Shown in pieces: positions 1-64,000 of a DNA stretch of 64,000 bases. The first letter of the stretch is position 1. Every line of letters starts with the position of its first letter. Origin of the DNA: Streptomyces sp. NBC_01717. GTDB lineage: Bacteria; Actinomycetota; Actinomycetes; Streptomycetales; Streptomycetaceae. Location: NCBI RefSeq assembly GCF_036248255.1, contig NZ_CP109178.1, positions 7,321,001 to 7,385,000 on the forward strand, written 5' to 3'. The translations under genes and the position numbers were made by a program. The notes beneath the pieces are model-generated. The model ran no database searches, was not told the origin of the DNA, and saw nothing but the letters and a program-made list of their open reading frames with translations.

Positions 1-425
1 CCGGCAAGCACCGGGCCGTCGGCAGCGACAGCAGGAACGGGGCGACCGCCGAGGGGTACACGCAGGGCTCGCCCGGCATCCTCTCGGGCAACACCGTCCA
101 GGCGCCCATCGACATCCCGGTGAACGCCTGCGGAAACAGCATCACCATCGGCGGACTCCTCAGCCCGTCCTCCGGCAACAGCTGCGAGAACGACCCTGAC
201 GTCGCACCACCGCCGGTCAGGCAGGTCACCCCGGGCAAGCCCACCCCCCCGATGGGGCTCACGGGGTTCGGAGTGCCCAGCACCCCGAATGCACCCGAGC
301 CCCAGGCGGTCGAACTCGCACACACCGGAGCGGGCGGGCTCGACCTGCTCGTCCCGGCGAGCGCGGGCCTGCTGCTGGCGGGCGCGGGCACGGTGCTGTA
401 CCGCCGCTCCCGCATGTCCGCGTAA
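1..425 (+). CDS. chpC: Long chaplin, C-terminal part (5' end outside window)
   Basis: The reading frame is open from the left edge, so the N-terminus is missing. A chaplin repeat is visible (GSPGILSGN, then IPVNACGNSITIGGLL, then GNSCEND) with the two conserved cysteines. It is followed by a Pro-rich linker and a cell-wall sorting signal: LAHTG, a hydrophobic stretch, and a basic tail (YRRSRMSA). LAxTG is the motif class E sortases use in Streptomyces. Long chaplins are covalently wall-anchored amyloid-like proteins that help aerial hyphae break surface tension. A first chaplin domain and signal peptide should lie upstream of base 1. I chose the symbol chpC from the remembered neighbourhood; chpA or chpB cannot be excluded from this fragment. 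Confidence 0.85.
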   Translation, partial: GKHRAVGSDSRNGATAEGYTQGSPGILSGNTVQAPIDIPVNACGNSITIGGLLSPSSGNSCENDPDVAPPPVRQVTPGKPTPPMGLTGFGVPSTPNAPEPQAVELAHTGAGGLDLLVPASAGLLLAGAGTVLYRRSRMSA

Positions 426-455
426 CAGCAGGACGAACACGGGCACAGGCGGAAC

Positions 456-496
456 GAAACGAGCGGGCCCCGCGAATGCGGGGCCCGCTCCGTTTC
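456..496. terminator. Bidirectional hairpin between chaplin and DUF5703 gene
   Basis: A 13-bp perfect stem (GAGCGGGCCCCGC at 461-473 with its complement at 478-490) has a GAAT loop. It is flanked by GAAAC at 456-460 and GTTTC at 492-496, which extend the pairing. It sits between two convergent genes, so it probably terminates both. Confidence 0.75.
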
Positions 497-683
497 ACCA
501 GGTGGCCCGTAGCTGGCGGATGATCCGCCGGCGCAGCCGCACCCTGCGGCTGCCGTCACGGCGCAGCGTCAGTCGGTCCAACTCCCAGTGCCCGTACTCG
601 GCATGGTCGGTCAGCAGGCGGGCCGTCTCCTTCCGGGACACCCCGCGCGGCACGTACACGTCGACAAATTCGTATTCCGGCAT
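495..683 (-). CDS. DUF5703 family small protein
   Basis: This is a 62-residue basic protein starting MPEYEFVDVYVPRGVS, with an Arg-rich C-terminus (RRVRLRRRIIRQLRATW). I recognise it as the small actinobacterial family called DUF5703; its function is unknown. There is no signal peptide, membrane segment or cysteine motif. It is convergent with the chaplin gene, and its stop sits against the shared hairpin. It is divergent from the acidic hypothetical gene at 731, with only 47 bases between the starts, so both promoters must lie in or overlap that short interval. Confidence 0.8.
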   Translation of the reverse strand: MPEYEFVDVYVPRGVSRKETARLLTDHAEYGHWELDRLTLRRDGSRRVRLRRRIIRQLRATW

Positions 684-730
684 CGCATCTATTGTGCGGG
701 CAGAGGCTGTGTACGGATAGCGTCTGCACT

Positions 731-1390
731 ATGTCTGATGCTGCGCAGCCCACCGCTGCCGAGGTACGCGCCGCCGCCGATGCCGTCAAAGCCGCGCTCG
801 ACCATCACCTCGAGGCGGTCGAGCGCCGGTCCGGGGACGACGACCCGGCCGTCTACGACGCGTTCAACGCACTGGCCGCTGCGGCCGAGGTCTACGACGA
901 ACTCCTCTACGACCGCTATGACGAGGTCACCCCCTTCGAGATTCCCGGCGTCGACGACTCCATGCCGCCGTACGCCGGCCCCGAGGAGCCGAACGCGCTC
1001 AGCGTGCTGATCCGCCGCGACTACGCGGTGGTGGAGCCGCCCCGGCTGCTCGCACAGGCGCAGCGGATCGCCGACGCGGATCCGGGCGACGGCGGCAAGG
1101 GGGCCGGCGCCGCGGCCGGGACCAGTGTCCATGCGGCGCTCGGTGTGCTCTTCGGCGAGTACGAACCGGACGAGATCGCCTCCCGGCATCAGGAGTTCGG
1201 CCTGGAGGAGGGCGACTCGACGCTCTGGGTCTCGGCGGCCGAGGAACTGCCCGAGGCGGGGGAGTGGCTCGGCGCCCCATTCGACGAGGCCGACCCGCAG
1301 CTGGTGGTCTGCCGCTTCGACGTCAGTTCCGTCTTCGACGAGGACGACCTCGACGAGGAGCTGGACGACCTGGCGGCCGACAGCTCCTGA
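731..1390 (+). CDS. Conserved hypothetical acidic protein
   Basis: This is a predicted 219-residue protein. I chose the ATG at 731 (MSDAAQPTAAEV) over an in-frame start at 692, because 692 would reach the promoter region of the divergent gene. The N-terminal half is helical and Ala-rich, the middle contains an Asp/Pro stretch (IPGVDDSMPP), and the C-terminus is very acidic (FDEDDLDEELDDL). There is no signal peptide or membrane span and I recognise no domain. It resembles a widely kept Streptomyces hypothetical protein, but I cannot assign a role. It is convergent with the RecD-like gene downstream, separated by a strong hairpin. Confidence 0.75.
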   Translation: MSDAAQPTAAEVRAAADAVKAALDHHLEAVERRSGDDDPAVYDAFNALAAAAEVYDELLYDRYDEVTPFEIPGVDDSMPPYAGPEEPNALSVLIRRDYAVVEPPRLLAQAQRIADADPGDGGKGAGAAAGTSVHAALGVLFGEYEPDEIASRHQEFGLEEGDSTLWVSAAEELPEAGEWLGAPFDEADPQLVVCRFDVSSVFDEDDLDEELDDLAADSS

Positions 1391-1406
1391 TCCCGTCGCC
1401 GACGGA

Positions 1407-1440
1407 GCCGGAGGACCGCTGCAGTGTGCGGTCCTCCGGC
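1407..1440. terminator. Bidirectional hairpin terminator
   Basis: GCCGGAGGACCGC at 1407-1419 pairs perfectly with its complement at 1428-1440 across an 8-base loop. It lies between the convergent genes ending at 1390 and 1452. Confidence 0.75.
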
Positions 1441-1451
1441 CCTCCGGTCGT

Positions 1452-3689
1452 CTAGACCGTGGCCGTCGGCAGCGCCTCCAGCAGGGCGCGCAGCCGGGTC
1501 GTGCGGTCCTGGGACGGGGACTGGGCCACCGCGCGCGGCAGCGCCTGGTCCACCCCGTGCACCACGGACAGATGCCGCTCCCCACGGCTGAACGCGGTGT
1601 ACACCCACGCCCGGCTCAGCCCCTGCGCGGCGTCACCGGGCAGTACGACGACCACTGCCGGCCATCGCATCCCGGTCGCCTGGTGGGCGCTGAGGGCCCA
1701 GCCGTGGCGTACCGACGACTCCACCCGCTCCTGCGGTACGACGACCGGCGTGCCCGCGCAGTCCAGATGCAGGCCCTCGGCGTCGGCCGAGACGACCACG
1801 CCGGGGACCGTCCTGCCGGGCGTCGGGATGTGCACGACCCGGTCGCCCGGGTCGAAACCGCCGAACCGTCCGGGGCCGGCGTTCAGCCGCTGCTTGAGCG
1901 CTGTGTTGAGCGCCCGGGTGCCCGCCGGGCCGCCGTGCCCGACGGTGATCACCTGTGTGTCCGCCGACGGTACGCCGATCGCGCGCGGCACCGAGTCGGC
2001 GACCAGTTGCACGGTGCGGTGCACCGCCTCGCCCGCGTCGTGCACGGGGACGATCACCACTTCCTTGCCGGGCGCTTCCACCTGGTTCAGCTCGCCGATG
2101 CCGATCCCGGAGACCAGCTCGCCGATCGGACCGGGATCCGGCGTACGGGAGACCACCTGCGGGCACGTGCGGGCGGCCAGCACGTCCGCGAACACCCGGC
2201 CCGCACCCGCCGAGCCCAGCACTCCCGGATCGCCGCTCAGCACCAGCCGGGTGCCGTCGGCGAGGGACTCCACCAGGATCGCGGCCGTCTCGACATCCAG
2301 CTGCGGGGCGTCCAGCACGACCAGCAGGTCGACGGCGATCGCCCCGTCCTCGTCCCGGCCGGGGCCCTCCGCGCCGGAGAGCAGTCCGGTGATGGTGACT
2401 GCCGCGGACGGGTCGCCGAGTGCCTCGGCCAGCCGCCGACTGCCGTCCACGCTGTGGGTGGCGCCGACGGCCTGCAGCCCGAGGGAGCGGGCGGCGGTGA
2501 TCAGCGCGGCGGGTTCGGCCCTGGCCGCCTCACCGCCGGTGTGCGCGACGAGGCCACCGGCCGCGACCGTGCGGACCAGCTCGGCCGCGGAGGGGGAACC
2601 GGCGGCCGCGGCCGGCTCCGACCAGTCGGCATCCTTCTCACAGGCGTTGACCAGCCGCGCCAGACCGTCGGCGAGACTCTCCTCGGCGAGCGCGTACCGG
2701 TCGAGCCCGAGGAGCACCTGCGGCGGCTCCTGCCCGGCGCTGACCTCGGCCTGCTCGCCGGATTCCGCGAGCTCCTCAGCCCCCTCGTCGGCCGGCTCGT
2801 CCAGACCCTCCTGGAAGACCAGCACGACGCCCTCGGCGACAGCGTGCTGCACGGCTGCCTCGGGGTCGGTCACCGCACGCTCGGCGAGCGCGGCCCGCAC
2901 GGCAGAGGCGTCCAGCGCGGTATGCCCCTGCAGCGCGGCGCGCTCAAGCAGCCAACCGACCAGCGCCGCCGTCCGCCGCTCGTCGTCCGGGCCGCAGTCG
3001 GCACCCAGCAGCGCCCGCGCGAAGCCGTCGGCCTGCTCAGGCCGGACGCCGGCGACGGCCAGCAGCTGCCACGGGTCCTCACGCAGCACGTCGGCCGCCT
3101 GAGCGCCGAGCGTCTGTGCCGCCGGGCCCGCCAGTACCTCCGGCGCCCCGCCCTCGGCCAGCACGGCCGACACCGCGGCCACGGCCTCCGCGGAGGCGCC
3201 CTGCGGCGCCCGGACCGGCTCGGATGCACGGGGGCGTACCGGTGCGGGTGCGGGAGCGACCCGGCGGGGGGCGGGCGCGGGCGCGTCGAAGAACGCCGCA
3301 CCGGGCTTCTCGCCGCTCTCCACGGCGCGCACCGCCGCCAGCAGATCGGCGGCCGGCCCGCTCAGCTTGGCGCCGGCCGCGATGGGACCGCCCTTCTCGG
3401 CCTTGCGCTTCTCGATCCGCTCCCGCAACTCACGCTGGGCAGCGAGCTCGGCCTCGGCCTCGGAGAGCGCGGCGGCCGCCTCGCCGTCGGCCGTGTCGGT
3501 GGAGTCCGCCGCGCCGGCCGCGTCCGTCCCGTCCGTCTCCTCCGCCTCGGGGTCCGTGGCCGCCCCGCTCGCGTCCCCTCCCACGTCCTGGGCGGACGGG
3601 TCGGGTGCGGCGGCAGCGGTGTCCGCGACAACGGTGTCGTCGGCGGCGGCCGAGGGGCCGGGGGTTTCCCCCCGGGGAAGCGCAGTCAC
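1452..3689 (-). CDS. RecD-like superfamily 1 protein with degenerate ATPase motifs
   Basis: The 745-residue protein begins at a GTG that overlaps the stop of the upstream aldo/keto reductase (GTGA, 3686-3689). Residues 1 to about 110 are low-complexity acidic/Ala-rich. A RecD2-like helix-hairpin-helix region follows (about 150-290), then a RecD/UvrD-type helicase core. The C-terminal motifs are recognisable: SAHQATG (about residue 665, normally HKSQG) and YTAFSRGERH (about 695, normally YTAxTRARK). The expected Walker A (GGPGTGKT) reads TGGEAARAE near residue 383, and the expected DE-box reads VVLDAPQL near 456. The motif III site reads GDPGVLGS without the usual Gln. It is therefore probably DNA-binding but ATPase-dead. 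The family resemblance is my reading of motifs, not an alignment. Confidence 0.75.
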   Translation of the reverse strand: MTALPRGETPGPSAAADDTVVADTAAAAPDPSAQDVGGDASGAATDPEAEETDGTDAAGAADSTDTADGEAAAALSEAEAELAAQRELRERIEKRKAEKGGPIAAGAKLSGPAADLLAAVRAVESGEKPGAAFFDAPAPAPRRVAPAPAPVRPRASEPVRAPQGASAEAVAAVSAVLAEGGAPEVLAGPAAQTLGAQAADVLREDPWQLLAVAGVRPEQADGFARALLGADCGPDDERRTAALVGWLLERAALQGHTALDASAVRAALAERAVTDPEAAVQHAVAEGVVLVFQEGLDEPADEGAEELAESGEQAEVSAGQEPPQVLLGLDRYALAEESLADGLARLVNACEKDADWSEPAAAAGSPSAAELVRTVAAGGLVAHTGGEAARAEPAALITAARSLGLQAVGATHSVDGSRRLAEALGDPSAAVTITGLLSGAEGPGRDEDGAIAVDLLVVLDAPQLDVETAAILVESLADGTRLVLSGDPGVLGSAGAGRVFADVLAARTCPQVVSRTPDPGPIGELVSGIGIGELNQVEAPGKEVVIVPVHDAGEAVHRTVQLVADSVPRAIGVPSADTQVITVGHGGPAGTRALNTALKQRLNAGPGRFGGFDPGDRVVHIPTPGRTVPGVVVSADAEGLHLDCAGTPVVVPQERVESSVRHGWALSAHQATGMRWPAVVVVLPGDAAQGLSRAWVYTAFSRGERHLSVVHGVDQALPRAVAQSPSQDRTTRLRALLEALPTATV

Positions 3690-4669
3690 AGCGTGCTCCA
3701 GTCCTGGTCGGGATAGCGGTGCACGGGCGCCGACACATCGTCGAGCGCCTGGCAGATCTCGTCAGGAAGACTAAGCGCCTCCACTGACAATGCTTCCGTG
3801 AGCTGCTGCGCGTTGCGTGCGCCGACGATCGGAGCCACCACTCCCGGCCGGTCCCGGACCCAGGCGAGCGCCACCTGCAGGGGTGTCGTGGCCAGACCGT
3901 CGGCCGCCGTCGCCACCGCGTCCACGATGCGGCTCGCCGGGTCGTCGAGATACGGCTCGACGAACGGGGCCAGCAGCTCCGATGCGCCGCGCGAGTCCGC
4001 CGGAGTGCCCGTCCGGTACTTGCCGGTCAGCACCCCGCGGCCCAGCGGGGACGACGGCAGCAGCCCCACGCCCAGATCGAGCGCGGCCGGCAGCACCTCG
4101 CGTTCCACGCCCCGCTGCAGCAGTGAGTACTCCATCTGCGTACTGGCCAGCCGGGTGCGCACCCCGGGCGAGGCGAGCTGCCAGGTCGCCGCCTTGGCGA
4201 GCTGCCAGCCGCAGAAGTTGGACACCCCCGCGTACCGGGCGCGGCCGGTCGACACCGCCAGGTCGACCGCCTGAAGGGTCTCCTCCAGCGGAGTCACCGG
4301 GTCGAAGGCGTGCACCTGCCACAAGTCCACGTAATCCGTACCGAGCCGCTCCAGCGAAGCGTCCAGCGCGGCCAGCAGATGCCCGCGCGAGCCGTTGAAA
4401 CGGCGGTACGGATCGGCCACGCTGCCCGCTTTCGTGGCGATGACCAGATCGTGCCGAGGCACCAGCCCCTCGACGAGCTGCCCCAGCAGGTACTCGGCCT
4501 CGCCGCCGCCGTACACATCGGCTGTGTCGATCAGCGTGCCGCCCGCCTCCCAGAAGGCCTTCAGCTGTTCGGCAGCGTCGTGCTCGTCGGTGTCCCGGCC
4601 CCAGGTGAGGGTGCCGAGCCCGATCCGGGACACTCGAAGGCCGGTGCGGCCGAGATGCCTCTGCTCCAT
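3686..4669 (-). CDS. Aldo/keto reductase
   Basis: This NADPH-dependent oxidoreductase of the AKR superfamily has 327 residues from the ATG at 4669 (MEQRHLGRTGLRVSRIGLGT). An in-frame start further upstream adds 36 unconserved residues. The family signature is clear: the conserved N-terminal strand, then GGTLIDTADVYGGG containing the Asp and Tyr of the catalytic tetrad. A Lys follows in IATKAGSV and a His in WQVHAFDP. The C-terminal NADPH-binding part (ALAWVRDRPGVVAPIVGAR) is intact. The substrate cannot be told from sequence; many Streptomyces homologues are general aldehyde/ketone reductases. The stop overlaps the GTG of the RecD-like gene by four bases, so the two are very likely translationally coupled. 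Confidence 0.88.
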   Translation of the reverse strand: MEQRHLGRTGLRVSRIGLGTLTWGRDTDEHDAAEQLKAFWEAGGTLIDTADVYGGGEAEYLLGQLVEGLVPRHDLVIATKAGSVADPYRRFNGSRGHLLAALDASLERLGTDYVDLWQVHAFDPVTPLEETLQAVDLAVSTGRARYAGVSNFCGWQLAKAATWQLASPGVRTRLASTQMEYSLLQRGVEREVLPAALDLGVGLLPSSPLGRGVLTGKYRTGTPADSRGASELLAPFVEPYLDDPASRIVDAVATAADGLATTPLQVALAWVRDRPGVVAPIVGARNAQQLTEALSVEALSLPDEICQALDDVSAPVHRYPDQDWSTL

Positions 4670-4762
4670 GGGGGCTGAGATTACTGGCCAGAGCCCCACT
4701 CGGCGGAAGCCTGTGGACAACCAGTGGCCAAGTCGCCCCTGCCGGATCCCGTTGCCGCGCGC

Positions 4763-4798
4763 TAGAGTCCCCGACACAGGGACGTTACTGATCAGTAA
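4763..4798 (+). promoter_or_regulatory. Promoter -10 candidate and TTACTGATCAGTAA operator
   Basis: TAGAGT at 4763-4768 fits the Streptomyces housekeeping -10 pattern. Just downstream, at 4785-4798, lies a perfect 14-bp palindrome, TTACTGATCAGTAA, ending 11 bases before the ATG at 4810 and touching its ribosome-binding site. AT-rich perfect palindromes of this kind are typical TetR-family operators. No TetR gene is present in the window, so the regulator would act from elsewhere. Confidence 0.55.
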
Positions 4799-4809
4799 GG
4801 GGAGCGGCT

Positions 4810-5862
4810 ATGCGGCTCGGCATCAATCTCGGTTACTGGGGCGCGGGAATGGACGGCGACAACCTCGCCGTCGCCCAGGAGGCCGACCGGCTCGGCTACG
4901 ACGTCTGCTGGGCGGCCGAGGCGTACGGCTCCGACGCCCCGACCGTACTGACCTGGGTCGCGGCCCAGACCGAGTCCATCGACGTCGGCTCCGCCATCAT
5001 GCAGATCCCGGCCCGCCAGCCGGCCATGACGGCGATGACCGCCGCCACGCTCGACTCGCTCTCCGGCGGCAGGTTCCGCCTCGGCCTCGGTGTGTCGGGA
5101 CCGCAGGTCTCCGAGGGCTGGTACGGCGTCAAGTTCGACAAGCCGCTGGCCCGTACCCGTGAGTACGTGGAGATCGTCCGCCGGGCGATGTCCCGCGAGC
5201 GGCTCTCGTACGAGGGCGAGCACTGGACGCTCCCGCTCCCGGACGGCCCGGGCAAGCCCATCAAGCTGACCGTCCACCCGCAGCGCGAGCACATTCCGCT
5301 GTACATCGCCGCGATCGGCCCGAAGAACCTGGAGCAGACCGGCGAGATCGCCGACGGTGCGCTGCTGATCTTCCCGTCCGCCGAACACCTCGAGGACACC
5401 GCCGTGAAGCACCTGCGGGCGGGCCGCGAGAAGGCAGGGAAGACCATGGAGGGCTTCGACGTCTGCCCGACGCTGCCGCTGGCCGTCGGTGACGACATCA
5501 ACGGGCTCGCCGACATGTTCCGCCCGTACACCGCGCTGTACGTCGGCGGCATGGGCAGCCGCAAGCAGAACTTCTACAACCAGCTCGCCCAGCGCATGGG
5601 GTACGAGAAGGAAGCCGCCGAGATCCAGGACAAGTACCTGTCCGGCGACAAGAACGGTGCCGCGGCCGCCGTGCCGCACCAGCTGATCGACCAGACCACA
5701 CTGCTCGGTTCGGTCGAGCGGATCGCCGAGCGGATGCAGGCCTACGCCGCCGCCGGTGTCACCACGCTGACCCTCGCCCCGGCCGGCTTCACACTCGACG
5801 AGCGGCTCGCCGCCCTGCGCGCCGGTACGGACGCCCTGGAGCTGTCCGGCCTGACCGCCTGA
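4810..5862 (+). CDS. LLM-class F420-dependent oxidoreductase
   Basis: This 350-residue protein has a luciferase-like monooxygenase TIM barrel. Visible family features are the N-terminal MRLGINLGYWG strand, AVAQEADRLGYDVCWAAEAYGSD, the SLSGGRFRLGLGVSGP segment typical of F420-binding members, and the C-terminal helix pair ending in LELSGLTA. The closest families are annotated as F420-dependent oxidoreductases rather than FMN-dependent luciferases; the substrate is unknown. GGGGAG just before the ATG is a good ribosome-binding site. A perfect palindrome overlaps the leader, suggesting repression by a TetR-type protein. It is transcribed alone and ends at a hairpin. Confidence 0.88.
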   Translation: MRLGINLGYWGAGMDGDNLAVAQEADRLGYDVCWAAEAYGSDAPTVLTWVAAQTESIDVGSAIMQIPARQPAMTAMTAATLDSLSGGRFRLGLGVSGPQVSEGWYGVKFDKPLARTREYVEIVRRAMSRERLSYEGEHWTLPLPDGPGKPIKLTVHPQREHIPLYIAAIGPKNLEQTGEIADGALLIFPSAEHLEDTAVKHLRAGREKAGKTMEGFDVCPTLPLAVGDDINGLADMFRPYTALYVGGMGSRKQNFYNQLAQRMGYEKEAAEIQDKYLSGDKNGAAAAVPHQLIDQTTLLGSVERIAERMQAYAAAGVTTLTLAPAGFTLDERLAALRAGTDALELSGLTA

Positions 5863-5874
5863 GCGGACAGCACT

Positions 5875-5917
5875 ACGGCCGTGGTGGGGGCTCGGGGGTC
5901 TTCCCCGCCACGGCCGT
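5875..5917 (+). terminator. Hairpin terminator after F420 oxidoreductase
   Basis: ACGGCCGTGG at 5875-5884 pairs with CCACGGCCGT at 5908-5917, and the pairing extends inward through GGGG/CCCC. It lies 12 bases after the stop of the oxidoreductase gene. Confidence 0.65.
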
Positions 5918-6052
5918 TACGCAGCACAACGCGCCACGCCGTCATCGGTTACGCTCCGCCCGTTCGGCCCTGTCGAACCGGACTCCGGTTGCCGACCTCC
6001 CCGTACCGCATTTGACTTTCCTTCTGCGGTCACCGGCACGGAGGCGCCAGCG

Positions 6053-6841
6053 ATGCTCTCGGCAAAGAACCTGTTCCAGGAGATCCTCGACAACGACGAG
6101 TCGTTCCGTCTCTTCTGTTCCGTCGCCGCCGGCGGAGAGTCCCAGGGCGGCTGGGAGAACGGCCGCATCGCGGCCCTCGCCCCCGAGAGCCAGCGCGCCC
6201 TGGTCCCCAAGATCGCCCGGCACGGCGCCGACGAGGACAAGCACGGCCGGATCTTCAACGCCCTGCTGAAGAGGCGCGGGCTTCGGCCGGTCGAGGTGCC
6301 GCACGAGACCGACTACACGATGCTCCTGGAGCAGCACGGCGTCGGCCTCGCCCACGAGCAGTTGAAGCGCGACGAACCGCTCACCGAGCAGGACATCATC
6401 ATGTATCTCGCGCACAGCAGAGTCACCGAGCAGCGCGCCTCCGAACAGATGGCACTGCTCCTCAGGTACTTCGCCGACCACCCGGACCTGGGCCGCGCGG
6501 TGAAGATGATCTCGAACGACGAGGACAACCATCTGTCCTACTGTCACGAGGAGTTGCTCCGCCTCGCCCGGTCCGGACACGGCCGCACGATCCAGCGCAT
6601 CCTGCGGCAGTGCGCGCTCACCGAGATCCGGGTGTACCGCGACGTCAGCCTCGCCGTGATGGACCACATGGGCCGCATCCTGGGCTGGCCCAGCGCCAAG
6701 GCGGCGGTGCTGGCCGCCGCGATCCGCGGCATCTACGCGTACGAACGCCTCGTCGGCTGGCGGCGCATGGTCAGCCTGGCACCGCCCGAGCGGCGCGACG
6801 CGCTGGGCGGCCCGCCGGTCCCGGCGCCGGAGTACGCCTGA
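6053..6841 (+). CDS. Ferritin-like diiron-domain protein
   Basis: This is a 262-residue helical protein. Two ExxH motifs are spaced as in ferritin-like four-helix bundles: E61-D-K-H64 and E157-D-N-H160. Acidic residues that could complete a diiron site sit between them (E126 or E131 in RVTEQRASEQ). The C-terminal third holds a hydrophobic helix (AKAAVLAAAIRGIYAYERL), which may pack on the bundle or on the membrane. Likely roles are iron handling, peroxide detoxification or an oxidase reaction; the sequence does not decide which. It is convergent with corA. An imperfect operator-like repeat (GTTCG at 5962-5966, CGAAC at 5974-5978) lies in the leader. Confidence 0.8.
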   Translation: MLSAKNLFQEILDNDESFRLFCSVAAGGESQGGWENGRIAALAPESQRALVPKIARHGADEDKHGRIFNALLKRRGLRPVEVPHETDYTMLLEQHGVGLAHEQLKRDEPLTEQDIIMYLAHSRVTEQRASEQMALLLRYFADHPDLGRAVKMISNDEDNHLSYCHEELLRLARSGHGRTIQRILRQCALTEIRVYRDVSLAVMDHMGRILGWPSAKAAVLAAAIRGIYAYERLVGWRRMVSLAPPERRDALGGPPVPAPEYA

Positions 6842-6888
6842 GCCGCGCAGTCCGGGCCTCCGGCTGCGTCGTGGGTTCTGCCGTCGCC

Positions 6889-7884
6889 TCAGAGCCAGCC
6901 GCGGCGCTTGAACATGCGGTACAGGCCGAAGACCGCACAGCCCATCAGCACGATCACCGTCGGATACGTCCACACCCAGTGCAGCTCGGGCATGTGGTCG
7001 AAGTTCATGCCGTAGATCCCCGCCACCATGGTCGGAACGGCAGCCATGGCCGCCCAGGCCGAGATCTTCCGCATGTCGTCGTTCTGCCGCAGCCCCGTCT
7101 GCGCCAGATGTGCGGCCAGGATGTCGGAGAGCAGCCGGTCCAGCCCCTCCACATGCTCGTTGGCACGGGTCAGATGGTCGCCCACGTCCCGGAAGAACGG
7201 CTGCGAGTGCTCGTCGACGAACGGCACGCTGGCGCCCGCCAGCCGGCCCATCGGCGCGCTCAGCGGGCCGGTGGCCCGGCGGAACTCCAGCACCTGCCGC
7301 TTGAAGGTGTAGATGCGCGATGCGGTGTTCTTGGTGTCCCCGCTGCCGTTCGGTGCGAACACCTCGGCCTCCAGCTCCTCCAGGTCGACCTGGAGCTCGG
7401 CCGCCACGTCTATGTAGTGGTCGACGACGGCGTCGCTGACCGCGTACAGCACCGCGGTCGGCCCGTGCCTGAGCACCTCCGGTTCGGCCTCCAGCCGGCG
7501 GCGTACCTCGGCGAGCGGCGCACTCTCCCCGTGCCGGACCGTGACGACGAACGAATCGCCTATGAAGAGCATCAGCTCGTCGGTGGTGACCGTGTCGCCT
7601 TCCGGTTCGTACACCACAGGCTTGATGACCACGAAGAGGGAGTCGTCGTACACCTCCAGCTTGGGCCGCTGGTGCGCGCACAGCGCGTCCTCCACGGCCA
7701 GCGGGTGCAGCGCGAACTCGCTGCTGACGAGGTCGAACTCCTTCTCCGTGGGCTCGTGCAGCCCGATCCAGAGAAAAGCGTCCCCGGTGGCCCGTGCCTC
7801 GTCGAGGGCATCGGAGAAATCGGCGGGTCCGTCGGTACGACGCCCGTCCCGGTAGATGGCACAGTCCACAATCACGGCGCGCAT
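6889..7884 (-). CDS. corA: CorA-type magnesium/cobalt transporter
   Basis: This divalent cation channel of the CorA family has 331 residues from the ATG at 7884 (MRAVIVDCAIYRDG). An upstream in-frame start adds nine residues. The large cytoplasmic alpha/beta domain occupies about residues 1-270. The pore helix ends in the diagnostic YGMN motif (GIYGMNFDHM), followed by the second membrane helix (TVIVLMGCAVFGLYRMF) and a basic tail. CorA forms a homopentamer in the membrane and passes Mg2+ or Co2+ in a membrane-potential-dependent way. It is divergent from the phosphatase gene at 7944, with 59 bases between the starts. No M-box-like leader is visible. Confidence 0.92.
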   Translation of the reverse strand: MRAVIVDCAIYRDGRRTDGPADFSDALDEARATGDAFLWIGLHEPTEKEFDLVSSEFALHPLAVEDALCAHQRPKLEVYDDSLFVVIKPVVYEPEGDTVTTDELMLFIGDSFVVTVRHGESAPLAEVRRRLEAEPEVLRHGPTAVLYAVSDAVVDHYIDVAAELQVDLEELEAEVFAPNGSGDTKNTASRIYTFKRQVLEFRRATGPLSAPMGRLAGASVPFVDEHSQPFFRDVGDHLTRANEHVEGLDRLLSDILAAHLAQTGLRQNDDMRKISAWAAMAAVPTMVAGIYGMNFDHMPELHWVWTYPTVIVLMGCAVFGLYRMFKRRGWL

Positions 7885-7943
7885 TCTTCCCTGCTCCGGG
7901 CCCCGGCGCACCTTTCGGGGAACGTCGGCCTACGCTGGCCCGT

Positions 7944-8642
7944 ATGCCGACCCTGATCCTCGTACGCCACGGACGCTCCACCGCCAACACGGCCGGGGTG
8001 CTCGCGGGCCGGACCCCCGGTGTCGCGCTCGACGAGCGCGGCGCCGCGCAGGCCGCCGCGCTGCCCGGGCGACTCGCCTCACTGACCCTCGCCGCCGTCG
8101 TCACCAGCCCCCTGCAGCGGTGCCGGGAGACGCTGCAGCCGCTGCTCGACGCCCGGCCCGGGCTGCCGCTGCACACCGAGGAGCGGATCAGCGAGTGCGA
8201 CTACGGCGACTGGGCGGGACGCAAGCTCGCGGAACTCACCGACGAGCCGCTGATGGCCGTCGTGCAGCAGCACCCCTCGGCCGCGGCGTTCCCCGGCGGG
8301 GAGTCGATGCGCGCCATGCAGGCACGTGCCGTCGACGCGGTACGGGACTGGAACGCCCGGATCGAGGCCGAGCACGGCGACGGAGCCGTGTACGTCATGT
8401 GCTCGCACGGCGACATCATCAAGTCCCTCGTCGCCGACGCACTCGGGATGCACCTCGACCTCTTCCAGCGGATCCAGGCCGAACCCTGCTCGGTCACCGC
8501 GATCCGGTACACCCGGCTACGGCCCTTCCTGCTGCGGCTCGGCGACACCGGGGACTTCGCCTCGCTGGAGCCGCGCGAACAGAGTGCAGGCACCGATGCG
8601 GATACGGATGCGACGGTCGGGGGCGGCGCTGGGGCGCCGTGA
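7944..8642 (+). CDS. Histidine phosphatase / phosphomutase-like protein (MSMEG_4193 family)
   Basis: This is a 232-residue protein of the phosphoglycerate-mutase/histidine-phosphatase fold. The phosphoacceptor motif LVRHGRST (R8-H9-G10) is at the start and the second catalytic His is in VMCSHGDIIKS. SPLQRCRET supplies the conserved Arg. I recognise the actinobacterial subfamily named after MSMEG_4193, annotated only as a putative phosphomutase. It starts a group of collinear genes: this phosphatase, then DUF3090 at 8750, then a kinase-like protein at 9304 and mshC at 10473. The acidic, Gly-rich C-terminal tail (about 20 residues) is unconserved in appearance. The substrate is unknown. Confidence 0.85.
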   Translation: MPTLILVRHGRSTANTAGVLAGRTPGVALDERGAAQAAALPGRLASLTLAAVVTSPLQRCRETLQPLLDARPGLPLHTEERISECDYGDWAGRKLAELTDEPLMAVVQQHPSAAAFPGGESMRAMQARAVDAVRDWNARIEAEHGDGAVYVMCSHGDIIKSLVADALGMHLDLFQRIQAEPCSVTAIRYTRLRPFLLRLGDTGDFASLEPREQSAGTDADTDATVGGGAGAP

Positions 8643-8749
8643 TCGCTTCGCGCAGTAGGGTGGACGCGCCGTAGGCGCCTTTCCGGGGGACCGACTTCCC
8701 GGACCCCGGCCGCCCCTCATTTGCCGTCAATACTCAAGGGAGACAGGAC

Positions 8750-9340
8750 GTGTCCCGTCAGGTGTTCCTCTACGACCCCCCGGACCGTTTCGTGGCCGGT
8801 ACGGTCGGGCTGCCTGGACGTCGTACGTTCTTCCTGCAGGCCTCCTCAGGCGGACGTGTCACCAGCGTGGCCCTGGAGAAGACCCAGGTCGCCGCGCTCG
8901 CCGAACGGATCGACGAACTCCTCGACGAGGTGGTGCGGCGGACCGGCGGGAACTCCCCGGTGCCCGCCGTGGCACCGATGGATGTCACCGACACCGCGCC
9001 GCTCGACGTGCCCGTCGAGGAGGAGTTCCGGGTCGGCACCATGGCACTCGCCTGGGACGGCGAGGAGCAGCGCATGATCGTCGAGGCGCAGGCCCTGGTC
9101 GAGCTGGACGCGGACTCCGACGACGATCTCGCGGAGGCCGAGGAGCGGATGCTGCAGGACGAGGAGAACGGTCCGCCGATGCTCCGGGTCCGGCTCAGCG
9201 GCGCGCAGGCCCGCGCGTTCGCCAAGCGCGCCCTGGACGTCGTCAACGCAGGCCGCCCGCCGTGCCCGCTGTGCAGCCTGCCGCTCGACCCGGAAGGACA
9301 TGTATGCCCGCGCCAGAACGGATACCGCCGGGGAGCCTGA
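8750..9340 (+). CDS. DUF3090 family zinc-ribbon-tailed protein
   Basis: This 196-residue protein starts at a GTG behind AGGGAGACAGG (MSRQVFLYDPPDRFVAGTVG). The first 150 residues form the DUF3090 domain, with strand-rich segments such as RRTFFLQA and an acidic helix region (ELDADSDDDLAEAEER). The tail carries a compact cysteine cluster, C172-P-L-C175 and C186 with H184 nearby, which could bind one zinc. It overlaps the downstream kinase-like gene by 37 bases, so expression is probably coupled. The family is almost confined to actinobacteria and has no known activity. Confidence 0.85.
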   Translation: MSRQVFLYDPPDRFVAGTVGLPGRRTFFLQASSGGRVTSVALEKTQVAALAERIDELLDEVVRRTGGNSPVPAVAPMDVTDTAPLDVPVEEEFRVGTMALAWDGEEQRMIVEAQALVELDADSDDDLAEAEERMLQDEENGPPMLRVRLSGAQARAFAKRALDVVNAGRPPCPLCSLPLDPEGHVCPRQNGYRRGA

Positions 9341-10149
9341 CGGACGCCGAGCTGGTCAACCTGCTCACCAAGGGGCAGCTCACCGTCCTCGGTCAGGTCG
9401 GGGGGGCATCCAACGCGGTGCTCTACTGCACGGTCGCGTACGAGGGCGAGGAACGGACCTGCGTCTACAAGCCCGTCGCCGGGGAACAGCCGCTGTGGGA
9501 CTTCCCCGACGGCACGCTCGCCCAGCGGGAGGTGGCCGCGTACGAGATCTCCGAGGCGATGGGGTGGGGGCTGGTGCCGCCGACCGTGCTGAGGGACGGA
9601 CCGTACGGGGAGGGCATGTGCCAGCTCTGGGTCGAGGCGCCTGCCGGGGAATCGGCGGACGGTGACTCACCGCTGCTGGCGCTCGTCGAGGACGAGGAGC
9701 CGGCGGACGGGTGGAAGGCCGTCGCCCTCGCCGAGGTGGGCGAGGGGAAGACGGCCCTGCTGGTGCACGCGGACGATCCGCGGCTGCGGAGGCTCGCGGT
9801 GCTCGACGCGGTGATCAACAACGGTGACCGCAAGGGCGGCCACCTGCTGCCCGCGCCCGGCGGCCGGCTGTACGGCATCGACCACGGTGTGACATTCAAC
9901 GCGGACGACAAGCTGCGGACGCTGCTGTGGGGGTGGGCGGGCGAGCCGTTGACGGCCGAGGCCGTCGAGGCGCTGGGGCGGTTGGCGGAGGAACTCGTGC
10001 CGGGGACGGCGCTGGTCACTCGACTGGCGGAGCTGATCACTGCGGTGGAGATCGATGCGTTGCGCGGGAGGGTGGAGGGGCTGCGGGTGGCGGGGCGGCA
10101 CCCGGAGCCGAGTGGGGGGTGGCCGTCCATACCGTGGCCGCCGGTGTGA
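9304..10149 (+). CDS. SCO1664-family protein, distant PI3/PI4-kinase-like
   Basis: This 281-residue protein starts at the ATG at 9304, inside the DUF3090 gene. Motifs recall the phosphatidylinositol-kinase-like fold: a glycine-containing loop (GQVGGASNAV), a possible ATP-contacting Lys56 in CVYKPVAG, a catalytic-loop-like NNGDRKGGHLL (D175-R-K) and a metal-loop-like YGIDHGVTF (D193-H-G). These correspond to DRHNxN and HIDFG of true lipid kinases. The family (SCO1664) is known in databases for a suspected distant relation to PI3/PI4-kinases. No substrate, protein or lipid, has been established. Its position between DUF3090 and mshC is what makes it interesting. Confidence 0.82.
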   Translation: MPAPERIPPGSLTDAELVNLLTKGQLTVLGQVGGASNAVLYCTVAYEGEERTCVYKPVAGEQPLWDFPDGTLAQREVAAYEISEAMGWGLVPPTVLRDGPYGEGMCQLWVEAPAGESADGDSPLLALVEDEEPADGWKAVALAEVGEGKTALLVHADDPRLRRLAVLDAVINNGDRKGGHLLPAPGGRLYGIDHGVTFNADDKLRTLLWGWAGEPLTAEAVEALGRLAEELVPGTALVTRLAELITAVEIDALRGRVEGLRVAGRHPEPSGGWPSIPWPPV

Positions 10150-10472
10150 CGGGCGAGACGTCGTTCTTCCCCTGCCCGCCCCTCCCCGGAACCGGGGCTC
10201 CGCCCCGTACCGCGCCGGTCCTCAAGCGCCGGACACGCTGGGTTCTTTGGGGCTCTGCCCCGGCCCCCACTCCTCGAGTCGAGCGCCGGAGGGGCTGGGA
10301 TGGGACTGGCTGGAATTGGCGGTCGGGGCGTCTTTCAGGGGTCCGGGGCCGTGCCCCGGTCCGGGAAGGGGCGGCGCGGGCATAGCACACCCGGCACGCG
10401 CAAGACCGCCTCTCCGGCCAGGATCCCGTATCCGGTTCGTATCCGGAAGCAACGTCCGGTTACGCTCATGAC
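10150..10472. other. Intergenic region of 323 bases upstream of mshC
   Basis: No credible gene lies here. The first 200 bases are filled by three related GC-rich hairpin modules, annotated separately as a repeat. The last 60 bases before the mshC ATG (ATCCCGTATCCGGTTCGTATCCGGAAG) are less GC-rich and carry a repeated TATCCGG, and probably contain the mshC promoter. I cannot name -10 and -35 boxes with confidence. Confidence 0.6.
10194..10357. repeat. Triple GC-rich intergenic hairpin repeat
   Basis: Three copies of a small palindrome of pattern GGGGCnnnGCCCC occur at 10194-10206, 10249-10261 and 10345-10357. The first two are each followed by an (A/G)AGCGCCGGA-type segment (10224-10233, 10281-10290). 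Related elements occur at 22088-22153, where the first palindrome appears exactly reverse-complemented, and at 59244-59287. Confidence 0.65.
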
Positions 10473-11702
10473 ATGCATGCCTGGCCCGCTTCTGAGGTCC
10501 CCGCCCTGCCTGGCAAGGGCCGCGACCTTCGGATCCACGACACCGCGACCGGCGGACGGATCACCCTTGACCCCGGTCCCGTCGCCCGCATCTACGTCTG
10601 CGGCATCACGCCGTACGACGCGACCCATATGGGTCATGCGGCGACCTACAACGCGTTCGACCTCGTTCAGCGCGTGTGGCTCGACACCAAGCGGCAGGTT
10701 CACTATGTCCAGAATGTGACCGACGTGGACGATCCGCTGCTGGAGCGGGCCGTGCGCGACGGTCAGGACTGGACCGAGCTCGCCGAACGCGAGACGGCCC
10801 TCTTCCGCGAGGACATGACCGCCCTGCGCATGCTTCCGCCGGAGCACTACATCGGCGCGGTGGAGGCGATACCGGGCATCGTCCCGCTCGTCGAACGCCT
10901 CCGGGACGCCGGCGCCGCCTACGAGCTCGACGGCGATGTGTACTTCTCCGTCGAGGCCGACCCGCACTTCGGCGAGGTGTCCAACCTGGACGCCGAGGCG
11001 ATGCGGCTGCTGTCCGCAGAGCGCGGCGGCGACCCGGAGCGCCCGGGCAAGAAGAACCCGCTCGACCCGATGCTGTGGATGGCCGCCCGCGAGGGCGAGC
11101 CGAGCTGGGACGGGGCCTCGCTCGGCCCGGGCCGGCCCGGCTGGCACATCGAGTGCGTGGCCATCGCCCTGGACCACCTCGGCATGGGCTTCGACGTCCA
11201 GGGAGGCGGGTCCGACCTCGCCTTCCCGCACCACGAGATGGGCGCCTCGCACGCCCAGGTGCTGACCGGCGAGCACCCGTTCGCAAAGGCGTACGTGCAC
11301 GCCGGGATGGTGGCCCTGGACGGCGAGAAGATGTCGAAGTCCCGGGGCAACCTGGTCTTCGTGTCGGCGCTGCGCCGGGACGGTGTGGATCCGGCCGCGA
11401 TCCGGCTGGCCCTCCTCTCGCACCACTACCGGTCGGACTGGGAGTGGACCGATCAGGTGCTCGCCGACGCCGTGGAGCGGCTCGGACGGTGGCGTTCCGC
11501 CGTCTCCCGGCCCGACGGACTGTCCGCCGACGCCCTGGTCGAGGAGGTCCGCGAGGCCCTCGCCGACGACCTGGACGCCCCGGCCGCCCTGGCCGCCGTG
11601 GACCGCTGGGCCGAGCGCCAGAACGCCGAGGGCGGTAAGGACGAGGGTGCACCCGGTCTCGTCTCGCGTACCGTCGACGCGCTACTGGGTGTCGCGCTCT
11701 GA
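10473..11702 (+). CDS. mshC: Cysteine:GlcN-Ins ligase MshC (mycothiol biosynthesis)
   Basis: This enzyme joins cysteine to the amino group of GlcN-Ins, using ATP, in the third step of mycothiol synthesis. The 409-residue protein is a cysteinyl-tRNA-synthetase-like class I fold. Cys43 in [10 protein letters not shown] is the expected zinc ligand, THMGHA (51-56) is the HIGH-type motif, and [10 protein letters not shown] (KMSKS at 286-290) is the second ATP motif. LAFPHHEMG supplies the His pair typical of CysRS/MshC. It lacks the anticodon-binding C-terminal domain of true CysRS and has the usual MshC length. It follows the DUF3090 and kinase-like genes in the same direction and ends at a strong terminator. 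Confidence 0.96.
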
Positions 11703-11733
11703 CAGGTTGTAACCCCGTCTGTTTCCGTCCGGT

Positions 11734-11780
11734 GACCGGCCTTGGACTTCTCCACGAAGTTCGGGGCCGGTCCTGTTTTG
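11734..11780 (+). terminator. Rho-independent-like terminator after mshC
   Basis: GACCGGCC at 11734-11741 pairs with GGCCGGTC at 11765-11772. An inner stem, ACTTC at 11746-11750, pairs with GAAGT at 11756-11760. The sequence CCTGTTTTG follows, so it has a short U-run, which is unusual in this GC range. Confidence 0.75.
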
Positions 11781-11803
11781 TCCATGGTCAAATGCTCGAG
11801 ACT

Positions 11804-11816
11804 GCGCTAAAAGCGC
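11804..11816 (+). promoter_or_regulatory. Inverted repeat immediately before GH31 start
   Basis: GCGCT-AAA-AGCGC is a perfect 5-bp inverted repeat ending four bases before the ATG at 11820. No Shine-Dalgarno sequence is visible. The site could be an operator, for example for a LacI- or ROK-type sugar regulator, covering the translation start. Confidence 0.4.
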
Positions 11817-11819
11817 TCT

Positions 11820-14800
11820 ATGCAATCATCAACGCGCATCAGAGTGGCGGCAGTTGCAGCTCTGCTGGGACTGGTCGCCGTCTTCGCGGGGCCTGGCAGC
11901 GCACAGGCCGAGTCGGCCGAGCCCGACGCCACGACGGTCGGTGATGTCACCGGCTTCCTTGCCGACGGGCCCGTCTACCACCTCGAAGCCGGCACCGCCG
12001 AGGCCCGTGTCAGCTTCGTCTCCGCCGAGACCTTCCGTATCGAACTGGCCCCGGACGGTACGTTCGCCGACCCGACCGGCGACGACATAGTCCTGCCTCA
12101 GGGCGCCCCGCCGCACACCCGGTGGAAGGAGCGGAGCGACCGCTACGAACTCTCCACCGGCAGCATCACCCTGCGCGCCTACAAGTCGCCGCTGCGCTTC
12201 GAACTCCGGCGGGCCGACGGCAGCCTCGTCTGGTCCGAAGCCAAGGGGCTGAGCTGGGACGGGAAGCGGACCACCCAGACCCTGGCCCGCGGCGCCGACG
12301 AGCAGTTCTACGGCGCCGGGATGCAGAACGGCCGCGGCAACACCTCGCACCGCGGCCAGACCGTCGAGGTCGGCGTCGACTACAACTGGGACGACGGGGG
12401 CCACCCCAACTCCGTGCCGTTCTACCTCTCCTCGGCCGGATACGGCGTCTTCCGTAACACGTACGCACCCAACACCTACGCGTTCACCGATCCGGTGACC
12501 ACCAGCGCGCAGGAACAGCGCTTCGACGCCTACTACTTCGCCGGCGACGGTGCCAAGGACGTCATCGGCCAGTACACGAAGCTCACCGGCAAGCCCTTCC
12601 TGCCGCCCGTGTACGGAATGGAGATCGGCGACGCCGACTGCTATCTGCACAACGCCAACCGCGGCGAGCGCCGCACCCTGGACGCCCTGAAGGTCGCCGA
12701 CGGTTACGTCGAGCACGACATGCCGAACGGCTGGATGCTCGTCAACGACGGCTACGGCTGCGGATACGAGGACCTCGCCGAGACCTCCAAGGGCCTCCAG
12801 GACCGCGGCATGCAGCTCGGGCTGTGGACCGAGGACGGCATCGACAAGATCGCCGACCAGGTCAAGGCCGGTCAGCGGGTGGCCAAGCTCGACGTCGCGT
12901 GGGTCGGCTCGGGCTACAAGTTCGCTCTCGACGGCTGCAAGGACGCGTACAAGGGCATCGAGGACAACAGCGACGCCCGCGGCTTCACGTACGCTCCCGA
13001 GAGCTGGTCGGGGGCGCAGCGCTGCGGCGTCCAGTGGTCCGGTGACCAGTACGGCACCTGGGACTACATCCGCTGGCAGATCCCGACCTACGCGGGCGCC
13101 ACGATGTCCGGCCTCGCCTACACCACCGGCGACGTGGACGGGATCTTCGGCGGCAGCGCCAAGACGTACACCCGTGACCTGCAGTGGAAGATGTTCCTCG
13201 GCACCACGATGACCATGGACGGCTGGGCGGCCAGCGACAAGCAGCCCTACCGGTACGGCGAGCCGTACACCACCATCAACCGGGACTACCTCAAGCTCAA
13301 GGAGTCGCTGCTGCCGTACCAGTACTCGTACGCACACGAGGCGACCAAGACCGGCGTCGGCATGGTCCGCCCGCTCGTCCTCGAATACCCGGACGACCCC
13401 AAGGCGGCGACGGACGCGGCGAAGTACGAGTTCATGTCCGGCGAGGACTTCCTCGTCGCACCCGTCTACCAGGACAGCACCCGACGCGACGGGATCTATC
13501 TGCCGAAGGGCACCTGGATCGACTACTGGAGCGGCCGGACGTACGAGGGGCCGACCACCGTCGACCACTACAGTGCGCCGCTCGACACCCTCCCGCTCTT
13601 CGTGAAGGCCGGTGCCAGCGTGCCGATGTGGCCGGGCATCCGCTCGTACCAGGACCGCACGAGCGACTCCCCGCTGGCCTGGGACATCTACCCGCAGGGC
13701 AGGTCGTCCTTCACGCTGTACGAGGACGACGGCGTCACCCGCCGGCACCGCGACGGCAAGTACGCGACCCAGCGGGCGGACGTCGACGCACCCATCCGGG
13801 GCGCGGGCGACATCACCGTGAACATCGGTGAGAGCAAGGGGGACTTCACCGGCAAGCAGCGCAGGCGACCGTACGAGTTCAGCGTGCACACCGGGTCGGC
13901 ACCGAGGGCCGTCAAGCTGAACGGCACACTGCCCCGGCTCGGCTCCGCGGCCGCGTACCGGACCGCGAAGCAGGGCTGGTGGTACGACCAGGACGACCGC
14001 GGTGGTGTGGTGAAGATCAAGACCGCCCCGCTGAGCACAGACCGGAAGTTCAGCCTGAAGCTGGAGGGCACCAGCGCCGTCGGCGGCAGGAAGGCGTCCA
14101 CCACGGCCGTCGTCTCCGCGCCGGACGCGCAGGAGGTCGGGGCGGGAGTCGAAGGCACCGTGGCCGTCGATGTCACCGCGGGCAGCGCCGATGTGACGAA
14201 CGCAGCGGTCACCCTGGACGTCCCCGAGGGGTGGCAGGTCACCCCGGCGAAGACCGTGGACCGGATCCCGGCGGGCACCACCCGGCGGGTCGAGCTGGCG
14301 GTCACTCCGGCGATGGACGCCGTGGCCGGGGAGGCCCGGATCACCGCGGTCGCCCGTTACCGGGCATCGGGTGAACTCCGTACCACCGTCCAGCGGTTCG
14401 CGGCCGGGGTGATGCCCCAGCCCCCGACCGCCGACGCCTGGGCGAGCGATCTGGTCTGGCTGAAGTCGACCAACGGCTACGGGCCGGCCGAGCGTGACCG
14501 CAGCAACGGCGAATCGGGTGCGACCGACGGGCACACCCTCACCCTGGCCGGGAAGACGTACGAGAAGGGGATCGGTTCTCACGCCGACTCCGACATCGAG
14601 GTCTATCTCGGCGGGCGCTGCACCACGTTCACCGCCGACGCGGGGATCGACGACGAGATCAACGGTTACGGCGAAGTGGCCTTCTCCGTCGAGGCGGACG
14701 GCAAGGTGCTGTGGACGTCGCCGAAGGTGACCGGGGCGTCGGCGACCGTGCCGGTCGAGGTGGACGTCGCCGGTGCGCGCCATGTGCACCTGAAGGTCAC

Positions 14801-14867
14801 CGACACCAACGGTTCCAAGACCGGTGACCACGGGGACTGGGCCGCGGCGCGGTTCAGCTGTTCCTGA
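11820..14867 (+). CDS. Secreted glycoside hydrolase family 31 with NEW3 and NPCBM domains
   Basis: This 1015-residue exported enzyme has a signal peptide in residues 1-30 (basic start, AAVAALLGLVAVFAGPGSAQA). An N-terminal beta-sandwich and a GH31 barrel follow. The predicted nucleophile is D358 in AKLDVAWVG and the acid/base is D409 in WSGDQYGTWDY. After the barrel and a proximal C-terminal beta-domain come a NEW3-like domain (about 765-860, GWQVTPAKTVDRIPAGTTRR) and a C-terminal NPCBM carbohydrate-binding domain (about 870-1015, YEKGIGSHADSDIEVYLGG). NEW3/NPCBM tails are common on alpha-galactosidase-like enzymes and on some GH31 alpha-N-acetylgalactosaminidases. The exact sugar is therefore uncertain: alpha-glucosidase, alpha-galactosidase and alpha-GalNAcase are all possible. 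Confidence 0.88.
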   Translation: MQSSTRIRVAAVAALLGLVAVFAGPGSAQAESAEPDATTVGDVTGFLADGPVYHLEAGTAEARVSFVSAETFRIELAPDGTFADPTGDDIVLPQGAPPHTRWKERSDRYELSTGSITLRAYKSPLRFELRRADGSLVWSEAKGLSWDGKRTTQTLARGADEQFYGAGMQNGRGNTSHRGQTVEVGVDYNWDDGGHPNSVPFYLSSAGYGVFRNTYAPNTYAFTDPVTTSAQEQRFDAYYFAGDGAKDVIGQYTKLTGKPFLPPVYGMEIGDADCYLHNANRGERRTLDALKVADGYVEHDMPNGWMLVNDGYGCGYEDLAETSKGLQDRGMQLGLWTEDGIDKIADQVKAGQRVAKLDVAWVGSGYKFALDGCKDAYKGIEDNSDARGFTYAPESWSGAQRCGVQWSGDQYGTWDYIRWQIPTYAGATMSGLAYTTGDVDGIFGGSAKTYTRDLQWKMFLGTTMTMDGWAASDKQPYRYGEPYTTINRDYLKLKESLLPYQYSYAHEATKTGVGMVRPLVLEYPDDPKAATDAAKYEFMSGEDFLVAPVYQDSTRRDGIYLPKGTWIDYWSGRTYEGPTTVDHYSAPLDTLPLFVKAGASVPMWPGIRSYQDRTSDSPLAWDIYPQGRSSFTLYEDDGVTRRHRDGKYATQRADVDAPIRGAGDITVNIGESKGDFTGKQRRRPYEFSVHTGSAPRAVKLNGTLPRLGSAAAYRTAKQGWWYDQDDRGGVVKIKTAPLSTDRKFSLKLEGTSAVGGRKASTTAVVSAPDAQEVGAGVEGTVAVDVTAGSADVTNAAVTLDVPEGWQVTPAKTVDRIPAGTTRRVELAVTPAMDAVAGEARITAVARYRASGELRTTVQRFAAGVMPQPPTADAWASDLVWLKSTNGYGPAERDRSNGESGATDGHTLTLAGKTYEKGIGSHADSDIEVYLGGRCTTFTADAGIDDEINGYGEVAFSVEADGKVLWTSPKVTGASATVPVEVDVAGARHVHLKVTDTNGSKTGDHGDWAAARFSCS

Positions 14868-14873
14868 CAGGAG

Positions 14874-14906
14874 GAGCGCCGGGCGGGTCCCACCCGCCCG
14901 GCGCTC
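14874..14906. terminator. Bidirectional hairpin between GH31 and PAC2 genes
   Basis: GAGCGCCGGGCGGGT at 14874-14888 pairs perfectly over 15 bp with its complement at 14892-14906, with a CCC loop. The genes on either side are convergent. Confidence 0.78.
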
Positions 14907-14937
14907 GACCGGTCACGACGGACTGCCGTGCCGCTCC

Positions 14938-15999
14938 TCAGTCCTCCGATGAATCCGGCGAACCGGATGAGTCCTCGGGACCGGAACCGGTGTCGTCGTC
15001 GGAGGGCCTGTCCGGGGCGGACTCGCCCGTGGCTCCCTGCGGCGGTCCCGGCTCCGGTTTCGGCGGCTTCGGCGGCCTGGTCCGTCCGCTCGACGTGTCG
15101 CGCAGGTACGATGCGTCGCCGCTCTCGGTGGCATGCCCGCCGGGCGCCTGGCCGGGCGCGATGTCCCGGCGCCGCAGATACCGCTCGAACTCCCGGGCGA
15201 TGGCCTCGCCCGACGCCTCGGGGAGCTCCGCGGTGTCCCTGGCCTCCTCCAGCGTCTGCACATACTCGGCCACTTCACTGTCCTCGGCGGCCAGTTGGTC
15301 GACCCCGAGCTGCCAGGCACGCGCGTCCTCGGGCAGTTCGCCCAGCGGGATGCGCAGCCCGATCAGGTCCTCCAGGCGGTTCAGCAGCGCCATGGTTGCC
15401 TTCGGGTTCGGCGGTTGCGACACATAGTGCGGCACCGCCGCCCACAGGCTCACCGCGGGCACACCGGCATGCGTGCAGGCCTCCTGGAGGATGCCGACGA
15501 TGCCCGTCGGGCCCTCGTACCGGGTCTCCTCCAGGTCCATGGTCCGCGCCAGGTCCGGATCGGAGGTGACCCCACTGACCGGCACGGGGCGGGTGTGCGG
15601 GGTGTCGCCGAGCAGTGCGCCCAGAACCACCACCATCTCCACGCCCAGCTCATGGGCGAAGCCCAGGAGCTCGTTGCAGAACGAGCGCCAGCGCATCGAC
15701 GGCTCGATACCGCGGACCAGGACGAGATCGCGGGGTTTGTCCCCACCGACGCGGACCACCGAGAGCCGCGTGGTCGGCCAGGTGATCTTGCGTACCCCGC
15801 CGTCCAGCCACACCGTCGGCCGGTTGACCTGGAAGTCGTAGTAGTCCTCGGCGTCGAGCGCCGCGAACACCTCGCCCTTCCATTCCCGGTCCAGGTGTGC
15901 GACCGCTGTGGAAGCGGCGTCACCTGCGTCGTTCCATCCCTCGAACGCGGCCACCATGACCGGGTCGATCAGCTCGGGAACCCCCTCGAGCTCGATCAC
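14938..15999 (-). CDS. PAC2 family protein
   Basis: The 353-residue protein begins at the GTG at 15999 (VIELEGVPELIDPVMVAAFEGWNDAGDAAS), with GGAGG about seven bases upstream. A much longer in-frame extension lacks family character. The PAC2 domain, related to archaeal and eukaryotic proteasome assembly chaperone 2, spans about residues 1-270. Family segments include GDAASTAVAHL, LVLVRGIEPSMRW and VVVLGALLGDTPHTRPV. The C-terminal 60 residues are disordered, Pro/Asp-rich and unconserved in appearance. Bacterial PAC2 proteins have no proven role. A proteasome link is tempting in an organism that has PrcBA, but it is unproven. Confidence 0.85.
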   Translation of the reverse strand: MIELEGVPELIDPVMVAAFEGWNDAGDAASTAVAHLDREWKGEVFAALDAEDYYDFQVNRPTVWLDGGVRKITWPTTRLSVVRVGGDKPRDLVLVRGIEPSMRWRSFCNELLGFAHELGVEMVVVLGALLGDTPHTRPVPVSGVTSDPDLARTMDLEETRYEGPTGIVGILQEACTHAGVPAVSLWAAVPHYVSQPPNPKATMALLNRLEDLIGLRIPLGELPEDARAWQLGVDQLAAEDSEVAEYVQTLEEARDTAELPEASGEAIAREFERYLRRRDIAPGQAPGGHATESGDASYLRDTSSGRTRPPKPPKPEPGPPQGATGESAPDRPSDDDTGSGPEDSSGSPDSSED

Positions 16000-16205
16000 C
16001 CAGGCCTCCTTCCGAAGTTCCCTTGCGTACGCACCAACCTTACGGCTTCCGGCCTCTCCCGCCGCAGCCCCTGTGCACGACCGGGTGAACCCGGCCCCAC
16101 GAGGTGCATCACCGGTCCAACCAGGGCATCTGTCTCCACATTCATCCGAGCTGTGTCCCGGGGATTTCGTCTCAACTCTGGACGTTGGGGCTGTCGCACC
16201 GCTAT

Positions 16206-16236
16206 ACATCGGATGACCGAAACAGAGGTCCGATGT
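16206..16236 (+). promoter_or_regulatory. Paired operator-like sites upstream of the fuconate operon
   Basis: ACATCGGATGA at 16206-16216 and TCCGATGT at 16229-16236 each match most of the perfect palindrome ACATCCGATGT found upstream of the GntR gene (22933-22943). They lie 20-50 bases before the ATG at 16256, a position suited to repression. Confidence 0.55.
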
Positions 16237-16255
16237 TATTCCCCTGGGGGCGCAC

Positions 16256-17602
16256 ATGAGTCAGACCGTCACGGACTTCGAGGTCCACGACATCCGCTTT
16301 CCCACCTCGGAGCAACTGGACGGCTCGGACGCCATGAACCCCGATCCCGACTACTCCGCCGCCTATGTCGTCCTGCGTACCGATACCTCGCTCGACCCGG
16401 AAGCGGACGGAACCGTCATGGAGGGCCATGGCTTCTGCTTCACCATCGGCCGCGGCAACGAGGTCATGGCAGCCGCCATCGAAGCGATGCGCCCGTACGT
16501 GATCGGTCGCCCGGCCCCCCGTACCGCGGCCGATCTCGGCGCGCTGTACCGCGAGCTCACGCATGACTCGCAACTGCGCTGGCTCGGCCCCGAGAAGGGC
16601 GTGATGCACATGGCGGCCGGGGCGGTCGTCAACGCAGCCTGGGACCTGGCCGCCAAGCAGGCGGGCCGACCCGTCTGGCAGTTCCTCTCCGAGATGACGC
16701 CGCAGGAGCTCGTCTCCCTCGTCGACTTCCGCTACCTCACCGACGTCCTCACCCCCGACGAGGCCCTCGAAATCCTGCAAGCCGCCGAACCGGGCCGCAC
16801 CGAGCGCGCGGAACGGCTGCGCGCCGAGGGCTACCCCGCGTACACCACCTCGCCCGGCTGGCTCGGCTACTCCGACGACAAGCTGGTCCGGCTTGCGAAG
16901 GAGGCCGTCGCCGACGGCTTCACCCAGATCAAGCTGAAGGTCGGCGGGGACCTCGGCGACGACATCCGCAGACTCGCCTTGGCCCGCGAGGCCGTCGGAC
17001 CTGACATCAGGATCGCCGTCGACGCCAACCAACGGTGGGACGTCGCCGACGCGGTGGAGTGGATGACCGCTCTCGCGCCGTACGACCCGCACTGGATCGA
17101 GGAACCGACCAGCCCCGACGACATCCTCGGCCACGCCGCCGTACGGGCCGGCCAGCCGATCAAGGTCGCCACCGGTGAACACGTAGCCAATCGCGTCGTG
17201 TTCAAGCAGCTGCTCCAGGCCGGCGCGGTCGACTTCGTCCAGATCGACGCCGCGCGCGTGGCGGGCGTCAACGAGAACCTGGCGATCCTGCTGCTCGCCG
17301 CCAAGTTCGGCGTGCCGGTCTGCCCGCACGCGGGCGGCGTCGGACTGTGCGAGCTGGTGCAGCACCTGTCGATGTTCGACTATGTGGCCGTCTCCGGCAG
17401 CTGGGAGAACCGCGTGATCGAGTACGTCGACCATCTTCACGAACACTTCGCCGACCCGACCGTGATCGAAGCGGGGCGTTACGTCGCCCCGCGCGCCCCG
17501 GGCTTCTCCGCCCGGATACTCCCCGCCTCGATCACCGCACACCGCTACCCGGAGGGCCCCGTATGGCAGGCCCGCCACACGCCTGAGGAGGCCGACCGAT
17601 GA
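16256..17602 (+). CDS. L-fuconate dehydratase (enolase superfamily)
   Basis: This is a predicted 448-residue enzyme that dehydrates L-fuconate to 2-keto-3-deoxy-L-fuconate. The N-terminus ([21 protein letters not shown]) is highly characteristic of L-fuconate dehydratase. The barrel shows [12 protein letters not shown] with the KxK base, DANQRW with the first metal ligand, IEEPTSPDD and a His in TGEHVANR. It is the first gene of a tightly packed operon and its stop overlaps the next start (ATGA, 17599-17602). The operon continues with a dehydrogenase and an ABC transporter. Other aldonate dehydratases of the mandelate-racemase group are the alternative, but the N-terminal match argues for fuconate. 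Confidence 0.87.
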
Positions 17603-18378
17603 CCGGTACAAGGGACTTCGACGGGATGTCCGCCCTGGTGACGGGCGGCGCCTCCGGTATCGGGGCCGCCGTCGCGACCCTGCTGCTGGAGCGCGGCGCG
17701 GACGTCGCCGTACTCGACCGGGAGACCGCCGGTGCCCCCACGGGCACGCTGGCCCTCAAGGCGGACGTCACCGACGACGACGCCGTACGCGACGCGGTCG
17801 ACCGGGCCGCCGCCGAACTGGGTGGTCTGCACACCCTGGTCTCCAACGCGGGCATCGGGTCCATCGGCACCGTGGAGGACAACGACGACGACGAGTGGAC
17901 CCGCGTCCTGGACATCAACGTCCTCGGCATGGTCCGCACCGCCCGGCACGCCCTGCCCCATCTGCGGCGCGCCGCCGCCGACCGCCCCGGCTCCGTCTCC
18001 ATCACCCAGACCTGCTCCATCGCGGCGACCGCCGGGCTGCCGCAGCGGGCCCTGTACAGCGCCAGCAAGGGCGCGGTCCTGTCGCTGACCCTCGCCATGG
18101 CCGCCGACCATGTCCGCGAAGGAGTTCGCGTCAACTGTGTCAACCCCGGCACCGCGGACACCCCGTGGATCGGCCGGCTCCTGGGTCAGGCCGACGACCC
18201 GGCAGCCGAGCGCGCCGCCCTCAACGCCCGCCAGCCGCTGGGACGGCTGGTGTCGGCCGACGAGGTGGCCGCCGCGATCGTCTACCTGGCGAGCCCGGCC
18301 GCAGCCTCCGTCACCGGCACGGCACTCGCCGTCGACGGCGGCATGCAGGGCCTGCGGCTTCGGCCCGCCGCCGACTGA
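17599..18378 (+). CDS. SDR dehydrogenase of the fucose/fuconate pathway
   Basis: This is a 259-residue short-chain dehydrogenase. It has an NAD(P) motif TGGASGIG (15-22), Asp40 after the second strand suggesting NAD preference, SNAG (82-85), Ser140, and the catalytic pair Y153-xxx-K157 in LYSASKGA. The C-terminal [12 protein letters not shown] is standard. It overlaps the fuconate dehydratase gene by four bases, so a pathway role is very likely. It could oxidise 2-keto-3-deoxy-L-fuconate to the diketo acid, or L-fucose to its lactone; sequence alone does not decide. No lactonase or diketo-acid hydrolase gene is present nearby. Confidence 0.85.
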
Positions 18379-18463
18379 CCCCGCGCCACCACCCCTTGAG
18401 CCCCATGCACCAGTCTTTGCCAATCCAGCACCGAGCCGGTACTCCACAAAGGACGGGACACCA

Positions 18464-19504
18464 ATGAGAGTGCGTACGACAAGTGCGGCAGCCTGCGCCG
18501 TACTACTGGCCGTCACTGCCCTCGCGGGCTGCAACCGCGAGTCCACCGACGACGGCGCCGGCGCCGGGAAGGTCGGGATCGACCTGCCGCGCAGCGACAG
18601 CGACTTCTGGAACTCGTACCAGAGCTACATCGAGAAGGGCGTGAAGGCGGGCGACGTCAAAGCACTGCCCCTGACCAACTCCCAGAACGACATAGGCAAG
18701 CTCGTCGCCAACGTCCAGACCTTCACCGACCAGGGCGCCAAGGCCGTGGTGATGGCCCCGCAGGACACCGGCGCCATCGCCGAGTCGCTGAACACGCTGA
18801 ACGACAAGAAGATCCCGGTCGTCAGCGTCGACACCCGCCCCGACAAGGGCAACGTCTACATGGTGGTGCGCGCCGACAACAAGGCGTACGGCACCAACGC
18901 CTGCAAGTACCTCGGCGAGCAGCTGAAGGGCAAGGGCAAGGTCGTCGAGTTCCAGGGCGACCTGTCCTCGATCAACGGCCGCGACCGGTCCCAGGCCTTC
19001 AAGGCCTGCATGGACAAGGACTACCCGGGCATCAAGGTCTTCGAGCTGGCCACCGACTGGAAGGGCGACGTGGCGTCCGCCAAACTCCAGTCGACGCTCG
19101 CCGCACACCCCGACATCAACGGCATCTACATGCAGGCCGGCGGGGTCTTCCTGCAGCCGACTCTCGCGCTCCTGGAGCAGAAGAAACTGCTGAAGCCGGC
19201 CGGTTCGCCGGGCCACATCACGATCATCTCCAACGACGGCATCCCGGAGGAGTTCGACGCCATCAAGGCCGGGAAGATCGACGCGACGATCTCCCAGCCG
19301 GCCGACCTCTACGCGAAGTACGCCCTGTACTACGCCAAGGCGGCCCTGGACGGCAAGACCTTCAAGGAAGGTCCGACCGACCACGACTCGAACATCATCA
19401 AGATTCCCAATGGTTTCGAGGACCAGCTCCCCGCGCCCCTGGTGACCAAGGACAACGTCGACGACCCGAAGCTGTGGGCCAACCAGCTGGAGAAGAAGAG
19501 CTAG
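18464..19504 (+). CDS. Sugar ABC transporter substrate-binding lipoprotein (CUT2/RbsB type)
   Basis: This 346-residue lipoprotein has a signal ending in the lipobox LAGC (Cys23). The mature part is a periplasmic-binding-protein type I fold: VGIDLPRSDSDFWNSY, GAKAVVMAPQDTG and VSVDTRPDK. These are typical of ribose/xylose/fucose-class binders of CUT2 transporters. I chose the ATG at 18464, preceded by GGACGGGACACCA, over longer forms because only it places a signal peptide at the N-terminus. It sits directly before its ATPase and permease. From the operon, the ligand is probably L-fucose or a related 6-deoxy sugar or acid; this is inference. Confidence 0.88.
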   Translation: MRVRTTSAAACAVLLAVTALAGCNRESTDDGAGAGKVGIDLPRSDSDFWNSYQSYIEKGVKAGDVKALPLTNSQNDIGKLVANVQTFTDQGAKAVVMAPQDTGAIAESLNTLNDKKIPVVSVDTRPDKGNVYMVVRADNKAYGTNACKYLGEQLKGKGKVVEFQGDLSSINGRDRSQAFKACMDKDYPGIKVFELATDWKGDVASAKLQSTLAAHPDINGIYMQAGGVFLQPTLALLEQKKLLKPAGSPGHITIISNDGIPEEFDAIKAGKIDATISQPADLYAKYALYYAKAALDGKTFKEGPTDHDSNIIKIPNGFEDQLPAPLVTKDNVDDPKLWANQLEKKS

Positions 19505-19506
19505 TC

Positions 19507-21027
19507 ATGGACCAGGCACCACCCCCCGCCGTACAGGCGGAAGGCGTTGTCAAACGCTTCGGACCGACCGTTGCGCTCGACGGGGTGAAGCTCACCGTGC
19601 AGCCCGGTGAGTCGCACGCCCTCGTCGGCCGCAACGGTGCGGGCAAGTCGACGCTGGTCAGCGTCCTGACCGGACTCCACAAGGCGGACGCCGGCACGGT
19701 CACGTTCGGCGGGGAGCCCGCGCCCGCCTTCGGGGACACCACGGCCTGGCAGTCGAAGGTCGCCTGCGTCTACCAGAAGTCCATGGTCGTCCCCGACCTG
19801 ACCGTCGCCGAGAACCTCTTCCTCAACCGGTTCGACGACAACGCCCGCTGGATCAGCTGGGGGCGGCTGCGCAAGCGCGCGGAGCAGCTCCTCGCCGACT
19901 ACGGCGTCCAGGTCGACCCGAACACCCGGGCGCGCGATCTCGCCGTCGAGCAGCGGCAGTTCGTCGAGATCGCCCGCGCGTTGTCCTTCGGCGCGCGGCT
20001 GATCATCCTCGACGAGCCGACCGCCCAGCTCGACGCCCGGGGCATCGGGCGGCTCTTCGACAAGCTCCGGGAACTGCAGAGCCAGGGAGTGGCGTTCCTC
20101 TTCATCTCCCACCATCTGCAGGAGGTGTACGAACTGTGCACGACGGTCACCGTCTACCGCGACGCCCGCCACGTCCTGACCGCCCCGGTCGCCGACGTCG
20201 CGAAGGACGAACTGGTGTCGGCGATGACGGGTGAGAAGTCCGGCGGCGCCGTCGCCTGGCACGCGACCGGCACCGCCACGCCGCCCGCCGCGTCGGCCCA
20301 ACCCGTTCTGAGCACCCAAGGGCTCACCCTGGAGGGCTGGTTCGAACCGGTGGACCTCCAGGTGCGCCCCGGTGAGGTGCTCGGCTTGGCCGGTTCCGCC
20401 GCCAGCGGCAACACCGCACTGGGCGAGGTGCTGTCGGGCATGCGCAAGGCGGGCGGCGGCACGGTCCGGGTGCACGGTGCGGCCGTGCGCTCGGGAAGCG
20501 TGCCGCACGCGCTGGATGCCGGGATCGGCTACATCCCCGAGGACCGGCACGACCAGGGCCTCGTCCTCGGGCGCAGCGTCGCCGAGAACGCCACGCTCAC
20601 GGTCACCGACCAGCTCGGACCGTGGGGGACCGTACTGCCCTCCCGTACCAGGGAGTTCGCCCGAACCATGATCGACTCGCTGGACATCAAGACCCAGGGG
20701 CCGGAGCAGCCCGTCTCCGGGCTCTCCGGCGGCAATCAGCAGAAGGTGGTGGTCGCCCGCGCGTTGGCCCGCAAGCCCAGTGTGCTGGTGGCGGTCCGGC
20801 CCACCGCGGGCGTGGACGTCAAGTCCAAGGACTCGCTCCTCGGGGTCGTACGGCAGGTCGCCGACCAGGGGAACGCCGCAGTGATCATCTCCGACGAGCT
20901 GGACGATCTACGGGTCTGCGACCGCGTACTCGCCCTGTTCCACGGACGTGTGGTCGCTACATTCGCAAGCGGGTGGACCGACGGAGAACTCGTCGCCGCC
21001 ATGGAAGGTGTGGGGGAAAGGGAATGA
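19507..21027 (+). CDS. Sugar ABC transporter ATP-binding protein, two NBDs, second degenerate
   Basis: This is a 506-residue RbsA-type ATPase with tandem nucleotide-binding domains. NBD1 has Walker A GRNGAGKST, a signature-like AVEQRQFVEIARAL and a normal Walker B/D-loop LDEPTAQLDARG. NBD2 keeps LSGGNQQKVVVARAL. Its Walker A region reads GLAGSAASGNTALGE, without GKT, and the usual DEP of Walker B is replaced in VAVRPTAGVDV. A degenerate second site is common in CUT2 ATPases, but loss of both acidic residues is more extreme than usual. The start at 19507 follows the binding-protein stop by two bases, and the stop overlaps the permease ATG. Confidence 0.88.
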   Translation: MDQAPPPAVQAEGVVKRFGPTVALDGVKLTVQPGESHALVGRNGAGKSTLVSVLTGLHKADAGTVTFGGEPAPAFGDTTAWQSKVACVYQKSMVVPDLTVAENLFLNRFDDNARWISWGRLRKRAEQLLADYGVQVDPNTRARDLAVEQRQFVEIARALSFGARLIILDEPTAQLDARGIGRLFDKLRELQSQGVAFLFISHHLQEVYELCTTVTVYRDARHVLTAPVADVAKDELVSAMTGEKSGGAVAWHATGTATPPAASAQPVLSTQGLTLEGWFEPVDLQVRPGEVLGLAGSAASGNTALGEVLSGMRKAGGGTVRVHGAAVRSGSVPHALDAGIGYIPEDRHDQGLVLGRSVAENATLTVTDQLGPWGTVLPSRTREFARTMIDSLDIKTQGPEQPVSGLSGGNQQKVVVARALARKPSVLVAVRPTAGVDVKSKDSLLGVVRQVADQGNAAVIISDELDDLRVCDRVLALFHGRVVATFASGWTDGELVAAMEGVGERE

Positions 21028-22076
21028 CCGGCACGGTACGGCCCCCGGCGGCCGAAGACATCGAGAGCGCGCTGAAGGGTCCGCTCGCGGGCGACAGCCC
21101 GCTGAACCGGCTGAAGCTGATCCGGTGGAGCGATTTCTCCCTGGTGCCGGTGATCCTGGTGCTGATGGTGATCGGGTTCATCGTCTCGCCGGTGTTCCTG
21201 TCCTCCGAGAACCTGATCAACGTTGTCCAGCAGTCCTCCGAGCTCAGCCTGCTGGTGCTCGCCCAGGCCTTCATCCTGATCTGCGGGCGGATGGACCTGT
21301 CGCTGGAGTCGACGATCGGTATCGCGCCGGTCATCGCGCTGTGGCTGGTTCTGCCGGCGGGGGGCGATCGATTCGCAGGCCTGGGAGTGATGCCCGCCTG
21401 GACGGCGATCCCACTCTGTCTGCTGGCCGGAGTCGCGATCGGTGCCTTCAACGGCTTTCTGATGCTGAAGCTGCGGGTCAACGGCTTCATCGCGACGCTC
21501 GGCATGCTGATGATGCTGCGCGGTCTCCACATCGGCATCACCGAGGGCAAGTCGATCATCGACGTCCCGGCTTCCTTCAGCTACCTGGGCAAGGCCGCCT
21601 GGCTCGGTGCTCCGGCAGCCGTCTGGATCTGCCTGGCGCTGTTCGCCGTCGGAGGCGCGGCGCTGGCCTGGACGCGGCACGGGCGTTCGCTCTACGCGAT
21701 CGGCGGCAACCCGGAGGCGGCGCGGGCAGCCGGTATCCGAGTCGACCGGATCACCTGGATCGTGCTGGCCATCGGCGGGCTGCTCGCGGCCTTCGCCGGC
21801 ATTCTCTACACCGGCCACTACGGATCGGTGGGGGCCTCACAGGGTAAGGACATGATCTTCGACGTCATGGCGGCCGCCGTGATCGGCGGAATCGGCCTGA
21901 AGGGCGGTCGAGGCACGATATTCGGCGCGCTCACCGGCGTGCTCACCCTTCGGCTGGTCGTCAATGTGATGACCCTGGCCGGTGTTCCGGGCCAGTGGGA
22001 GAAGTTCCTCAACGGCGCCATCATCATCATCGCCCTGGCCGCCTCGCGCTACGCGAGCCGCGAGGAACAGGACTGA
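21024..22076 (+). CDS. Sugar ABC transporter permease (CUT2 type)
   Basis: This is a 350-residue integral membrane protein of the ribose/xylose permease family. After a soluble N-terminal 35 residues it has eight to ten hydrophobic segments. These include VPVILVLMVIGFIVSPVFL, the conserved substrate-side segment LVLAQAFILICGRMDLS, the family signature NGFLMLKLRVNGFIATLG, and a cytoplasmic coupling loop around AIGGNPEAARAAGIRV. The ATG overlaps the ATPase stop (ATGA, 21024-21027). A single permease gene implies a homodimeric channel, as usual for CUT2. Two hairpins follow the stop. Confidence 0.88.
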   Translation: MTGTVRPPAAEDIESALKGPLAGDSPLNRLKLIRWSDFSLVPVILVLMVIGFIVSPVFLSSENLINVVQQSSELSLLVLAQAFILICGRMDLSLESTIGIAPVIALWLVLPAGGDRFAGLGVMPAWTAIPLCLLAGVAIGAFNGFLMLKLRVNGFIATLGMLMMLRGLHIGITEGKSIIDVPASFSYLGKAAWLGAPAAVWICLALFAVGGAALAWTRHGRSLYAIGGNPEAARAAGIRVDRITWIVLAIGGLLAAFAGILYTGHYGSVGASQGKDMIFDVMAAAVIGGIGLKGGRGTIFGALTGVLTLRLVVNVMTLAGVPGQWEKFLNGAIIIIALAASRYASREEQD

Positions 22077-22087
22077 GGGCCGATTCG

Positions 22088-22127
22088 CAAACGCCGGACG
22101 GGGCACATCCGGCCCCGTCGGCGTTTG
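22088..22127. terminator. Hairpin at end of fuconate operon
   Basis: CAAACGCCGGACGGGG at 22088-22103 pairs with CCCCGTCGGCGTTTG at 22113-22127, leaving one bulged base. It follows the permease stop by 12 bases and also belongs to the GC-rich intergenic repeat family seen elsewhere in the window. Confidence 0.7.
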
Positions 22128-22140
22128 AGGCACGGGGCGC

Positions 22141-22153
22141 GGGGCGGAGCCCC
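22141..22153. repeat. Single copy of the GGGGCnnnGCCCC repeat
   Basis: GGGGCGGAGCCCC is the exact reverse complement of the palindrome at 10194-10206. It lies between two terminator hairpins in the convergent interval of the fuconate operon and its regulator. Confidence 0.6.
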
Positions 22154-22159
22154 GGATAC

Positions 22160-22204
22160 GGGAAGGGGCGGGTAGGGGAAAAACATCCCTATCCGCCCCT
22201 TCCC
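22160..22204. terminator. Second hairpin, end of GntR gene
   Basis: GGGAAGGGGCGGGTAGGG at 22160-22177 pairs almost perfectly with CCCTATCCGCCCCTTCCC at 22187-22204. It is placed to terminate the minus-strand regulator gene ending at 22218. Confidence 0.7.
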
Positions 22205-22217
22205 GCTGCACGCGCCG

Positions 22218-22889
22218 CTAAAGCGTCGACCGCAGCCACTGCTCCACACTCGCCACATGTACCGTCGCCCATGCCCGCGCAGCCTCCGCGTCCCGGTCCC
22301 GCAGCGCCGACAGGATCGCCCGGTGCTCGTGCAGCGTGCGGCTGACCGCGTCCTCCTGGGTCAGGCCGCGCCAGACGCGGGCCCGCGTCGTCGGCCCGGA
22401 GAGACCGTCGAGCAGGGAGCAGAGCACCGAGTTCCCGGACGACTGCACGATGCCGCGATGGAACTCCAGATCGCAGGCGACCAGCTCCTCCACCGAGGGC
22501 TGCGCGCCGAGTGCGTCCAACTGAGAGCTCAGTACGTCGAGTTGGGCCTCGGTGATCCGGGCCGCGGCCATCCCCGTCGCAGCCGGCTCCAGGATCCGGC
22601 GGACTGCCAGGAACTCGAGCACCGTGTCGTCGCGGTGGAAGTCCACGACGAAGCTCAGCGCCTCCAGCAGCAGCTGCGGGTCGAGGCTGGTGACGTACGT
22701 ACCGTCGCCCTGCCGGACATCGAGAATACGGATCAGGGACAGGGCGCGGACCGCCTCGCGCAGCGAGTTGCGGGACAGCCCGAGCTCCGCCGCGAGTTCG
22801 CTCTCCTTGGGCAGACGGTCGCCGGGCCGTAGGGCACCCGAGACGATCATTCCCTTGATCTTCTCGATCGCCTCGTCGGTGACAGCCAT
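22218..22889 (-). CDS. GntR-family (FadR subfamily) transcriptional regulator
   Basis: This 223-residue regulator has an N-terminal winged helix (about 5-70) with the GntR signature KESELAAELGLSRNSLREAVRAL. An all-helical FCD effector domain (about 80-215) carries the metal-ligand pattern DLEFHRGI and HRAILSAL. FadR/FCD regulators often control sugar-acid catabolism and usually sense an acidic intermediate. The gene is convergent with the fuconate operon. The perfect palindrome at 22931-22945 upstream of its own start resembles two sites in the promoter of that operon, so autoregulation plus operon control is likely. The natural effector would be fuconate or its keto-deoxy product; that is inference. 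Confidence 0.88.
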   Translation of the reverse strand: MAVTDEAIEKIKGMIVSGALRPGDRLPKESELAAELGLSRNSLREAVRALSLIRILDVRQGDGTYVTSLDPQLLLEALSFVVDFHRDDTVLEFLAVRRILEPAATGMAAARITEAQLDVLSSQLDALGAQPSVEELVACDLEFHRGIVQSSGNSVLCSLLDGLSGPTTRARVWRGLTQEDAVSRTLHEHRAILSALRDRDAEAARAWATVHVASVEQWLRSTL

Positions 22890-22930
22890 GACGGTCCTCC
22901 TGGATTCGGGCGGGATCAGACCTCGGAAGA

Positions 22931-22945
22931 AGACATCCGATGTCT
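22931..22945 (-). promoter_or_regulatory. Perfect operator palindrome upstream of GntR gene
   Basis: AGACATC-C-GATGTCT is a perfect 15-bp palindrome 42 bases upstream of the GntR start. FadR-subfamily operators are typically of this size and symmetry. Its core recurs at 16206-16216 and 16229-16236. Confidence 0.65.
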
Positions 22946-23192
22946 CCCTCCATTATGGGGGTCGAAACAGGTGGATGAACCGGGTCTGCCGTAGCTGGTG
23001 ACCGATCGCTCGGTCCCGGAGCGTCGACGGCGCCTCGCGCCGTACCACCGGGGCGATCTCCTCCGTGAACCGTGCCAGGGTCAGAGCACCGAGAACTTCA
23101 TGGCTTCCGCTGCCCCCCGCGTCACATCGCGCGCGTATGGCGGCACGTACACCGGCCGCTCCAGGGCAGCGGGCATGGGTGCACGTCGGCAT

Positions 23193-23235
23193 GCGGACGG
23201 GGGCGGCTCCCCCCGTGGAAGCCGCCCCCGTCCGC
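23193..23235 (-). terminator. Terminator of the glpFKD operon
   Basis: GCGGACGGGGGCGGCT at 23193-23208 pairs perfectly over 16 bp with AGCCGCCCCCGTCCGC at 23220-23235. It lies 18 bases beyond the glpD stop. Confidence 0.78.
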
Positions 23236-23252
23236 GTACACGTCGGCCTGCC

Positions 23253-24863
23253 TCAGCCCTTGTCGGCCAGCAGGCCCTCGACCTTGGTCCGGATCTCGTC
23301 CGTGGCCAGGCCGCGGATCGTCAGCGTCGTCCGGCGGCGCAGCACGTCGTCGGCCGTCTCGGCCCACTCGTGGTCGCGCGCGTACGCGACCTGCGCCCAG
23401 ATCTCCGGCGCGTCCGGGTGGATGCGCTCGGCCAGCGCCGGGTTGTCGTTCGCCAGCCGCGCGATGTCGAAGGAGAGCGAGCCGTAGTGGGTGGCGAGGT
23501 GCCGCGCGGTGTCGGCGGCCATCCGCGGTCCGGGTGTGCCGCCGTCGATCAGCAGCCGGTGCGCGACCGCGTTCGGGTTGGCGATACCGGGCAGCGGGAG
23601 TTTCTTCGGCAGACGGGCCATCGGCTCCATGTCCTCGGCCAGCGGGTGCCCGGGGAGCGCGGCCAGCTTGTTCATCACCGTACGGCCGATGTGACGGAAC
23701 GTCGTCCACTTGCCGCCCGCGACGGACAGCATCCCGCCGCGGCCCTCCGTCACGACCGTCTCGCGCTTGGCCTTGGAGGTGTCGCCGGGGCCGCCCGGCA
23801 GCACCCGCAGGCCTGCGAAGGAGTACGTGATCAGATCGCGCGACAGCTGCTGGTCCTTGATCGAGAACGCCGCCTCGTCCAGGATCTGCGCGGTGTCCTT
23901 CTCGTTGACCGCGACGTCCGCCGGATCGCCCTCGTACTCCTCGTCCGTCGTGCCGAGCAGCAGCATGTCCTCCCAGGGCAGGGCGAACGTGATCCGGTAC
24001 TTGTCGATCGGGGTGGCGAGCGCTGCCTTCCAGGGGCGGGTGCGCTTCAGGACGAGGTGCGCGCCCTTGGACAGCCGTATCGAAGGCGCCGCGTTCGGGT
24101 CCTCCATCTTCCGCAGGTGGTCGACCCACGGTCCGGTGGCGTTCAGCACGAGCCGGGCGGTGACGCCGAACTCCGTGCCGTCCGTACGGTCCTCCAGGTC
24201 GGCGCCCGTCACCCGGCCCTTGGTGAACCGCAGCCCGGTCACCGCGGCGTGGTTGAGGACGACCGCGCCCGCGTCGACGGCCGCACGGACCGTCATCAGT
24301 GCCATCCGGGCGTCGTTCATCTGGTCGTCGCCGTACACCGCGACGGCCTTCAGATTGTCCGTACGCAGCTCGGGCACATCGCGCTGCGCCTTCGCCGGGC
24401 TGATCACATGGCCGACGCCGTCACCGAACGCGGACAGCGCCGAGTACGCGAACACACCCGCGCCCAGCTTGGCCGCGCCGTGCGGCCCGCCCTTGTAGAC
24501 GGGCAGGTAGAAGGTGAGCGGGTTGGCCAGGTGCGGGGCCACCTGACGGGACACCGCACGTCGCTCGAAGTGGTTCTCCGCGACCAGCTTCACCGCGCCG
24601 GTCTGCAGGTAGCGCAGGCCGCCGTGCAGCAGCTTGGAGGAGGCGGAGGAGGTGGCGCCGGCGAAGTCGCCGGCGTCCACCAGAGCCACCCGCAGCCCGG
24701 ACTGCGCGGCGTGCCAGGCGGTGGAGATGCCCAGGATGCCGCCACCGATCACCAGGAGGTCGTACGTCGCCTTGGAGAGCTGCTCCCGAGTCTCGGCGCG
24801 GCTCGGAAGGGAGCCGGAGGCCGGGTGCGTCCCGAGGGCCGGGACGCTCTGCAGGGTGGTCAT
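23253..24863 (-). CDS. glpD: Glycerol-3-phosphate dehydrogenase (FAD, respiratory)
   Basis: This membrane-associated flavoenzyme oxidises sn-glycerol-3-phosphate to dihydroxyacetone phosphate and passes electrons to the quinone pool. It has 536 residues from the ATG at 24863 (MTTLQSVPALG). The FAD Rossmann motif DLLVIGGGILGISTAWHAAQSG is near residue 35. The GlpD signature SSASSKLLHGGLRYLQTG and the conserved GGKWTTFRHIGRTV are present. The C-terminal helical domain (about 410-536) is complete. It is the last gene of the minus-strand glycerol operon, six bases after glpK. Its position under GylR-type control implies induction by glycerol or glycerol-3-phosphate. Confidence 0.95.
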   Translation of the reverse strand: MTTLQSVPALGTHPASGSLPSRAETREQLSKATYDLLVIGGGILGISTAWHAAQSGLRVALVDAGDFAGATSSASSKLLHGGLRYLQTGAVKLVAENHFERRAVSRQVAPHLANPLTFYLPVYKGGPHGAAKLGAGVFAYSALSAFGDGVGHVISPAKAQRDVPELRTDNLKAVAVYGDDQMNDARMALMTVRAAVDAGAVVLNHAAVTGLRFTKGRVTGADLEDRTDGTEFGVTARLVLNATGPWVDHLRKMEDPNAAPSIRLSKGAHLVLKRTRPWKAALATPIDKYRITFALPWEDMLLLGTTDEEYEGDPADVAVNEKDTAQILDEAAFSIKDQQLSRDLITYSFAGLRVLPGGPGDTSKAKRETVVTEGRGGMLSVAGGKWTTFRHIGRTVMNKLAALPGHPLAEDMEPMARLPKKLPLPGIANPNAVAHRLLIDGGTPGPRMAADTARHLATHYGSLSFDIARLANDNPALAERIHPDAPEIWAQVAYARDHEWAETADDVLRRRTTLTIRGLATDEIRTKVEGLLADKG

Positions 24864-24868
24864 GTCGA

Positions 24869-26395
<1,527 letters not shown>

Positions 26396-26450
26396 GGTGT
26401 GCTCCTGGAAGTCTGTGGGATCTGAGGGTTACGGCTCAGGGCTCTACGGT

Positions 26451-27242
26451 TCACGCGAAGGCGAGGTTGTAGAGACCGCCCGCGATCGCACCGCCGATGA
26501 GGGGGCCGACGACCGGGATCCAGGCGTAGCCCCAGTCGGAGCCACCCTTGTTCGGCAGCGGCAGCAGCGCGTGCACGATACGCGGACCGAGGTCGCGAAC
26601 GGGGTTGATTGCGTAACCGGTCGGGCCGCCGAGCGAGAGGCCGATGCTGACGACGACCAGGGAGGTGATCAGCGCGCCGAGCGTGCCGAGCCCGTTGCCG
26701 TCGTTGTTCAGGCCCTGGGTGAGGATCGCCAGGACCAGCACGACGGTGGCGATGACCTCGGTGGCCAGGTTCTGCACGGCGTTCCGGATCTCCGGGCCGG
26801 TCGAGAAGATGCCCAGCACCGGGCCGGCCTTCGGGGCGGCGGCCTGGTCGACCATGCCCTCTTCACTCGGTCGGCTGTACAGGGTCTCCGGGTCGGTCAG
26901 ATGGGCCCGGAACTGTCCGTAGTACGTCAGCCAGACCAGCACCGCGCCGATCATCGCGCCGAGCAGCTGGGAGCCGATGTACAGCGGTACGTCGCTCCAC
27001 GCGGTACCACCCTTGATCGCGAGGCCGATCGTGACCGCGGGGTTGAGGTGGGCCCCGGACACGCCGCCGGCCAGATACGCGGCCGTCAGTACTGCGAAAC
27101 CCCACCCGAAGGCGATCGAGAGCCAGCCGGCGTTCTGCGCCTTGGAGTGCTTGAGAGTGACGGCGGCACAGACACCACCGCCGAGCAGGATGAGTACGGC
27201 GGTACCGATGGTCTCGCCGATGAAGATGTCGGAGCTGGACAC
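26451..27242 (-). CDS. glpF: Glycerol uptake facilitator (aquaglyceroporin)
   Basis: GlpF is a membrane channel for glycerol diffusion. The 263-residue form from the GTG at 27242 ([13 protein letters not shown]), preceded by AAAGGAG, is preferred; the longer frame adds a basic non-membrane extension. Six membrane helices and both half-helix motifs are seen: NPAVT in [11 protein letters not shown] and NPVRD in [11 protein letters not shown]. The second motif with Asp after Arg (NPxRD) is typical of glycerol-conducting members rather than pure aquaporins. It is the first gene of glpF-glpK-glpD and is preceded by a GylR-like site. Confidence 0.94.
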
Positions 27243-27365
27243 CCGCGACTCCTTTGTCCTTCGTCCAGGGAAGCCGAACCCCGGGTCCCTCCGGTGGTCC
27301 GCGCCCTCAGGTGAGGGCTTCACCGGCCCTTGGCACTGTCACACCCTAGCGCGTATTGCCGTTAG

Positions 27366-27383
27366 GTGTTCGACAATGCCGAC
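27366..27383 (-). promoter_or_regulatory. GylR-like site upstream of glpF
   Basis: GTGTTCGACAATGCCGAC shares GTTCGACAATGC with the site at 28261-28272 in front of gylR. It lies about 125 bases upstream of the glpF start, within the interval that separates it from gylR. Confidence 0.55.
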
Positions 27384-27473
27384 CGATGAACGGCAGTGTT
27401 TCTCCCCGGTGAATGAAGCGTCAAGGGTTGTGGGACGGATAACACGATCGTTACCGATGATCCGTCAAATCGG

Positions 27474-28238
27474 TCAGAAGCGCCCGGCGCCGAGATCCCG
27501 GGAGACCGCCCGCGCGCAGTCCCGTACGGCGGCCACCAGCTCGGGGCGCAGCTCGCCGTCGGAGCAGACCCGTTCCACCGCACCGGTCACCGCCACCGCG
27601 CCCACCGGCATCCGGCGCCGGTCGTGGATCGGTGCGGCCACCGCGGCCACTCCTTCCCAGGTCTCCTCCACGTCGGCCGCCCAGCCGCGCGCCCGGGTCA
27701 GATCGAGCACCGTCTCGAACTCCTCCAGATCGGTGACGGTGCGCGGGGTGAAGGGCTGCCGCTCGCCCTCGACGGCCTCGGTGTGTGCCACCGGGTCGTA
27801 CGCCGCCAGCACCTTGCCCAGCGCCGTGGAGTGCAGCGGCTGCATCGCCCCGACCTCCAGGACCTGCCGGCTGTCGTCGGGCCGGAACACGTGGTGGACG
27901 ATGAGCACGCCCTGCTGGTGCAGGACGCCCAGATGGGCGCTCTCGCCGCTGGAGCGGGCCAGGTCGTCCGTCCAGACCAGCGCGCGCGCCCGCAGCTCGT
28001 GGACGTCCAGATAGCTGTTGCCCAGGCGCAGCAGCTCGGCGCCCAGCTGGTAGCGCCCGGATGCCGCGTCCTGTTCGACGAAGCCCTCGTGCTGGAGCGT
28101 GCGCAGGATGCCGTGTGCGGTGCCCTTGGCCAGGCCCAGTGAGGAGGAGATGTCGGAGAGCCCCAGCCGACGTTCGCCACCTGCCAGCAGGCGCAGCATC
28201 GCCGCCGCCCGCTCGAGCGACTGGATGTTCTTGGCCAT
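27474..28238 (-). CDS. gylR: IclR-family glycerol operon regulator GylR
   Basis: GylR controls the glycerol operon in Streptomyces. The 254-residue form from the ATG at 28238 (MAKNIQSLERAAAMLRLLAGG) equals the length I recall for S. coelicolor GylR. The N-terminal winged helix contains LGLSDISSSLGLAKGTAHGILRTL (about 24-47). The C-terminal IclR effector domain includes HLGVLHQQGVLIVHH and LHSTALGKVLAAYDP. It lies directly upstream of glpF in the same direction, and matching sites precede both units. The long upstream extension of the frame would run through the operator and is rejected. Confidence 0.93.
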   Translation of the reverse strand: MAKNIQSLERAAAMLRLLAGGERRLGLSDISSSLGLAKGTAHGILRTLQHEGFVEQDAASGRYQLGAELLRLGNSYLDVHELRARALVWTDDLARSSGESAHLGVLHQQGVLIVHHVFRPDDSRQVLEVGAMQPLHSTALGKVLAAYDPVAHTEAVEGERQPFTPRTVTDLEEFETVLDLTRARGWAADVEETWEGVAAVAAPIHDRRRMPVGAVAVTGAVERVCSDGELRPELVAAVRDCARAVSRDLGAGRF

Positions 28239-28253
28239 GACGCCGTACTCCTC

Positions 28254-28277
28254 CATTGTGGTTCGACAATGCTGAAC
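28254..28277 (-). promoter_or_regulatory. GylR-like operator upstream of gylR
   Basis: CATTGT at 28254-28259 and ACAATG at 28266-28271 form a perfect inverted repeat. An overlapping GTTC...GAAC pair lies in GTTCGACAATGCTGAAC (28261-28277). The site starts 15 bases upstream of the gylR ATG, suggesting autoregulation. Confidence 0.6.
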
Positions 28278-28478
28278 ACTATCGGTCGATGTCGACCCAT
28301 GTCCGGTCGTGCGGGAAACCTGCTCGACTGCTCGGATCCGGATAGCCCCCCGCACAGCATGCCGTCCGTCACGTGGGACACAGTGACGCTCCGAGGCGCT
28401 GCCCGGCTACCCTGACGAGGTGCGGCCTCTTCCGGAAGCCGTGAAGCCGACAGCCGTCGCATCCCAGGGAGCACATCC

Positions 28479-31400
28479 ATGGCCTCGTTGCCGACCCCTT
28501 CCGCCGACAGCCGGAACCGAGCCGAAGCCCTCCGCGAGGCGCTCGCCACCCGAGTGGTCGTGGCCGACGGTGCCATGGGCACCATGCTCCAGGCGCAGGA
28601 TCCCACCCTCGAGGACTTCCAGAACCTCGAAGGCTGCAACGAGATCCTCAACGTCACCCGCCCGGACATCGTGCGCTCCGTGCACGAGGAGTACTTCGCG
28701 GTCGGTGTGGACTGTGTGGAGACGAACACCTTCGGTGCCAACGCCTCGGCCCTGGGCGAGTACGACATTCCCGAGCGCATCCACGAACTCTCCGAGTCCG
28801 GCGCGCGCATCGCCCGCGAGGTGGCCGACGAGTTCACCGCCTCCACCGGACAGCAGCGCTGGGTGCTCGGCTCCATCGGCCCCGGCACCAAGCTGCCGAC
28901 CCTGGGCCACGCGCCGTACACCGTGCTCCGCGACGGTTTCCAGCAGAACGCCGAGGGCCTGATCGCCGGCGGCGCGGACGCGCTCATCATCGAGACGACG
29001 CAGGACCTCCTGCAGACCAAGGCCGCGGTACTGGGTGCGCGACGGGCGCTCGAGGCGATGGGCAGCGACCTTCCGCTGCTGTGCTCGCTGGCGTTCGAGA
29101 CGACCGGGACGATGCTGCTCGGCTCGGAGATCGGTGCCGCGCTGACCGCACTCGAACCGCTCGGCGTCGACATGATCGGCCTGAACTGCTCGACCGGCCC
29201 GGCGGAGATGAGCGAGCATCTGCGCTACCTCACGCGCCACTCGCGTATCCCGTTGCTCTGCATGCCCAACGCCGGACTGCCGGTCCTCACCAAGGACGGC
29301 GCGCACTTCCCGCTCGGCCCCGAAGGACTGGCCGACGCCCAGGAGACGTTCGTCCAGGAGTACGGCCTCTCGCTGGTCGGCGGCTGCTGCGGTACGACTC
29401 CGGAGCACCTGCGGCAGGTCGTCGAGCGCGTGCGCGGCGCGGCCCTCGTCCTCCGTGACCCGCGGCCCGAGCCCGGCGCCGCCTCGCTGTACCAGACCGT
29501 CCCGTTCCGTCAGGACACCTCGTACCTCGCCATCGGCGAGCGGACGAACGCCAACGGATCCAAGAAGTTCCGTGAGGCCATGCTGGAGGCCCGCTGGGAC
29601 GACTGCGTGGAGATGGCGCGCGACCAGATCCGGGAGGGCGCGCACATGCTCGACCTCTGCGTCGACTACGTCGGCCGCGACGGTGTCGCGGACATGGAGG
29701 AACTGGCCGGCCGCTTCGCCACCGCCTCCACGCTCCCGATCGTGCTCGACTCCACCGAGCTGCCGGTCCTGCGGGCCGGACTGGAGAAGCTCGGCGGCCG
29801 GGCCGTTCTCAACTCCGTCAACTACGAGGACGGCGACGGCCCGGAGTCGCGCTTCGCCAAGGTCACCGCACTGGCTGTCGAACACGGCGCCGCGTTGATC
29901 GCCCTGACCATCGACGAGGAGGGCCAGGCCCGCACCGTCGAGCACAAGGTCGCCGTCGCCGAGCGGCTCATCGAGGACCTGACCGGCAACTGGGGCGTCC
30001 ACGAGTCGGACATCCTCATCGACACGCTGACCTTCACCATCTGCACCGGTCAGGAGGAATCCCGGAAGGACGGCATCGCCACCATCGGCGCCATCCGCGA
30101 GCTCAAGCGGCGCCATCCCGACGTCCAGACCACGCTCGGCCTGTCGAACATCTCCTTCGGTCTCAACCCGGCCGCTCGAGTCGTCCTGAACTCCGTCTTC
30201 CTCGACGAGTGCGTCAAGGCCGGTCTCGACTCCGCGATCGTGCACGCCTCGAAGATCCTGCCGATCGCGCGCCTGGAGGAGGAGCAGGTGAAGGTCGCAC
30301 TCGACCTCATCTACGACCGCCGCGCCGAAGGCTACGACCCGTTGCAGCGGCTCATGGAGCTCTTCGAGGGCGTCAACATGAAGTCGATGAAGGCCGGCAA
30401 GGCCGAGGAGCTCCTCGCGCTGCCGCTCGACGAGCGCCTCCAGCGCCGCATCATCGACGGCGAGAAGAACGGCCTGGAGACCGACCTCGCCGAGGCACTG
30501 CAGACCCGTCCGGCCCTCGACATCGTCAACGACACCCTGCTCGAGGGCATGAAGGTCGTCGGCGAACTGTTCGGTTCCGGCCAGATGCAGCTGCCGTTCG
30601 TGCTCCAGTCCGCCGAGGTCATGAAGTCCGCCGTGGCCTACCTGGAACCGCACATGGAGAAGTCCGACGCGGAGGGCAAGGGCACGATCGTCCTGGCCAC
30701 CGTCCGTGGCGACGTCCACGACATCGGTAAGAACCTCGTCGACATCATCCTGTCCAACAACGGCTTCAACGTCGTCAACATCGGCATCAAGCAGCCGGTC
30801 TCCGCGATCCTGGAGGCCGCGCAGGAGCACCGCGCCGATGTCATCGGCATGTCCGGCCTCCTGGTGAAGTCCACCGTGATCATGAAGGAGAACCTGGAGG
30901 AGCTGAACCAGCGCAAGCTGGCCGCCGAATATCCGGTGATCCTCGGCGGCGCGGCTCTCACCAGGGCCTATGTCGAGCAGGACCTCCACGAGATCTACGA
31001 GGGCGAGGTCCGCTACGCCCGGGACGCGTTCGAGGGCCTGCGCCTGATGGATGCCCTGATCGCGGTGAAGCGCGGCGTCCCCGGCGCGACTCTCCCGGAG
31101 CTCAAGCAGCGCCGGGTGCCCAAGCGGGAGACCGCCGTACTGGAGGTCGACGAGCCGGAGGAAGGCGTCCGCTCCGACGTCGCCACCGACAACCCGGTCC
31201 CCGAGCCCCCGTTCTGGGGCACCCGCGTCGTCAAGGGCATCCAGCTCAAGGAGTACGCCTCCTGGCTCGACGAGGGTGCGCTCTTCAAGGGGCAGTGGGG
31301 CCTGAAGCAGGCCCGCGCCGGTGACGGACCGACGTACGAGGAGCTCGTGGAGGCCGAGGGCCGCCCGCACCTGCGCGGTTGGCTCGACAAGCTGCACACC

Positions 31401-31991
31401 GAGAACCTGCTGGAAGCCGCCGTCGTCTACGGCTACTTCCCCTGCGTGTCCAAGGGCGACGACCTGATCCTGCTCCACGAGGACGGCTCGGAGCGCACCC
31501 GCTTCACCTTCCCGCGCCAGCGCCGCGGCCGCCGCCTCTGTCTCGCGGACTTCTTCCGTCCCGAGGAGTCCGGCGAGACCGATGTGATCGGCCTCCAGGT
31601 CGTCACGGTCGGCTCGAAGATCGGCGGGGAGACCGCCAAGCTCTTCGAGGCCAACTCCTACCGCGACTACCTGGAGCTGCACGGCCTCTCCGTCCAGCTG
31701 GCCGAGGCCCTCGCCGAGTACTGGCACGCCCGGGTCCGCTCCGAGCTCGGCTTCGGCGGCGAGGACCCGGCCGACGTCGAGGACATGTTCGCGCTGAAGT
31801 ACCGCGGTGCGCGCTTCTCCCTCGGCTACGGCGCCTGCCCCGATCTCGAGGACCGGGCGAAGATCGCCGACCTGCTCCGGCCCGAGCGGATCGGGGTGCA
31901 CCTCTCCGAGGAGTTCCAGCTGCACCCGGAGCAGTCCACCGACGCGATCGTCATCCATCACCCGGAGGCGAAGTACTTCAACGCGCGGTAG
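28479..31991 (+). CDS. metH: Cobalamin-dependent methionine synthase
   Basis: MetH transfers the methyl group of 5-methyltetrahydrofolate to homocysteine through methylcobalamin. All four modules are present in 1170 residues: the homocysteine domain (1 to about 320, with zinc ligands in NCSTGP and GGCCGTTPEHL) and the pterin-binding domain (about 340-610, IGERTNANGSKKF). The cobalamin domain has DVHDIGKN with the cobalt-ligating His at about 747. The reactivation domain (about 880-1170) has the AdoMet-binding YFPCVSKGDD and ARFSLGYGACPDLEDR. It is a single gene. I looked for a cobalamin or SAM riboswitch in the 240-base leader and could not support one. Confidence 0.96.
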   Translation: MASLPTPSADSRNRAEALREALATRVVVADGAMGTMLQAQDPTLEDFQNLEGCNEILNVTRPDIVRSVHEEYFAVGVDCVETNTFGANASALGEYDIPERIHELSESGARIAREVADEFTASTGQQRWVLGSIGPGTKLPTLGHAPYTVLRDGFQQNAEGLIAGGADALIIETTQDLLQTKAAVLGARRALEAMGSDLPLLCSLAFETTGTMLLGSEIGAALTALEPLGVDMIGLNCSTGPAEMSEHLRYLTRHSRIPLLCMPNAGLPVLTKDGAHFPLGPEGLADAQETFVQEYGLSLVGGCCGTTPEHLRQVVERVRGAALVLRDPRPEPGAASLYQTVPFRQDTSYLAIGERTNANGSKKFREAMLEARWDDCVEMARDQIREGAHMLDLCVDYVGRDGVADMEELAGRFATASTLPIVLDSTELPVLRAGLEKLGGRAVLNSVNYEDGDGPESRFAKVTALAVEHGAALIALTIDEEGQARTVEHKVAVAERLIEDLTGNWGVHESDILIDTLTFTICTGQEESRKDGIATIGAIRELKRRHPDVQTTLGLSNISFGLNPAARVVLNSVFLDECVKAGLDSAIVHASKILPIARLEEEQVKVALDLIYDRRAEGYDPLQRLMELFEGVNMKSMKAGKAEELLALPLDERLQRRIIDGEKNGLETDLAEALQTRPALDIVNDTLLEGMKVVGELFGSGQMQLPFVLQSAEVMKSAVAYLEPHMEKSDAEGKGTIVLATVRGDVHDIGKNLVDIILSNNGFNVVNIGIKQPVSAILEAAQEHRADVIGMSGLLVKSTVIMKENLEELNQRKLAAEYPVILGGAALTRAYVEQDLHEIYEGEVRYARDAFEGLRLMDALIAVKRGVPGATLPELKQRRVPKRETAVLEVDEPEEGVRSDVATDNPVPEPPFWGTRVVKGIQLKEYASWLDEGALFKGQWGLKQARAGDGPTYEELVEAEGRPHLRGWLDKLHTENLLEAAVVYGYFPCVSKGDDLILLHEDGSERTRFTFPRQRRGRRLCLADFFRPEESGETDVIGLQVVTVGSKIGGETAKLFEANSYRDYLELHGLSVQLAEALAEYWHARVRSELGFGGEDPADVEDMFALKYRGARFSLGYGACPDLEDRAKIADLLRPERIGVHLSEEFQLHPEQSTDAIVIHHPEAKYFNAR

Positions 31992-32041
31992 CGACTCGAC
32001 GCGTCGTAGCGGGACAAGTCGTACACTGGTCGGTCCAGTGC

Positions 32042-32080
32042 AGGCCGGTCGCCTTTTCCTCCGGAAACGGTGACCGGCCT
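32042..32080 (+). terminator. Hairpin between metH and HAD phosphatase
   Basis: AGGCCGGTC at 32042-32050 pairs with GACCGGCCT at 32072-32080. GCC/GGT just inside extends the stem partly. It lies 50 bases after the metH stop. Confidence 0.6.
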
Positions 32081-32107
32081 TCTCGTCCCTCGTGGAAGGT
32101 GTGCCGC

Positions 32108-32809
32108 ATGACCAGTACGGTCTCCGCGTCCTTGACCCGTATGGCCGACGGCGCCGCCCTTCAGGCCGTCTTTCTAGACATGGACGGCACCCTGGTCGAC
32201 ACCGAGGGCTTCTGGTGGGACGCCGAAGTCGAAGTCTTCGCCGATCTCGGTCACCGGCTGGACGAGGCGTGGAGGAACGTGGTCGTCGGCGGCCCGATGA
32301 CCCGCAGCGCCGGCTACCTCATCGATGTCACCGGCGCGGACATCACGCTTCCCGAGCTGACCGTGCTGCTCAACGACCGCTTCGAGGCGCGTATCGGCCG
32401 CGGTGTACCGCTGATGCCGGGCGCCGCCCGGCTGCTCGCCGAGCTGGCGGCCCACGAGGTGCCGACCGCCCTGGTCTCCGCCTCGCACCGGCGCATCATC
32501 GACCGGGTGCTGGACTCGGTCGGGCACCACCATTTCTCGCTCACCGTCGCAGGCGACGAGGTCTCCCGGACGAAGCCGCACCCGGAGCCCTATCTCACCG
32601 CCGCCTCGGGCTTCGGGGTGGCTCCGGAGCGCTGCGCGGTCATCGAGGACACCGCGACCGGTGTCGCCGCGGCGGAGGCCGCCGGCTGCCGGGTCGTCGC
32701 CGTGCCGTCCGTGGCACCGATCGCACCCGCCTCCGGACGGGTCGTCGTGGGCTCCCTCGAAGAAGTCGATCTCGCATTTCTCCGGGGACTGGTCACTGGA
32801 GTGCGTTGA
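32108..32809 (+). CDS. HAD-superfamily hydrolase
   Basis: This is a 233-residue phosphatase or phosphomutase-like protein of HAD subfamily IA. Motif I is FLDMDGTLVDTEG, with the nucleophile Asp at about 24. Motif II is the Ser in ALVSASHRR, motif III is the Lys in VSRTKPHPEPY, and motif IV is CAVIEDTATGVAAAEAAG. The alpha-helical cap lies between motifs I and II. The start at 32108 has GGAAGG upstream. The substrate is not predictable; relatives include beta-phosphoglucomutases and broad sugar-phosphate phosphatases. Confidence 0.88.
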   Translation: MTSTVSASLTRMADGAALQAVFLDMDGTLVDTEGFWWDAEVEVFADLGHRLDEAWRNVVVGGPMTRSAGYLIDVTGADITLPELTVLLNDRFEARIGRGVPLMPGAARLLAELAAHEVPTALVSASHRRIIDRVLDSVGHHHFSLTVAGDEVSRTKPHPEPYLTAASGFGVAPERCAVIEDTATGVAAAEAAGCRVVAVPSVAPIAPASGRVVVGSLEEVDLAFLRGLVTGVR

Positions 32810-32818
32810 TACGTATAC

Positions 32819-32854
32819 CGAGAGTATTTCTGTGAATAAACAGCAAAACTCTCG
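32819..32854 (+). other. AT-rich interrupted hairpin after HAD gene
   Basis: CGAGAGT (32819-32825) pairs with ACTCTCG (32848-32854), and CTGT (32830-32833) pairs with ACAG (32840-32843) inside it. The symmetric ATTT and CAAA internal loops and the GAATAA apical loop make it unlike the GC-rich terminators around it. Confidence 0.45.
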
Positions 32855-32928
32855 CCGCTGCGATGTGCGCATTTCGTCGTACGTGCGTGTGGGTAAGGCG
32901 GGGCCGTGCCAACGGCAAGGAATTGCTC

Positions 32929-32950
32929 GGGCGTGAGTTTTATCACGCCC
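32929..32950 (+). terminator. Hairpin terminator, GGGCGTGA stem
   Basis: GGGCGTGA at 32929-32936 pairs perfectly with TCACGCCC at 32943-32950 around a GTTTTA loop. CGGGCTTTTGG follows, giving a short U-run. Confidence 0.65.
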
Positions 32951-33172
32951 CGGGCTTTTGGAGCCCTTCAAGATCGACCCAGCTGTCCGTTTTGATCCAC
33001 CGGTCTGTCCCGATTCATGAATACCTGTACGGAACGTTCCCCGCTCGGGAAATCGGCTCGCAGACCATTCCCCTCATCATTCGATTACACAGCGCAGAGC
33101 ACCCGTCCGGCATTACCGGTGGCGCCTACTAATGTCGTTTTCTCAATGGCCGGATGAGGGAGAACGTCCAAG

Positions 33173-34774
33173 ATGAACCGCAAGACTCTGGTGCTGCCGG
33201 CCGTCGTCGGCCTGCTCGCGCCCGTACTCGCCGCCTGCGGCGGGACGGACAGCGGGAGCGATGGCAAGGCCGCCATCGTTGTCGGCACCACGGACCAGTT
33301 CGTCGCCACCGAGGACAACCCCGCGCCGCTCGACCCCGCCATAGGCTACGAAGCAGGCGTCTGGAACGTCCTGCGGCAGACCGTGCAGACCCTGACCCAC
33401 GTGCCGCGTGGCGGCGGCCAGCCTGTCCCCGAGGCCGCCAGGAGCTGCACCTTCACCGACCGGGAGAACGAGAGCTACCGCTGCAAGCTGCGCAGCGGCC
33501 TCACGTTCGCCGACGGCACGCCCGTCACCGCCGAGGACGTCAAGTACTCCATCAACCGCGTCATCGACATCAAGTCCGACAGTGGCCCCGTCGGTCTGCT
33601 CACCAACATCGACACGATCGAGACGAGCGGTGCCGACGAAGTCATCTTCCATCTGAAGACGCCGGACGCGACCTTCCCGTACAAGCTCGCCACCCCGGCC
33701 GCAGGCATCGTGCAGAAGAGCAAGTACCCGGCGAGGTCCCCGCGCAGCGGCTTCCAGGTCGACGGCTCCGGTCCGTACACGATGAAGCCGGAGGTCAGGA
33801 ACGACCAGGTCGTCAAGGTCGTCTTCACCAGGAACCCGCGCTACAAGGGCGATCTGAACGTCCTGAACGACAAGGTCGAGCTGGACCTCTTCCCCGACGC
33901 CAAGGCGATGGGCAAGGCGCTCGACGCCCAGAAGATCGACATGATGACCCGCACCATGTCTCCCGGGCAGGCTCAGCAGATGCTGGAGCAGCCGAAGGAC
34001 GGCATCGAGCTCACCGAGATGCCCGGCCTCGCCATCAGCTATCTCGCCTTCGACACCACCGACCCCGCGGTGGAGAGCAAGGCCGTCCGGCAGGCCATCG
34101 CCCAGGTCGTCGACCGAGGCCAGATCGCCGGGCAGGTCTACGGCGCCACCGCCGAGCCGCTCTACTCGCTCATCCCGTCCAGCATCACCGGACACACCAA
34201 CTCGTTCTACAACAAGTACGGCGAGCCCAGCACCACCAAGGCCGCCGCCATCCTGCAGGCCGCCGGCATACAGACACCGGTGAAATTCACCCTGCACTAC
34301 ACGACCGACCACTACGGGCCCGCCACCGCCACCGAGTTCAAGGCGCTGAAGAAGCAGCTCAACGCCACCGGGCTGTTCGACGTCGACGTCAAGGGCACCC
34401 CCTGGGCGAAGTACCGCCCCGCCCAGAAGCGCGGCGACTACGCCGTCTACGGCATGGGCTGGTTCCCCGACTTCCCGGACCCGGACAACTACACGGCGCC
34501 GTTCCTCGACAAGAACAACTTCCTCAACTCGCCGTACAGGTCCGCACTGGCCCAGAACACGCTGATCCCGCAGTCCCGCCGGGAGGAAGACCGGGCCTCG
34601 GCCGCCAAGACCTTCCAGAAGCTCCAGGACATCGTCGCCGCCGACGTTCCCGTACTTCCGATCTGGCAGGGCAAGCAGTACGTCGCCTCCCGCGACGGCC
34701 TCACCGGCGTCGAGTGGTCGATCAATTCCTCGGCCGACCTGCAGCTCTGGGAGCTCGGCCGCAGCGCCGTCTGA
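33173..34774 (+). CDS. Orphan oligopeptide-type ABC substrate-binding lipoprotein
   Basis: This 533-residue lipoprotein has a signal ending in the lipobox LAAC (Cys22), followed by a Gly/Ser linker. The rest is a family 5 (DppA/OppA-type) binding protein: LRSGLTFADGTPVTAEDVKYSINRV, GSGPYTM, VRQAIAQVVDRG and the C-terminal PVLPIWQGKQYVASRDG. No permease or ATPase gene is adjacent, so it must work with a transporter encoded elsewhere, or act as a sensor. The ligand may be a peptide, but nickel, heme and oligosaccharide binders share the fold. It is convergent with the response regulator gene. Confidence 0.87.
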   Translation: MNRKTLVLPAVVGLLAPVLAACGGTDSGSDGKAAIVVGTTDQFVATEDNPAPLDPAIGYEAGVWNVLRQTVQTLTHVPRGGGQPVPEAARSCTFTDRENESYRCKLRSGLTFADGTPVTAEDVKYSINRVIDIKSDSGPVGLLTNIDTIETSGADEVIFHLKTPDATFPYKLATPAAGIVQKSKYPARSPRSGFQVDGSGPYTMKPEVRNDQVVKVVFTRNPRYKGDLNVLNDKVELDLFPDAKAMGKALDAQKIDMMTRTMSPGQAQQMLEQPKDGIELTEMPGLAISYLAFDTTDPAVESKAVRQAIAQVVDRGQIAGQVYGATAEPLYSLIPSSITGHTNSFYNKYGEPSTTKAAAILQAAGIQTPVKFTLHYTTDHYGPATATEFKALKKQLNATGLFDVDVKGTPWAKYRPAQKRGDYAVYGMGWFPDFPDPDNYTAPFLDKNNFLNSPYRSALAQNTLIPQSRREEDRASAAKTFQKLQDIVAADVPVLPIWQGKQYVASRDGLTGVEWSINSSADLQLWELGRSAV

Positions 34775-34786
34775 ATCACGGTGCCA

Positions 34787-34835
34787 CCCCGGCGCCCCGT
34801 CCCGGCCGCACCGGCCGGATCACTGGGCGCCGGGG
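34787..34835. terminator. Possible bidirectional hairpin
   Basis: CCCCGGCGCC at 34787-34796 pairs with GGCGCCGGGG at 34826-34835 across a long loop. The right arm lies inside the last codons of the response regulator gene, so its function is uncertain. Confidence 0.4.
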
Positions 34836-35491
34836 CGCACCAGCCCGCTCTCGTACGCGTATACCGCGGCCTGCACCCGGTCGCGCAGCCCCAGCTTCGT
34901 CAGCACATGACCCACATGCGTCTTGACCGTCGTCTCGCTGACGAACAGGTCGGCGGCGATCTCCGCATTCGACAGGCCGCGGGCCACCAGCTTCAACACC
35001 TCCACCTCACGCTCCGTCAGCGTGTGCAGCGTGTCCGGCACGGCGTCCTCGCCCGACGGCAGATGGTCCGCGTACTTGTCCAGCAGCCTGCGGGTGATGC
35101 TCGGGGCCAGCATCGCCTCGCCCGCCGCGACCACCCGGATCGCCTGCACCAGCTCATTGGCCGGAGCATCCTTCAGCAGAAAGCCGCTGGCGCCGGCACG
35201 CAACGCCTCCACCACGTACTCGTCGAGATCGAACGTGGTCAGCACCAGCACCTTCGCCGGACCGTCCCGTCCCGGCCCGGTGATCTGACGCGTCGCCTCG
35301 ACGCCGTCCATCCGCGGCATGCGGATGTCCATCAGCACCACATCGGGCTGCAGCGCCCGCACCTGATCGAGGGCCTGGAGGCCGTCACCGGCCTCACCCA
35401 CCACCGCAAGATCTCCCTCGGCCTCCAGAATCATCCGGAAGCCGGTGCGCAGCAGCGGCTGGTCATCGACCAGTAGGACGCGGATTGCCAC
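34820..35491 (-). CDS. Orphan NarL/LuxR-type response regulator
   Basis: This is a 223-residue two-component regulator. The receiver domain (1-120) has the acidic pair D9-D10, the phosphoacceptor D55 in VVLMDIRMPRMDG, TTF and the conserved Lys in LLKDAP. The LuxR-type helix-turn-helix (about 155-215) has LTEREVEVLKLVARGLSNAEIA. No histidine kinase gene is adjacent on either side, which is atypical for NarL-class regulators. The upstream gene on the same strand is a RecB-family nuclease ending nine bases before this start, so the two may be co-transcribed. Confidence 0.92.
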   Translation of the reverse strand: MAIRVLLVDDQPLLRTGFRMILEAEGDLAVVGEAGDGLQALDQVRALQPDVVLMDIRMPRMDGVEATRQITGPGRDGPAKVLVLTTFDLDEYVVEALRAGASGFLLKDAPANELVQAIRVVAAGEAMLAPSITRRLLDKYADHLPSGEDAVPDTLHTLTEREVEVLKLVARGLSNAEIAADLFVSETTVKTHVGHVLTKLGLRDRVQAAVYAYESGLVRPGAQ

Positions 35492-35500
35492 CAGATCTCC

Positions 35501-36412
35501 TCAAGGTCCTTCGACGGCCGCGGGCCGGCCGGTCCCGGCCCGGACCGGGCCCATTGTGCCCTGGACACCCTGCCCTGATTCCGCCGGCCGCACGGACAGC
35601 GGGTATACCGGGGGAGTCCCGCCGAATTCCGGACAGACCGCCTGGTGGTCGCACCAGCCGCAGAGCTTCGTCGGCCGGGGCCGCCACTCGCCCGTCTCCG
35701 TGGCCAGCCTGATCGCATCCCACAGAGCCAGCAGCTTGCGCTCCACCCGCTCCAGATCAGCTACGACCGGGTCGTACGTCATGACGTCGCCGCTGCCCAG
35801 ATAGACCAGCTGCAGCCGCCGCGGCACCACACCCTTCAGCCGCCAGATCACCAGGGCGTAGAACTTCATCTGGAACAGGGCGCCCTCCGCGTACTCCGGC
35901 CGCGGCGCCTTCCCCGTCTTGTAGTCCACGATCCGGACCTCGCCCGTCGGCGCCACATCGATCCGGTCGATCACCCCGCGCAGCCGCAGCCCCGACTCCA
36001 GCTCCGTCTCGACGAACAGCTCCCGCTCGGCCGGCTCCAGTCGCGTCGGATCCTCCAGCGAGAACCACCGCTCCACCAGCCGCTCCGCCTCCGCCAGCCA
36101 GCGCGAGAGCCGCTCGCCCTCCGCATCGTCGGAGAACAGCTCCGACAGCTCCGGCTTCGACTCCAGCAGCCGGTCCCACTGGCCGGGGATCAACGCCGTG
36201 GCCCGACCGGCCGTACGCTCCACCGCCGGCTTGTCGAACAGTCGTTCCAGTACCGCATGGACCAGCGTGCCGCGGGTAGCTGCCTCGCTGGGCTTCTCCG
36301 GCAGCCTGTCGATGACCCGGAACCGGTACAGCAGAGGACACTGCATGAAGTCACTCGCCCGCGACGGCGACAGGGACGAGGGCGGCTGCGGCGGCCGGGG
36401 CACGGAAGTCAT
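35501..36412 (-). CDS. RecB-family PD-(D/E)XK exonuclease with Fe-S type cysteines
   Basis: This 303-residue stand-alone nuclease starts at the ATG at 36412 (MTSVPRPPQPPSSLSPSRASDFMQCP). It has the RecB/AddB/Cas4 nuclease architecture: an N-terminal LSPSRASDFMQCPLLYRF with the first cysteine, and the GTLVHAVLERLFD helix whose His is a metal ligand. The catalytic core RGVIDRIDVAPTGEVRIVDYKTGK carries the Asp, Asp and Lys. A C-terminal cysteine cluster CGWCDHQAVC completes the pattern. Four cysteines in this arrangement fit a 4Fe-4S cluster. The gene has no helicase partner beside it. The last 30 residues are low-complexity. Confidence 0.88.
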   Translation of the reverse strand: MTSVPRPPQPPSSLSPSRASDFMQCPLLYRFRVIDRLPEKPSEAATRGTLVHAVLERLFDKPAVERTAGRATALIPGQWDRLLESKPELSELFSDDAEGERLSRWLAEAERLVERWFSLEDPTRLEPAERELFVETELESGLRLRGVIDRIDVAPTGEVRIVDYKTGKAPRPEYAEGALFQMKFYALVIWRLKGVVPRRLQLVYLGSGDVMTYDPVVADLERVERKLLALWDAIRLATETGEWRPRPTKLCGWCDHQAVCPEFGGTPPVYPLSVRPAESGQGVQGTMGPVRAGTGRPAAVEGP

Positions 36413-36517
36413 GACGAAGACCCTACGACCCCCCACTGACACTCAGCGGCATACCATCGACCACAGACCCTCGCACACCGCATGATCGTGCCGAACGGCA
36501 CCGACCGAAGGGACCCC

Positions 36518-37765
36518 GTGGACGAGAGCGGCGACAGCGGCCAGCCGCAGCCCGGCGCAGGGGGAACCGACCCCGCCGCGCCCGAGAACGGCAAACCGCA
36601 ACGCCCCCGAGAGCCGGGCGGCGGCCTCCTGATGGGCCGTCCCTTCGGTGTGCCGGTATACGTCGCACCCAGCTGGTTCCTCGTCGCGGCGCTCATCACC
36701 TGGGTCTTCGGCGGTCAGCTCGACCGGGTGCTGCCCGAGCTCGGCACGGCCCGCTATCTGGTCTCCCTCTTCTTCGCGATCGCCTTCTACGCCTCCGTAC
36801 TCGTCCACGAACTCGCCCACACCGTGGTCGCACTCCGCTACAAGCTCCCCGTGCGCCGCATCCAGCTGCAGTTCTTCGGCGGTGTCTCCGAGATCGAGAA
36901 GGAGTCCGAGACCCCCGGACGCGAATTCGTCCTCGCCTTCGTCGGCCCGCTCCTCTCGCTGGTCCTCGCCGGCGTCTTCTACCTGGGCATGAAGTTCGTC
37001 GAACCCGGCACCGTCCCCGGTGTCCTGCTCGCCGGGCTGATGATCTCCAACCTCATCGTCGCCGCCTTCAACCTGCTCCCCGGGCTGCCGCTCGACGGCG
37101 GCCGCATGCTCCGGGCCGTCGTCTGGAAGATCACCGGACGCCCCATGAGCGGCACCGTCGCCGCGGCCTGGGTCGGCCGCGCCCTCGCCGTCAGTGTCCT
37201 CATCGGACTCCCGCTCCTCACCCAGACCGGGGGGTTCGGGAACAACACCGACGACATCAGCGGCATGGACACCGTCACCGACGCCCTGCTGGCCGCCATC
37301 CTCTGCGCCATCATCTGGACCGGGGCGGGCAACAGCCTGCGGATGGCCCGCCTGCGCGAACACCTCCCCGAGCTGCGCGCCCGCACCCTGACCCGACGCG
37401 CCGTCCCCGTCGAGGCCGCCACCCCGCTCTCCGAGGCGCTGCGCCGGGCCAACGAGGCGGGCGCCCGCGCGCTCGTCGTCGTCGACGGGCACGGCGACCC
37501 CAAGGCCGTCGTCCGCGAGGCCGCCATCGGCTCGGTCCCCGAACACCGCCGCCCCTGGGTCGCGGTGAGCACCCTCGCCCAGGACCTCACCGACGGCATG
37601 AAGATCTCCGTCGAGCTGTCCGGCGAGACGCTCCTGGACACCCTCAGGGCCAGCCCGGCCACCGAGTACCTCGTCCTGGAGGAGACCGGCGAGATCTACG
37701 GCGTCCTCTCCACCGCCGACGTCGAACGCGCCTTCGTCGCCGCCATGGCCCGCCCCGCAGCCTGA
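36518..37765 (+). CDS. Site-2 protease family zinc metalloprotease with CBS region
   Basis: This intramembrane metalloprotease has 415 residues from the GTG at 36518 (VDESGDSGQPQPG), preceded by GAAGGGA. An in-frame ATG at 36482 adds 12 residues and is the alternative. The membrane domain has the zinc motif H97-E-L-A-H101 in VLVHELAHTVVAL and the second metal motif in NLLPGLPLDGGRML. Six hydrophobic segments are visible. The C-terminal 130 residues resemble a CBS pair (SEALRRANEAGARALVVVDGHGD, LEETGEIYGVLSTADV). This S2P-CBS layout is known in many bacteria. The substrate is unknown; membrane-bound anti-sigma factors are typical for the class. Confidence 0.9.
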   Translation: MDESGDSGQPQPGAGGTDPAAPENGKPQRPREPGGGLLMGRPFGVPVYVAPSWFLVAALITWVFGGQLDRVLPELGTARYLVSLFFAIAFYASVLVHELAHTVVALRYKLPVRRIQLQFFGGVSEIEKESETPGREFVLAFVGPLLSLVLAGVFYLGMKFVEPGTVPGVLLAGLMISNLIVAAFNLLPGLPLDGGRMLRAVVWKITGRPMSGTVAAAWVGRALAVSVLIGLPLLTQTGGFGNNTDDISGMDTVTDALLAAILCAIIWTGAGNSLRMARLREHLPELRARTLTRRAVPVEAATPLSEALRRANEAGARALVVVDGHGDPKAVVREAAIGSVPEHRRPWVAVSTLAQDLTDGMKISVELSGETLLDTLRASPATEYLVLEETGEIYGVLSTADVERAFVAAMARPAA

Positions 37766-37816
37766 GCCGCTCCGGGCGGCGGTCGGAGCCCCGGGAAACA
37801 CCGGTACGCTGGTCAC

Positions 37817-38722
37817 ATGTCTGAACCGACCGGTGCCGCCCGCCGACGTGGGCCCTTCAAGGTCGGGGACCAGGTCCAGCTCACCGACCCCAAGGGACGC
37901 CACTACACCTTCACGCTCGAAGCCGGAAAGAACTTCCACACCCACAAGGGTTCTTTCCCGCACGACGAGCTGATCGGTGCGCCCGAGGGCAGTGTGGTCC
38001 GAACCACGGGAAACGTCGCCTATCTCGCGCTGCGCCCCCTGCTCCCCGACTACGTCCTGTCCATGCCCCGCGGCGCCGCCGTGGTCTACCCCAAGGACGC
38101 GGGGCAGATTCTGGCGTTCGCCGACATCTTCCCCGGCGCCCGCGTCGTGGAGGCCGGGGTCGGCTCCGGCTCGCTCTCCACCTTCCTGCTCCGCGCCATC
38201 GGCGACCAGGGCATGCTGCACTCGTACGAGCGCCGCGAGGACTTCGCCGAGATCGCCCAGCAGAACGTCGAGCGCTACTTCGGCGAACCGCACCCCGCGT
38301 GGCAGCTCACCGTCGGCGACCTGCAGGACAACCTGTCCGACACCGACGTCGACCGGGTCATCCTCGACATGCTCGCCCCCTGGGAGTGCCTGGACGCCGT
38401 CGCCAAGGCGCTCGTGCCCGGCGGCATCCTCTGCGCGTACGTCGCCACCACCACCCAGCTCGCCCGGACCGTCGAGTCCATCCGTGAGATGGGCTGCTTC
38501 GCCGAGCCGCAGCCCTGGGAATCGATGATCCGCAACTGGCACGTCGAGGGCCTGGCCGTCCGCCCGGACCACCGCATGATCGGCCACACCGGCTTCCTCG
38601 TCACCGCCCGCCGTCTCGCCGACGGTGTGGAGGCCCCGCTGCGCCGCCGCCGGCCCGCCAAGGGCGCCTACGGCGAGGACTACGACGGCCCCGGCAGCCA
38701 GAGCGGCTCCTCCCGCGGCTGA
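37817..38722 (+). CDS. trmI: tRNA (adenine-58-N1)-methyltransferase TrmI
   Basis: This 301-residue SAM-dependent enzyme makes m1A58 in the T-loop of tRNA. The N-terminal beta-domain (about 10-80, GDQVQLTDPKGRHYTFTLEAG) precedes the Rossmann methyltransferase core. The SAM motif is VVEAGVGSGSLSTFLLRAIG. LDMLAPWECLD is the conserved catalytic-side segment. The C-terminal WHVEGLAVRPDHRMIGHTGFLV is typical of the family. The last 30 residues are charged and Gly/Ser-rich. The family is commonly found near the Pup-proteasome genes in actinobacteria, as here. A long perfect hairpin follows. Confidence 0.93.
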   Translation: MSEPTGAARRRGPFKVGDQVQLTDPKGRHYTFTLEAGKNFHTHKGSFPHDELIGAPEGSVVRTTGNVAYLALRPLLPDYVLSMPRGAAVVYPKDAGQILAFADIFPGARVVEAGVGSGSLSTFLLRAIGDQGMLHSYERREDFAEIAQQNVERYFGEPHPAWQLTVGDLQDNLSDTDVDRVILDMLAPWECLDAVAKALVPGGILCAYVATTTQLARTVESIREMGCFAEPQPWESMIRNWHVEGLAVRPDHRMIGHTGFLVTARRLADGVEAPLRRRRPAKGAYGEDYDGPGSQSGSSRG

Positions 38723-38738
38723 CCCCGCGCAACGCACC

Positions 38739-38792
38739 GGCGCCGCCGCCGAGTTCCCGGACCGACCCGGGAACTCGGCGGCGGCGCCTTTT
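38739..38792 (+). terminator. Strong terminator after trmI, 22-bp perfect stem
   Basis: The arm at 38739-38760 (GGCGCCGCC...TTCCCGG) is perfectly complementary to 38767-38788 over 22 bp, with an ACCGAC loop, and is followed by TTTT at 38789-38792. Confidence 0.85.
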
Positions 38793-38978
38793 CGTTGCCG
38801 CGCGGAGGATGCCGGAACGGGACCGCCCACCGGGAATCGGGATCCGTACCCACCCCACCGTTCCACTGCCCTGTGAGGTATGGCACGATGCTGGCCACCC
38901 CCACCTACGGCGTTCGCCCCACCGGTCCCGTCGTTCACGGGCATCGCCGAACCACAGGAACCACAGGAGACATCCCGC

Positions 38979-39560
38979 GTGCAGACCTCCGAGCTCCCGG
39001 ACCTCGCGCACACCGACACGACGCCGATGCACTGGCTCGCCACCGCTACCGCCATGGCCGCCGTCATCGCCGGGGCGGGCATGCTCCAGCCCGACGACGC
39101 GACCGCCTCGGCCTCGCCCTCCCACCGCACGACCGCGCAGCACGGCACCGCACCGGTCGCGGCCCCCGATCCGGCCGGTGTGACCTTCCCGCTGCAGTGC
39201 GGGACGGCGGACAGCACCGTTGCCGATCAGGTCCCCGGTGACCTCGACGGCGACGGCCGCCCGGAGACCGTCGCGGTGGCCCGCTGCGCGGCCGGATCCG
39301 GTACACCGCCGAGCGGTGTCTACGTCCTCACAAAGGGAAGCGGGGCCGCACCCCGGATCGTTGCGACCCTGGTGGACCCCGCGCAGAAGATGAGCGTCGG
39401 CGACCTCACCGTGCGTGACGGGATCATCTCCGCCACGCTCCTCGGCTACTCCTCGACCGACGTCCCGCGTTGCTGCCCCGACCAGCAGGAAAAGGTGACC
39501 TGGCAGTGGCGGAACGGCGCCTTCGTCCGTGCTGCCCAGAACGAGACGGGCAGCGCCTGA
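38979..39560 (+). CDS. Secreted or membrane-anchored hypothetical protein with Asp-rich loop
   Basis: The 193-residue form begins at the GTG at 38979 (VQTSELPDLAHTD), with AGGAG nine bases upstream. A hydrophobic segment follows (about 17-36, LATATAMAAVIAGAGML), likely an uncleaved or Sec-type signal. After a Ser/Thr/Ala linker comes a small domain with CGTADS, a calcium-loop-like DLDGDGRPETVAVARC similar to FG-GAP/VCBS-type repeats, and a C-terminal CCPDQQEKVTWQWRNG. There are four to five cysteines outside the cytoplasm. I do not recognise a named family. It stands alone between trmI and the ferredoxin gene and converges with the latter. Confidence 0.72.
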   Translation: MQTSELPDLAHTDTTPMHWLATATAMAAVIAGAGMLQPDDATASASPSHRTTAQHGTAPVAAPDPAGVTFPLQCGTADSTVADQVPGDLDGDGRPETVAVARCAAGSGTPPSGVYVLTKGSGAAPRIVATLVDPAQKMSVGDLTVRDGIISATLLGYSSTDVPRCCPDQQEKVTWQWRNGAFVRAAQNETGSA

Positions 39561-39600
39561 CCGGTTACTGCGCGTAGTCGATCGGGCCGGGCCGGCCGGA

Positions 39601-39912
39601 TCAGGCAGCCTCGGGGCCGTAGACCTCGACCCTGTCCGAAACGCGCCGTACATGAATGCAGTCGCCGGGGCACTCCTTGGCCGAATCGACCACGTCCTGA
39701 AGCAGCGGCAGCGGAACGGGCGTCGTCGCCCCCTTGTCCTGCAGCAGCTCGTCCTCGCTGCTCTTCACATACGCCAGACCGTCGATGTCCAGCTCGAACA
39801 CCTCGGGTGCGTACTGCACGCAGATGCCGTCCCCGGTGCAGAGGTCCTGGTCGATCCAGACCTCCAGATCCTGCGTGTCGCTGCCGGTCGGGGCGTCCTG
39901 CTGCACGGTCAT
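39601..39912 (-). CDS. Ferredoxin with C-x2-D-x2-C cluster motif
   Basis: This is a 103-residue acidic ferredoxin from the ATG at 39912 (MTVQQDAPTGSDTQ), with GGAGAA upstream. Iron-sulfur ligands appear in DLCTGDGICVQYAPEVF and KECPGDCIHV. In the first motif the usual second cysteine position is Asp (C-x2-D-x2-C). This pattern fits a 3Fe-4S cluster or an Asp-ligated 4Fe-4S cluster. Similar small ferredoxins serve cytochrome P450 and other oxidases in Streptomyces. It is divergent from arc, with 241 bases between starts. A ferredoxin in this position is frequent in actinobacterial proteasome loci, but no functional link is established. Confidence 0.88.
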   Translation of the reverse strand: MTVQQDAPTGSDTQDLEVWIDQDLCTGDGICVQYAPEVFELDIDGLAYVKSSEDELLQDKGATTPVPLPLLQDVVDSAKECPGDCIHVRRVSDRVEVYGPEAA

Positions 39913-40107
39913 TTCTCCTGCCGTTTCCTGCGTATCCGAACCAAAAATGGCCAGCCCTGACGGGTGTTGAACGGTTCGACGATACAACCGGCCGCTTTCC
40001 GATGTTGAAGGGTGGGTATTCCCCTGGCGTGAGGGAGAGCGCAAGGGTGAAGATCGGACACGTCCCGGAGTCTTTGTGATCTAGGGGTTTCAATCAGCAC
40101 CCACCCA

Positions 40108-40116
40108 GGTAGGGTC
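40108..40116 (+). promoter_or_regulatory. GGTAGGGTC promoter-like motif upstream of arc
   Basis: The nonamer contains TAGGGT, a good Streptomyces housekeeping -10 element, 38 bases upstream of the arc GTG. The identical nonamer occurs at 43745-43753 upstream of pup and at 44144-44152 upstream of prcB. Confidence 0.5.
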
Positions 40117-40153
40117 AGGAAGCGTCCAGCTCCCCTTGGAGGAGGTGAGGACC

Positions 40154-41920
40154 GTGGCAGCCCACGACGACGACATCAACCGCGGCATCCGGCCCGGGCG
40201 GGGGTCTGAAGACCCAGCCGGCCAGGTCGCCTATCTCGAGCAGGAAATCGCCGTCCTGCGACGTAAGCTCGCCGACTCTCCGCGCCATACGAGGATTCTC
40301 GAAGAGCGGATCGTCGAGTTGCAGACCAACCTCGCAGGCGTCTCGGCACAGAACGAGCGGCTCGCCAACACCCTGCGCGAGGCCCGCGACCAGATCGTCG
40401 CCCTCAAGGAGGAGGTCGACCGGCTCGCACAGCCACCGGCCGGCTTCGGAGTCTTCCTGCAGGGCAACGAGGACGGTACCTGCGACATCTTCACCGGGGG
40501 CCGCAAGCTCCGGGTGAACGTCAGCCCCAGCGTCGAGCTCGACGACCTCCGGCGTGGCCAGGAAGTCATGCTCAACGAAGCGCTCAACGTGGTCGAGGCC
40601 ATGGAATTCGAGCGGGCAGGGGACATCGTCACCCTCAAGGAGATCCTCGAGGACGGCGAGCGGGCCCTGGTGCTCGGGCACACCGACGAGGAACGGGTGG
40701 TACGGCTCGCCGAACCGCTTCTCGACATCAACATCCGGCCCGGCGACGCGCTGCTGCTCGAACCCAGGTCCGGCTACGTCTACGAAGTGGTGCCGAAGAG
40801 CGAGGTCGAGGAGCTTGTCCTCGAAGAGGTTCCGGACATCGACTACGACAAGATCGGCGGCCTGGGCGACCAGATCGAGCTGATCCGGGACGCGGTCGAG
40901 CTCCCCTACCTCCACCCCGACCTCTTCAAGGAGCACGAACTGCGGCCGCCGAAGGGCATCCTGCTCTACGGCCCGCCCGGCTGCGGCAAGACTCTCATTG
41001 CCAAGGCCGTCGCCAACTCCCTGGCCAAGAAGGTCGCCGAGGTGACCGGACAGCCCGCCGGCAAGAGCTACTTCCTCAACATCAAGGGTCCTGAGCTCCT
41101 CAACAAGTACGTCGGTGAGACCGAGCGGCACATCCGCCTCGTCTTCCAGCGGGCCCGTGAGAAGGCGAGCGAGGGCACCCCCGTCATCGTCTTCTTCGAC
41201 GAGATGGAGTCGCTCTTCCGTACCCGCGGATCCGGCGTCAGCTCGGACGTGGAGAACACCATCGTCCCGCAGCTGCTCGCCGAGATCGACGGTGTGGAGG
41301 GGTTGGAGAACGTCATCGTGATCGGCGCCTCCAACCGCGAGGACATGATCGACCCGGCCATCCTGCGCCCCGGCCGACTCGATGTGAAGATCAAGATCGA
41401 GCGTCCGGACGCGGAGGCCGCGAAGGACATCTTCGCGAAGTACCTCACGGCTTCCCTGCCCCTGCACGCGGACGACCTCGCCGAGCACACCGGCTCCAAG
41501 GAAGCCGCGGCGCACGCCATGATCCAGTCCGTCGTCGAGCGGATGTACACCGAGTCCGAGGAGAACCGCTTCCTCGAGGTCACGTACGCCAACGGCGACA
41601 AGGAAGTCCTGTACTTCAAGGACTTCAACTCCGGCGCGATGATCCAGAACATCGTCGACCGGGCCAAGAAGATGGCCATCAAGGCCTTCCTCGACCAGGG
41701 CCAGAAGGGCCTTCGCGTCTCCCATCTCCTCCAGGCATGCGTGGACGAGTTCAAGGAGAACGAGGACCTTCCCAACACCACCAACCCCGACGACTGGGCC
41801 AGGATCTCCGGCAAGAAGGGCGAGCGGATCGTCTTCATCCGTACGCTCGTCACCGGAAAACAGGGCGCAGACACGGGTCGCTCCATCGACACAGTGGCAA
41901 ACACCGGGCAGTACCTGTAG
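40154..41920 (+). CDS. arc: Proteasome-associated AAA ATPase ARC/Mpa
   Basis: ARC is the hexameric unfoldase that recognises Pup and feeds pupylated proteins into the 20S core. It has 588 residues from the GTG at 40154, behind GGAGGTGAGG; this equals the length I recall for S. coelicolor. An N-terminal coiled coil (about 25-80, [15 protein letters not shown]) binds Pup. Tandem OB domains follow (about 80-230). The AAA module has Walker A GPPGCGKT (near 275) and Walker [11 protein letters not shown] (near 350). The C-terminus is GQYL, with the penultimate Tyr needed to dock on the proteasome. It begins the locus, followed by a terminator and dop. Confidence 0.97.
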
Positions 41921-41927
41921 AACGCAG

Positions 41928-41965
41928 ACCGGCTGCGGATGCCCGGCCGGGCATCCGCAGCCGGT
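41928..41965. terminator. 38-bp perfect palindrome after arc
   Basis: The 19 bases at 41928-41946 (ACCGGCTGCGGATGCCCGG) are directly followed by their exact reverse complement at 41947-41965, with no spacer. TGCTTTCC follows. It begins eight bases after the arc stop and probably terminates arc or separates it from dop. Confidence 0.78.
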
Positions 41966-42156
41966 TGCTTTCCGGACAGCTCCCACGACACCGGAGCAAT
42001 GACGTAATTGATCTCCCCACCAGCGCAGAGGCGCTCTAGGCTCTTCCGTACCGCCCAGTCGCGCAGTGCGGGGACGGGCACCGCACACGCACCGGACAAG
42101 CAGCGGTACTTGAGCGCCGATCCCGGAAGGGAACGCCGCCGGGCAAGGAGGGCCGC

Positions 42157-43668
42157 ATGACCGTACGGCGAGTAATGGGCATCGAGACGGAGTACGGCAT
42201 CTCCGTGCCCGGCCACCCCAACGCCAATGCCATGCTCACCTCGTCCCAGATCGTCAACGCCTACGCGGCGGCGATGCACCGGGCGCGACGCGCCCGCTGG
42301 GACTTCGAGGAGGAGAACCCGCTGCGAGACGCGCGAGGCTTCGACCTCGCCCGCGAGACCGCCGACTCCAGTCAGCTGACCGACGAGGACATCGGCCTCG
42401 CCAACGTCATCCTCACCAACGGAGCACGGCTCTACGTCGACCATGCGCACCCCGAGTACAGCTCGCCGGAGATCACCAACCCGCGGGACGCCGTCCTCTG
42501 GGACAAGGCCGGCGAACGCATCATGGCGGAAGCCGCCGAACGCGCGGCCCAGCTGCCCGGCGCCCAGCCGATCCACCTCTACAAGAACAACACCGACAAC
42601 AAGGGCGCCTCGTACGGCACGCACGAGAACTACCTGATGAAGCGGGAGACCCCGTTCTCCGACATCGTGCGCCACCTGACCCCGTTCTTCGTCTCCCGCC
42701 AGGTCGTCACCGGTGCCGGCCGCGTCGGCATCGGTCAGGACGGTCACGAGCACGGCTTCCAGATCAGCCAGCGGGCGGACTACTTCGAGGTCGAGGTCGG
42801 CCTGGAGACCACGCTCAAGCGCCCCATCATCAACACCCGCGACGAGCCACATTCCGACGCCGAGAAGTACCGCCGCCTCCATGTGATCATCGGCGACGCG
42901 AACCTGTCGGAGATCTCCACGTATCTCAAGCTCGGCACCACGGCGCTCGTTCTGTCCATGATCGAGGACGGCTTCATCAATGTCGACCTGGCCGTCGACC
43001 AGCCGGTGCGCACCTTGCACCACGTGTCCCACGACCCCTCGCTGCAACATCTGATCACGCTGCGTAGCGGTCGGACGCTCACCGCGGTGCAGCTCCAGAT
43101 GGAGTACTTCGAGCTCGGCCGCAAGTACGTCGAGGAGCGGTACGGGGCGGACGCCGACGAGCAGACCAAGGACGTCCTGATCCGCTGGGAGGACACCCTC
43201 AACCGGCTGGAGAACGATCCGATGAGCCTCTCCGGGGAGCTCGACTGGATCGCCAAGCGTGAGCTCATGGAGGGCTACCGCCGGCGCGACAGCCTGGACT
43301 GGGACGCGCCCCGGCTGCACCTGGTGGACCTCCAGTACGCCGACGTGAGGGCCGAGAAGGGCCTCTACAACCGTCTGGTGGCCCGCGGCAAGATGAAGCG
43401 CCTGCTGGACGAGAACGAGGTCGAGCAGGCCCGTACGAAGCCCCCGGAGGACACCAGGGCGTACTTCCGTGGCCGCTGCCTGGAACAGTACGCGGACGAC
43501 GTCGCCGCTGCCTCCTGGGACTCGGTCATCTTCGATCTGCCGGGCCATGACTCGTTGCAGCGGGTGCCGACGATGGAACCCCTCCGAGGGACCCGTAACC
43601 ACGTCAAGGAGCTCCTGGACCGCTGTCGTACGGCGGAAGAGCTGGTCCGGGTGCTGTCCGGCGGCTGA
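42157..43668 (+). CDS. dop: Pup deamidase/depupylase Dop
   Basis: Dop deamidates the C-terminal Gln of Pup to Glu and also removes Pup from substrates. It is a 503-residue glutamine-synthetase-like enzyme. Catalytic features include [10 protein letters not shown] (metal-binding Glu near 10-12) and the nucleophile-type D95 in [15 protein letters not shown]. The Dop-specific loop (about 42-78, [17 protein letters not shown]), absent from PafA, is present, and [16 protein letters not shown] is the nucleotide-site segment. The start at 42157 has GGAGG upstream. It lies 120 bases before pup, whose C-terminal Gln makes Dop necessary in this organism. Confidence 0.96.
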
Positions 43669-43744
43669 AATGGCCGCGATCAGGGAATCATCGAGATGGC
43701 CCCCGTGCGTTGAGACAAGTACCGGGCCAATGTCGGACCCCGTA

Positions 43745-43753
43745 GGTAGGGTC
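43745..43753 (+). promoter_or_regulatory. GGTAGGGTC promoter-like motif upstream of pup
   Basis: The nonamer is identical to that upstream of arc (40108-40116). TAGGGT is a plausible -10 box 37 bases before the pup ATG at 43789; no convincing -35 box is seen. Confidence 0.5.
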
Positions 43754-43788
43754 TGATCAAGTGCTTCGAACCGAGCGGGGTGAGCTAC

Positions 43789-44007
43789 ATGGCGACCAAG
43801 GACACCGGCGGCGGACAGCAGAAGGCGACACGCTCCACCGAGGAGGTCGAGGAGCAGGCGCAGGACGCGCAGGCTTCGGAGGACCTCAAGGAGCGGCAGG
43901 AGAAGCTGAGCGACGATGTCGACTCGGTTCTGGACGAGATCGACGACGTCTTGGAGGAGAACGCCGAGGACTTCGTCCGTTCGTTCGTTCAGAAGGGTGG
44001 ACAGTAG
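43789..44007 (+). CDS. pup: Prokaryotic ubiquitin-like protein Pup
   Basis: Pup is the small disordered tag attached through its C-terminus to lysines of proteasome substrates. It is 72 residues from the ATG at 43789 (MATKDTGGGQQKAT), with GGGGTGAG four bases upstream. A GTG nine bases earlier is a weaker alternative. The sequence is Glu/Asp/Gln-rich, with a helical ARC-binding region (about 25-55) and the conserved C-terminus ENAEDFVRSFVQKGGQ. It ends in Gln, so deamidation by Dop is required before PafA can use it. Confidence 0.97.
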   Translation: MATKDTGGGQQKATRSTEEVEEQAQDAQASEDLKERQEKLSDDVDSVLDEIDDVLEENAEDFVRSFVQKGGQ

Positions 44008-44035
44008 TCCATCCATGTGAACAAGGGGGAGTGGA

Positions 44036-44299
44036 GTGGTGCGCGCGGTACGGGCGAAAGGAGCCCGTGCCGCGCGGCCGCAACCGGCACTTCGGACTCC
44101 GCGGGCTTCCTCCGCAGACCATGTGGATCACCGCCACGAGACGGGTAGGGTCCGTGGCGTACTGTGCTTCAACTGCAATTCGGCCATCGGCACGTTGGGA
44201 GATGATCCTGACACCTTCCGCAGGGCCATCGCTTACCTGGAGGGAAACGCGTGGAAGCCAACACTCGTAGCACCGGGCGTCTACCAGCTGCCTTCCTGA
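44036..44299 (+). CDS. Endonuclease VII-like small protein, possibly truncated or frameshifted
   Basis: The 87-residue frame begins at a GTG six bases after AAGGGGG. The C-terminal 60 residues match the recombination endonuclease VII (His-Me finger) family: [25 protein letters not shown], then an AIAYLEG helix. The second zinc pair CFNC is present, but the N-terminal CxxC expected before DHVDH is missing. The other plus frame starting at 44031 reads [16 protein letters not shown]. Joining it to the DHVDH frame would need one extra base near 44096-44103, so a one-base deletion may have damaged this gene. It overlaps prcB by 49 bases. Confidence 0.6.
44144..44152 (+). promoter_or_regulatory. 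Third GGTAGGGTC copy, upstream of prcB
   Basis: The same nonamer as upstream of arc and pup lies inside the endonuclease VII-like frame, 99 bases before the prcB start. It may be an internal promoter for prcBA; inside coding sequence it could also be chance. Confidence 0.35.
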
Positions 44300-45096
44300 C
44301 GCCGGGATCCTCTTCGTTCATGGACTTCCTGTCCGACCAGTCGCCCGAGATGCTCCCGGGCAACCGGCACCTGCCGCCCATGCAGGGGGCCATCGAGGCG
44401 CCGCACGGGACGACCATCGTCGCCGCGACGTTCCCGGGCGGCGTGGTGCTCGCCGGTGACCGGCGGGCGACCATGGGCAACATGATCGCGCAGCGCGACA
44501 TCGAGAAGGTCTTCCCGGCCGACGAGTACTCGGCGGTGGGCATCGCCGGCACGGCCGGTCTCGCGGTGGAGATGGTCAAGCTCTTCCAGCTGGAGCTGGA
44601 GCACTTCGAGAAGGTCGAGGGCGCCCAGCTCTCCCTGGAGGGCAAGGCGAACCGGCTCTCCACGATGATCCGCAGCAATCTGGCCATGGCCATGCAGGGC
44701 CTCGCCGTGGTCCCGCTCTTCGCCGGCTTCGACGTCGACCGCGAGAAGGGCCGGATCTTCTCGTACGACGTCACCGGCGGGCGGTCCGAGGAGCTCGGCT
44801 ACGCGGCCACCGGCTCCGGGTCGATCTTCGCCCGCGGGTCGATGAAGAAGCTCTACCGCGAGGACCTGACGGAGCAGCAGACGCTCACCCTGGTCGTACA
44901 GGCGCTGTACGACGCCGCGGACGACGACTCGGCGACCGGCGGTCCGGATGTGGCCCGGCGGATCTATCCGATCGTCACCGTCATCACCGACGAGGGCTTC
45001 AGGAAGCTCACCGAGGCGGAATCCTCCGAGATCGCCCGGGCGATCCTGGAGCGCCGGCTGGAACAGCCCGACGGCCCGCGTGCCGCGCTGCTCTGA
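44251..45096 (+). CDS. prcB: 20S proteasome beta subunit
   Basis: PrcB is the catalytic subunit of the 20S core. The 281-residue proprotein starts at the GTG at 44251 ([16 protein letters not shown]), the length and N-terminus I recall for S. coelicolor. Residues 1-53 are the propeptide. Autocleavage between G53 and T54 in [13 protein letters not shown] exposes the catalytic Thr. Mature Lys33 is K86 in RDIEKVF, and the Asp of [10 protein letters not shown] corresponds to mature Asp17. The N-terminal coding region overlaps the nuclease-like ORF by 49 bases. prcA follows after 58 bases. Confidence 0.97.
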
Positions 45097-45154
45097 TCCC
45101 GGTTCCAGGGCCTCTTCGATGGACTCGTCACTGACAGAAAGGGACGGATAGCCG

Positions 45155-45982
45155 GTGTCGACGCCGTTCTATGTCTCACCTCAGCAGGCCATGGCCGACC
45201 GGGCGGAATACGCCCGGAAGGGCATCGCCCGTGGTCGCAGCCTGGTTGTGCTGCAGTACGCCGACGGCATTGTGTTCGTCGGCGAGAACCCGTCCCGTGC
45301 GCTGCACAAGTTCAGCGAGATCTATGACCGGATCGGTTTCGCCGCTGCCGGTAAGTACAACGAGTACGAGAATCTCCGCATCGGCGGTGTCCGTTACGCC
45401 GATCTGCGCGGATACACGTACGACCGTGACGATGTGACGGCCCGCGGACTGGCCAACGTCTATGCGCAGACGCTGGGCACCATTTTCTCCAGTGCGGCCG
45501 AGAAGCCGTACGAGGTGGAGCTGGTGGTCGCCGAAGTGGGCGCCAGGCCCGAGGGCGACCAGATCTACCGGCTGCCGCACGACGGCTCGATCGTGGACGA
45601 GCACGGCTCCGTCGCGGTCGGCGGCAACGCGGAGCAGATCAGTACGTTCCTGGACCAGCGCCACCGTGACGGGATGACGCTGGCCGAGGCCCTCAAGCTG
45701 GCCGTGCAGGCGCTCTCCCGTGATCCCAACGGGAGTGAGCGGGAGATCCCCGCCGAGCGTCTCGAGGTGGCGGTCCTGGACCGTACGAGGCCTCAGCAGC
45801 GGAAGTTCAAGCGGATCGTGGGGCGGCAGCTGGCGCGGCTGCTGGAGGCGGACGGTGGCTCCGCGCCGACGGACGCCCCCTCCGACATCGAGGACGGCGA
45901 GGGTTCCGAGTCCTCCGCGAGCACGACGGATGTCACCAAGTCCAGTGATTCCGGTGGCGACGTGGAGTCCCCCGACAAGTAG
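45155..45982 (+). CDS. prcA: 20S proteasome alpha subunit
   Basis: PrcA is the non-catalytic outer-ring subunit that gates entry to the core. It is 275 residues from the GTG at 45155, with GAAAGGGACGG upstream. The N-terminal gate segment is [28 protein letters not shown], the alpha-type signature. The proteasome fold continues to about residue 225. The C-terminal 45 residues are disordered and Ser/Asp-rich ([19 protein letters not shown]), longer than in many homologues. It follows prcB as the second gene of the core operon and ends at a terminator facing the LacI gene. Confidence 0.97.
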
Positions 45983-45997
45983 TCCATCGCTGTGTCC

Positions 45998-46033
45998 GTG
46001 CCCCGGTCCGCCGTTCCTGGTGGGCCGGGGCAC
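45998..46033. terminator. Hairpin between prcA and LacI gene
   Basis: GTGCCCCGGTCC at 45998-46009 pairs with GGGCCGGGGCAC at 46022-46033 with one mismatch. The flanking genes are convergent. Confidence 0.65.
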
Positions 46034-46035
46034 AG

Positions 46036-47067
46036 TCATGACCGGGGCGGCGGGGGCGCGGAGGAGCCGCGCACGACCAGGTGCACGGGCAGGCTGCCGG
46101 GTTCGGCCGGGCGGCCGTCCAGGACGGCCAGCAGGGCGGTCATGCCGCGCTCGCCGACCTGTTCGGCGGGGAGCCGCACGGTGGTGAGTTCGGGTTCGAC
46201 GGCGGTCGCCAGGGCCAGATCGTCGAAGCCGGTGACGGAGACGTCGTCGGGGACCCGGAGCCCGAGCCGGCGGGCCGCCTTGCAGGCGCCCGCGGCGAGG
46301 ATGTCGTCGTCGCAGATGATCGCGGTCGGCCGGGGGCCGGGGGCGGCCAGCGCGTGCTCCGCGGCCGCCCGGCCGGCCCGCACGTCGAGTGCTGCGGGCA
46401 CGGTCCGCACGACGGCGCCCGGCACCCCCTGTACGGCGTCGTGGACGGCCCGGGCACGGACGGCGAAGGTCCAGGAGTCGATGGCCGACGCGAGATGGAT
46501 GAAGCGGCGGTGGCCGAGGGCGAGCAGATGGTCCGTCACCTGCCGCATGCCGTCGGCGATGTCGAGGTTGACGCGGGCCGCGACGCCCGTGTCCGCGGGG
46601 TCGCTGTCCAGCATGACCAGGGGCAGGTCGGCGCCGTGCAGGGCACCGAGTGCGTCGGCGGCCATCGAGGAGGCGATGACTCCGTCGAGTGCTGCGCGGG
46701 CGGAGGCGAAGGGGTCCCGGGCCGGCCCCGTGCCGTCGGGGGAGGGGTACAGGACGACCCCGAAGCCGTGCTCAGCGGCGACCGCGGCGGCGCCGGTGTA
46801 GACGCGGGCGAAGAACTCGTTCGTGAGGGCGGGGACGACCAGCAGTGCCGTCCTGGTGCGGCCGAGGCGGAGGCTGCGGGCGGCGAGATTCGGCCGGTAG
46901 CCGAGGTCCTGGGTGGCGCTGCGGACACGCTCGGCGGTGGCCTCGGAGACCCTGCCGCGCCATTTGTCGCCCAGCACGAGCGAGACGGTGGCCTGCGAGA
47001 CGCCTGCGGCCCGCGCGACGTCGCGGCTGGTGGGCCGGGCCGGGGCGGGCTGTGATGCGCTGGTCAC
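46036..47067 (-). CDS. LacI-family transcriptional regulator
   Basis: This 343-residue regulator has an N-terminal LacI helix-turn-helix (about 13-60, TSRDVARAAGVSQATVSLVLGDKWRGRVSEATAERV). A hinge and a periplasmic-binding-like effector domain follow (TALLVVPALTNEFFARVYTGAAAVAAEHG, the typical VTGFDDLALA near the end). It is divergent from an MFS transporter gene, with 139 bases between. A palindrome in that interval is probably its operator. The pair sits between prcA and pafA, interrupting the proteasome genes; nothing in the sequence suggests it controls them. Confidence 0.92.
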   Translation of the reverse strand: MTSASQPAPARPTSRDVARAAGVSQATVSLVLGDKWRGRVSEATAERVRSATQDLGYRPNLAARSLRLGRTRTALLVVPALTNEFFARVYTGAAAVAAEHGFGVVLYPSPDGTGPARDPFASARAALDGVIASSMAADALGALHGADLPLVMLDSDPADTGVAARVNLDIADGMRQVTDHLLALGHRRFIHLASAIDSWTFAVRARAVHDAVQGVPGAVVRTVPAALDVRAGRAAAEHALAAPGPRPTAIICDDDILAAGACKAARRLGLRVPDDVSVTGFDDLALATAVEPELTTVRLPAEQVGERGMTALLAVLDGRPAEPGSLPVHLVVRGSSAPPPPRS

Positions 47068-47146
47068 TGGGACCTCCGGACGGGTGCGGTGCTGGTGCGT
47101 GCGGTGAGGTGGACCTGTGGACTGGGCACATGGTACGTATGAACCT

Positions 47147-47168
47147 CGACGTTATACGTAAAACGTCG
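47147..47168 (+). promoter_or_regulatory. LacI-type operator palindrome
   Basis: CGACGTT at 47147-47153 and AACGTCG at 47162-47168 are exact complements around ATACGTAA, and TACGTA itself is palindromic. The site lies 38 bases upstream of the MFS start and 79 bases upstream of the LacI start. It could therefore regulate both. Confidence 0.6.
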
Positions 47169-47206
47169 GGCGTCGGAAGAACGTCCGAGAGAGATGGGGG
47201 CGAGAC

Positions 47207-48466
47207 ATGGCCGCGGGTTATCTGGACATCCTCCGGGCGCGGCATGCCACCCGGCTGCTGGTCGGCACACTGGTGGGCCGGCTGCCCAGCGGCACCGCGC
47301 ACATCGCGATCGTCCTGTTCACCCGTGCCGAGGGCGGCAGCTACACCCTCGCGGGGGCCCTCGCGGCCGTGTACGGCCTCTCCACGGCGGTCGGGCAGCC
47401 CCTGCTGGGCCGGGCCGTGGACCTGTACGGCCAGCCTCGCGTCCAGCTCCCCGCGTCCGTGCTGTCCGCGCTGGGCATGGCCCTGCTGGCCCTGGCAGGC
47501 CTCGGATCGCTGCCGCTGGCCTACGCCGCCGTGATCGTGGCCGGCGTCTGCACACCGCCGCTGGAGGGCGGCCTGCGGGCCCTGTGGCCGACGGTCCTGG
47601 GGCGCGAGGACCGGGTGCACCGCGCGTACGCCATGGACGCGGTGGCCCAGGAGGTCATGTTCACCGTGGGGCCGCTGCTGGTGACGGTGCTGGTCTCGCT
47701 CTGGTCGCCCGCCGCCGCGCTGCTCGTCATCAACGCGATCGGGGTGCTCGGGGCGCTCTCGGTGGTGGTCTCGGAGCCCTCCCGTACCTGGCGTTCGGCG
47801 CCCCGCGAGGCGCACTGGCTGGGCGCTCTGCGCTCACCGGGCCTGCTGGCGCTGCTCGGTTCCTTCTTCTTCGTCGGACTCGCCCTGGGGTCCATCACGG
47901 TGGCGGGTATCGCGTACGCCGACGACCACGGCCGGGAGTCGGTGTACGGCTGGCTGATGGCGGCGCTCGGACTGGGCGCGCTCATCGGCGGCGTGGCGTA
48001 CGGGGCGTGGCAGTGGGCCGGGGCGCCGGAGCGCCGGCTGCGGGCCATCGTCGCGCTGCTGGCACTCGGCTATCTGCCGCTGATGCTCACGCCCGGGGTG
48101 GTGCCGATGACCGTACTGGCCGCGCTCGCCGGGGTGTTCCTGGCGCCCGCGATCGCGTGCTCGTTCATCGTGGTGGACCGGCATGCTCCGCGGGGCACGG
48201 TGACGGAGGCGTTCTCCTGGCTCGTGACGACGTTCGGGGTCGGCGCGGCGGCGGGAACGGCCTTGGCGGGCCCGGCCGTAGAGCTGGGCGGGACGGCGCA
48301 GGGCTTCGCCGTCGCGGGGGCCGGTGGGGTGGTCGCGCTGCTGGTTCTGCTGGCCACGGGAAGGGTCCTCGCAGTTCCCGGGCGTACGCCGGTTGCTGTG
48401 CGGGTATCGGAAAATGATCGAAACGGTGCTGTCGAACCCGGTTTCAGCTCGGGCCATCAGGCGTAA
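47207..48466 (+). CDS. MFS transporter
   Basis: This 419-residue major-facilitator protein has 12 predicted hydrophobic segments in two halves. They are separated by a cytoplasmic loop near residues 190-205 (SEPSRTWRSAPREAHWLG). The first loop has GRAVDLYGQPRV, a form of the MFS G-x-x-x-D-R motif. The acidic and proline patterns resemble drug or sugar efflux-type carriers of the DHA1/YbjJ sort. The substrate is unknown. It is divergent from the LacI regulator and ends nine bases before pafA, so read-through into pafA is possible. Confidence 0.9.
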   Translation: MAAGYLDILRARHATRLLVGTLVGRLPSGTAHIAIVLFTRAEGGSYTLAGALAAVYGLSTAVGQPLLGRAVDLYGQPRVQLPASVLSALGMALLALAGLGSLPLAYAAVIVAGVCTPPLEGGLRALWPTVLGREDRVHRAYAMDAVAQEVMFTVGPLLVTVLVSLWSPAAALLVINAIGVLGALSVVVSEPSRTWRSAPREAHWLGALRSPGLLALLGSFFFVGLALGSITVAGIAYADDHGRESVYGWLMAALGLGALIGGVAYGAWQWAGAPERRLRAIVALLALGYLPLMLTPGVVPMTVLAALAGVFLAPAIACSFIVVDRHAPRGTVTEAFSWLVTTFGVGAAAGTALAGPAVELGGTAQGFAVAGAGGVVALLVLLATGRVLAVPGRTPVAVRVSENDRNGAVEPGFSSGHQA

Positions 48467-48475
48467 TGTTCAGTC

Positions 48476-49837
48476 ATGGACCGCCGCATTTTCGGGCTGG
48501 AGAACGAGTACGGCGTCACGTGCACGTTCAGGGGACAGCGCCGACTGTCTCCTGACGAAGTGGCGCGCTACCTCTTCCGCCGTGTTGTGTCATGGGGCCG
48601 CAGCAGCAATGTCTTTCTGCGGAACGGCGCCCGCCTCTACCTCGACGTGGGATCGCATCCGGAATATGCAACCCCCGAATGCGACAATCTGACCGAGCTG
48701 GTCACCCACGACAAGGCAGGCGAGCGCATTCTCGAAGGCCTGCTCGTCGACGCCGAACGCCGCCTGCACGAGGAGGGAATCGCGGGCGACGTCTATCTCT
48801 TCAAGAACAACACCGATTCGGCGGGAAACTCCTACGGGTGTCACGAGAACTACCTCGTGGCGCGACACGGAGAATTCTCCCGGCTCGCGGACATCCTCAT
48901 TCCTTTCCTCGTCACGAGGCAGCTGCTCTGCGGAGCGGGCAAGGTGCTGCAGACCCCGCGCGGCGCGGTCTACTGCGTCAGCCAGCGTGCCGAGCACATC
49001 TGGGAGGGCGTCAGTTCCGCGACGACGCGCTCCCGTCCGATCATCAACACACGTGACGAACCGCACGCCGACGCGGAGCGGTACCGCCGCCTCCATGTCA
49101 TCGTCGGTGACTCGAACATGTCCGAGACGACGATGCTGCTCAAGGTCGGCGCGACGGACCTGGTGCTCCGGATGATCGAAGCGGGCACGGTGATGCGCGA
49201 TCTGACACTGGAGAACCCGATCCGGGCGATCCGCGAGGTCAGCCACGACATCACGGGGCAGCGCAAGGTCCGCCTCGCCAGTGGCCGCGAGGCGTCGGCC
49301 ATCGAGGTGCAGCGCGAGTACTACGAGAAGGCCGCGGACTTCGTCGATCGCCGAGGCATCCGCACCGGCACCGTCGCCCAGGTCCTGGAGCTGTGGGGGC
49401 GCACGCTCGACGCGATCGAGGCCGAGGACCTCGACCGGATCGACACCGAGATCGACTGGGTGATGAAGTACAGGCTCATCGAGCGGTACCGGGCCAAGCA
49501 CAACATGACCATGTCGCATCCGCGGGTCGCCCAGATAGATCTCGCGTACCACGACATCCACCGTCGGCGCGGGCTGTACTACCTGCTGGAGCGGAAGGGG
49601 CAGGCAGCCCGTATCTGCAACGACCTGAAGATCTTCGAGGGCAAGTCGGTGCCCCCGCAGACCACCCGGGCGCGGCTGCGCGGCGACTTCATCCGAAGGG
49701 CGCAGGAGCAGCGGCGGGACTTCACCGTCGACTGGGTCCATCTCAAGCTCAACGACCAGGCACAGCGCACGGTGTTGTGCAAGGACCCGTTCCGTTCGGT
49801 GGACGACCGAGTGGAGAAGCTGATCGCGGGTATGTGA
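48476..49837 (+). CDS. pafA: Pup ligase PafA
   Basis: PafA attaches Pup, through its C-terminal Glu side chain, to lysines of target proteins using ATP. It is 453 residues, a glutamine-synthetase-like fold close to Dop but lacking the Dop loop. [11 protein letters not shown] carries the metal-binding Glu9. D57 in [16 protein letters not shown] is the catalytic aspartate. [18 protein letters not shown] and [15 protein letters not shown] form the nucleotide site. The C-terminal domain ends [21 protein letters not shown]. The start follows the MFS stop by nine bases. A hairpin ends the gene. Confidence 0.97.
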
Positions 49838-49873
49838 GCCGGCGCAGGACGCGCCTCGGCACTTGTGCGACTC

Positions 49874-49901
49874 GGGCCCCGTACGTCCTCGTACGGGGCC
49901 C
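49874..49901 (+). terminator. Hairpin terminator after pafA
   Basis: GGGCCCCGTAC at 49874-49884 pairs perfectly with GTACGGGGCCC at 49891-49901 around GTCCTC. Confidence 0.7.
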
Positions 49902-49962
49902 TGTGCACGCCCTAGAGTGTCGGGGACTCAACCATCTGTGTCGTCTGAGATCTGAGGAACCA

Positions 49963-50898
49963 GTGCGCCGACTTGCCGCCCTTCTCGTTGTCCCCCTGCT
50001 GCTGTTGACGGCGGCGTGCGGTGGCGACGGCAAGGGCTCCGACTCCGCCTCGAAGAACGGATTCCCCGCGATCACCGCGGGTGCGAAGTTCGGCGAGAAG
50101 CCCACCTTGTCCAAGGGACAGGGCGATCCGCCCAAGGAGCTGAAGACGCAGGTCATCAGTGAGGGTGATGGCGCGAAGCTCAAGAACGGCGACGCGATCC
50201 AGGTCAACTACCTCGGACAGGCGTGGGACTCCACCAAGCCGTTCGACAACAGTTTCGACCGCAAGCAGCCCTTCGATCTGACGCTCGGTGCGGGCATGGT
50301 CATCAAGGGCTGGGACCAGGGCCTCGTCGGCCAGAAGGTCGGCAGCCGCGTCGAGCTGGTCATTCCGCCCGACCTCGGTTACGGCGCGCAGGGCCAGGGC
50401 GACATCAAGCCGAACGCCACCCTCGTCTTCGTCGTGGACATCCTGAAGGCCACGCAGATCCCGACGTCCGCCAAGGGCACCGCGGTCGCCCAGGACAACG
50501 TCGACCTGCCGAAGGTGGGCACCAACACCGACGGCAAGGCGCCTTCGGTCAAGATTCCGGAGAAGACCGACCCGCCGAAGAAGCTGGTCTCCAACTACGT
50601 CCTGGAGTCCAACGGCGAGGTCATCAAGGAGACCGACAGCGTCGTCGTGAACTACGTGGGCCTGCTGTGGAAGGACGGGAAGACGTTCGACAGCACCTAC
50701 GCCCAGGGCAAGACCCAGACCTTCCCGCTGGCCCAGGTCACCCTCAAGGGCCTGAAGAACGGTCTGATCGGCAAGAAGATCGGCAGCCGTGTCCTGCTGG
50801 TCATCCCGCCGGACCAGGCGTTCGGTGACAAGGCGCAGCAGTCCATCCCCGCCAAGTCCACCCTGGTGTTCGCCGTGGACCTGCTGGCAAAGATGTAA
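49963..50898 (+). CDS. Lipoprotein with two FKBP-type peptidyl-prolyl isomerase domains
   Basis: The 311-residue protein starts at the GTG at 49963, with TGAGGAACCA upstream. The signal VRRLAALLVVPLLLLTAAC ends in a lipobox with Cys19, so it is anchored outside the membrane. Two FKBP domains follow. The first (about 65-165, QVNYLGQAWDSTKPFDNSF, VIKGWDQGLVGQKVGSRVELVIPP) retains the usual hydrophobic pocket residues. The second (about 200-311, VNYVGLLWKDGKTFDSTY) lacks the Trp of VIxGWD, reading LKGLKNGLIG, and may be weakly active. It probably folds exported proteins. A single-domain FKBP gene follows. Confidence 0.92.
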   Translation: MRRLAALLVVPLLLLTAACGGDGKGSDSASKNGFPAITAGAKFGEKPTLSKGQGDPPKELKTQVISEGDGAKLKNGDAIQVNYLGQAWDSTKPFDNSFDRKQPFDLTLGAGMVIKGWDQGLVGQKVGSRVELVIPPDLGYGAQGQGDIKPNATLVFVVDILKATQIPTSAKGTAVAQDNVDLPKVGTNTDGKAPSVKIPEKTDPPKKLVSNYVLESNGEVIKETDSVVVNYVGLLWKDGKTFDSTYAQGKTQTFPLAQVTLKGLKNGLIGKKIGSRVLLVIPPDQAFGDKAQQSIPAKSTLVFAVDLLAKM

Positions 50899-50941
50899 GA
50901 CTGTCCCGGTTGTCCAGTTCATCATTTGGAGGAGCAGTTCA

Positions 50942-51313
50942 GTGAGCATCGAGAAGCCCGAGATCGACTTCCCGGGTGGCGAGCCGCCGGCCGACCTGGA
51001 GATCAAGGACATCTGGGAGGGCGACGGCGAGGTCGCCAAGGCCGGCGACATGGTCAAGGTCCACTACGTGGGCGTGGCCTTCTCCACCGGCGAGGAGTTC
51101 GACGCCTCCTGGAACCGTGGCACCCCGCTGCAGTTCCAGCTCGGTGTCGGTCAGGTCATCTCCGGCTGGGACCAGGGCGTGCAGGGCATGAAGGTCGGCG
51201 GCCGTCGCCAGCTGACCATCCCCGCGCACCTCGCCTACGGTGACCGCGGCGCCGGCGGCCGTATCGCCCCGGGCGAGACGCTGATCTTCGTCTGCGACCT
51301 GGTCGCCGTCTGA
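50942..51313 (+). CDS. Cytoplasmic FKBP-type peptidyl-prolyl isomerase
   Basis: This is a compact 123-residue FKBP with no signal peptide. It starts at the GTG at 50942, behind TTGGAGGAGCAG. The active-site pattern is complete: VKVHYVGVAFSTGEEFDASW, VISGWDQGVQGMKVGGRR, IPAHLAYGDRGAGGRIAPGETLIF. It catalyses cis-trans isomerisation of X-Pro bonds. With the preceding two-domain lipoprotein it forms a pair of FKBP genes next to pafA and pafBC, an arrangement common in Streptomyces. It ends at a strong hairpin. Confidence 0.94.
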   Translation: MSIEKPEIDFPGGEPPADLEIKDIWEGDGEVAKAGDMVKVHYVGVAFSTGEEFDASWNRGTPLQFQLGVGQVISGWDQGVQGMKVGGRRQLTIPAHLAYGDRGAGGRIAPGETLIFVCDLVAV

Positions 51314-51334
51314 TATCCGTCCCCGGACGCATCT

Positions 51335-51366
51335 CGAGGGCCCGTGCTGGACTGCACGGGCCCTCG
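51335..51366 (+). terminator. Hairpin terminator after FKBP gene
   Basis: CGAGGGCCCGTGC at 51335-51347 pairs perfectly over 13 bp with GCACGGGCCCTCG at 51354-51366. Confidence 0.75.
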
Positions 51367-51453
51367 TTCCGTCCGGTGCAGGCCCTCGCTTTTGTCCGGA
51401 CACCCGGGAGCGGTACGGTCGATCGTCGTAGAGCAAGTAGAAAAGGGGCGTCG

Positions 51454-52407
51454 ATGGCCATTGCCAAGGCCGAGCGGCTGATGAACCTGGCGCTGTGCCT
51501 GCTGGGGACCCGGCGCCCGCTCAGCAAGCGCGAGCTGCGCGGGTCCATCGAGGCGTACCTGGAAGCGGGCTCCGACGACGCCTTCAACCGGATGTTCGAG
51601 CGCGACAAGGACGATCTGCGCGAGCTCGGTCTGGTCATCGAGACCGTGGACAACCTGGACGGCGACACCGGCTATCTGGCCCGCCGGGACAGCAACCGGC
51701 TGCCGCCGATCACGCTGGACGCCGAGGAGGCCGCGGCGCTCGGTCTGGCCGCGAAGGTCTGGCAGCAGGCCCGGCTCGCCGGCGCGGCCAGCGGTGCGCT
51801 GCAGAAGCTGCGGGCCGCGGGGATGCCGGAGGCCGAGGACGCGTACGAGGTGCACAGCGCGCTCGAACCCCGCATTCCGGTGCATGAGACCGCGTTCGAG
51901 CCGTTGATGCTGGCGTGCCGCGACCGCCGTCCGGTCACCTTCGACTACCGCAAGGCCAACGCCGCCCGGCCCGAGCAGCGCCAGGTCGAGCCCTGGACGC
52001 TGGAGTGCTGGCGCGGGCACTGGTATCTGGCGGGCTGGGACCGGGACCGTGCCGCCGAGCGGGTGTTCCGGCTGTCCAGGATCACCGGCCGGGTCCGCTC
52101 GCGGGCCGGGGCCTTCACCGCCGAGGTGCCCGATGTGGTGACCGTCCGGGAGACCGTGGAGAGCTGGGCGGGGGAGACGGCGACCCGGACCGCGCTGATC
52201 AGGCTGCGGTCGGGTTCCGGCTACCCGCTGCGGTCGCGCGCGATATCCGTGCGGGAACTCGGAGACGGCTGGGACGAGTTGGAGATCCCGTACGGACACG
52301 GTCTGGACGCCTGGCTCGTCGAGTTCGGCCCGGACGTCGTCGTGCGGGAACCCGCGGATCTGCGGGCCGATGTGGTGGACCGGCTGCGCGCCGTGGCCAA
52401 GGACTGA
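51454..52407 (+). CDS. pafB: WYL-domain transcriptional regulator PafB
   Basis: This 317-residue protein starts at the ATG at 51454 (MAIAKAERLMNLALCLLGTRRPLS), preceded by AAAAGGGG. An N-terminal winged helix (about 1-70) precedes the WYL domain, which includes RRPVTFDYRKANA and the GHWYLAGWDRDRAAERVFRLSRI segment. It ends in the WCX region. PafB and PafC act as a heterodimer; in mycobacteria PafBC activates the main, LexA-independent DNA-damage response. The gene is followed by pafC with 13 bases between, so the two are co-transcribed. Confidence 0.94.
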   Translation: MAIAKAERLMNLALCLLGTRRPLSKRELRGSIEAYLEAGSDDAFNRMFERDKDDLRELGLVIETVDNLDGDTGYLARRDSNRLPPITLDAEEAAALGLAAKVWQQARLAGAASGALQKLRAAGMPEAEDAYEVHSALEPRIPVHETAFEPLMLACRDRRPVTFDYRKANAARPEQRQVEPWTLECWRGHWYLAGWDRDRAAERVFRLSRITGRVRSRAGAFTAEVPDVVTVRETVESWAGETATRTALIRLRSGSGYPLRSRAISVRELGDGWDELEIPYGHGLDAWLVEFGPDVVVREPADLRADVVDRLRAVAKD

Positions 52408-52420
52408 AGGGACCGTATTC

Positions 52421-53377
52421 ATGGCGACGAACGCGATCGACCAGACGCGCCGGATGCTGTCCCTGGTGACGTATCTGCGGGAGCGCCCCGGCGCCCATGT
52501 GCAGGACGTCGCCCGTGCTTTCGGGATCACCGAGGACGAGCTGATCTCGGACCTGGATGTGCTCCCCATGTGCGGGACGAGCTTCCGCGGCGGCGATCTG
52601 CTGGACATCGACACCGACGGCGACCGGATCTGGTGGCACAACCCGGACGACGTGGCCGAGCCGCTGCGGCTCGCGGCCGACGAGGCGACGGCTCTGCTGG
52701 TCGCCGCGCGCGCCGTGGCCACACTGCCGGGGCTGCGGGAGAGCGACCGGCAGGCGCTGCTGCGGGCCACCGCCAAGCTGGAGACGGCGGCCGGTGAGGC
52801 GGCGGCGGCGAGCTCCCGGCTCTCGGTCACCTTCGAGTCGGAGGGCGGCGTCTTCGCCGATGTCGACCGGGCGATCTCCGAGCGGCGCAGGCTGTGGCTG
52901 CGGTACTACTCGCCCGCGCGCGACGAGCTCACCGAGCGTGAGGTGGACCCGATCCGGCTGTTCGCCGTGGGGCACACGTACATGGAGGCCTGGTGCCGGC
53001 TCTCCGAGGCCCGGCGCACGTTCCGGCTGGACCGGGTCGCCGAGATCCGGCTGCTGGACGAGCCGTCCGCGCCCCCGGAGCTGGAACTGCGGGATCTCTC
53101 CGAGGGGCTGGTGCAGCCGGCGGCCGAGGATCCCGAGGTCGTGATCGAGGTGGGGCCCGGTGGCCGCTGGGTCGCCGAGTACTACCCGCACGACAGCGCC
53201 GAGGAACTGACCGACGGCGGACTGCGGATCACGTTGCGCACCCCCGATCCGGCCTCGCTGCGCAGGCTCGCGCTCCGGCTCGGCGGGGAAGGGCACATCG
53301 TCGCCCCGCAGGAGCTGGCGCAGAGCGCACGGCAGGCGGCGCGGGCGGCGCTGGCGGCCTATGACGGCCCGGCCTGA
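52421..53377 (+). CDS. pafC: WYL-domain transcriptional regulator PafC
   Basis: This 318-residue partner of PafB starts at the ATG at 52421 (MATNAIDQTRRMLSLVTYL), with GAAGGGA upstream. The N-terminal helix-turn-helix (VQDVARAFGITEDELISDLDVL) is clear. The WYL domain shows RRRLWLRYYSPARDELTEREVDP and GHTYMEAWCRLSEARRTFRLDRVAEI. In this family the WYL domain is thought to sense a nucleic-acid ligand. The C-terminal WCX domain ends VAPQELAQSARQAARAALAAY. It follows pafB immediately. Confidence 0.94.
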   Translation: MATNAIDQTRRMLSLVTYLRERPGAHVQDVARAFGITEDELISDLDVLPMCGTSFRGGDLLDIDTDGDRIWWHNPDDVAEPLRLAADEATALLVAARAVATLPGLRESDRQALLRATAKLETAAGEAAAASSRLSVTFESEGGVFADVDRAISERRRLWLRYYSPARDELTEREVDPIRLFAVGHTYMEAWCRLSEARRTFRLDRVAEIRLLDEPSAPPELELRDLSEGLVQPAAEDPEVVIEVGPGGRWVAEYYPHDSAEELTDGGLRITLRTPDPASLRRLALRLGGEGHIVAPQELAQSARQAARAALAAYDGPA

Positions 53378-53395
53378 GCGGATACCTGAGGAGAT

Positions 53396-53665
53396 ATGAG
53401 CAATATGTCTGTGGTGTCAGGTATCTCGACTGTGGTGGTACCCGAGTCCGTACGGTTCAGGGCCGCCTGCCCGGACTGTCGCGGGCGCTTCGAGCTCGCG
53501 GCGGGCGCCCTGCGCCTCGCCATCGGCGCCAGCCGCCGTACGACGTTCTACTCCTTCACCTGCCCCGAGTGCGGAGCAGCTGTCCGCAAGCCGGCCGGGG
53601 AGCGGATCATTGAGCTCCTGACCGGCGGCGGTGTGCGGACGCTCCGCCTCCACGCCGGGCTGTAG
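53396..53665 (+). CDS. Small zinc-ribbon-like protein between pafC and tatA
   Basis: This is an 89-residue protein with two CxxC knuckles: C25-P-D-C28 and C56-P-E-C59, about 27 residues apart, consistent with one structural zinc. Between them is GRFELAAGALRLAIGASRRTTFYSFT. GAGGAG lies two bases before the ATG at 53396 and 11 before a second ATG at 53405 (MSVVSGIST), so either start is possible; spacing favours neither. I recognise it only as a conserved Streptomyces hypothetical protein. It follows pafC by 18 bases and probably shares its transcript. Confidence 0.78.
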   Translation: MSNMSVVSGISTVVVPESVRFRAACPDCRGRFELAAGALRLAIGASRRTTFYSFTCPECGAAVRKPAGERIIELLTGGGVRTLRLHAGL

Positions 53666-53708
53666 CGGTCCGGACACCGGCCCACCTAGACATATCGAGG
53701 CTCTGCGC

Positions 53709-53906
53709 ATGTTCTGGCCCATGCTCGCCATCGCCCTGGGGTTCCTCGGCATCGCCGTCCTCGGCGTGCTGGCCGTCAAGGTCTTCGTCGAGGCCCAGCG
53801 CCTGGGGCACCAGGTGACCCGCACCACTGAGCGCATCAACCGGGCGGCCGAGGATCTCGAACGGGCCGCCACCGACCTCGCAGCCACCGGTGAATCCCTC
53901 CGGTAG
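53709..53906 (+). CDS. Small single-span membrane protein with coiled-coil tail
   Basis: This is a 65-residue protein from the ATG at 53709. Residues 1-27 form a membrane helix (MFWPMLAIALGFLGIAVLGVLAVKVF). The rest is an amphipathic, probably coiled-coil segment with heptad-like spacing (TERINRAAEDLERAATDLAAT). The topology is like TatA or holin-type small proteins, but there is no TatA motif. It lies between the zinc-ribbon gene and tatA, in the same direction. Function is unknown. Confidence 0.75.
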   Translation: MFWPMLAIALGFLGIAVLGVLAVKVFVEAQRLGHQVTRTTERINRAAEDLERAATDLAATGESLR

Positions 53907-54147
53907 ACCAGGTCTTTCGGGTCGGGCCGGTCGATCGGGGAGGGCGCGGCCTCCAGTTTCTCAGGATCGGAGGGTACGCTGCACTGGCGGCCCTGAGAGC
54001 GAGGCGTGGGCCGTAATCGCAAGGATGCATGGGTATTGCCCTGCGTTTACTCCTGCGGGATACGATCGCTGACAGTACGAAGATCGGACGTCTGTCCGAC
54101 GTTCGATCAGCCCCACCCCTGCTGCCTCGGTGAGAAGGTACACGCAT

Positions 54148-54438
54148 ATGTTCGGAAGGCTCGGCGCTCCCGAGATCATCCTGATCCTCGTCGTCATTGT
54201 TCTGCTGTTCGGCGCGAAGAAGCTTCCTGACATGGCTCGCTCGCTCGGCAAGTCGGCCCGCATCCTCAAGAGCGAGGCCAAGGCCATGAAGTCGGAGGGC
54301 AACCCGTCGGCCACCCCCGCCGACCCGCCGCACGACCCCGCTCAGGACCAGGCTGCCCCGCGCACGATCAAGGCCGCACCCGGCGATGTGACGAGTTCGC
54401 GGCCGGTCGCCGAGCCGACCGACTCGACCAACCGCTGA
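54148..54438 (+). CDS. tatA: Twin-arginine translocase subunit TatA
   Basis: This is a 96-residue pore-forming component of the Tat pathway, which exports folded proteins. It starts at the ATG at 54148 ([36 protein letters not shown]). A short membrane helix leads to the FGAKKLP hinge and an amphipathic helix (about 21-50). A long Pro/Asp-rich disordered tail is typical of Streptomyces TatA. An ATG six codons earlier would add a basic stretch before the hinge and is less likely. tatC follows after 62 bases. Confidence 0.95.
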
Positions 54439-54500
54439 CAACTGGGCCGACGCAGGCGCCGTGATCGGTGACGGCCTGCTGCACGAGATGAGGACGTGGG

Positions 54501-55451
54501 TTGCTCAAGTCTGCCCGCAAACAGGAGACGGACCCCGAGGGCCGCATGCCCTTGGTGGAGCACCTGCGTGAGCTGCGCAACCGGCTGGCGAAGGCTCTCC
54601 TGGCGATCGTCGTCGTCACGATCGTCGCCGCGTTCTTCTACAAGGGGATCATCGAGTTCTTCACCGACCCGGTGCTGAAGGCGGTCGGTTGCGATTCGAG
54701 CTTCGCCGAACTCGCCAAGAAGGAGGACGGCACCTGTGCGCGCATCGTCCTGAACGGTCTGCTGACGCCGTTCACCCTTGCGCTCAAGGTCTCCCTGATG
54801 GCAGGCGTCGTCCTTTCGTCGCCGATCTGGCTCTACCAGCTCTGGGCGTTCATCGCCCCGGGGCTGCACAGGCACGAGAAGAAGTACTCGCTGGCCTTCG
54901 TCGGCGCGGGCTTCCCGCTCTTCCTCGCCGGTGGGTTCTTCGCGTACAAGACGCTGCCCACGATGGCGAAGGTCCTGCTGGACTTCTCGCCGGCCGGTCT
55001 GGACAACCAGCTGCCGCTCGACGACCTGCTGGACCTGATCACCCGCATGGTGGTGGTCTTCGGGCTCTCCTTCGAGCTGCCCCTGCTGCTCGTCATGCTC
55101 AACCTCGGTGGCGTCATCACGGGCAAGCGGATGCTCGGCTGGTGGCGCGGCATGATCATGGGCATCACGGTCTTCGCCGCACTGGCGACGCCCAGTACGG
55201 ACCCGCTGACCATGCTGGCGCTCGCCGGGCCGATCTGGGTCCTGTACTTCTGCGCGACGGCGCTGTCGCTCCTCAACGACCGCCGCAAGGCACAGCGCGC
55301 GGCGGAGGGTCCCGCCGATGACGAGGCGTCGGAGCTGGACCTCACTCCGGAGGACGTCGGTGAGATCGAACCGGTCTCGTCCGTCAGGTCGCTGCCGGCG
55401 CAGTCGGGGCCGGACCGTGACCGGGTGAACGGTTACGACGACATCACCTGA
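54501..55451 (+). CDS. tatC: Twin-arginine translocase subunit TatC
   Basis: This is a 316-residue polytopic receptor for twin-arginine signal peptides. The start is a TTG at 54501, with GAGGACGTGGG upstream; no ATG or GTG in frame fits the conserved beginning (MPLVEHLRELRNRL near residue 16). Six membrane helices are visible. LYQLWAFIAPGLHRHEKKY is the characteristic first periplasmic/cytoplasmic loop segment, and the conserved FGLSFELPLL and TPSTDPLTMLALAGPIWVLY occur later. The C-terminal 60 residues are cytoplasmic and acidic. It forms an operon with tatA. Confidence 0.95.
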   Translation: MLKSARKQETDPEGRMPLVEHLRELRNRLAKALLAIVVVTIVAAFFYKGIIEFFTDPVLKAVGCDSSFAELAKKEDGTCARIVLNGLLTPFTLALKVSLMAGVVLSSPIWLYQLWAFIAPGLHRHEKKYSLAFVGAGFPLFLAGGFFAYKTLPTMAKVLLDFSPAGLDNQLPLDDLLDLITRMVVVFGLSFELPLLLVMLNLGGVITGKRMLGWWRGMIMGITVFAALATPSTDPLTMLALAGPIWVLYFCATALSLLNDRRKAQRAAEGPADDEASELDLTPEDVGEIEPVSSVRSLPAQSGPDRDRVNGYDDIT

Positions 55452-55469
55452 CCTTGTAAGGTCCCCCGG

Positions 55470-56360
55470 GTGACCAGCGAGATCACCCTTTTCGTCAATC
55501 CCACCGCAGGACGCGGCCGGGGCGCGCACGCCGCGCAGCCGGCCGCTTCCGCATTGCGGGACGCCGGATTCTCCGTACGTACGGTCCTCGGCGAGGACGC
55601 CGACGACGCGCTGCGGCGGGCCCGTGAGGCAGTCGACGGCGGGACCGGCGCACTGATAGCCGTGGGCGGGGACGGCATGATGTCCCTCGCCCTCCAGGCC
55701 GTGGCCGGGACCATGACGCCGCTCGGTGTGATCGCCGTCGGCACCGGCAACGACTTCGCCCGCGCCCTCGGCCTGCCGATACGGGACCCGGCCGCTGCGG
55801 GCCGGCTCGCCGCCGAGGCGCTCAAGGGCGGGGCGATCAGGGACATCGACCTCGGCCGGGTCGGCGACCGGTGGTTCGGGTCCGTGCTCGCCTCCGGCTT
55901 CGACTCCCGGGTCAACGACCGGGGCAACCGGATGCGCTGGGTCGGCGGACGGTTCAAGTACGACCTCGCGATCCTCGCCGAACTCGCTGCGTTCCGGACG
56001 ATCCCGTACCGCATCAGGCTCGACGGCGGGCCGGTCCAGGAGATCGAGGCGACGCTCATCGCGGTCGGCAACGGCTCCACCTACGGCGGGGGCATGCGGA
56101 TCTGTGCGGACGCCGTCATGGACGACGGGCTCTTCGACGTGACCGTCGTCGGCGACTGCAGCCGTACGACGCTGCTCAAGGTGTTTCCCCGGGTCTACCG
56201 GGGAACGCACCTCGACCACCCCGCGGTCACCGTGCACCGGGTCTCGTCGATCGAGCTGGCCGCCGCCTCCGTCACCGCCTACGCGGACGGCGAACCGCTC
56301 GGTGCGCTGCCGCTCACCGCCACGTGCGTGCCGGCTGCGGTCAGGGTTCTTGCACAGTGA
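55470..56360 (+). CDS. Diacylglycerol kinase-family lipid kinase
   Basis: This is a 296-residue protein of the DAGK catalytic family. It starts at the GTG at 55470, 18 bases after tatC. The N-terminal phosphate-binding segment is VNPTAGRGRGA, the ATP loop GGDGMMSLALQAV has GGDG at 66-69, and AVGTGNDFARALGLP follows. The C-terminal domain contains the conserved acidic segment DAVMDDGLFDVTVV. Such enzymes phosphorylate diacylglycerol or related lipids at the membrane; some members act on other lipids such as sphingosine. Co-directional packing with tatAC suggests one transcript but not a shared function. Confidence 0.9.
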   Translation: MTSEITLFVNPTAGRGRGAHAAQPAASALRDAGFSVRTVLGEDADDALRRAREAVDGGTGALIAVGGDGMMSLALQAVAGTMTPLGVIAVGTGNDFARALGLPIRDPAAAGRLAAEALKGGAIRDIDLGRVGDRWFGSVLASGFDSRVNDRGNRMRWVGGRFKYDLAILAELAAFRTIPYRIRLDGGPVQEIEATLIAVGNGSTYGGGMRICADAVMDDGLFDVTVVGDCSRTTLLKVFPRVYRGTHLDHPAVTVHRVSSIELAAASVTAYADGEPLGALPLTATCVPAAVRVLAQ

Positions 56361-56410
56361 AATAAAGATCGCGCTGACTGTCAGAGGTGACGGGTACGCT
56401 CGTAAGCAAG

Positions 56411-59242
56411 ATGACAGAGGACCTCTCACCAGCTGAGCGATACCAGGCATTCCGGATCCGCGCCGCCGAGCAGGCCACGGCACTCGCGCCCTTCCGCGAG
56501 ATGTACGAGTTCGATCTGGACCCGTTCCAGATAGAGGCATGCAAGGCCCTGGAAGCGGGTAAGGGGGTGCTGGTCGCCGCCCCGACGGGGTCGGGCAAGA
56601 CGATCGTCGGCGAGTTCGCCGTGCATCTCGCGCTCCGCCAGGGGCGCAAGTGCTTCTACACCACGCCCATCAAGGCCCTGTCGAACCAGAAGTACGCCGA
56701 TCTGGTCAAGCGCTACGGCGCGGACAAGGTCGGCCTGCTGACCGGCGACAACAGCGTCAACGCCGATGCCCCGGTGGTCGTCATGACCACCGAAGTGCTG
56801 CGGAACATGCTGTACGCGGGCTCGCAGGCGCTCCGCGGCCTCGGTCATGTCGTGATGGACGAGGTGCACTACCTCTCCGACCGCTTCCGCGGCGCGGTGT
56901 GGGAGGAAGTGATCATTCATCTGCCGGATTCGGTGACGCTGGTGTCGCTCTCGGCGACCGTGTCCAACGCCGAGGAGTTCGGCGACTGGCTGGACACCGT
57001 CCGCGGCGACACCGAAGTGATCGTCGCCGAGAGCCGGCCCGTGCCGCTCTGGCAGCACGTACTGGCCGGCCGCCGGATGTACGACCTCTTCGAGGAGGAG
57101 ACCGACCACGGCGGCCGTGGCGCCGGCCGCCGCGAGGTCAACCCCGACCTCGTCCGGCTCGCCCGCATGGAGAACCAGCGCGGGTACAACCCGCGCGAGC
57201 GCCGCCGCGGAAAGATGGTGCGCGAGGCGGACCGCGAGCGCGAGCGGCGCCAGCGCAGCCGGATCTGGACCCCGTCCAGGCCCGAGGTCATCGACCGGCT
57301 GGACGCGGAAGGGCTGCTGCCCGCGATCACGTTCATCTTCAGCCGGGCCGGCTGCGAGGCCGCCGTGCAGCAGTGTCTGCAGGCCGGACTGCGCCTCAAC
57401 GACGAGGACAGGCGCCGGCTGGTGCGGGAGATCGTCGAGGAGCGCACCGCGTCCATCCCCGGCGAGGACCTCCACGTCCTCGGCTACTACGAATGGCTCG
57501 AAGGGCTGGAGCGGGGTATCGCCGCCCACCACGCGGGCATGCTGCCGACCTTCAAGGAGGTCGTCGAGGAGCTGTTCGTACGCGGGCTGGTCAAGGCCGT
57601 CTTCGCGACGGAGACCCTCGCCCTCGGCATCAACATGCCCGCGCGCTCCGTGGTGTTGGAGAAGCTCGTCAAGTGGAACGGCGAGCAGCACGCGGACATC
57701 ACCCCCGGCGAGTACACCCAGCTGACCGGTCGTGCCGGGCGGCGCGGGATCGATGTCGAAGGCCATGCGGTGGTCCTGTGGCAGCGCGGCATGGACCCGG
57801 GGGCGCTGGCCGGACTCGCGGGTACGCGCACCTATCCGCTGCGGTCCAGCTTCCGGCCCTCGTACAACATGGCCGTCAACCTGGTGCACCAGTTCGGGCG
57901 GCACCGGTCGCGCGAGCTGCTGGAGACCTCGTTCGCACAGTTCCAGGCCGACCGGTCGGTCGTCGGGATCTCCCGGCAGGTGCAGAAGAACGAGGAGGGC
58001 CTGGCGGGTTACCGCGAGGGCATGACCTGCCACCTCGGTGACTTCGAGGAGTACGCGCGGCTGCGCCGCGACCTCAAGGAGCGGGAGACGGAGCTCGCCA
58101 AGCACGGTGCTTCGCAGCGCCGTGCGGCGGCTGCGGCGTCCCTGGAGAAGCTGAAGCCGGGCGACGTCATCCACGTGCCGACCGGGAAGTTCGCCGGGCT
58201 GGCGCTCGTGCTGGACCCGGGGCTGCCGGCCGGGCGGGTCAACGGGTACCGGGGGCTCGAATACAACGACGGGCCGCGGCCGTTGGTGCTGACCTCCGAG
58301 CGACAGGTCAAGCGGCTCGCCGCGATCGACTTCCCCGTGCCGGTCGAGGCCGTGGAGCGGATGCGGGTGCCCAAGTCCTTCAACCCGCGGTCGCCGCAGT
58401 CGAGGCGGGATCTGGCGTCGGCGCTGCGGACGAAGGCGGGGCACATCGTGCCGGAGCGGCACCGCAGGGGCCGGGCCGAGGCCGCCGACGACCAGCAGAT
58501 CGCCCGCTACCGGGCCGAGCTGCGGGCGCACCCCTGCCATGGGTGCGCCGAGCGCGAGGACCATGCGCGGTGGGCGGAGCGGTACCACCGCCTGCAGCGG
58601 GACACGAAGCAGCTGGAGCGGCGGATCGAGGGGCGGACGAACACGATTGCCCGCACCTTCGACCGGATCGTCGCGCTCCTCACCGAGCTGGACTATCTGC
58701 GGGGCAACGAGGTCACCGAGCACGGGCGGCGGCTGGCCCGGCTGTACGGCGAGCTGGACCTGCTGGCGAGCGAGTGTCTCCGGGCCGGTGTGTGGGAGGG
58801 GCTGAACCCGGCGGAGCTCGCCGCCTGTGTGTCGGCGCTGGTGTACGAGGCGCGGCAGGCGGACGACGCGGTGGCACCGAAGCTGCCGTCCGGGCCGGCG
58901 AAGACGGCGATGGCCGAGATGGTCCACATCTGGGGGCGGCTCGATGCCCTGGAGGAGGACTTCAAGATCAACCAGGCGGAGGGGGTCGGGCAGCGGGAGC
59001 CCGATCTCGGGTTCGCCTGGGCGGTCTACATGTGGGCGTCGGGGCGGACGCTGGACGAGGTGCTGCGCGAGGCGGAGATGCCGGCAGGGGACTTCGTACG
59101 GTGGTGCAAGCAGGTGATCGATGTGCTGGGGCAGATCGCTGCTGCGGTACCGGGGGGCGGGGAAAGCTCCGTGGCTCGCAATGCGCGCAAGGCGATGGAC
59201 GCGGTGCTGCGGGGGGTTGTGGCTTACAGCTCGGTGGGGTGA
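56411..59242 (+). CDS. helY: HelY/Mtr4-type DEVH-box helicase
   Basis: This 943-residue superfamily 2 helicase is assigned to RNA turnover by similarity to Ski2/Mtr4. It starts at the ATG at 56411 (MTEDLSPAERYQAF); a GTG eight codons upstream is the alternative. It has Walker A APTGSGKT (57-64), motif Ia TPIKALSNQKY, DEVH at 150-153, SLSATVSN, and the C-terminal half TEYTQLTGRAGRRGID-like motif VI (reading GEYTQLTGRAGRRGIDVEG). A HelY-type insertion and an OB/arch region follow (LEKLKPGDVIHVPTGKFAG). A cysteine pair occurs in HPCHGCAERED, and the C-terminal DSHCT domain ends in RGVVAYSSVG. It is last in the tat-region gene row. Confidence 0.92.
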   Translation: MTEDLSPAERYQAFRIRAAEQATALAPFREMYEFDLDPFQIEACKALEAGKGVLVAAPTGSGKTIVGEFAVHLALRQGRKCFYTTPIKALSNQKYADLVKRYGADKVGLLTGDNSVNADAPVVVMTTEVLRNMLYAGSQALRGLGHVVMDEVHYLSDRFRGAVWEEVIIHLPDSVTLVSLSATVSNAEEFGDWLDTVRGDTEVIVAESRPVPLWQHVLAGRRMYDLFEEETDHGGRGAGRREVNPDLVRLARMENQRGYNPRERRRGKMVREADRERERRQRSRIWTPSRPEVIDRLDAEGLLPAITFIFSRAGCEAAVQQCLQAGLRLNDEDRRRLVREIVEERTASIPGEDLHVLGYYEWLEGLERGIAAHHAGMLPTFKEVVEELFVRGLVKAVFATETLALGINMPARSVVLEKLVKWNGEQHADITPGEYTQLTGRAGRRGIDVEGHAVVLWQRGMDPGALAGLAGTRTYPLRSSFRPSYNMAVNLVHQFGRHRSRELLETSFAQFQADRSVVGISRQVQKNEEGLAGYREGMTCHLGDFEEYARLRRDLKERETELAKHGASQRRAAAAASLEKLKPGDVIHVPTGKFAGLALVLDPGLPAGRVNGYRGLEYNDGPRPLVLTSERQVKRLAAIDFPVPVEAVERMRVPKSFNPRSPQSRRDLASALRTKAGHIVPERHRRGRAEAADDQQIARYRAELRAHPCHGCAEREDHARWAERYHRLQRDTKQLERRIEGRTNTIARTFDRIVALLTELDYLRGNEVTEHGRRLARLYGELDLLASECLRAGVWEGLNPAELAACVSALVYEARQADDAVAPKLPSGPAKTAMAEMVHIWGRLDALEEDFKINQAEGVGQREPDLGFAWAVYMWASGRTLDEVLREAEMPAGDFVRWCKQVIDVLGQIAAAVPGGGESSVARNARKAMDAVLRGVVAYSSVG

Positions 59243-59243
59243 C

Positions 59244-59287
59244 GGGGCCTCTGCCCCGACCCCGGTCCTCAGCGCCGGAGGGCTGGA
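59244..59287. repeat. GC-rich intergenic hairpin repeat, third locus
   Basis: GGGGCCTCTGCCCC at 59244-59257 is followed by TCCTCAGCGCCGGAGGGCTGG at 59267-59287. This is the same two-part layout (palindrome, then an AGCGCCGGA segment) as at 10194-10357. It begins directly after the helicase stop. Confidence 0.6.
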
Positions 59288-59376
59288 TCACTGACCGGAC
59301 GGGGTGGGGCCGGGTGGATCGGCCGCCCGTCCGGGGAGAGGGCCGGGGGTCGGTACTGCGCCAACCGTGCTCCCGG

Positions 59377-61020
59377 TCAGTGGTCGAGGTAGCCGCGCCA
59401 GCCGCGGTGCACCGTGATGTCCGTTGCGCTGCGCAGGGCGTAGGGCTCGCACAGGAAGCCGGGCGCGGTTGTGCCGTCCGAGAGTTCCACCCGGCCCAGT
59501 GCCATGGGGGACGGGAGCTCCGCCGTGAGGCGGCCCAGACCCTCAGGGGGCAGTTCCCACACTTCCACCTCGATCTCAGCGCCGCCTTCGCCCACCCGTT
59601 CCAGGCCCGGCTTGGGCGGGTCGGTGCGTAGGGCGTGCAGGCGGTACACCGGGGCCGTGGTCGTCGTGCGGAGCAAGTGGGCACCCAGGGACAGGAGTTG
59701 AGGGTTCAGGGGCTGGCCCGTCAGATGGGCGCCCGCGACGACCAGCCTGGTGGGCGGGGTCAGCAGCGCGGTGATGCGTGCCAGGCGTTCATCCGTGTGG
59801 GCCGGGCCGATCAGCATCACGCCGAAGGGGTGTCCGGCCACGTCGCCGGCCGGGGCGGCCACCGCGCACAGGCCGAACAGGTTGGTGGAGTTGGTGAACC
59901 GGCCCAGCCGTGCGTTGGCGCCCAGCGGGTCCGCGGCCACCTCCGCCAGCGTGGGGTGACCCGGTGCGGTGGGCAGGAGAAGGGCGTCGGCGTCGGAGAG
60001 GGCCGCCATGGCGGCATCACGCAGAACCGCCAGCCGGTCCCGGTCGGCGAACAGACGGTGTGCCGGGATGTCCCGGGCCGCCGTGATGATGTGGGCGACG
60101 GTGGGGTCGAGATCGGCGGCGGGGGCGGTGTCGACGAATGCGCCGACCGCCGTGTAGCGCTCGGCCACGAATGCTCCGTCGTACAGCAGGGCTGCGGCTT
60201 CGAGGAAGGGGGCCAGGTCCACCGGTTGCAGATGCGCGCCCGCCGCGTGGAGGCGGACGGCCGCTGCCTCGTACGCCTCCGCCCAGCCGGGGTCCAGCTC
60301 GCCCAGCTGTCCGGTCGCCGGGACCGCGATACGCCAGGGACCCGGTGTCCGGGCGGGTGCGGACCGCGGCGTGGCCGTGGTCATCAGGGCGAGCGCCTGC
60401 TCGGCCTCGGGGAGCGTACGGGCGAAGACGGTGACACAGTCCAGGCTTGCGCAGGCCGGGACCACACCGTCGGTCGGGACCAGGCCGCGGGTCGGCTTCA
60501 GGCCCACGATCCCGTTGAACGCGGCCGGGATCCGGCCGGAGCCCGCGGTGTCGGTGCCGAGCGACAGGTCGGCGATGCCGAGCGCGACGGCGACCGCGGA
60601 ACCGGAGCTGGAGCCTCCGCTGATCCGCGACGGGTCATGGGCGTGGCGGACCGCTCCGTAGGGGGAGCGGGTGCCGACCAGCCCCGTGGCGAACTGGTCG
60701 AGGTTGGTCGTGCCGATCACCAGGGCTCCGGCCGCACGGAGGCGGGCCACGGCCGGGGCGTCGGCCGTCGGCTTGTACGCGTACGAAGGGCAGCCCGCGG
60801 TGGTGGGGAGGCCGGCGACATCGATGTTGCCCTTGACGGCCAGCAAGCGGCCGGCGAGGGGGAGATGTTCCCCCGCGGCCACGCGGGCATCGAGGGTTCC
60901 GGCCTCGGCCTCCACCTCGGGCAGCGGGCGCAGGTCGATCCAGATCTCCGGACGGTCGACGGCCTCGATCCGGGCGTGGGCGGCGCGGACCCGGGCCAGT
61001 ACGGGTGTGGACGTGGTCAT
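59377..61020 (-). CDS. atzF: Allophanate hydrolase (AtzF type)
   Basis: This enzyme hydrolyses allophanate to CO2 and ammonia, the second step of ATP-dependent urea breakdown. The 547-residue protein has an amidase-signature domain (about 1-430) with the Ser-Ser-Lys triad: K63 in LAVKGNIDVAG, the Ser in RISGGSSSGSAVAV near 138, and nucleophile S161 in GTDTAGSGRIPA. The C-terminal domain (about 440-547), with HALRTDPPKPGLERV and EVWELPPEGLGRLTAELP, is typical of AtzF-type allophanate hydrolases. It follows the urea carboxylase gene by nine bases on the minus strand, so the two share an operon. Confidence 0.93.
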   Translation of the reverse strand: MTTSTPVLARVRAAHARIEAVDRPEIWIDLRPLPEVEAEAGTLDARVAAGEHLPLAGRLLAVKGNIDVAGLPTTAGCPSYAYKPTADAPAVARLRAAGALVIGTTNLDQFATGLVGTRSPYGAVRHAHDPSRISGGSSSGSAVAVALGIADLSLGTDTAGSGRIPAAFNGIVGLKPTRGLVPTDGVVPACASLDCVTVFARTLPEAEQALALMTTATPRSAPARTPGPWRIAVPATGQLGELDPGWAEAYEAAAVRLHAAGAHLQPVDLAPFLEAAALLYDGAFVAERYTAVGAFVDTAPAADLDPTVAHIITAARDIPAHRLFADRDRLAVLRDAAMAALSDADALLLPTAPGHPTLAEVAADPLGANARLGRFTNSTNLFGLCAVAAPAGDVAGHPFGVMLIGPAHTDERLARITALLTPPTRLVVAGAHLTGQPLNPQLLSLGAHLLRTTTTAPVYRLHALRTDPPKPGLERVGEGGAEIEVEVWELPPEGLGRLTAELPSPMALGRVELSDGTTAPGFLCEPYALRSATDITVHRGWRGYLDH

Positions 61021-61029
61021 GTGTGCTCC

Positions 61030-64000
61030 TCAGTTCGTGGGGGGCGGGGCCAGGACCAGCAGTGCCGTGCCCGGTTCCACCTGGGCACCCGGCCGGGTGA
61101 GGATCTCCACGACGATGCCGTCCGCCGGGGCGTGGACCCGGGACTCCATCTTCATCGCCTCCAGTGCGAGAAGAGGCTGACCCGCCGTCACCGTGTCGCC
61201 CGCGGCGACGTTCAGCTGCCAGACCGACGCCGCGAACTCGGCCTCCACCAGCCGGCCGCCCGACGGCACCGTCACTTCGGCCGCCGGTGGCGCGGGTTCC
61301 GTGGCGGCCTCCGCCCGCGCGAACTCGCCGGCCGCCTCCCAGGCGTCCCGTTCCGCCGAGAAGGCGGCGCCCTGACGGGTGCGGAACCCGGCGATCGAGT
61401 CGGCGTTGTCGGCCAGGAACTTCTCGTACCGCGCCAGGGAGAACTCGCCCTCCTCGATGCGCGGTACGAACCGGCCCGACGCGATGTCCGCGCGGAGCTC
61501 CAGGAGTTCGTCCGCCTCCACCGGGTACCACTTGATCCGGTCGAAGAACCTCAGCAGCCACGGTGAGCCGGGCTCGAAAGCGCCGCGCTGCTGCCACCCC
61601 GACCACACCTGGGTGGTGCGCCCGACGAACTGGTAACCGCCCGGCCCCTCCATCCCGTAGATGCAGAGATAGGCGCCGCCGATGCCGACCGAGTTCTCCG
61701 CCGTCCAGGTGCGGGCCGGGTTGTACTTGGTGGTGACCAGACGGTGCCGGGGGTCGAGCGGGGTGGCTACCGGTGCGCCCAGATAGACGTCGCCGAGCCC
61801 CAGCACCAGATACTCGGCGTCGAAGACCGTGCGGTACACGTCGTCGACCGAGTCCAGGCCGTTGACCCGGCGGATGAACTCGATGTTCCACGGGCACCAG
61901 GGGGCGTCGTCGCGTACCCCCGCCATATAGCGGGCGATGGCCTCGCGGGTCGCCGGATCGTCCCAGGACAGCGGCAGATGCACGGTCCGCGACGGCACGG
62001 TCAGAGCGTCCGTGGGCGGGAGCGCCGCCTCGGTGGCGTGGAGGAGTGCCAGGAGCCGGTGCTGGGGGAGTAGTTCCGGATCCGTCTGGATCTGGAGCGA
62101 GCGGATGCCGGGTGTGAGGCCGGTGATGCCGGGTACGGCCGCCGCGGTCAGCGCCTCCATCAGGGCGTGCACCCGCATCCGCAGGGCCAGGTCCAGCTGC
62201 ATCGGGCCGTACTCGACCAGCACGTTGTCGTCGCCGCTGCGGCGGTACGTGACATCGTCGCTCCGGTACAGGATGCCGCCGTCGACGATGTCCGGGCGCC
62301 GCTCGCCGGTGATCGTCACCGGTGTGAAGCTGACCGTGTCGCCGGGCCGTAGCTGGCCCAGCTTCCACCGTTCGCCCGTCACCACGGTCGCCGGGCAGAC
62401 GAAGCCGCCCAGCGACGGCCCGTCGGGGCCGAGCAGCACAGGCATGTCTCCCGTGTAGTCGACGGCGCCCACCGAGTACGGCGTGTCATGGATGTTCGAG
62501 GGGTGGAGTCCGGCCTCGCCGCCGTCGGTGCGGGCCCAGCGCGGCTTGGGGCCGACCAGCCGGACACCGGTGCGGGCCGAGTTGAAGTGGACCTTCCAGT
62601 CGGCGGCGTAGAAGTCGTGGATGTCCTCCTCGGTGAAGAACTCCGGTGCGGCGTGCGGGCCTTCGGCCGCGCCTATCTGCCAGCTGCCACCGATGTGCGG
62701 ACGGTCGGACTCCGGTACGGGGGCGCTCGGGGTACGCGCCGCGCCGCCGTGCAGGACGTCGCCCGTGCGCAGGGCCCGGCCGCCGTGTCCGCCGAAGCCG
62801 CCGAGGGTGAAGGTCGCCGCGCTGCCTAGGAAGCCGGGCACGTCCAGGCCGCCGCCGGCGAAGAGGACGTACGTACGCAGACCGTGTCCGTCCGGTGCGC
62901 CGACCGCGAGTGTGGAGCCCGCCGGGACGGTGAAGGGTTCCCACAGGGCGACCGGTTCGCCGTCGACCGTCACGGCGGCGGGTGCGCCCGTGACACAGAC
63001 CGTGGTCGGGTGGGTGAACCGCAGGGCCGGGCCCTGGAGCGTGCATTCGAGACCGGGTGCGCCCGCGTCATTGCCGAGCGCGGTGTTGCCGAGGCGGAAC
63101 GACAGGTCGTCCATCGGGCCCGACGGCGGGACGCCGACCTGCCAGTAGCCCGTGCGGCCGGGCCAGTCCTGCACCGTGGTGAGGGTGCCGCCGGAGACCA
63201 CCTCGATGCGCGGGGTCGGGTCGCTGACGGTGGCGAGCGTGGCCGTGGAGTGCGTGGCGGTGTGGACCCGGTCATCGGCCAGAGCGGCCCGTACCAGTCC
63301 GAGGTTGGTCTCGATGCCGTCGATCCGGGTGGCGGCGAGTGCCGTGTCCAGCCGTGCGAGGGCGTCGGCGCGGTCGGTGCCGTACGCGACGACCTTCGCC
63401 AGCATCGGGTCGTACGACGTCGTCACCTCCGTCCCCGTCTCGACCCAGGTGTCGACACGGACTCCCTCGGGGAACGCGACCCGGGTCAGCAGGCCCGCGC
63501 CTGGGCGGTGGTCGCGGGTCGGGTCCTCGGCGTAGACCCGGGCCTCGACGGCATGGCCGCGCGGCGTATCCGGTTCGCGTACGACGTCCGTGTCGCCCTG
63601 GGCGAGGCGCAGCATCCACTCGACGAGGTCGACGCCGTAGATCTCCTCGGTGACCGGGTGTTCGACCTGGAGGCGGGTGTTGACCTCCAGGAAGTACGCC
63701 TCCGCGCGCGCCGCGTCGTAGACGAACTCCACCGTGCCCGCCGAGCGGTAGTCGACCGCCGCGCACAGATCCTGGGCGGACGCGGCCAGTTGTTCACGGA
63801 CGTGCGGCGGCAGCCCCGGGGCGGGGGCTTCCTCCAAAACCTTCTGGTTGCGGCGCTGCAGGGAGCAGTCGCGGTCGCCGAAGGTCACCACCCGGCCCCG
63901 GCCGTCGCCGAAGACCTGAACCTCGACATGGCGGGCGTCCTCCACGAGGCGTTCGAGGAAGACACCGGCGGAGGAGAAGGACGCGGCGGCGACCCGCTGC
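61030..64000 (-). CDS. Urea carboxylase, N-terminus outside window
   Basis: This is a biotin enzyme that carboxylates urea to allophanate using ATP and bicarbonate. The 5' end lies beyond the right edge, and the frame is open to base 64000. Visible in order are the second half of the biotin carboxylase (ATP-grasp) domain (RHVEVQVFGDG, FLEVNTRLQVEHPVTEE) and the biotin carboxylase C-terminal domain. Then come the KipI/KipA-like carboxyltransferase halves (VVSGGTLTTVQDWPGRTGYW and AKYNPARTW-type segments, here TKYNPARTWTAENSVG). A C-terminal biotinyl domain has the biotin lysine in LALEAMKMESRV. With the adjacent allophanate hydrolase this is the two-protein urea amidolyase system. Confidence 0.93.
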   Translation of the reverse strand, partial: QRVAAASFSSAGVFLERLVEDARHVEVQVFGDGRGRVVTFGDRDCSLQRRNQKVLEEAPAPGLPPHVREQLAASAQDLCAAVDYRSAGTVEFVYDAARAEAYFLEVNTRLQVEHPVTEEIYGVDLVEWMLRLAQGDTDVVREPDTPRGHAVEARVYAEDPTRDHRPGAGLLTRVAFPEGVRVDTWVETGTEVTTSYDPMLAKVVAYGTDRADALARLDTALAATRIDGIETNLGLVRAALADDRVHTATHSTATLATVSDPTPRIEVVSGGTLTTVQDWPGRTGYWQVGVPPSGPMDDLSFRLGNTALGNDAGAPGLECTLQGPALRFTHPTTVCVTGAPAAVTVDGEPVALWEPFTVPAGSTLAVGAPDGHGLRTYVLFAGGGLDVPGFLGSAATFTLGGFGGHGGRALRTGDVLHGGAARTPSAPVPESDRPHIGGSWQIGAAEGPHAAPEFFTEEDIHDFYAADWKVHFNSARTGVRLVGPKPRWARTDGGEAGLHPSNIHDTPYSVGAVDYTGDMPVLLGPDGPSLGGFVCPATVVTGERWKLGQLRPGDTVSFTPVTITGERRPDIVDGGILYRSDDVTYRRSGDDNVLVEYGPMQLDLALRMRVHALMEALTAAAVPGITGLTPGIRSLQIQTDPELLPQHRLLALLHATEAALPPTDALTVPSRTVHLPLSWDDPATREAIARYMAGVRDDAPWCPWNIEFIRRVNGLDSVDDVYRTVFDAEYLVLGLGDVYLGAPVATPLDPRHRLVTTKYNPARTWTAENSVGIGGAYLCIYGMEGPGGYQFVGRTTQVWSGWQQRGAFEPGSPWLLRFFDRIKWYPVEADELLELRADIASGRFVPRIEEGEFSLARYEKFLADNADSIAGFRTRQGAAFSAERDAWEAAGEFARAEAATEPAPPAAEVTVPSGGRLVEAEFAASVWQLNVAAGDTVTAGQPLLALEAMKMESRVHAPADGIVVEILTRPGAQVEPGTALLVLAPPPTN

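Follow-up and report, generated by a model that had tools for sequence, protein, structure and literature searches.

A histidine phosphatase, DUF3090 and kinase-like gene trio upstream of mshC in Streptomyces: a possible phosphate cycle on an inositol-type substrate

The window analysed here is a 64,000-nucleotide stretch of the Streptomyces sp. NBC_01717 genome. Its reading frames and translations bear out the original prediction of four co-directional genes, all on the + strand. Family searches identified a PGM-like histidine phosphatase (7944..8642, 232 aa) of TIGR03848, the "MSMEG_4193 family putative phosphomutase", and of PF00300, followed by a DUF3090 protein of TIGR03847 with a GTG start (8750..9340, 196 aa) and a PI4K2/Fam20-type kinase-like protein of TIGR03843, the SCO1664 family (9304..10149, 281 aa). 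These genes are abbreviated P, D and K, and together they are called the trio. The fourth gene is mshC (10473..11702, 409 aa; 678.9 bits against TIGR03447, cut-off 485.1), encoding the cysteine:GlcN-Ins ligase of mycothiol synthesis. D and K overlap by 37 bases, from the ATG of K at 9304 to the end of D at 9340, and mshC starts 323 bases 3' of the K stop. A scan for terminators on the + strand found no site between P and mshC. A terminator-like hairpin with a T-rich tail lies 3' of mshC (11734..11772, + strand); it is a consensus match alone, and the scan found three such sites in the region where 1.3 were expected. The motifs predicted for the three proteins are all present in the translations: H9 inside VRHGRST in P, a C-terminal Cys/His cluster in D, where the protein ends in ...CPLCSLPLDPEGHVC..., and K56, D175-R-K and D193-H-G in K.

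The gene set had been proposed as undescribed, which is not supported. All three proteins belong to curated NCBI families, far over the cut-offs of TIGR03843, TIGR03847 and TIGR03848; these family names come without a demonstrated function, and some relatives are already named phosphatidylinositol kinase. The linkage of SCO1664 with mshC was already remarked on in a 2013 review (PMC4255298). The gene numbers in that review, together with a PAC2 gene at 14938-16257, 3.2 kb beyond mshC, place ParJ (SCO1662) on the far side of mshC from K, and ParJ was therefore excluded as K.

P scored 323.1 bits against TIGR03848 (cut-off 203.85). Residues R8, H9, R59, E84 and H155 are invariant in 40/40 aligned sequences, and the third position of the motif is G (RHG) in 24/40 and A (RHA) in 16/40. 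We take Rv2135c to be the mycobacterial relative of P. It is the only assayed protein in the literature that we found on the trio. Rv2135c is an acid phosphatase of the histidine phosphatase type with catalytic residues corresponding to those of P; phosphoglycerate mutase activity was absent and activity on fructose-6-phosphate was weak (PMC3866925). Its motif reads RHA, while that of the window protein reads RHG.

K scored 347.8 bits against TIGR03843 (cut-off 172.4). The window protein stays under the cut-off of the PI3/PI4 kinase model PF00454 (16.7 bits, cut-off 27.1); this model is matched by 40/43 members of the K family at E<=0.1, with a best value of 8e-14, and HipA_2 is matched by 8/43 at the same threshold. 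A Foldseek search with the predicted model of K ranked the protein kinase Fam20C at the top (E 7e-7), ahead of PI4K2-beta (E 6e-6). The single-sequence search gave triosephosphate isomerase as the only PDB match (E 0.39), which we judged to be chance. In the predicted model we found a kinase core with an ATP-binding Lys, a catalytic Asp and a metal-binding Asp; the roles of K56, D175 and D193 were taken from an alignment to PI4K2. The motif residues are invariant among relatives and the motif set is intact. We looked in this model for the lack of an ATP site, which would have refuted the kinase reading, and did not find it. K is modelled as a protein-kinase-like fold of the PI4K2/Fam20/HipA group; it probably works as a kinase that uses ATP and belongs to the PI4K2/Fam20 branch.

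The known kinases of this group differ from K in several ways. Type II PI 4-kinases carry a palmitoylation motif, CCPCC. The window K protein contains no CCPCC-type motif, and it shares 18-20% identity with PI4K2A/B in the structural alignment. A DNA pattern scan with one possible coding of CCPCC gave no match either, the protein sequence being the real evidence here. K also has no strongly hydrophobic stretch, the highest 19-residue mean being 1.2. Fam20 kinases act on secreted proteins or xylose; Fam20A/B/C are secretory kinases, whereas K is a short bacterial protein within a three-gene cluster. HipA of the HipBA toxin-antitoxin system is a clearly weaker match, and the partners of K are a phosphatase and DUF3090. 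The first rank of Fam20C and the 8/43 HipA_2 matches mean that K may act on a protein or a sugar.

D scored 260.9 bits against TIGR03847 (cut-off 117.25) and 231 against PF11290 (cut-off 27). The cluster C172-x2-C175...H184-x-C186 is invariant in 39/39 aligned sequences, which supports the Cys/His cluster of the original prediction; D has a likely metal site. PDB sequence searches with D, alone or as a profile, gave no match at E<=1, and Foldseek with the D model (pLDDT 89.5) gave none at E<=0.001. The PUR-alpha fold consists of two beta-beta-beta-beta-alpha repeats. We tentatively describe the predicted fold of D as PUR-like; the fold comparison is weak, with 6% identity to the PUR-alpha repeats. 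D differs from PUR-alpha by its Cys/His tail and its acidity, and the latter (median pI 4.56) disfavours binding of nucleic acids. Rv2134c is presumably a relative of D. PMC11329110 lists it with the BCG mutants whose sensitivity to rifampicin is changed. Literature searches returned brief mentions of D, K or presumed relatives; a match to cg1707 was unrelated.

Genome searches confirmed that the three families recur together across actinobacteria, and unlinked profiles were looked for without being found. We used a phylum sample of 119 genomes (109 outside and 10 inside the class Actinomycetes; 56 with and 63 without the trio) and a class sample of 148 Actinomycetes genomes, and all pooled counts from them ignore shared ancestry. 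K was present in 140/148 and D in 139/148 class genomes, and both occurred in 46/109 phylum-sample genomes outside the class. K and D are also found in Chloroflexota, K for example in Kallotenue. The order P-D-K-mshC was seen in 76/80 named loci, the other four being cut by contig ends. A scan of genome contigs kept 80 loci, nearly all of them from Streptomyces, and hence carries no breadth. One genome (G189) keeps P, D and mshC and lacks K, and P-K pairs without a local D occur in G209, G220, G241 and as a second copy in G008. The trio is therefore not strictly interdependent.

A link to mycothiol had been drawn from position only. Inside the class it goes beyond position. Both K and mshC were found in 137 of the 148 genomes and neither in 7, with one exception and three genomes in which K is cut by a contig end; the 7 were judged at a strict mshC threshold (E<=1e-150) under which the divergent mshC of G234 had gone unnoticed, and some of them may hold a divergent mshC as well. 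We read the flanks of the seven genomes that initially seemed to have K without mshC: mshC lies directly 3' of K in G234; in G136, G176 and G179 the contig breaks off within mshC, and in G138, G229 and G239 within K itself. Of the 131 class genomes in which both positions were compared, 117 carry mshC 3' of K, on the same strand and no more than 3 kb away, with the family matches a median of 48 bases apart, and the coupling also holds where the two genes are unlinked. Across the phylum sample the link did not stand: with mycothiol judged by mshC alone, 46/56 trio genomes have no mshC above the cut-off, and 12 of these 46 contain a second, weaker MshC-like ligase. This rules out a mycothiol-only function as the whole story.

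Our best explanation, which we favour only tentatively, is that P-D-K forms a module adding and removing phosphate on an inositol-type substrate. K would phosphorylate the substrate at the expense of ATP, P would act as the opposing phosphatase, and D might be an accessory protein with a Cys/His site that holds or gates K and P. The substrate would most likely contain inositol, either as a small molecule or as the head group of a lipid, and come from a pool that may feed phosphatidylinositol and, in class Actinomycetes, mycothiol. This explanation builds on gene order, co-occurrence, the predicted kinase fold, the invariant motifs and Cys/His site, the coupling to mshC within the class and the presence without mshC above cut-off outside it. 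The sub-threshold PF00454 score of the window K weighs against it, as do the absence of a strongly hydrophobic stretch and of a CCPCC-type motif from this protein, the top Foldseek rank of Fam20C, the HipA_2 matches, and the genomes in which K or a local D is missing. Inositol-phosphate synthase speaks against the inositol part, as it also occurs in 33/63 trio-free genomes (by PF01658; PF07994 missed 8/10 Actinomycetes and was dropped as insensitive). K in Kallotenue counts against it as well, because we know of no evidence for inositol lipids in Chloroflexota. A more specific version, which we regard as doubtful, is a housekeeping phosphoinositide/inositol-phosphate cycle. Here K would be a type II PI 4-kinase relative acting on the bacterium's own inositol lipid or metabolite, P one of the missing phosphatases (PIP to PI, or GlcNAc-Ins-P to GlcNAc-Ins) and D a Cys/His-gated regulator through which thiol or metal state would bear on the cycle.

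A protein phosphorylation switch, close to the original prediction, is an alternative that we rate almost as probable; K would phosphorylate Ser/Thr residues of proteins in the manner of Fam20C, CtkA or HipA, with P as its phosphatase and D as scaffold or substrate. The Foldseek rank of Fam20C and the strict mshC threshold slightly raised our estimate for this switch and slightly lowered those for the inositol module and its more specific version. A metabolic phosphomutase or repair cycle, with K supplying a bisphosphorylated primer or intermediate whose phosphate P shifts or takes off in a sugar-phosphate pathway, seems rather unlikely. It would fit the name of TIGR03848, the invariant PGM-superfamily active site of P and the weak fructose-6-phosphate activity of Rv2135c, but not the missing phosphoglycerate mutase activity of that protein, and apart from the trio's own families, no family is found at a distance of two genes or less from K or P in more than 6/40 loci.

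We consider it quite improbable that the trio is a dedicated mycothiol module, with P catalyzing the MshA2 phosphatase step under the control of K and D. The coupling of K and mshC within the class and the gene order P-D-K-mshC argue for such a role, the 46 trio genomes described above and the Chloroflexota occurrences against it. Very improbable is a module of the Pup-proteasome system. PafA-model matches at E<=0.001 occur in 56/56 trio genomes versus 4/63 others, for a model that also picks up Dop and is exceeded at its own cut-off in 54/119 phylum-sample genomes; the window contains such matches at distances of some 32 and 38 kb from K, besides the PAC2 gene. An obligatory link to pupylation, complete in the phylum-sample trio genomes, fails inside the class: in a single family (f66), ten genomes have K and D but no PafA match, and G142 and G256 have PafA without a match to K, D or mshC. 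Our literature search turned up no paper that joins pupylation to a gene neighbourhood of phosphoglycerate mutase and kinase.

The trio is widespread in actinobacteria, and apart from Rv2135c the literature we found contains no assayed member. Were K to prove an active kinase of the PI4K2 type that works on an inositol substrate, bacteria would run a phosphoinositide-type cycle for their own use. The same outcome would also supply candidates for the missing phosphatase steps of actinobacterial inositol pathways and explain why the trio accompanies mycothiol in one class and occurs without it elsewhere. Should the protein switch be true, the trio would be a widely conserved, unstudied signalling module.

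Among the 40 loci, the most frequent neighbours were mshC (6) and a fumarase-type lyase (5). Neighbours to which Pfam gave an identity are either scattered or bound to a lineage; among them are UppS, RecO, ProRS, MGMT, luciferase-like proteins, acyl-CoA synthetase, ETF, an ABC transporter and a response regulator. Only the fumarase-type gene recurs across five different families.

Reading frames and translations bear out four co-directional genes on the forward strand of the window, as in the original prediction: the histidine phosphatase P (TIGR03848; 7944-8642), the DUF3090 protein D (TIGR03847; 8750-9340), the kinase-like protein K (TIGR03843, SCO1664 family; 9304-10149) and the mycothiol ligase gene mshC (TIGR03447; 10473-11702), with the predicted 37-base overlap between D and K. 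All four match far over the NCBI family cut-offs, and the nearest relatives of K, encoded here in a 10.2 Mb genome, are Streptomyces proteins. A consensus scan of the forward strand revealed no terminator-like hairpin between P and mshC; a putative one, by consensus match only, follows 3' of mshC (11734-11772, forward). Beyond it lie a gene for a family 31 glycosyl hydrolase that carries NPCBM domains (11820-14867, forward) and a PAC2-family gene (14938-16257, reverse), which we take, by its position beyond mshC, as the counterpart of ParJ (SCO1662). Of 80 named loci, almost exclusively from Streptomyces, 67 have a PAC2 match, and a 2008 paper places PAC2 genes near Pup-proteasome clusters (PMC2588565). 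In the window, the Pup-ligase model matches two forward-strand genes, PafA over the cut-off (48482-49834, about 38 kb from K) and a weaker match that is probably Dop (42400-43620, about 32 kb from K).

The proposed recurrence of P, D and K as a trio was confirmed. In an even draw of 119 genomes across the Actinomycetota, K and D each occurred in 56, and the two sets were identical (Fisher 2.5e-35, descriptive only, with shared ancestry ignored). P exceeded its family cut-off in 47 of the 119, and a P match adjoins D, as read from match positions, in 56/56 trio genomes. Among 40 loci from 39 genomes, the window's own included, P and K were always present and D was found in 39, the exception being a second copy in genome G008 where P abuts K. 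The order P-D-K-mshC was seen in 76 of the 80 named loci, the other four being cut by contig ends. We conclude that the association exceeds chance. Both K (Kallotenue) and D (Dehalococcoidia, by source name) also occur in Chloroflexota.

The proposed link to mycothiol was partly supported, within the class Actinomycetes but not outside it. Among 148 class genomes, K was found in 140 and mshC, scored at E<=1e-150, in 134. The flanks of seven genomes with K but no mshC match were read and the table was revised accordingly, giving 137 genomes with both, seven with neither, one with mshC but no K, and three assigned nowhere. The seven with neither (G142, G203, G205, G215, G226, G247, G256) include one that is 60% complete (G205); the other six are at least 96% complete and come from three families (f75, f68, f78). 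K absence was judged here at E<=0.001 and mshC absence at the strict threshold. Since G234 has an mshC that went undetected at this setting, these genomes may hold a divergent mshC. Since mshC lies within 3 kb downstream of K on the same strand in 117 of 131 class genomes with both genes located, a single deletion could remove both; genomes such as G141, G213 and G224 nevertheless retain both at widely separated sites. In the phylum sample, mshC exceeded its cut-off in 10/119 genomes, every one of them a trio-bearing member of the class, and the 46 of 56 trio genomes without it all lie outside the class. The trio therefore does not require an MshC that fits the model. An additional CysS-like ligase was seen in 13 non-class genomes (e.g., G016, G031, G102), 12 of them among these 46; at about 345-426 bits with the MshC model it ranks between plain CysS and true MshC, and it is possibly a divergent MshC.

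Of the outside families tested, PafA showed the tightest phylum-level fit to the trio, with matches at E<=0.001 in 56/56 trio genomes and 4/63 others (54/119 over the cut-off, with a model that also picks up Dop). This fit breaks down within the class: ten genomes of one family (f66) retain K and D without a PafA match, and G142 and G256 have PafA and lack K, D and mshC matches. We read the phylum-level pattern as shared ancestry.

The explanation we favor, tentatively, is that K and P would form a kinase-phosphatase cycle with D as its accessory protein, and that the substrate would most probably be a small molecule or lipid of the inositol type. This substrate is suggested because PI kinases are nearest to K by VIA-align and sequence profile, because inositol-phosphate synthase (PF01658) occurs in 54/56 trio genomes, because the trio tracks mshC, whose product contains inositol, in the class, and because one paper describes an inositol-lipid phosphatase as missing (PMC6506517). 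Against it, the synthase is also frequent in trio-free genomes (33/63), and no membrane or lipid feature was seen in K. Moreover, the top Foldseek match of K is Fam20C, a member of a kinase group whose substrates are proteins or sugars. This match speaks for a protein phosphorylation switch, an option that is uncertain in its own right and almost as likely as the inositol cycle.

The trio can hardly be called an undescribed system, as had been proposed: NCBI already catalogs the gene set, some database names already carry the PI-kinase likeness of K, and the close SCO1664-mshC linkage, possibly as one network, is in print in a 2013 review (PMC4255298). New, to our knowledge and within the searches made, are the modeled placement of K in the PI4K2/Fam20 group, a tentative PUR-like fold predicted for D, and the two-sided profile, with the trio coupled to mshC in the class and present without it outside.

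The arrangement has exceptions. Of the 10 genomes in family f59, seven have D apart from K and three carry a second D elsewhere; the three K loci fetched from genomes with relocated D (G209, G220, G241) keep the P-K pair without it. D may therefore be able to work apart from K or have a second role. The distant D adjoins one conserved ORF family in 10/10 fetched loci (L182-L191); a Pfam scan of one representative identified it as ferrochelatase. Besides its extra P-K pair without DUF3090 (L081), G008 carries a full trio, with mshC on another contig. In G246 (L201/L209), P and D share one strand and K lies on the opposite one, and in G189 (L196), the sole class genome with mshC but no K match, P, D and mshC are retained. 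A fumarase-type lyase gene was found at most two genes from K or P in 5/40 loci from five different families (L064, L065, L079, L096 and L098, in G086, G118, G092, G040 and G103).
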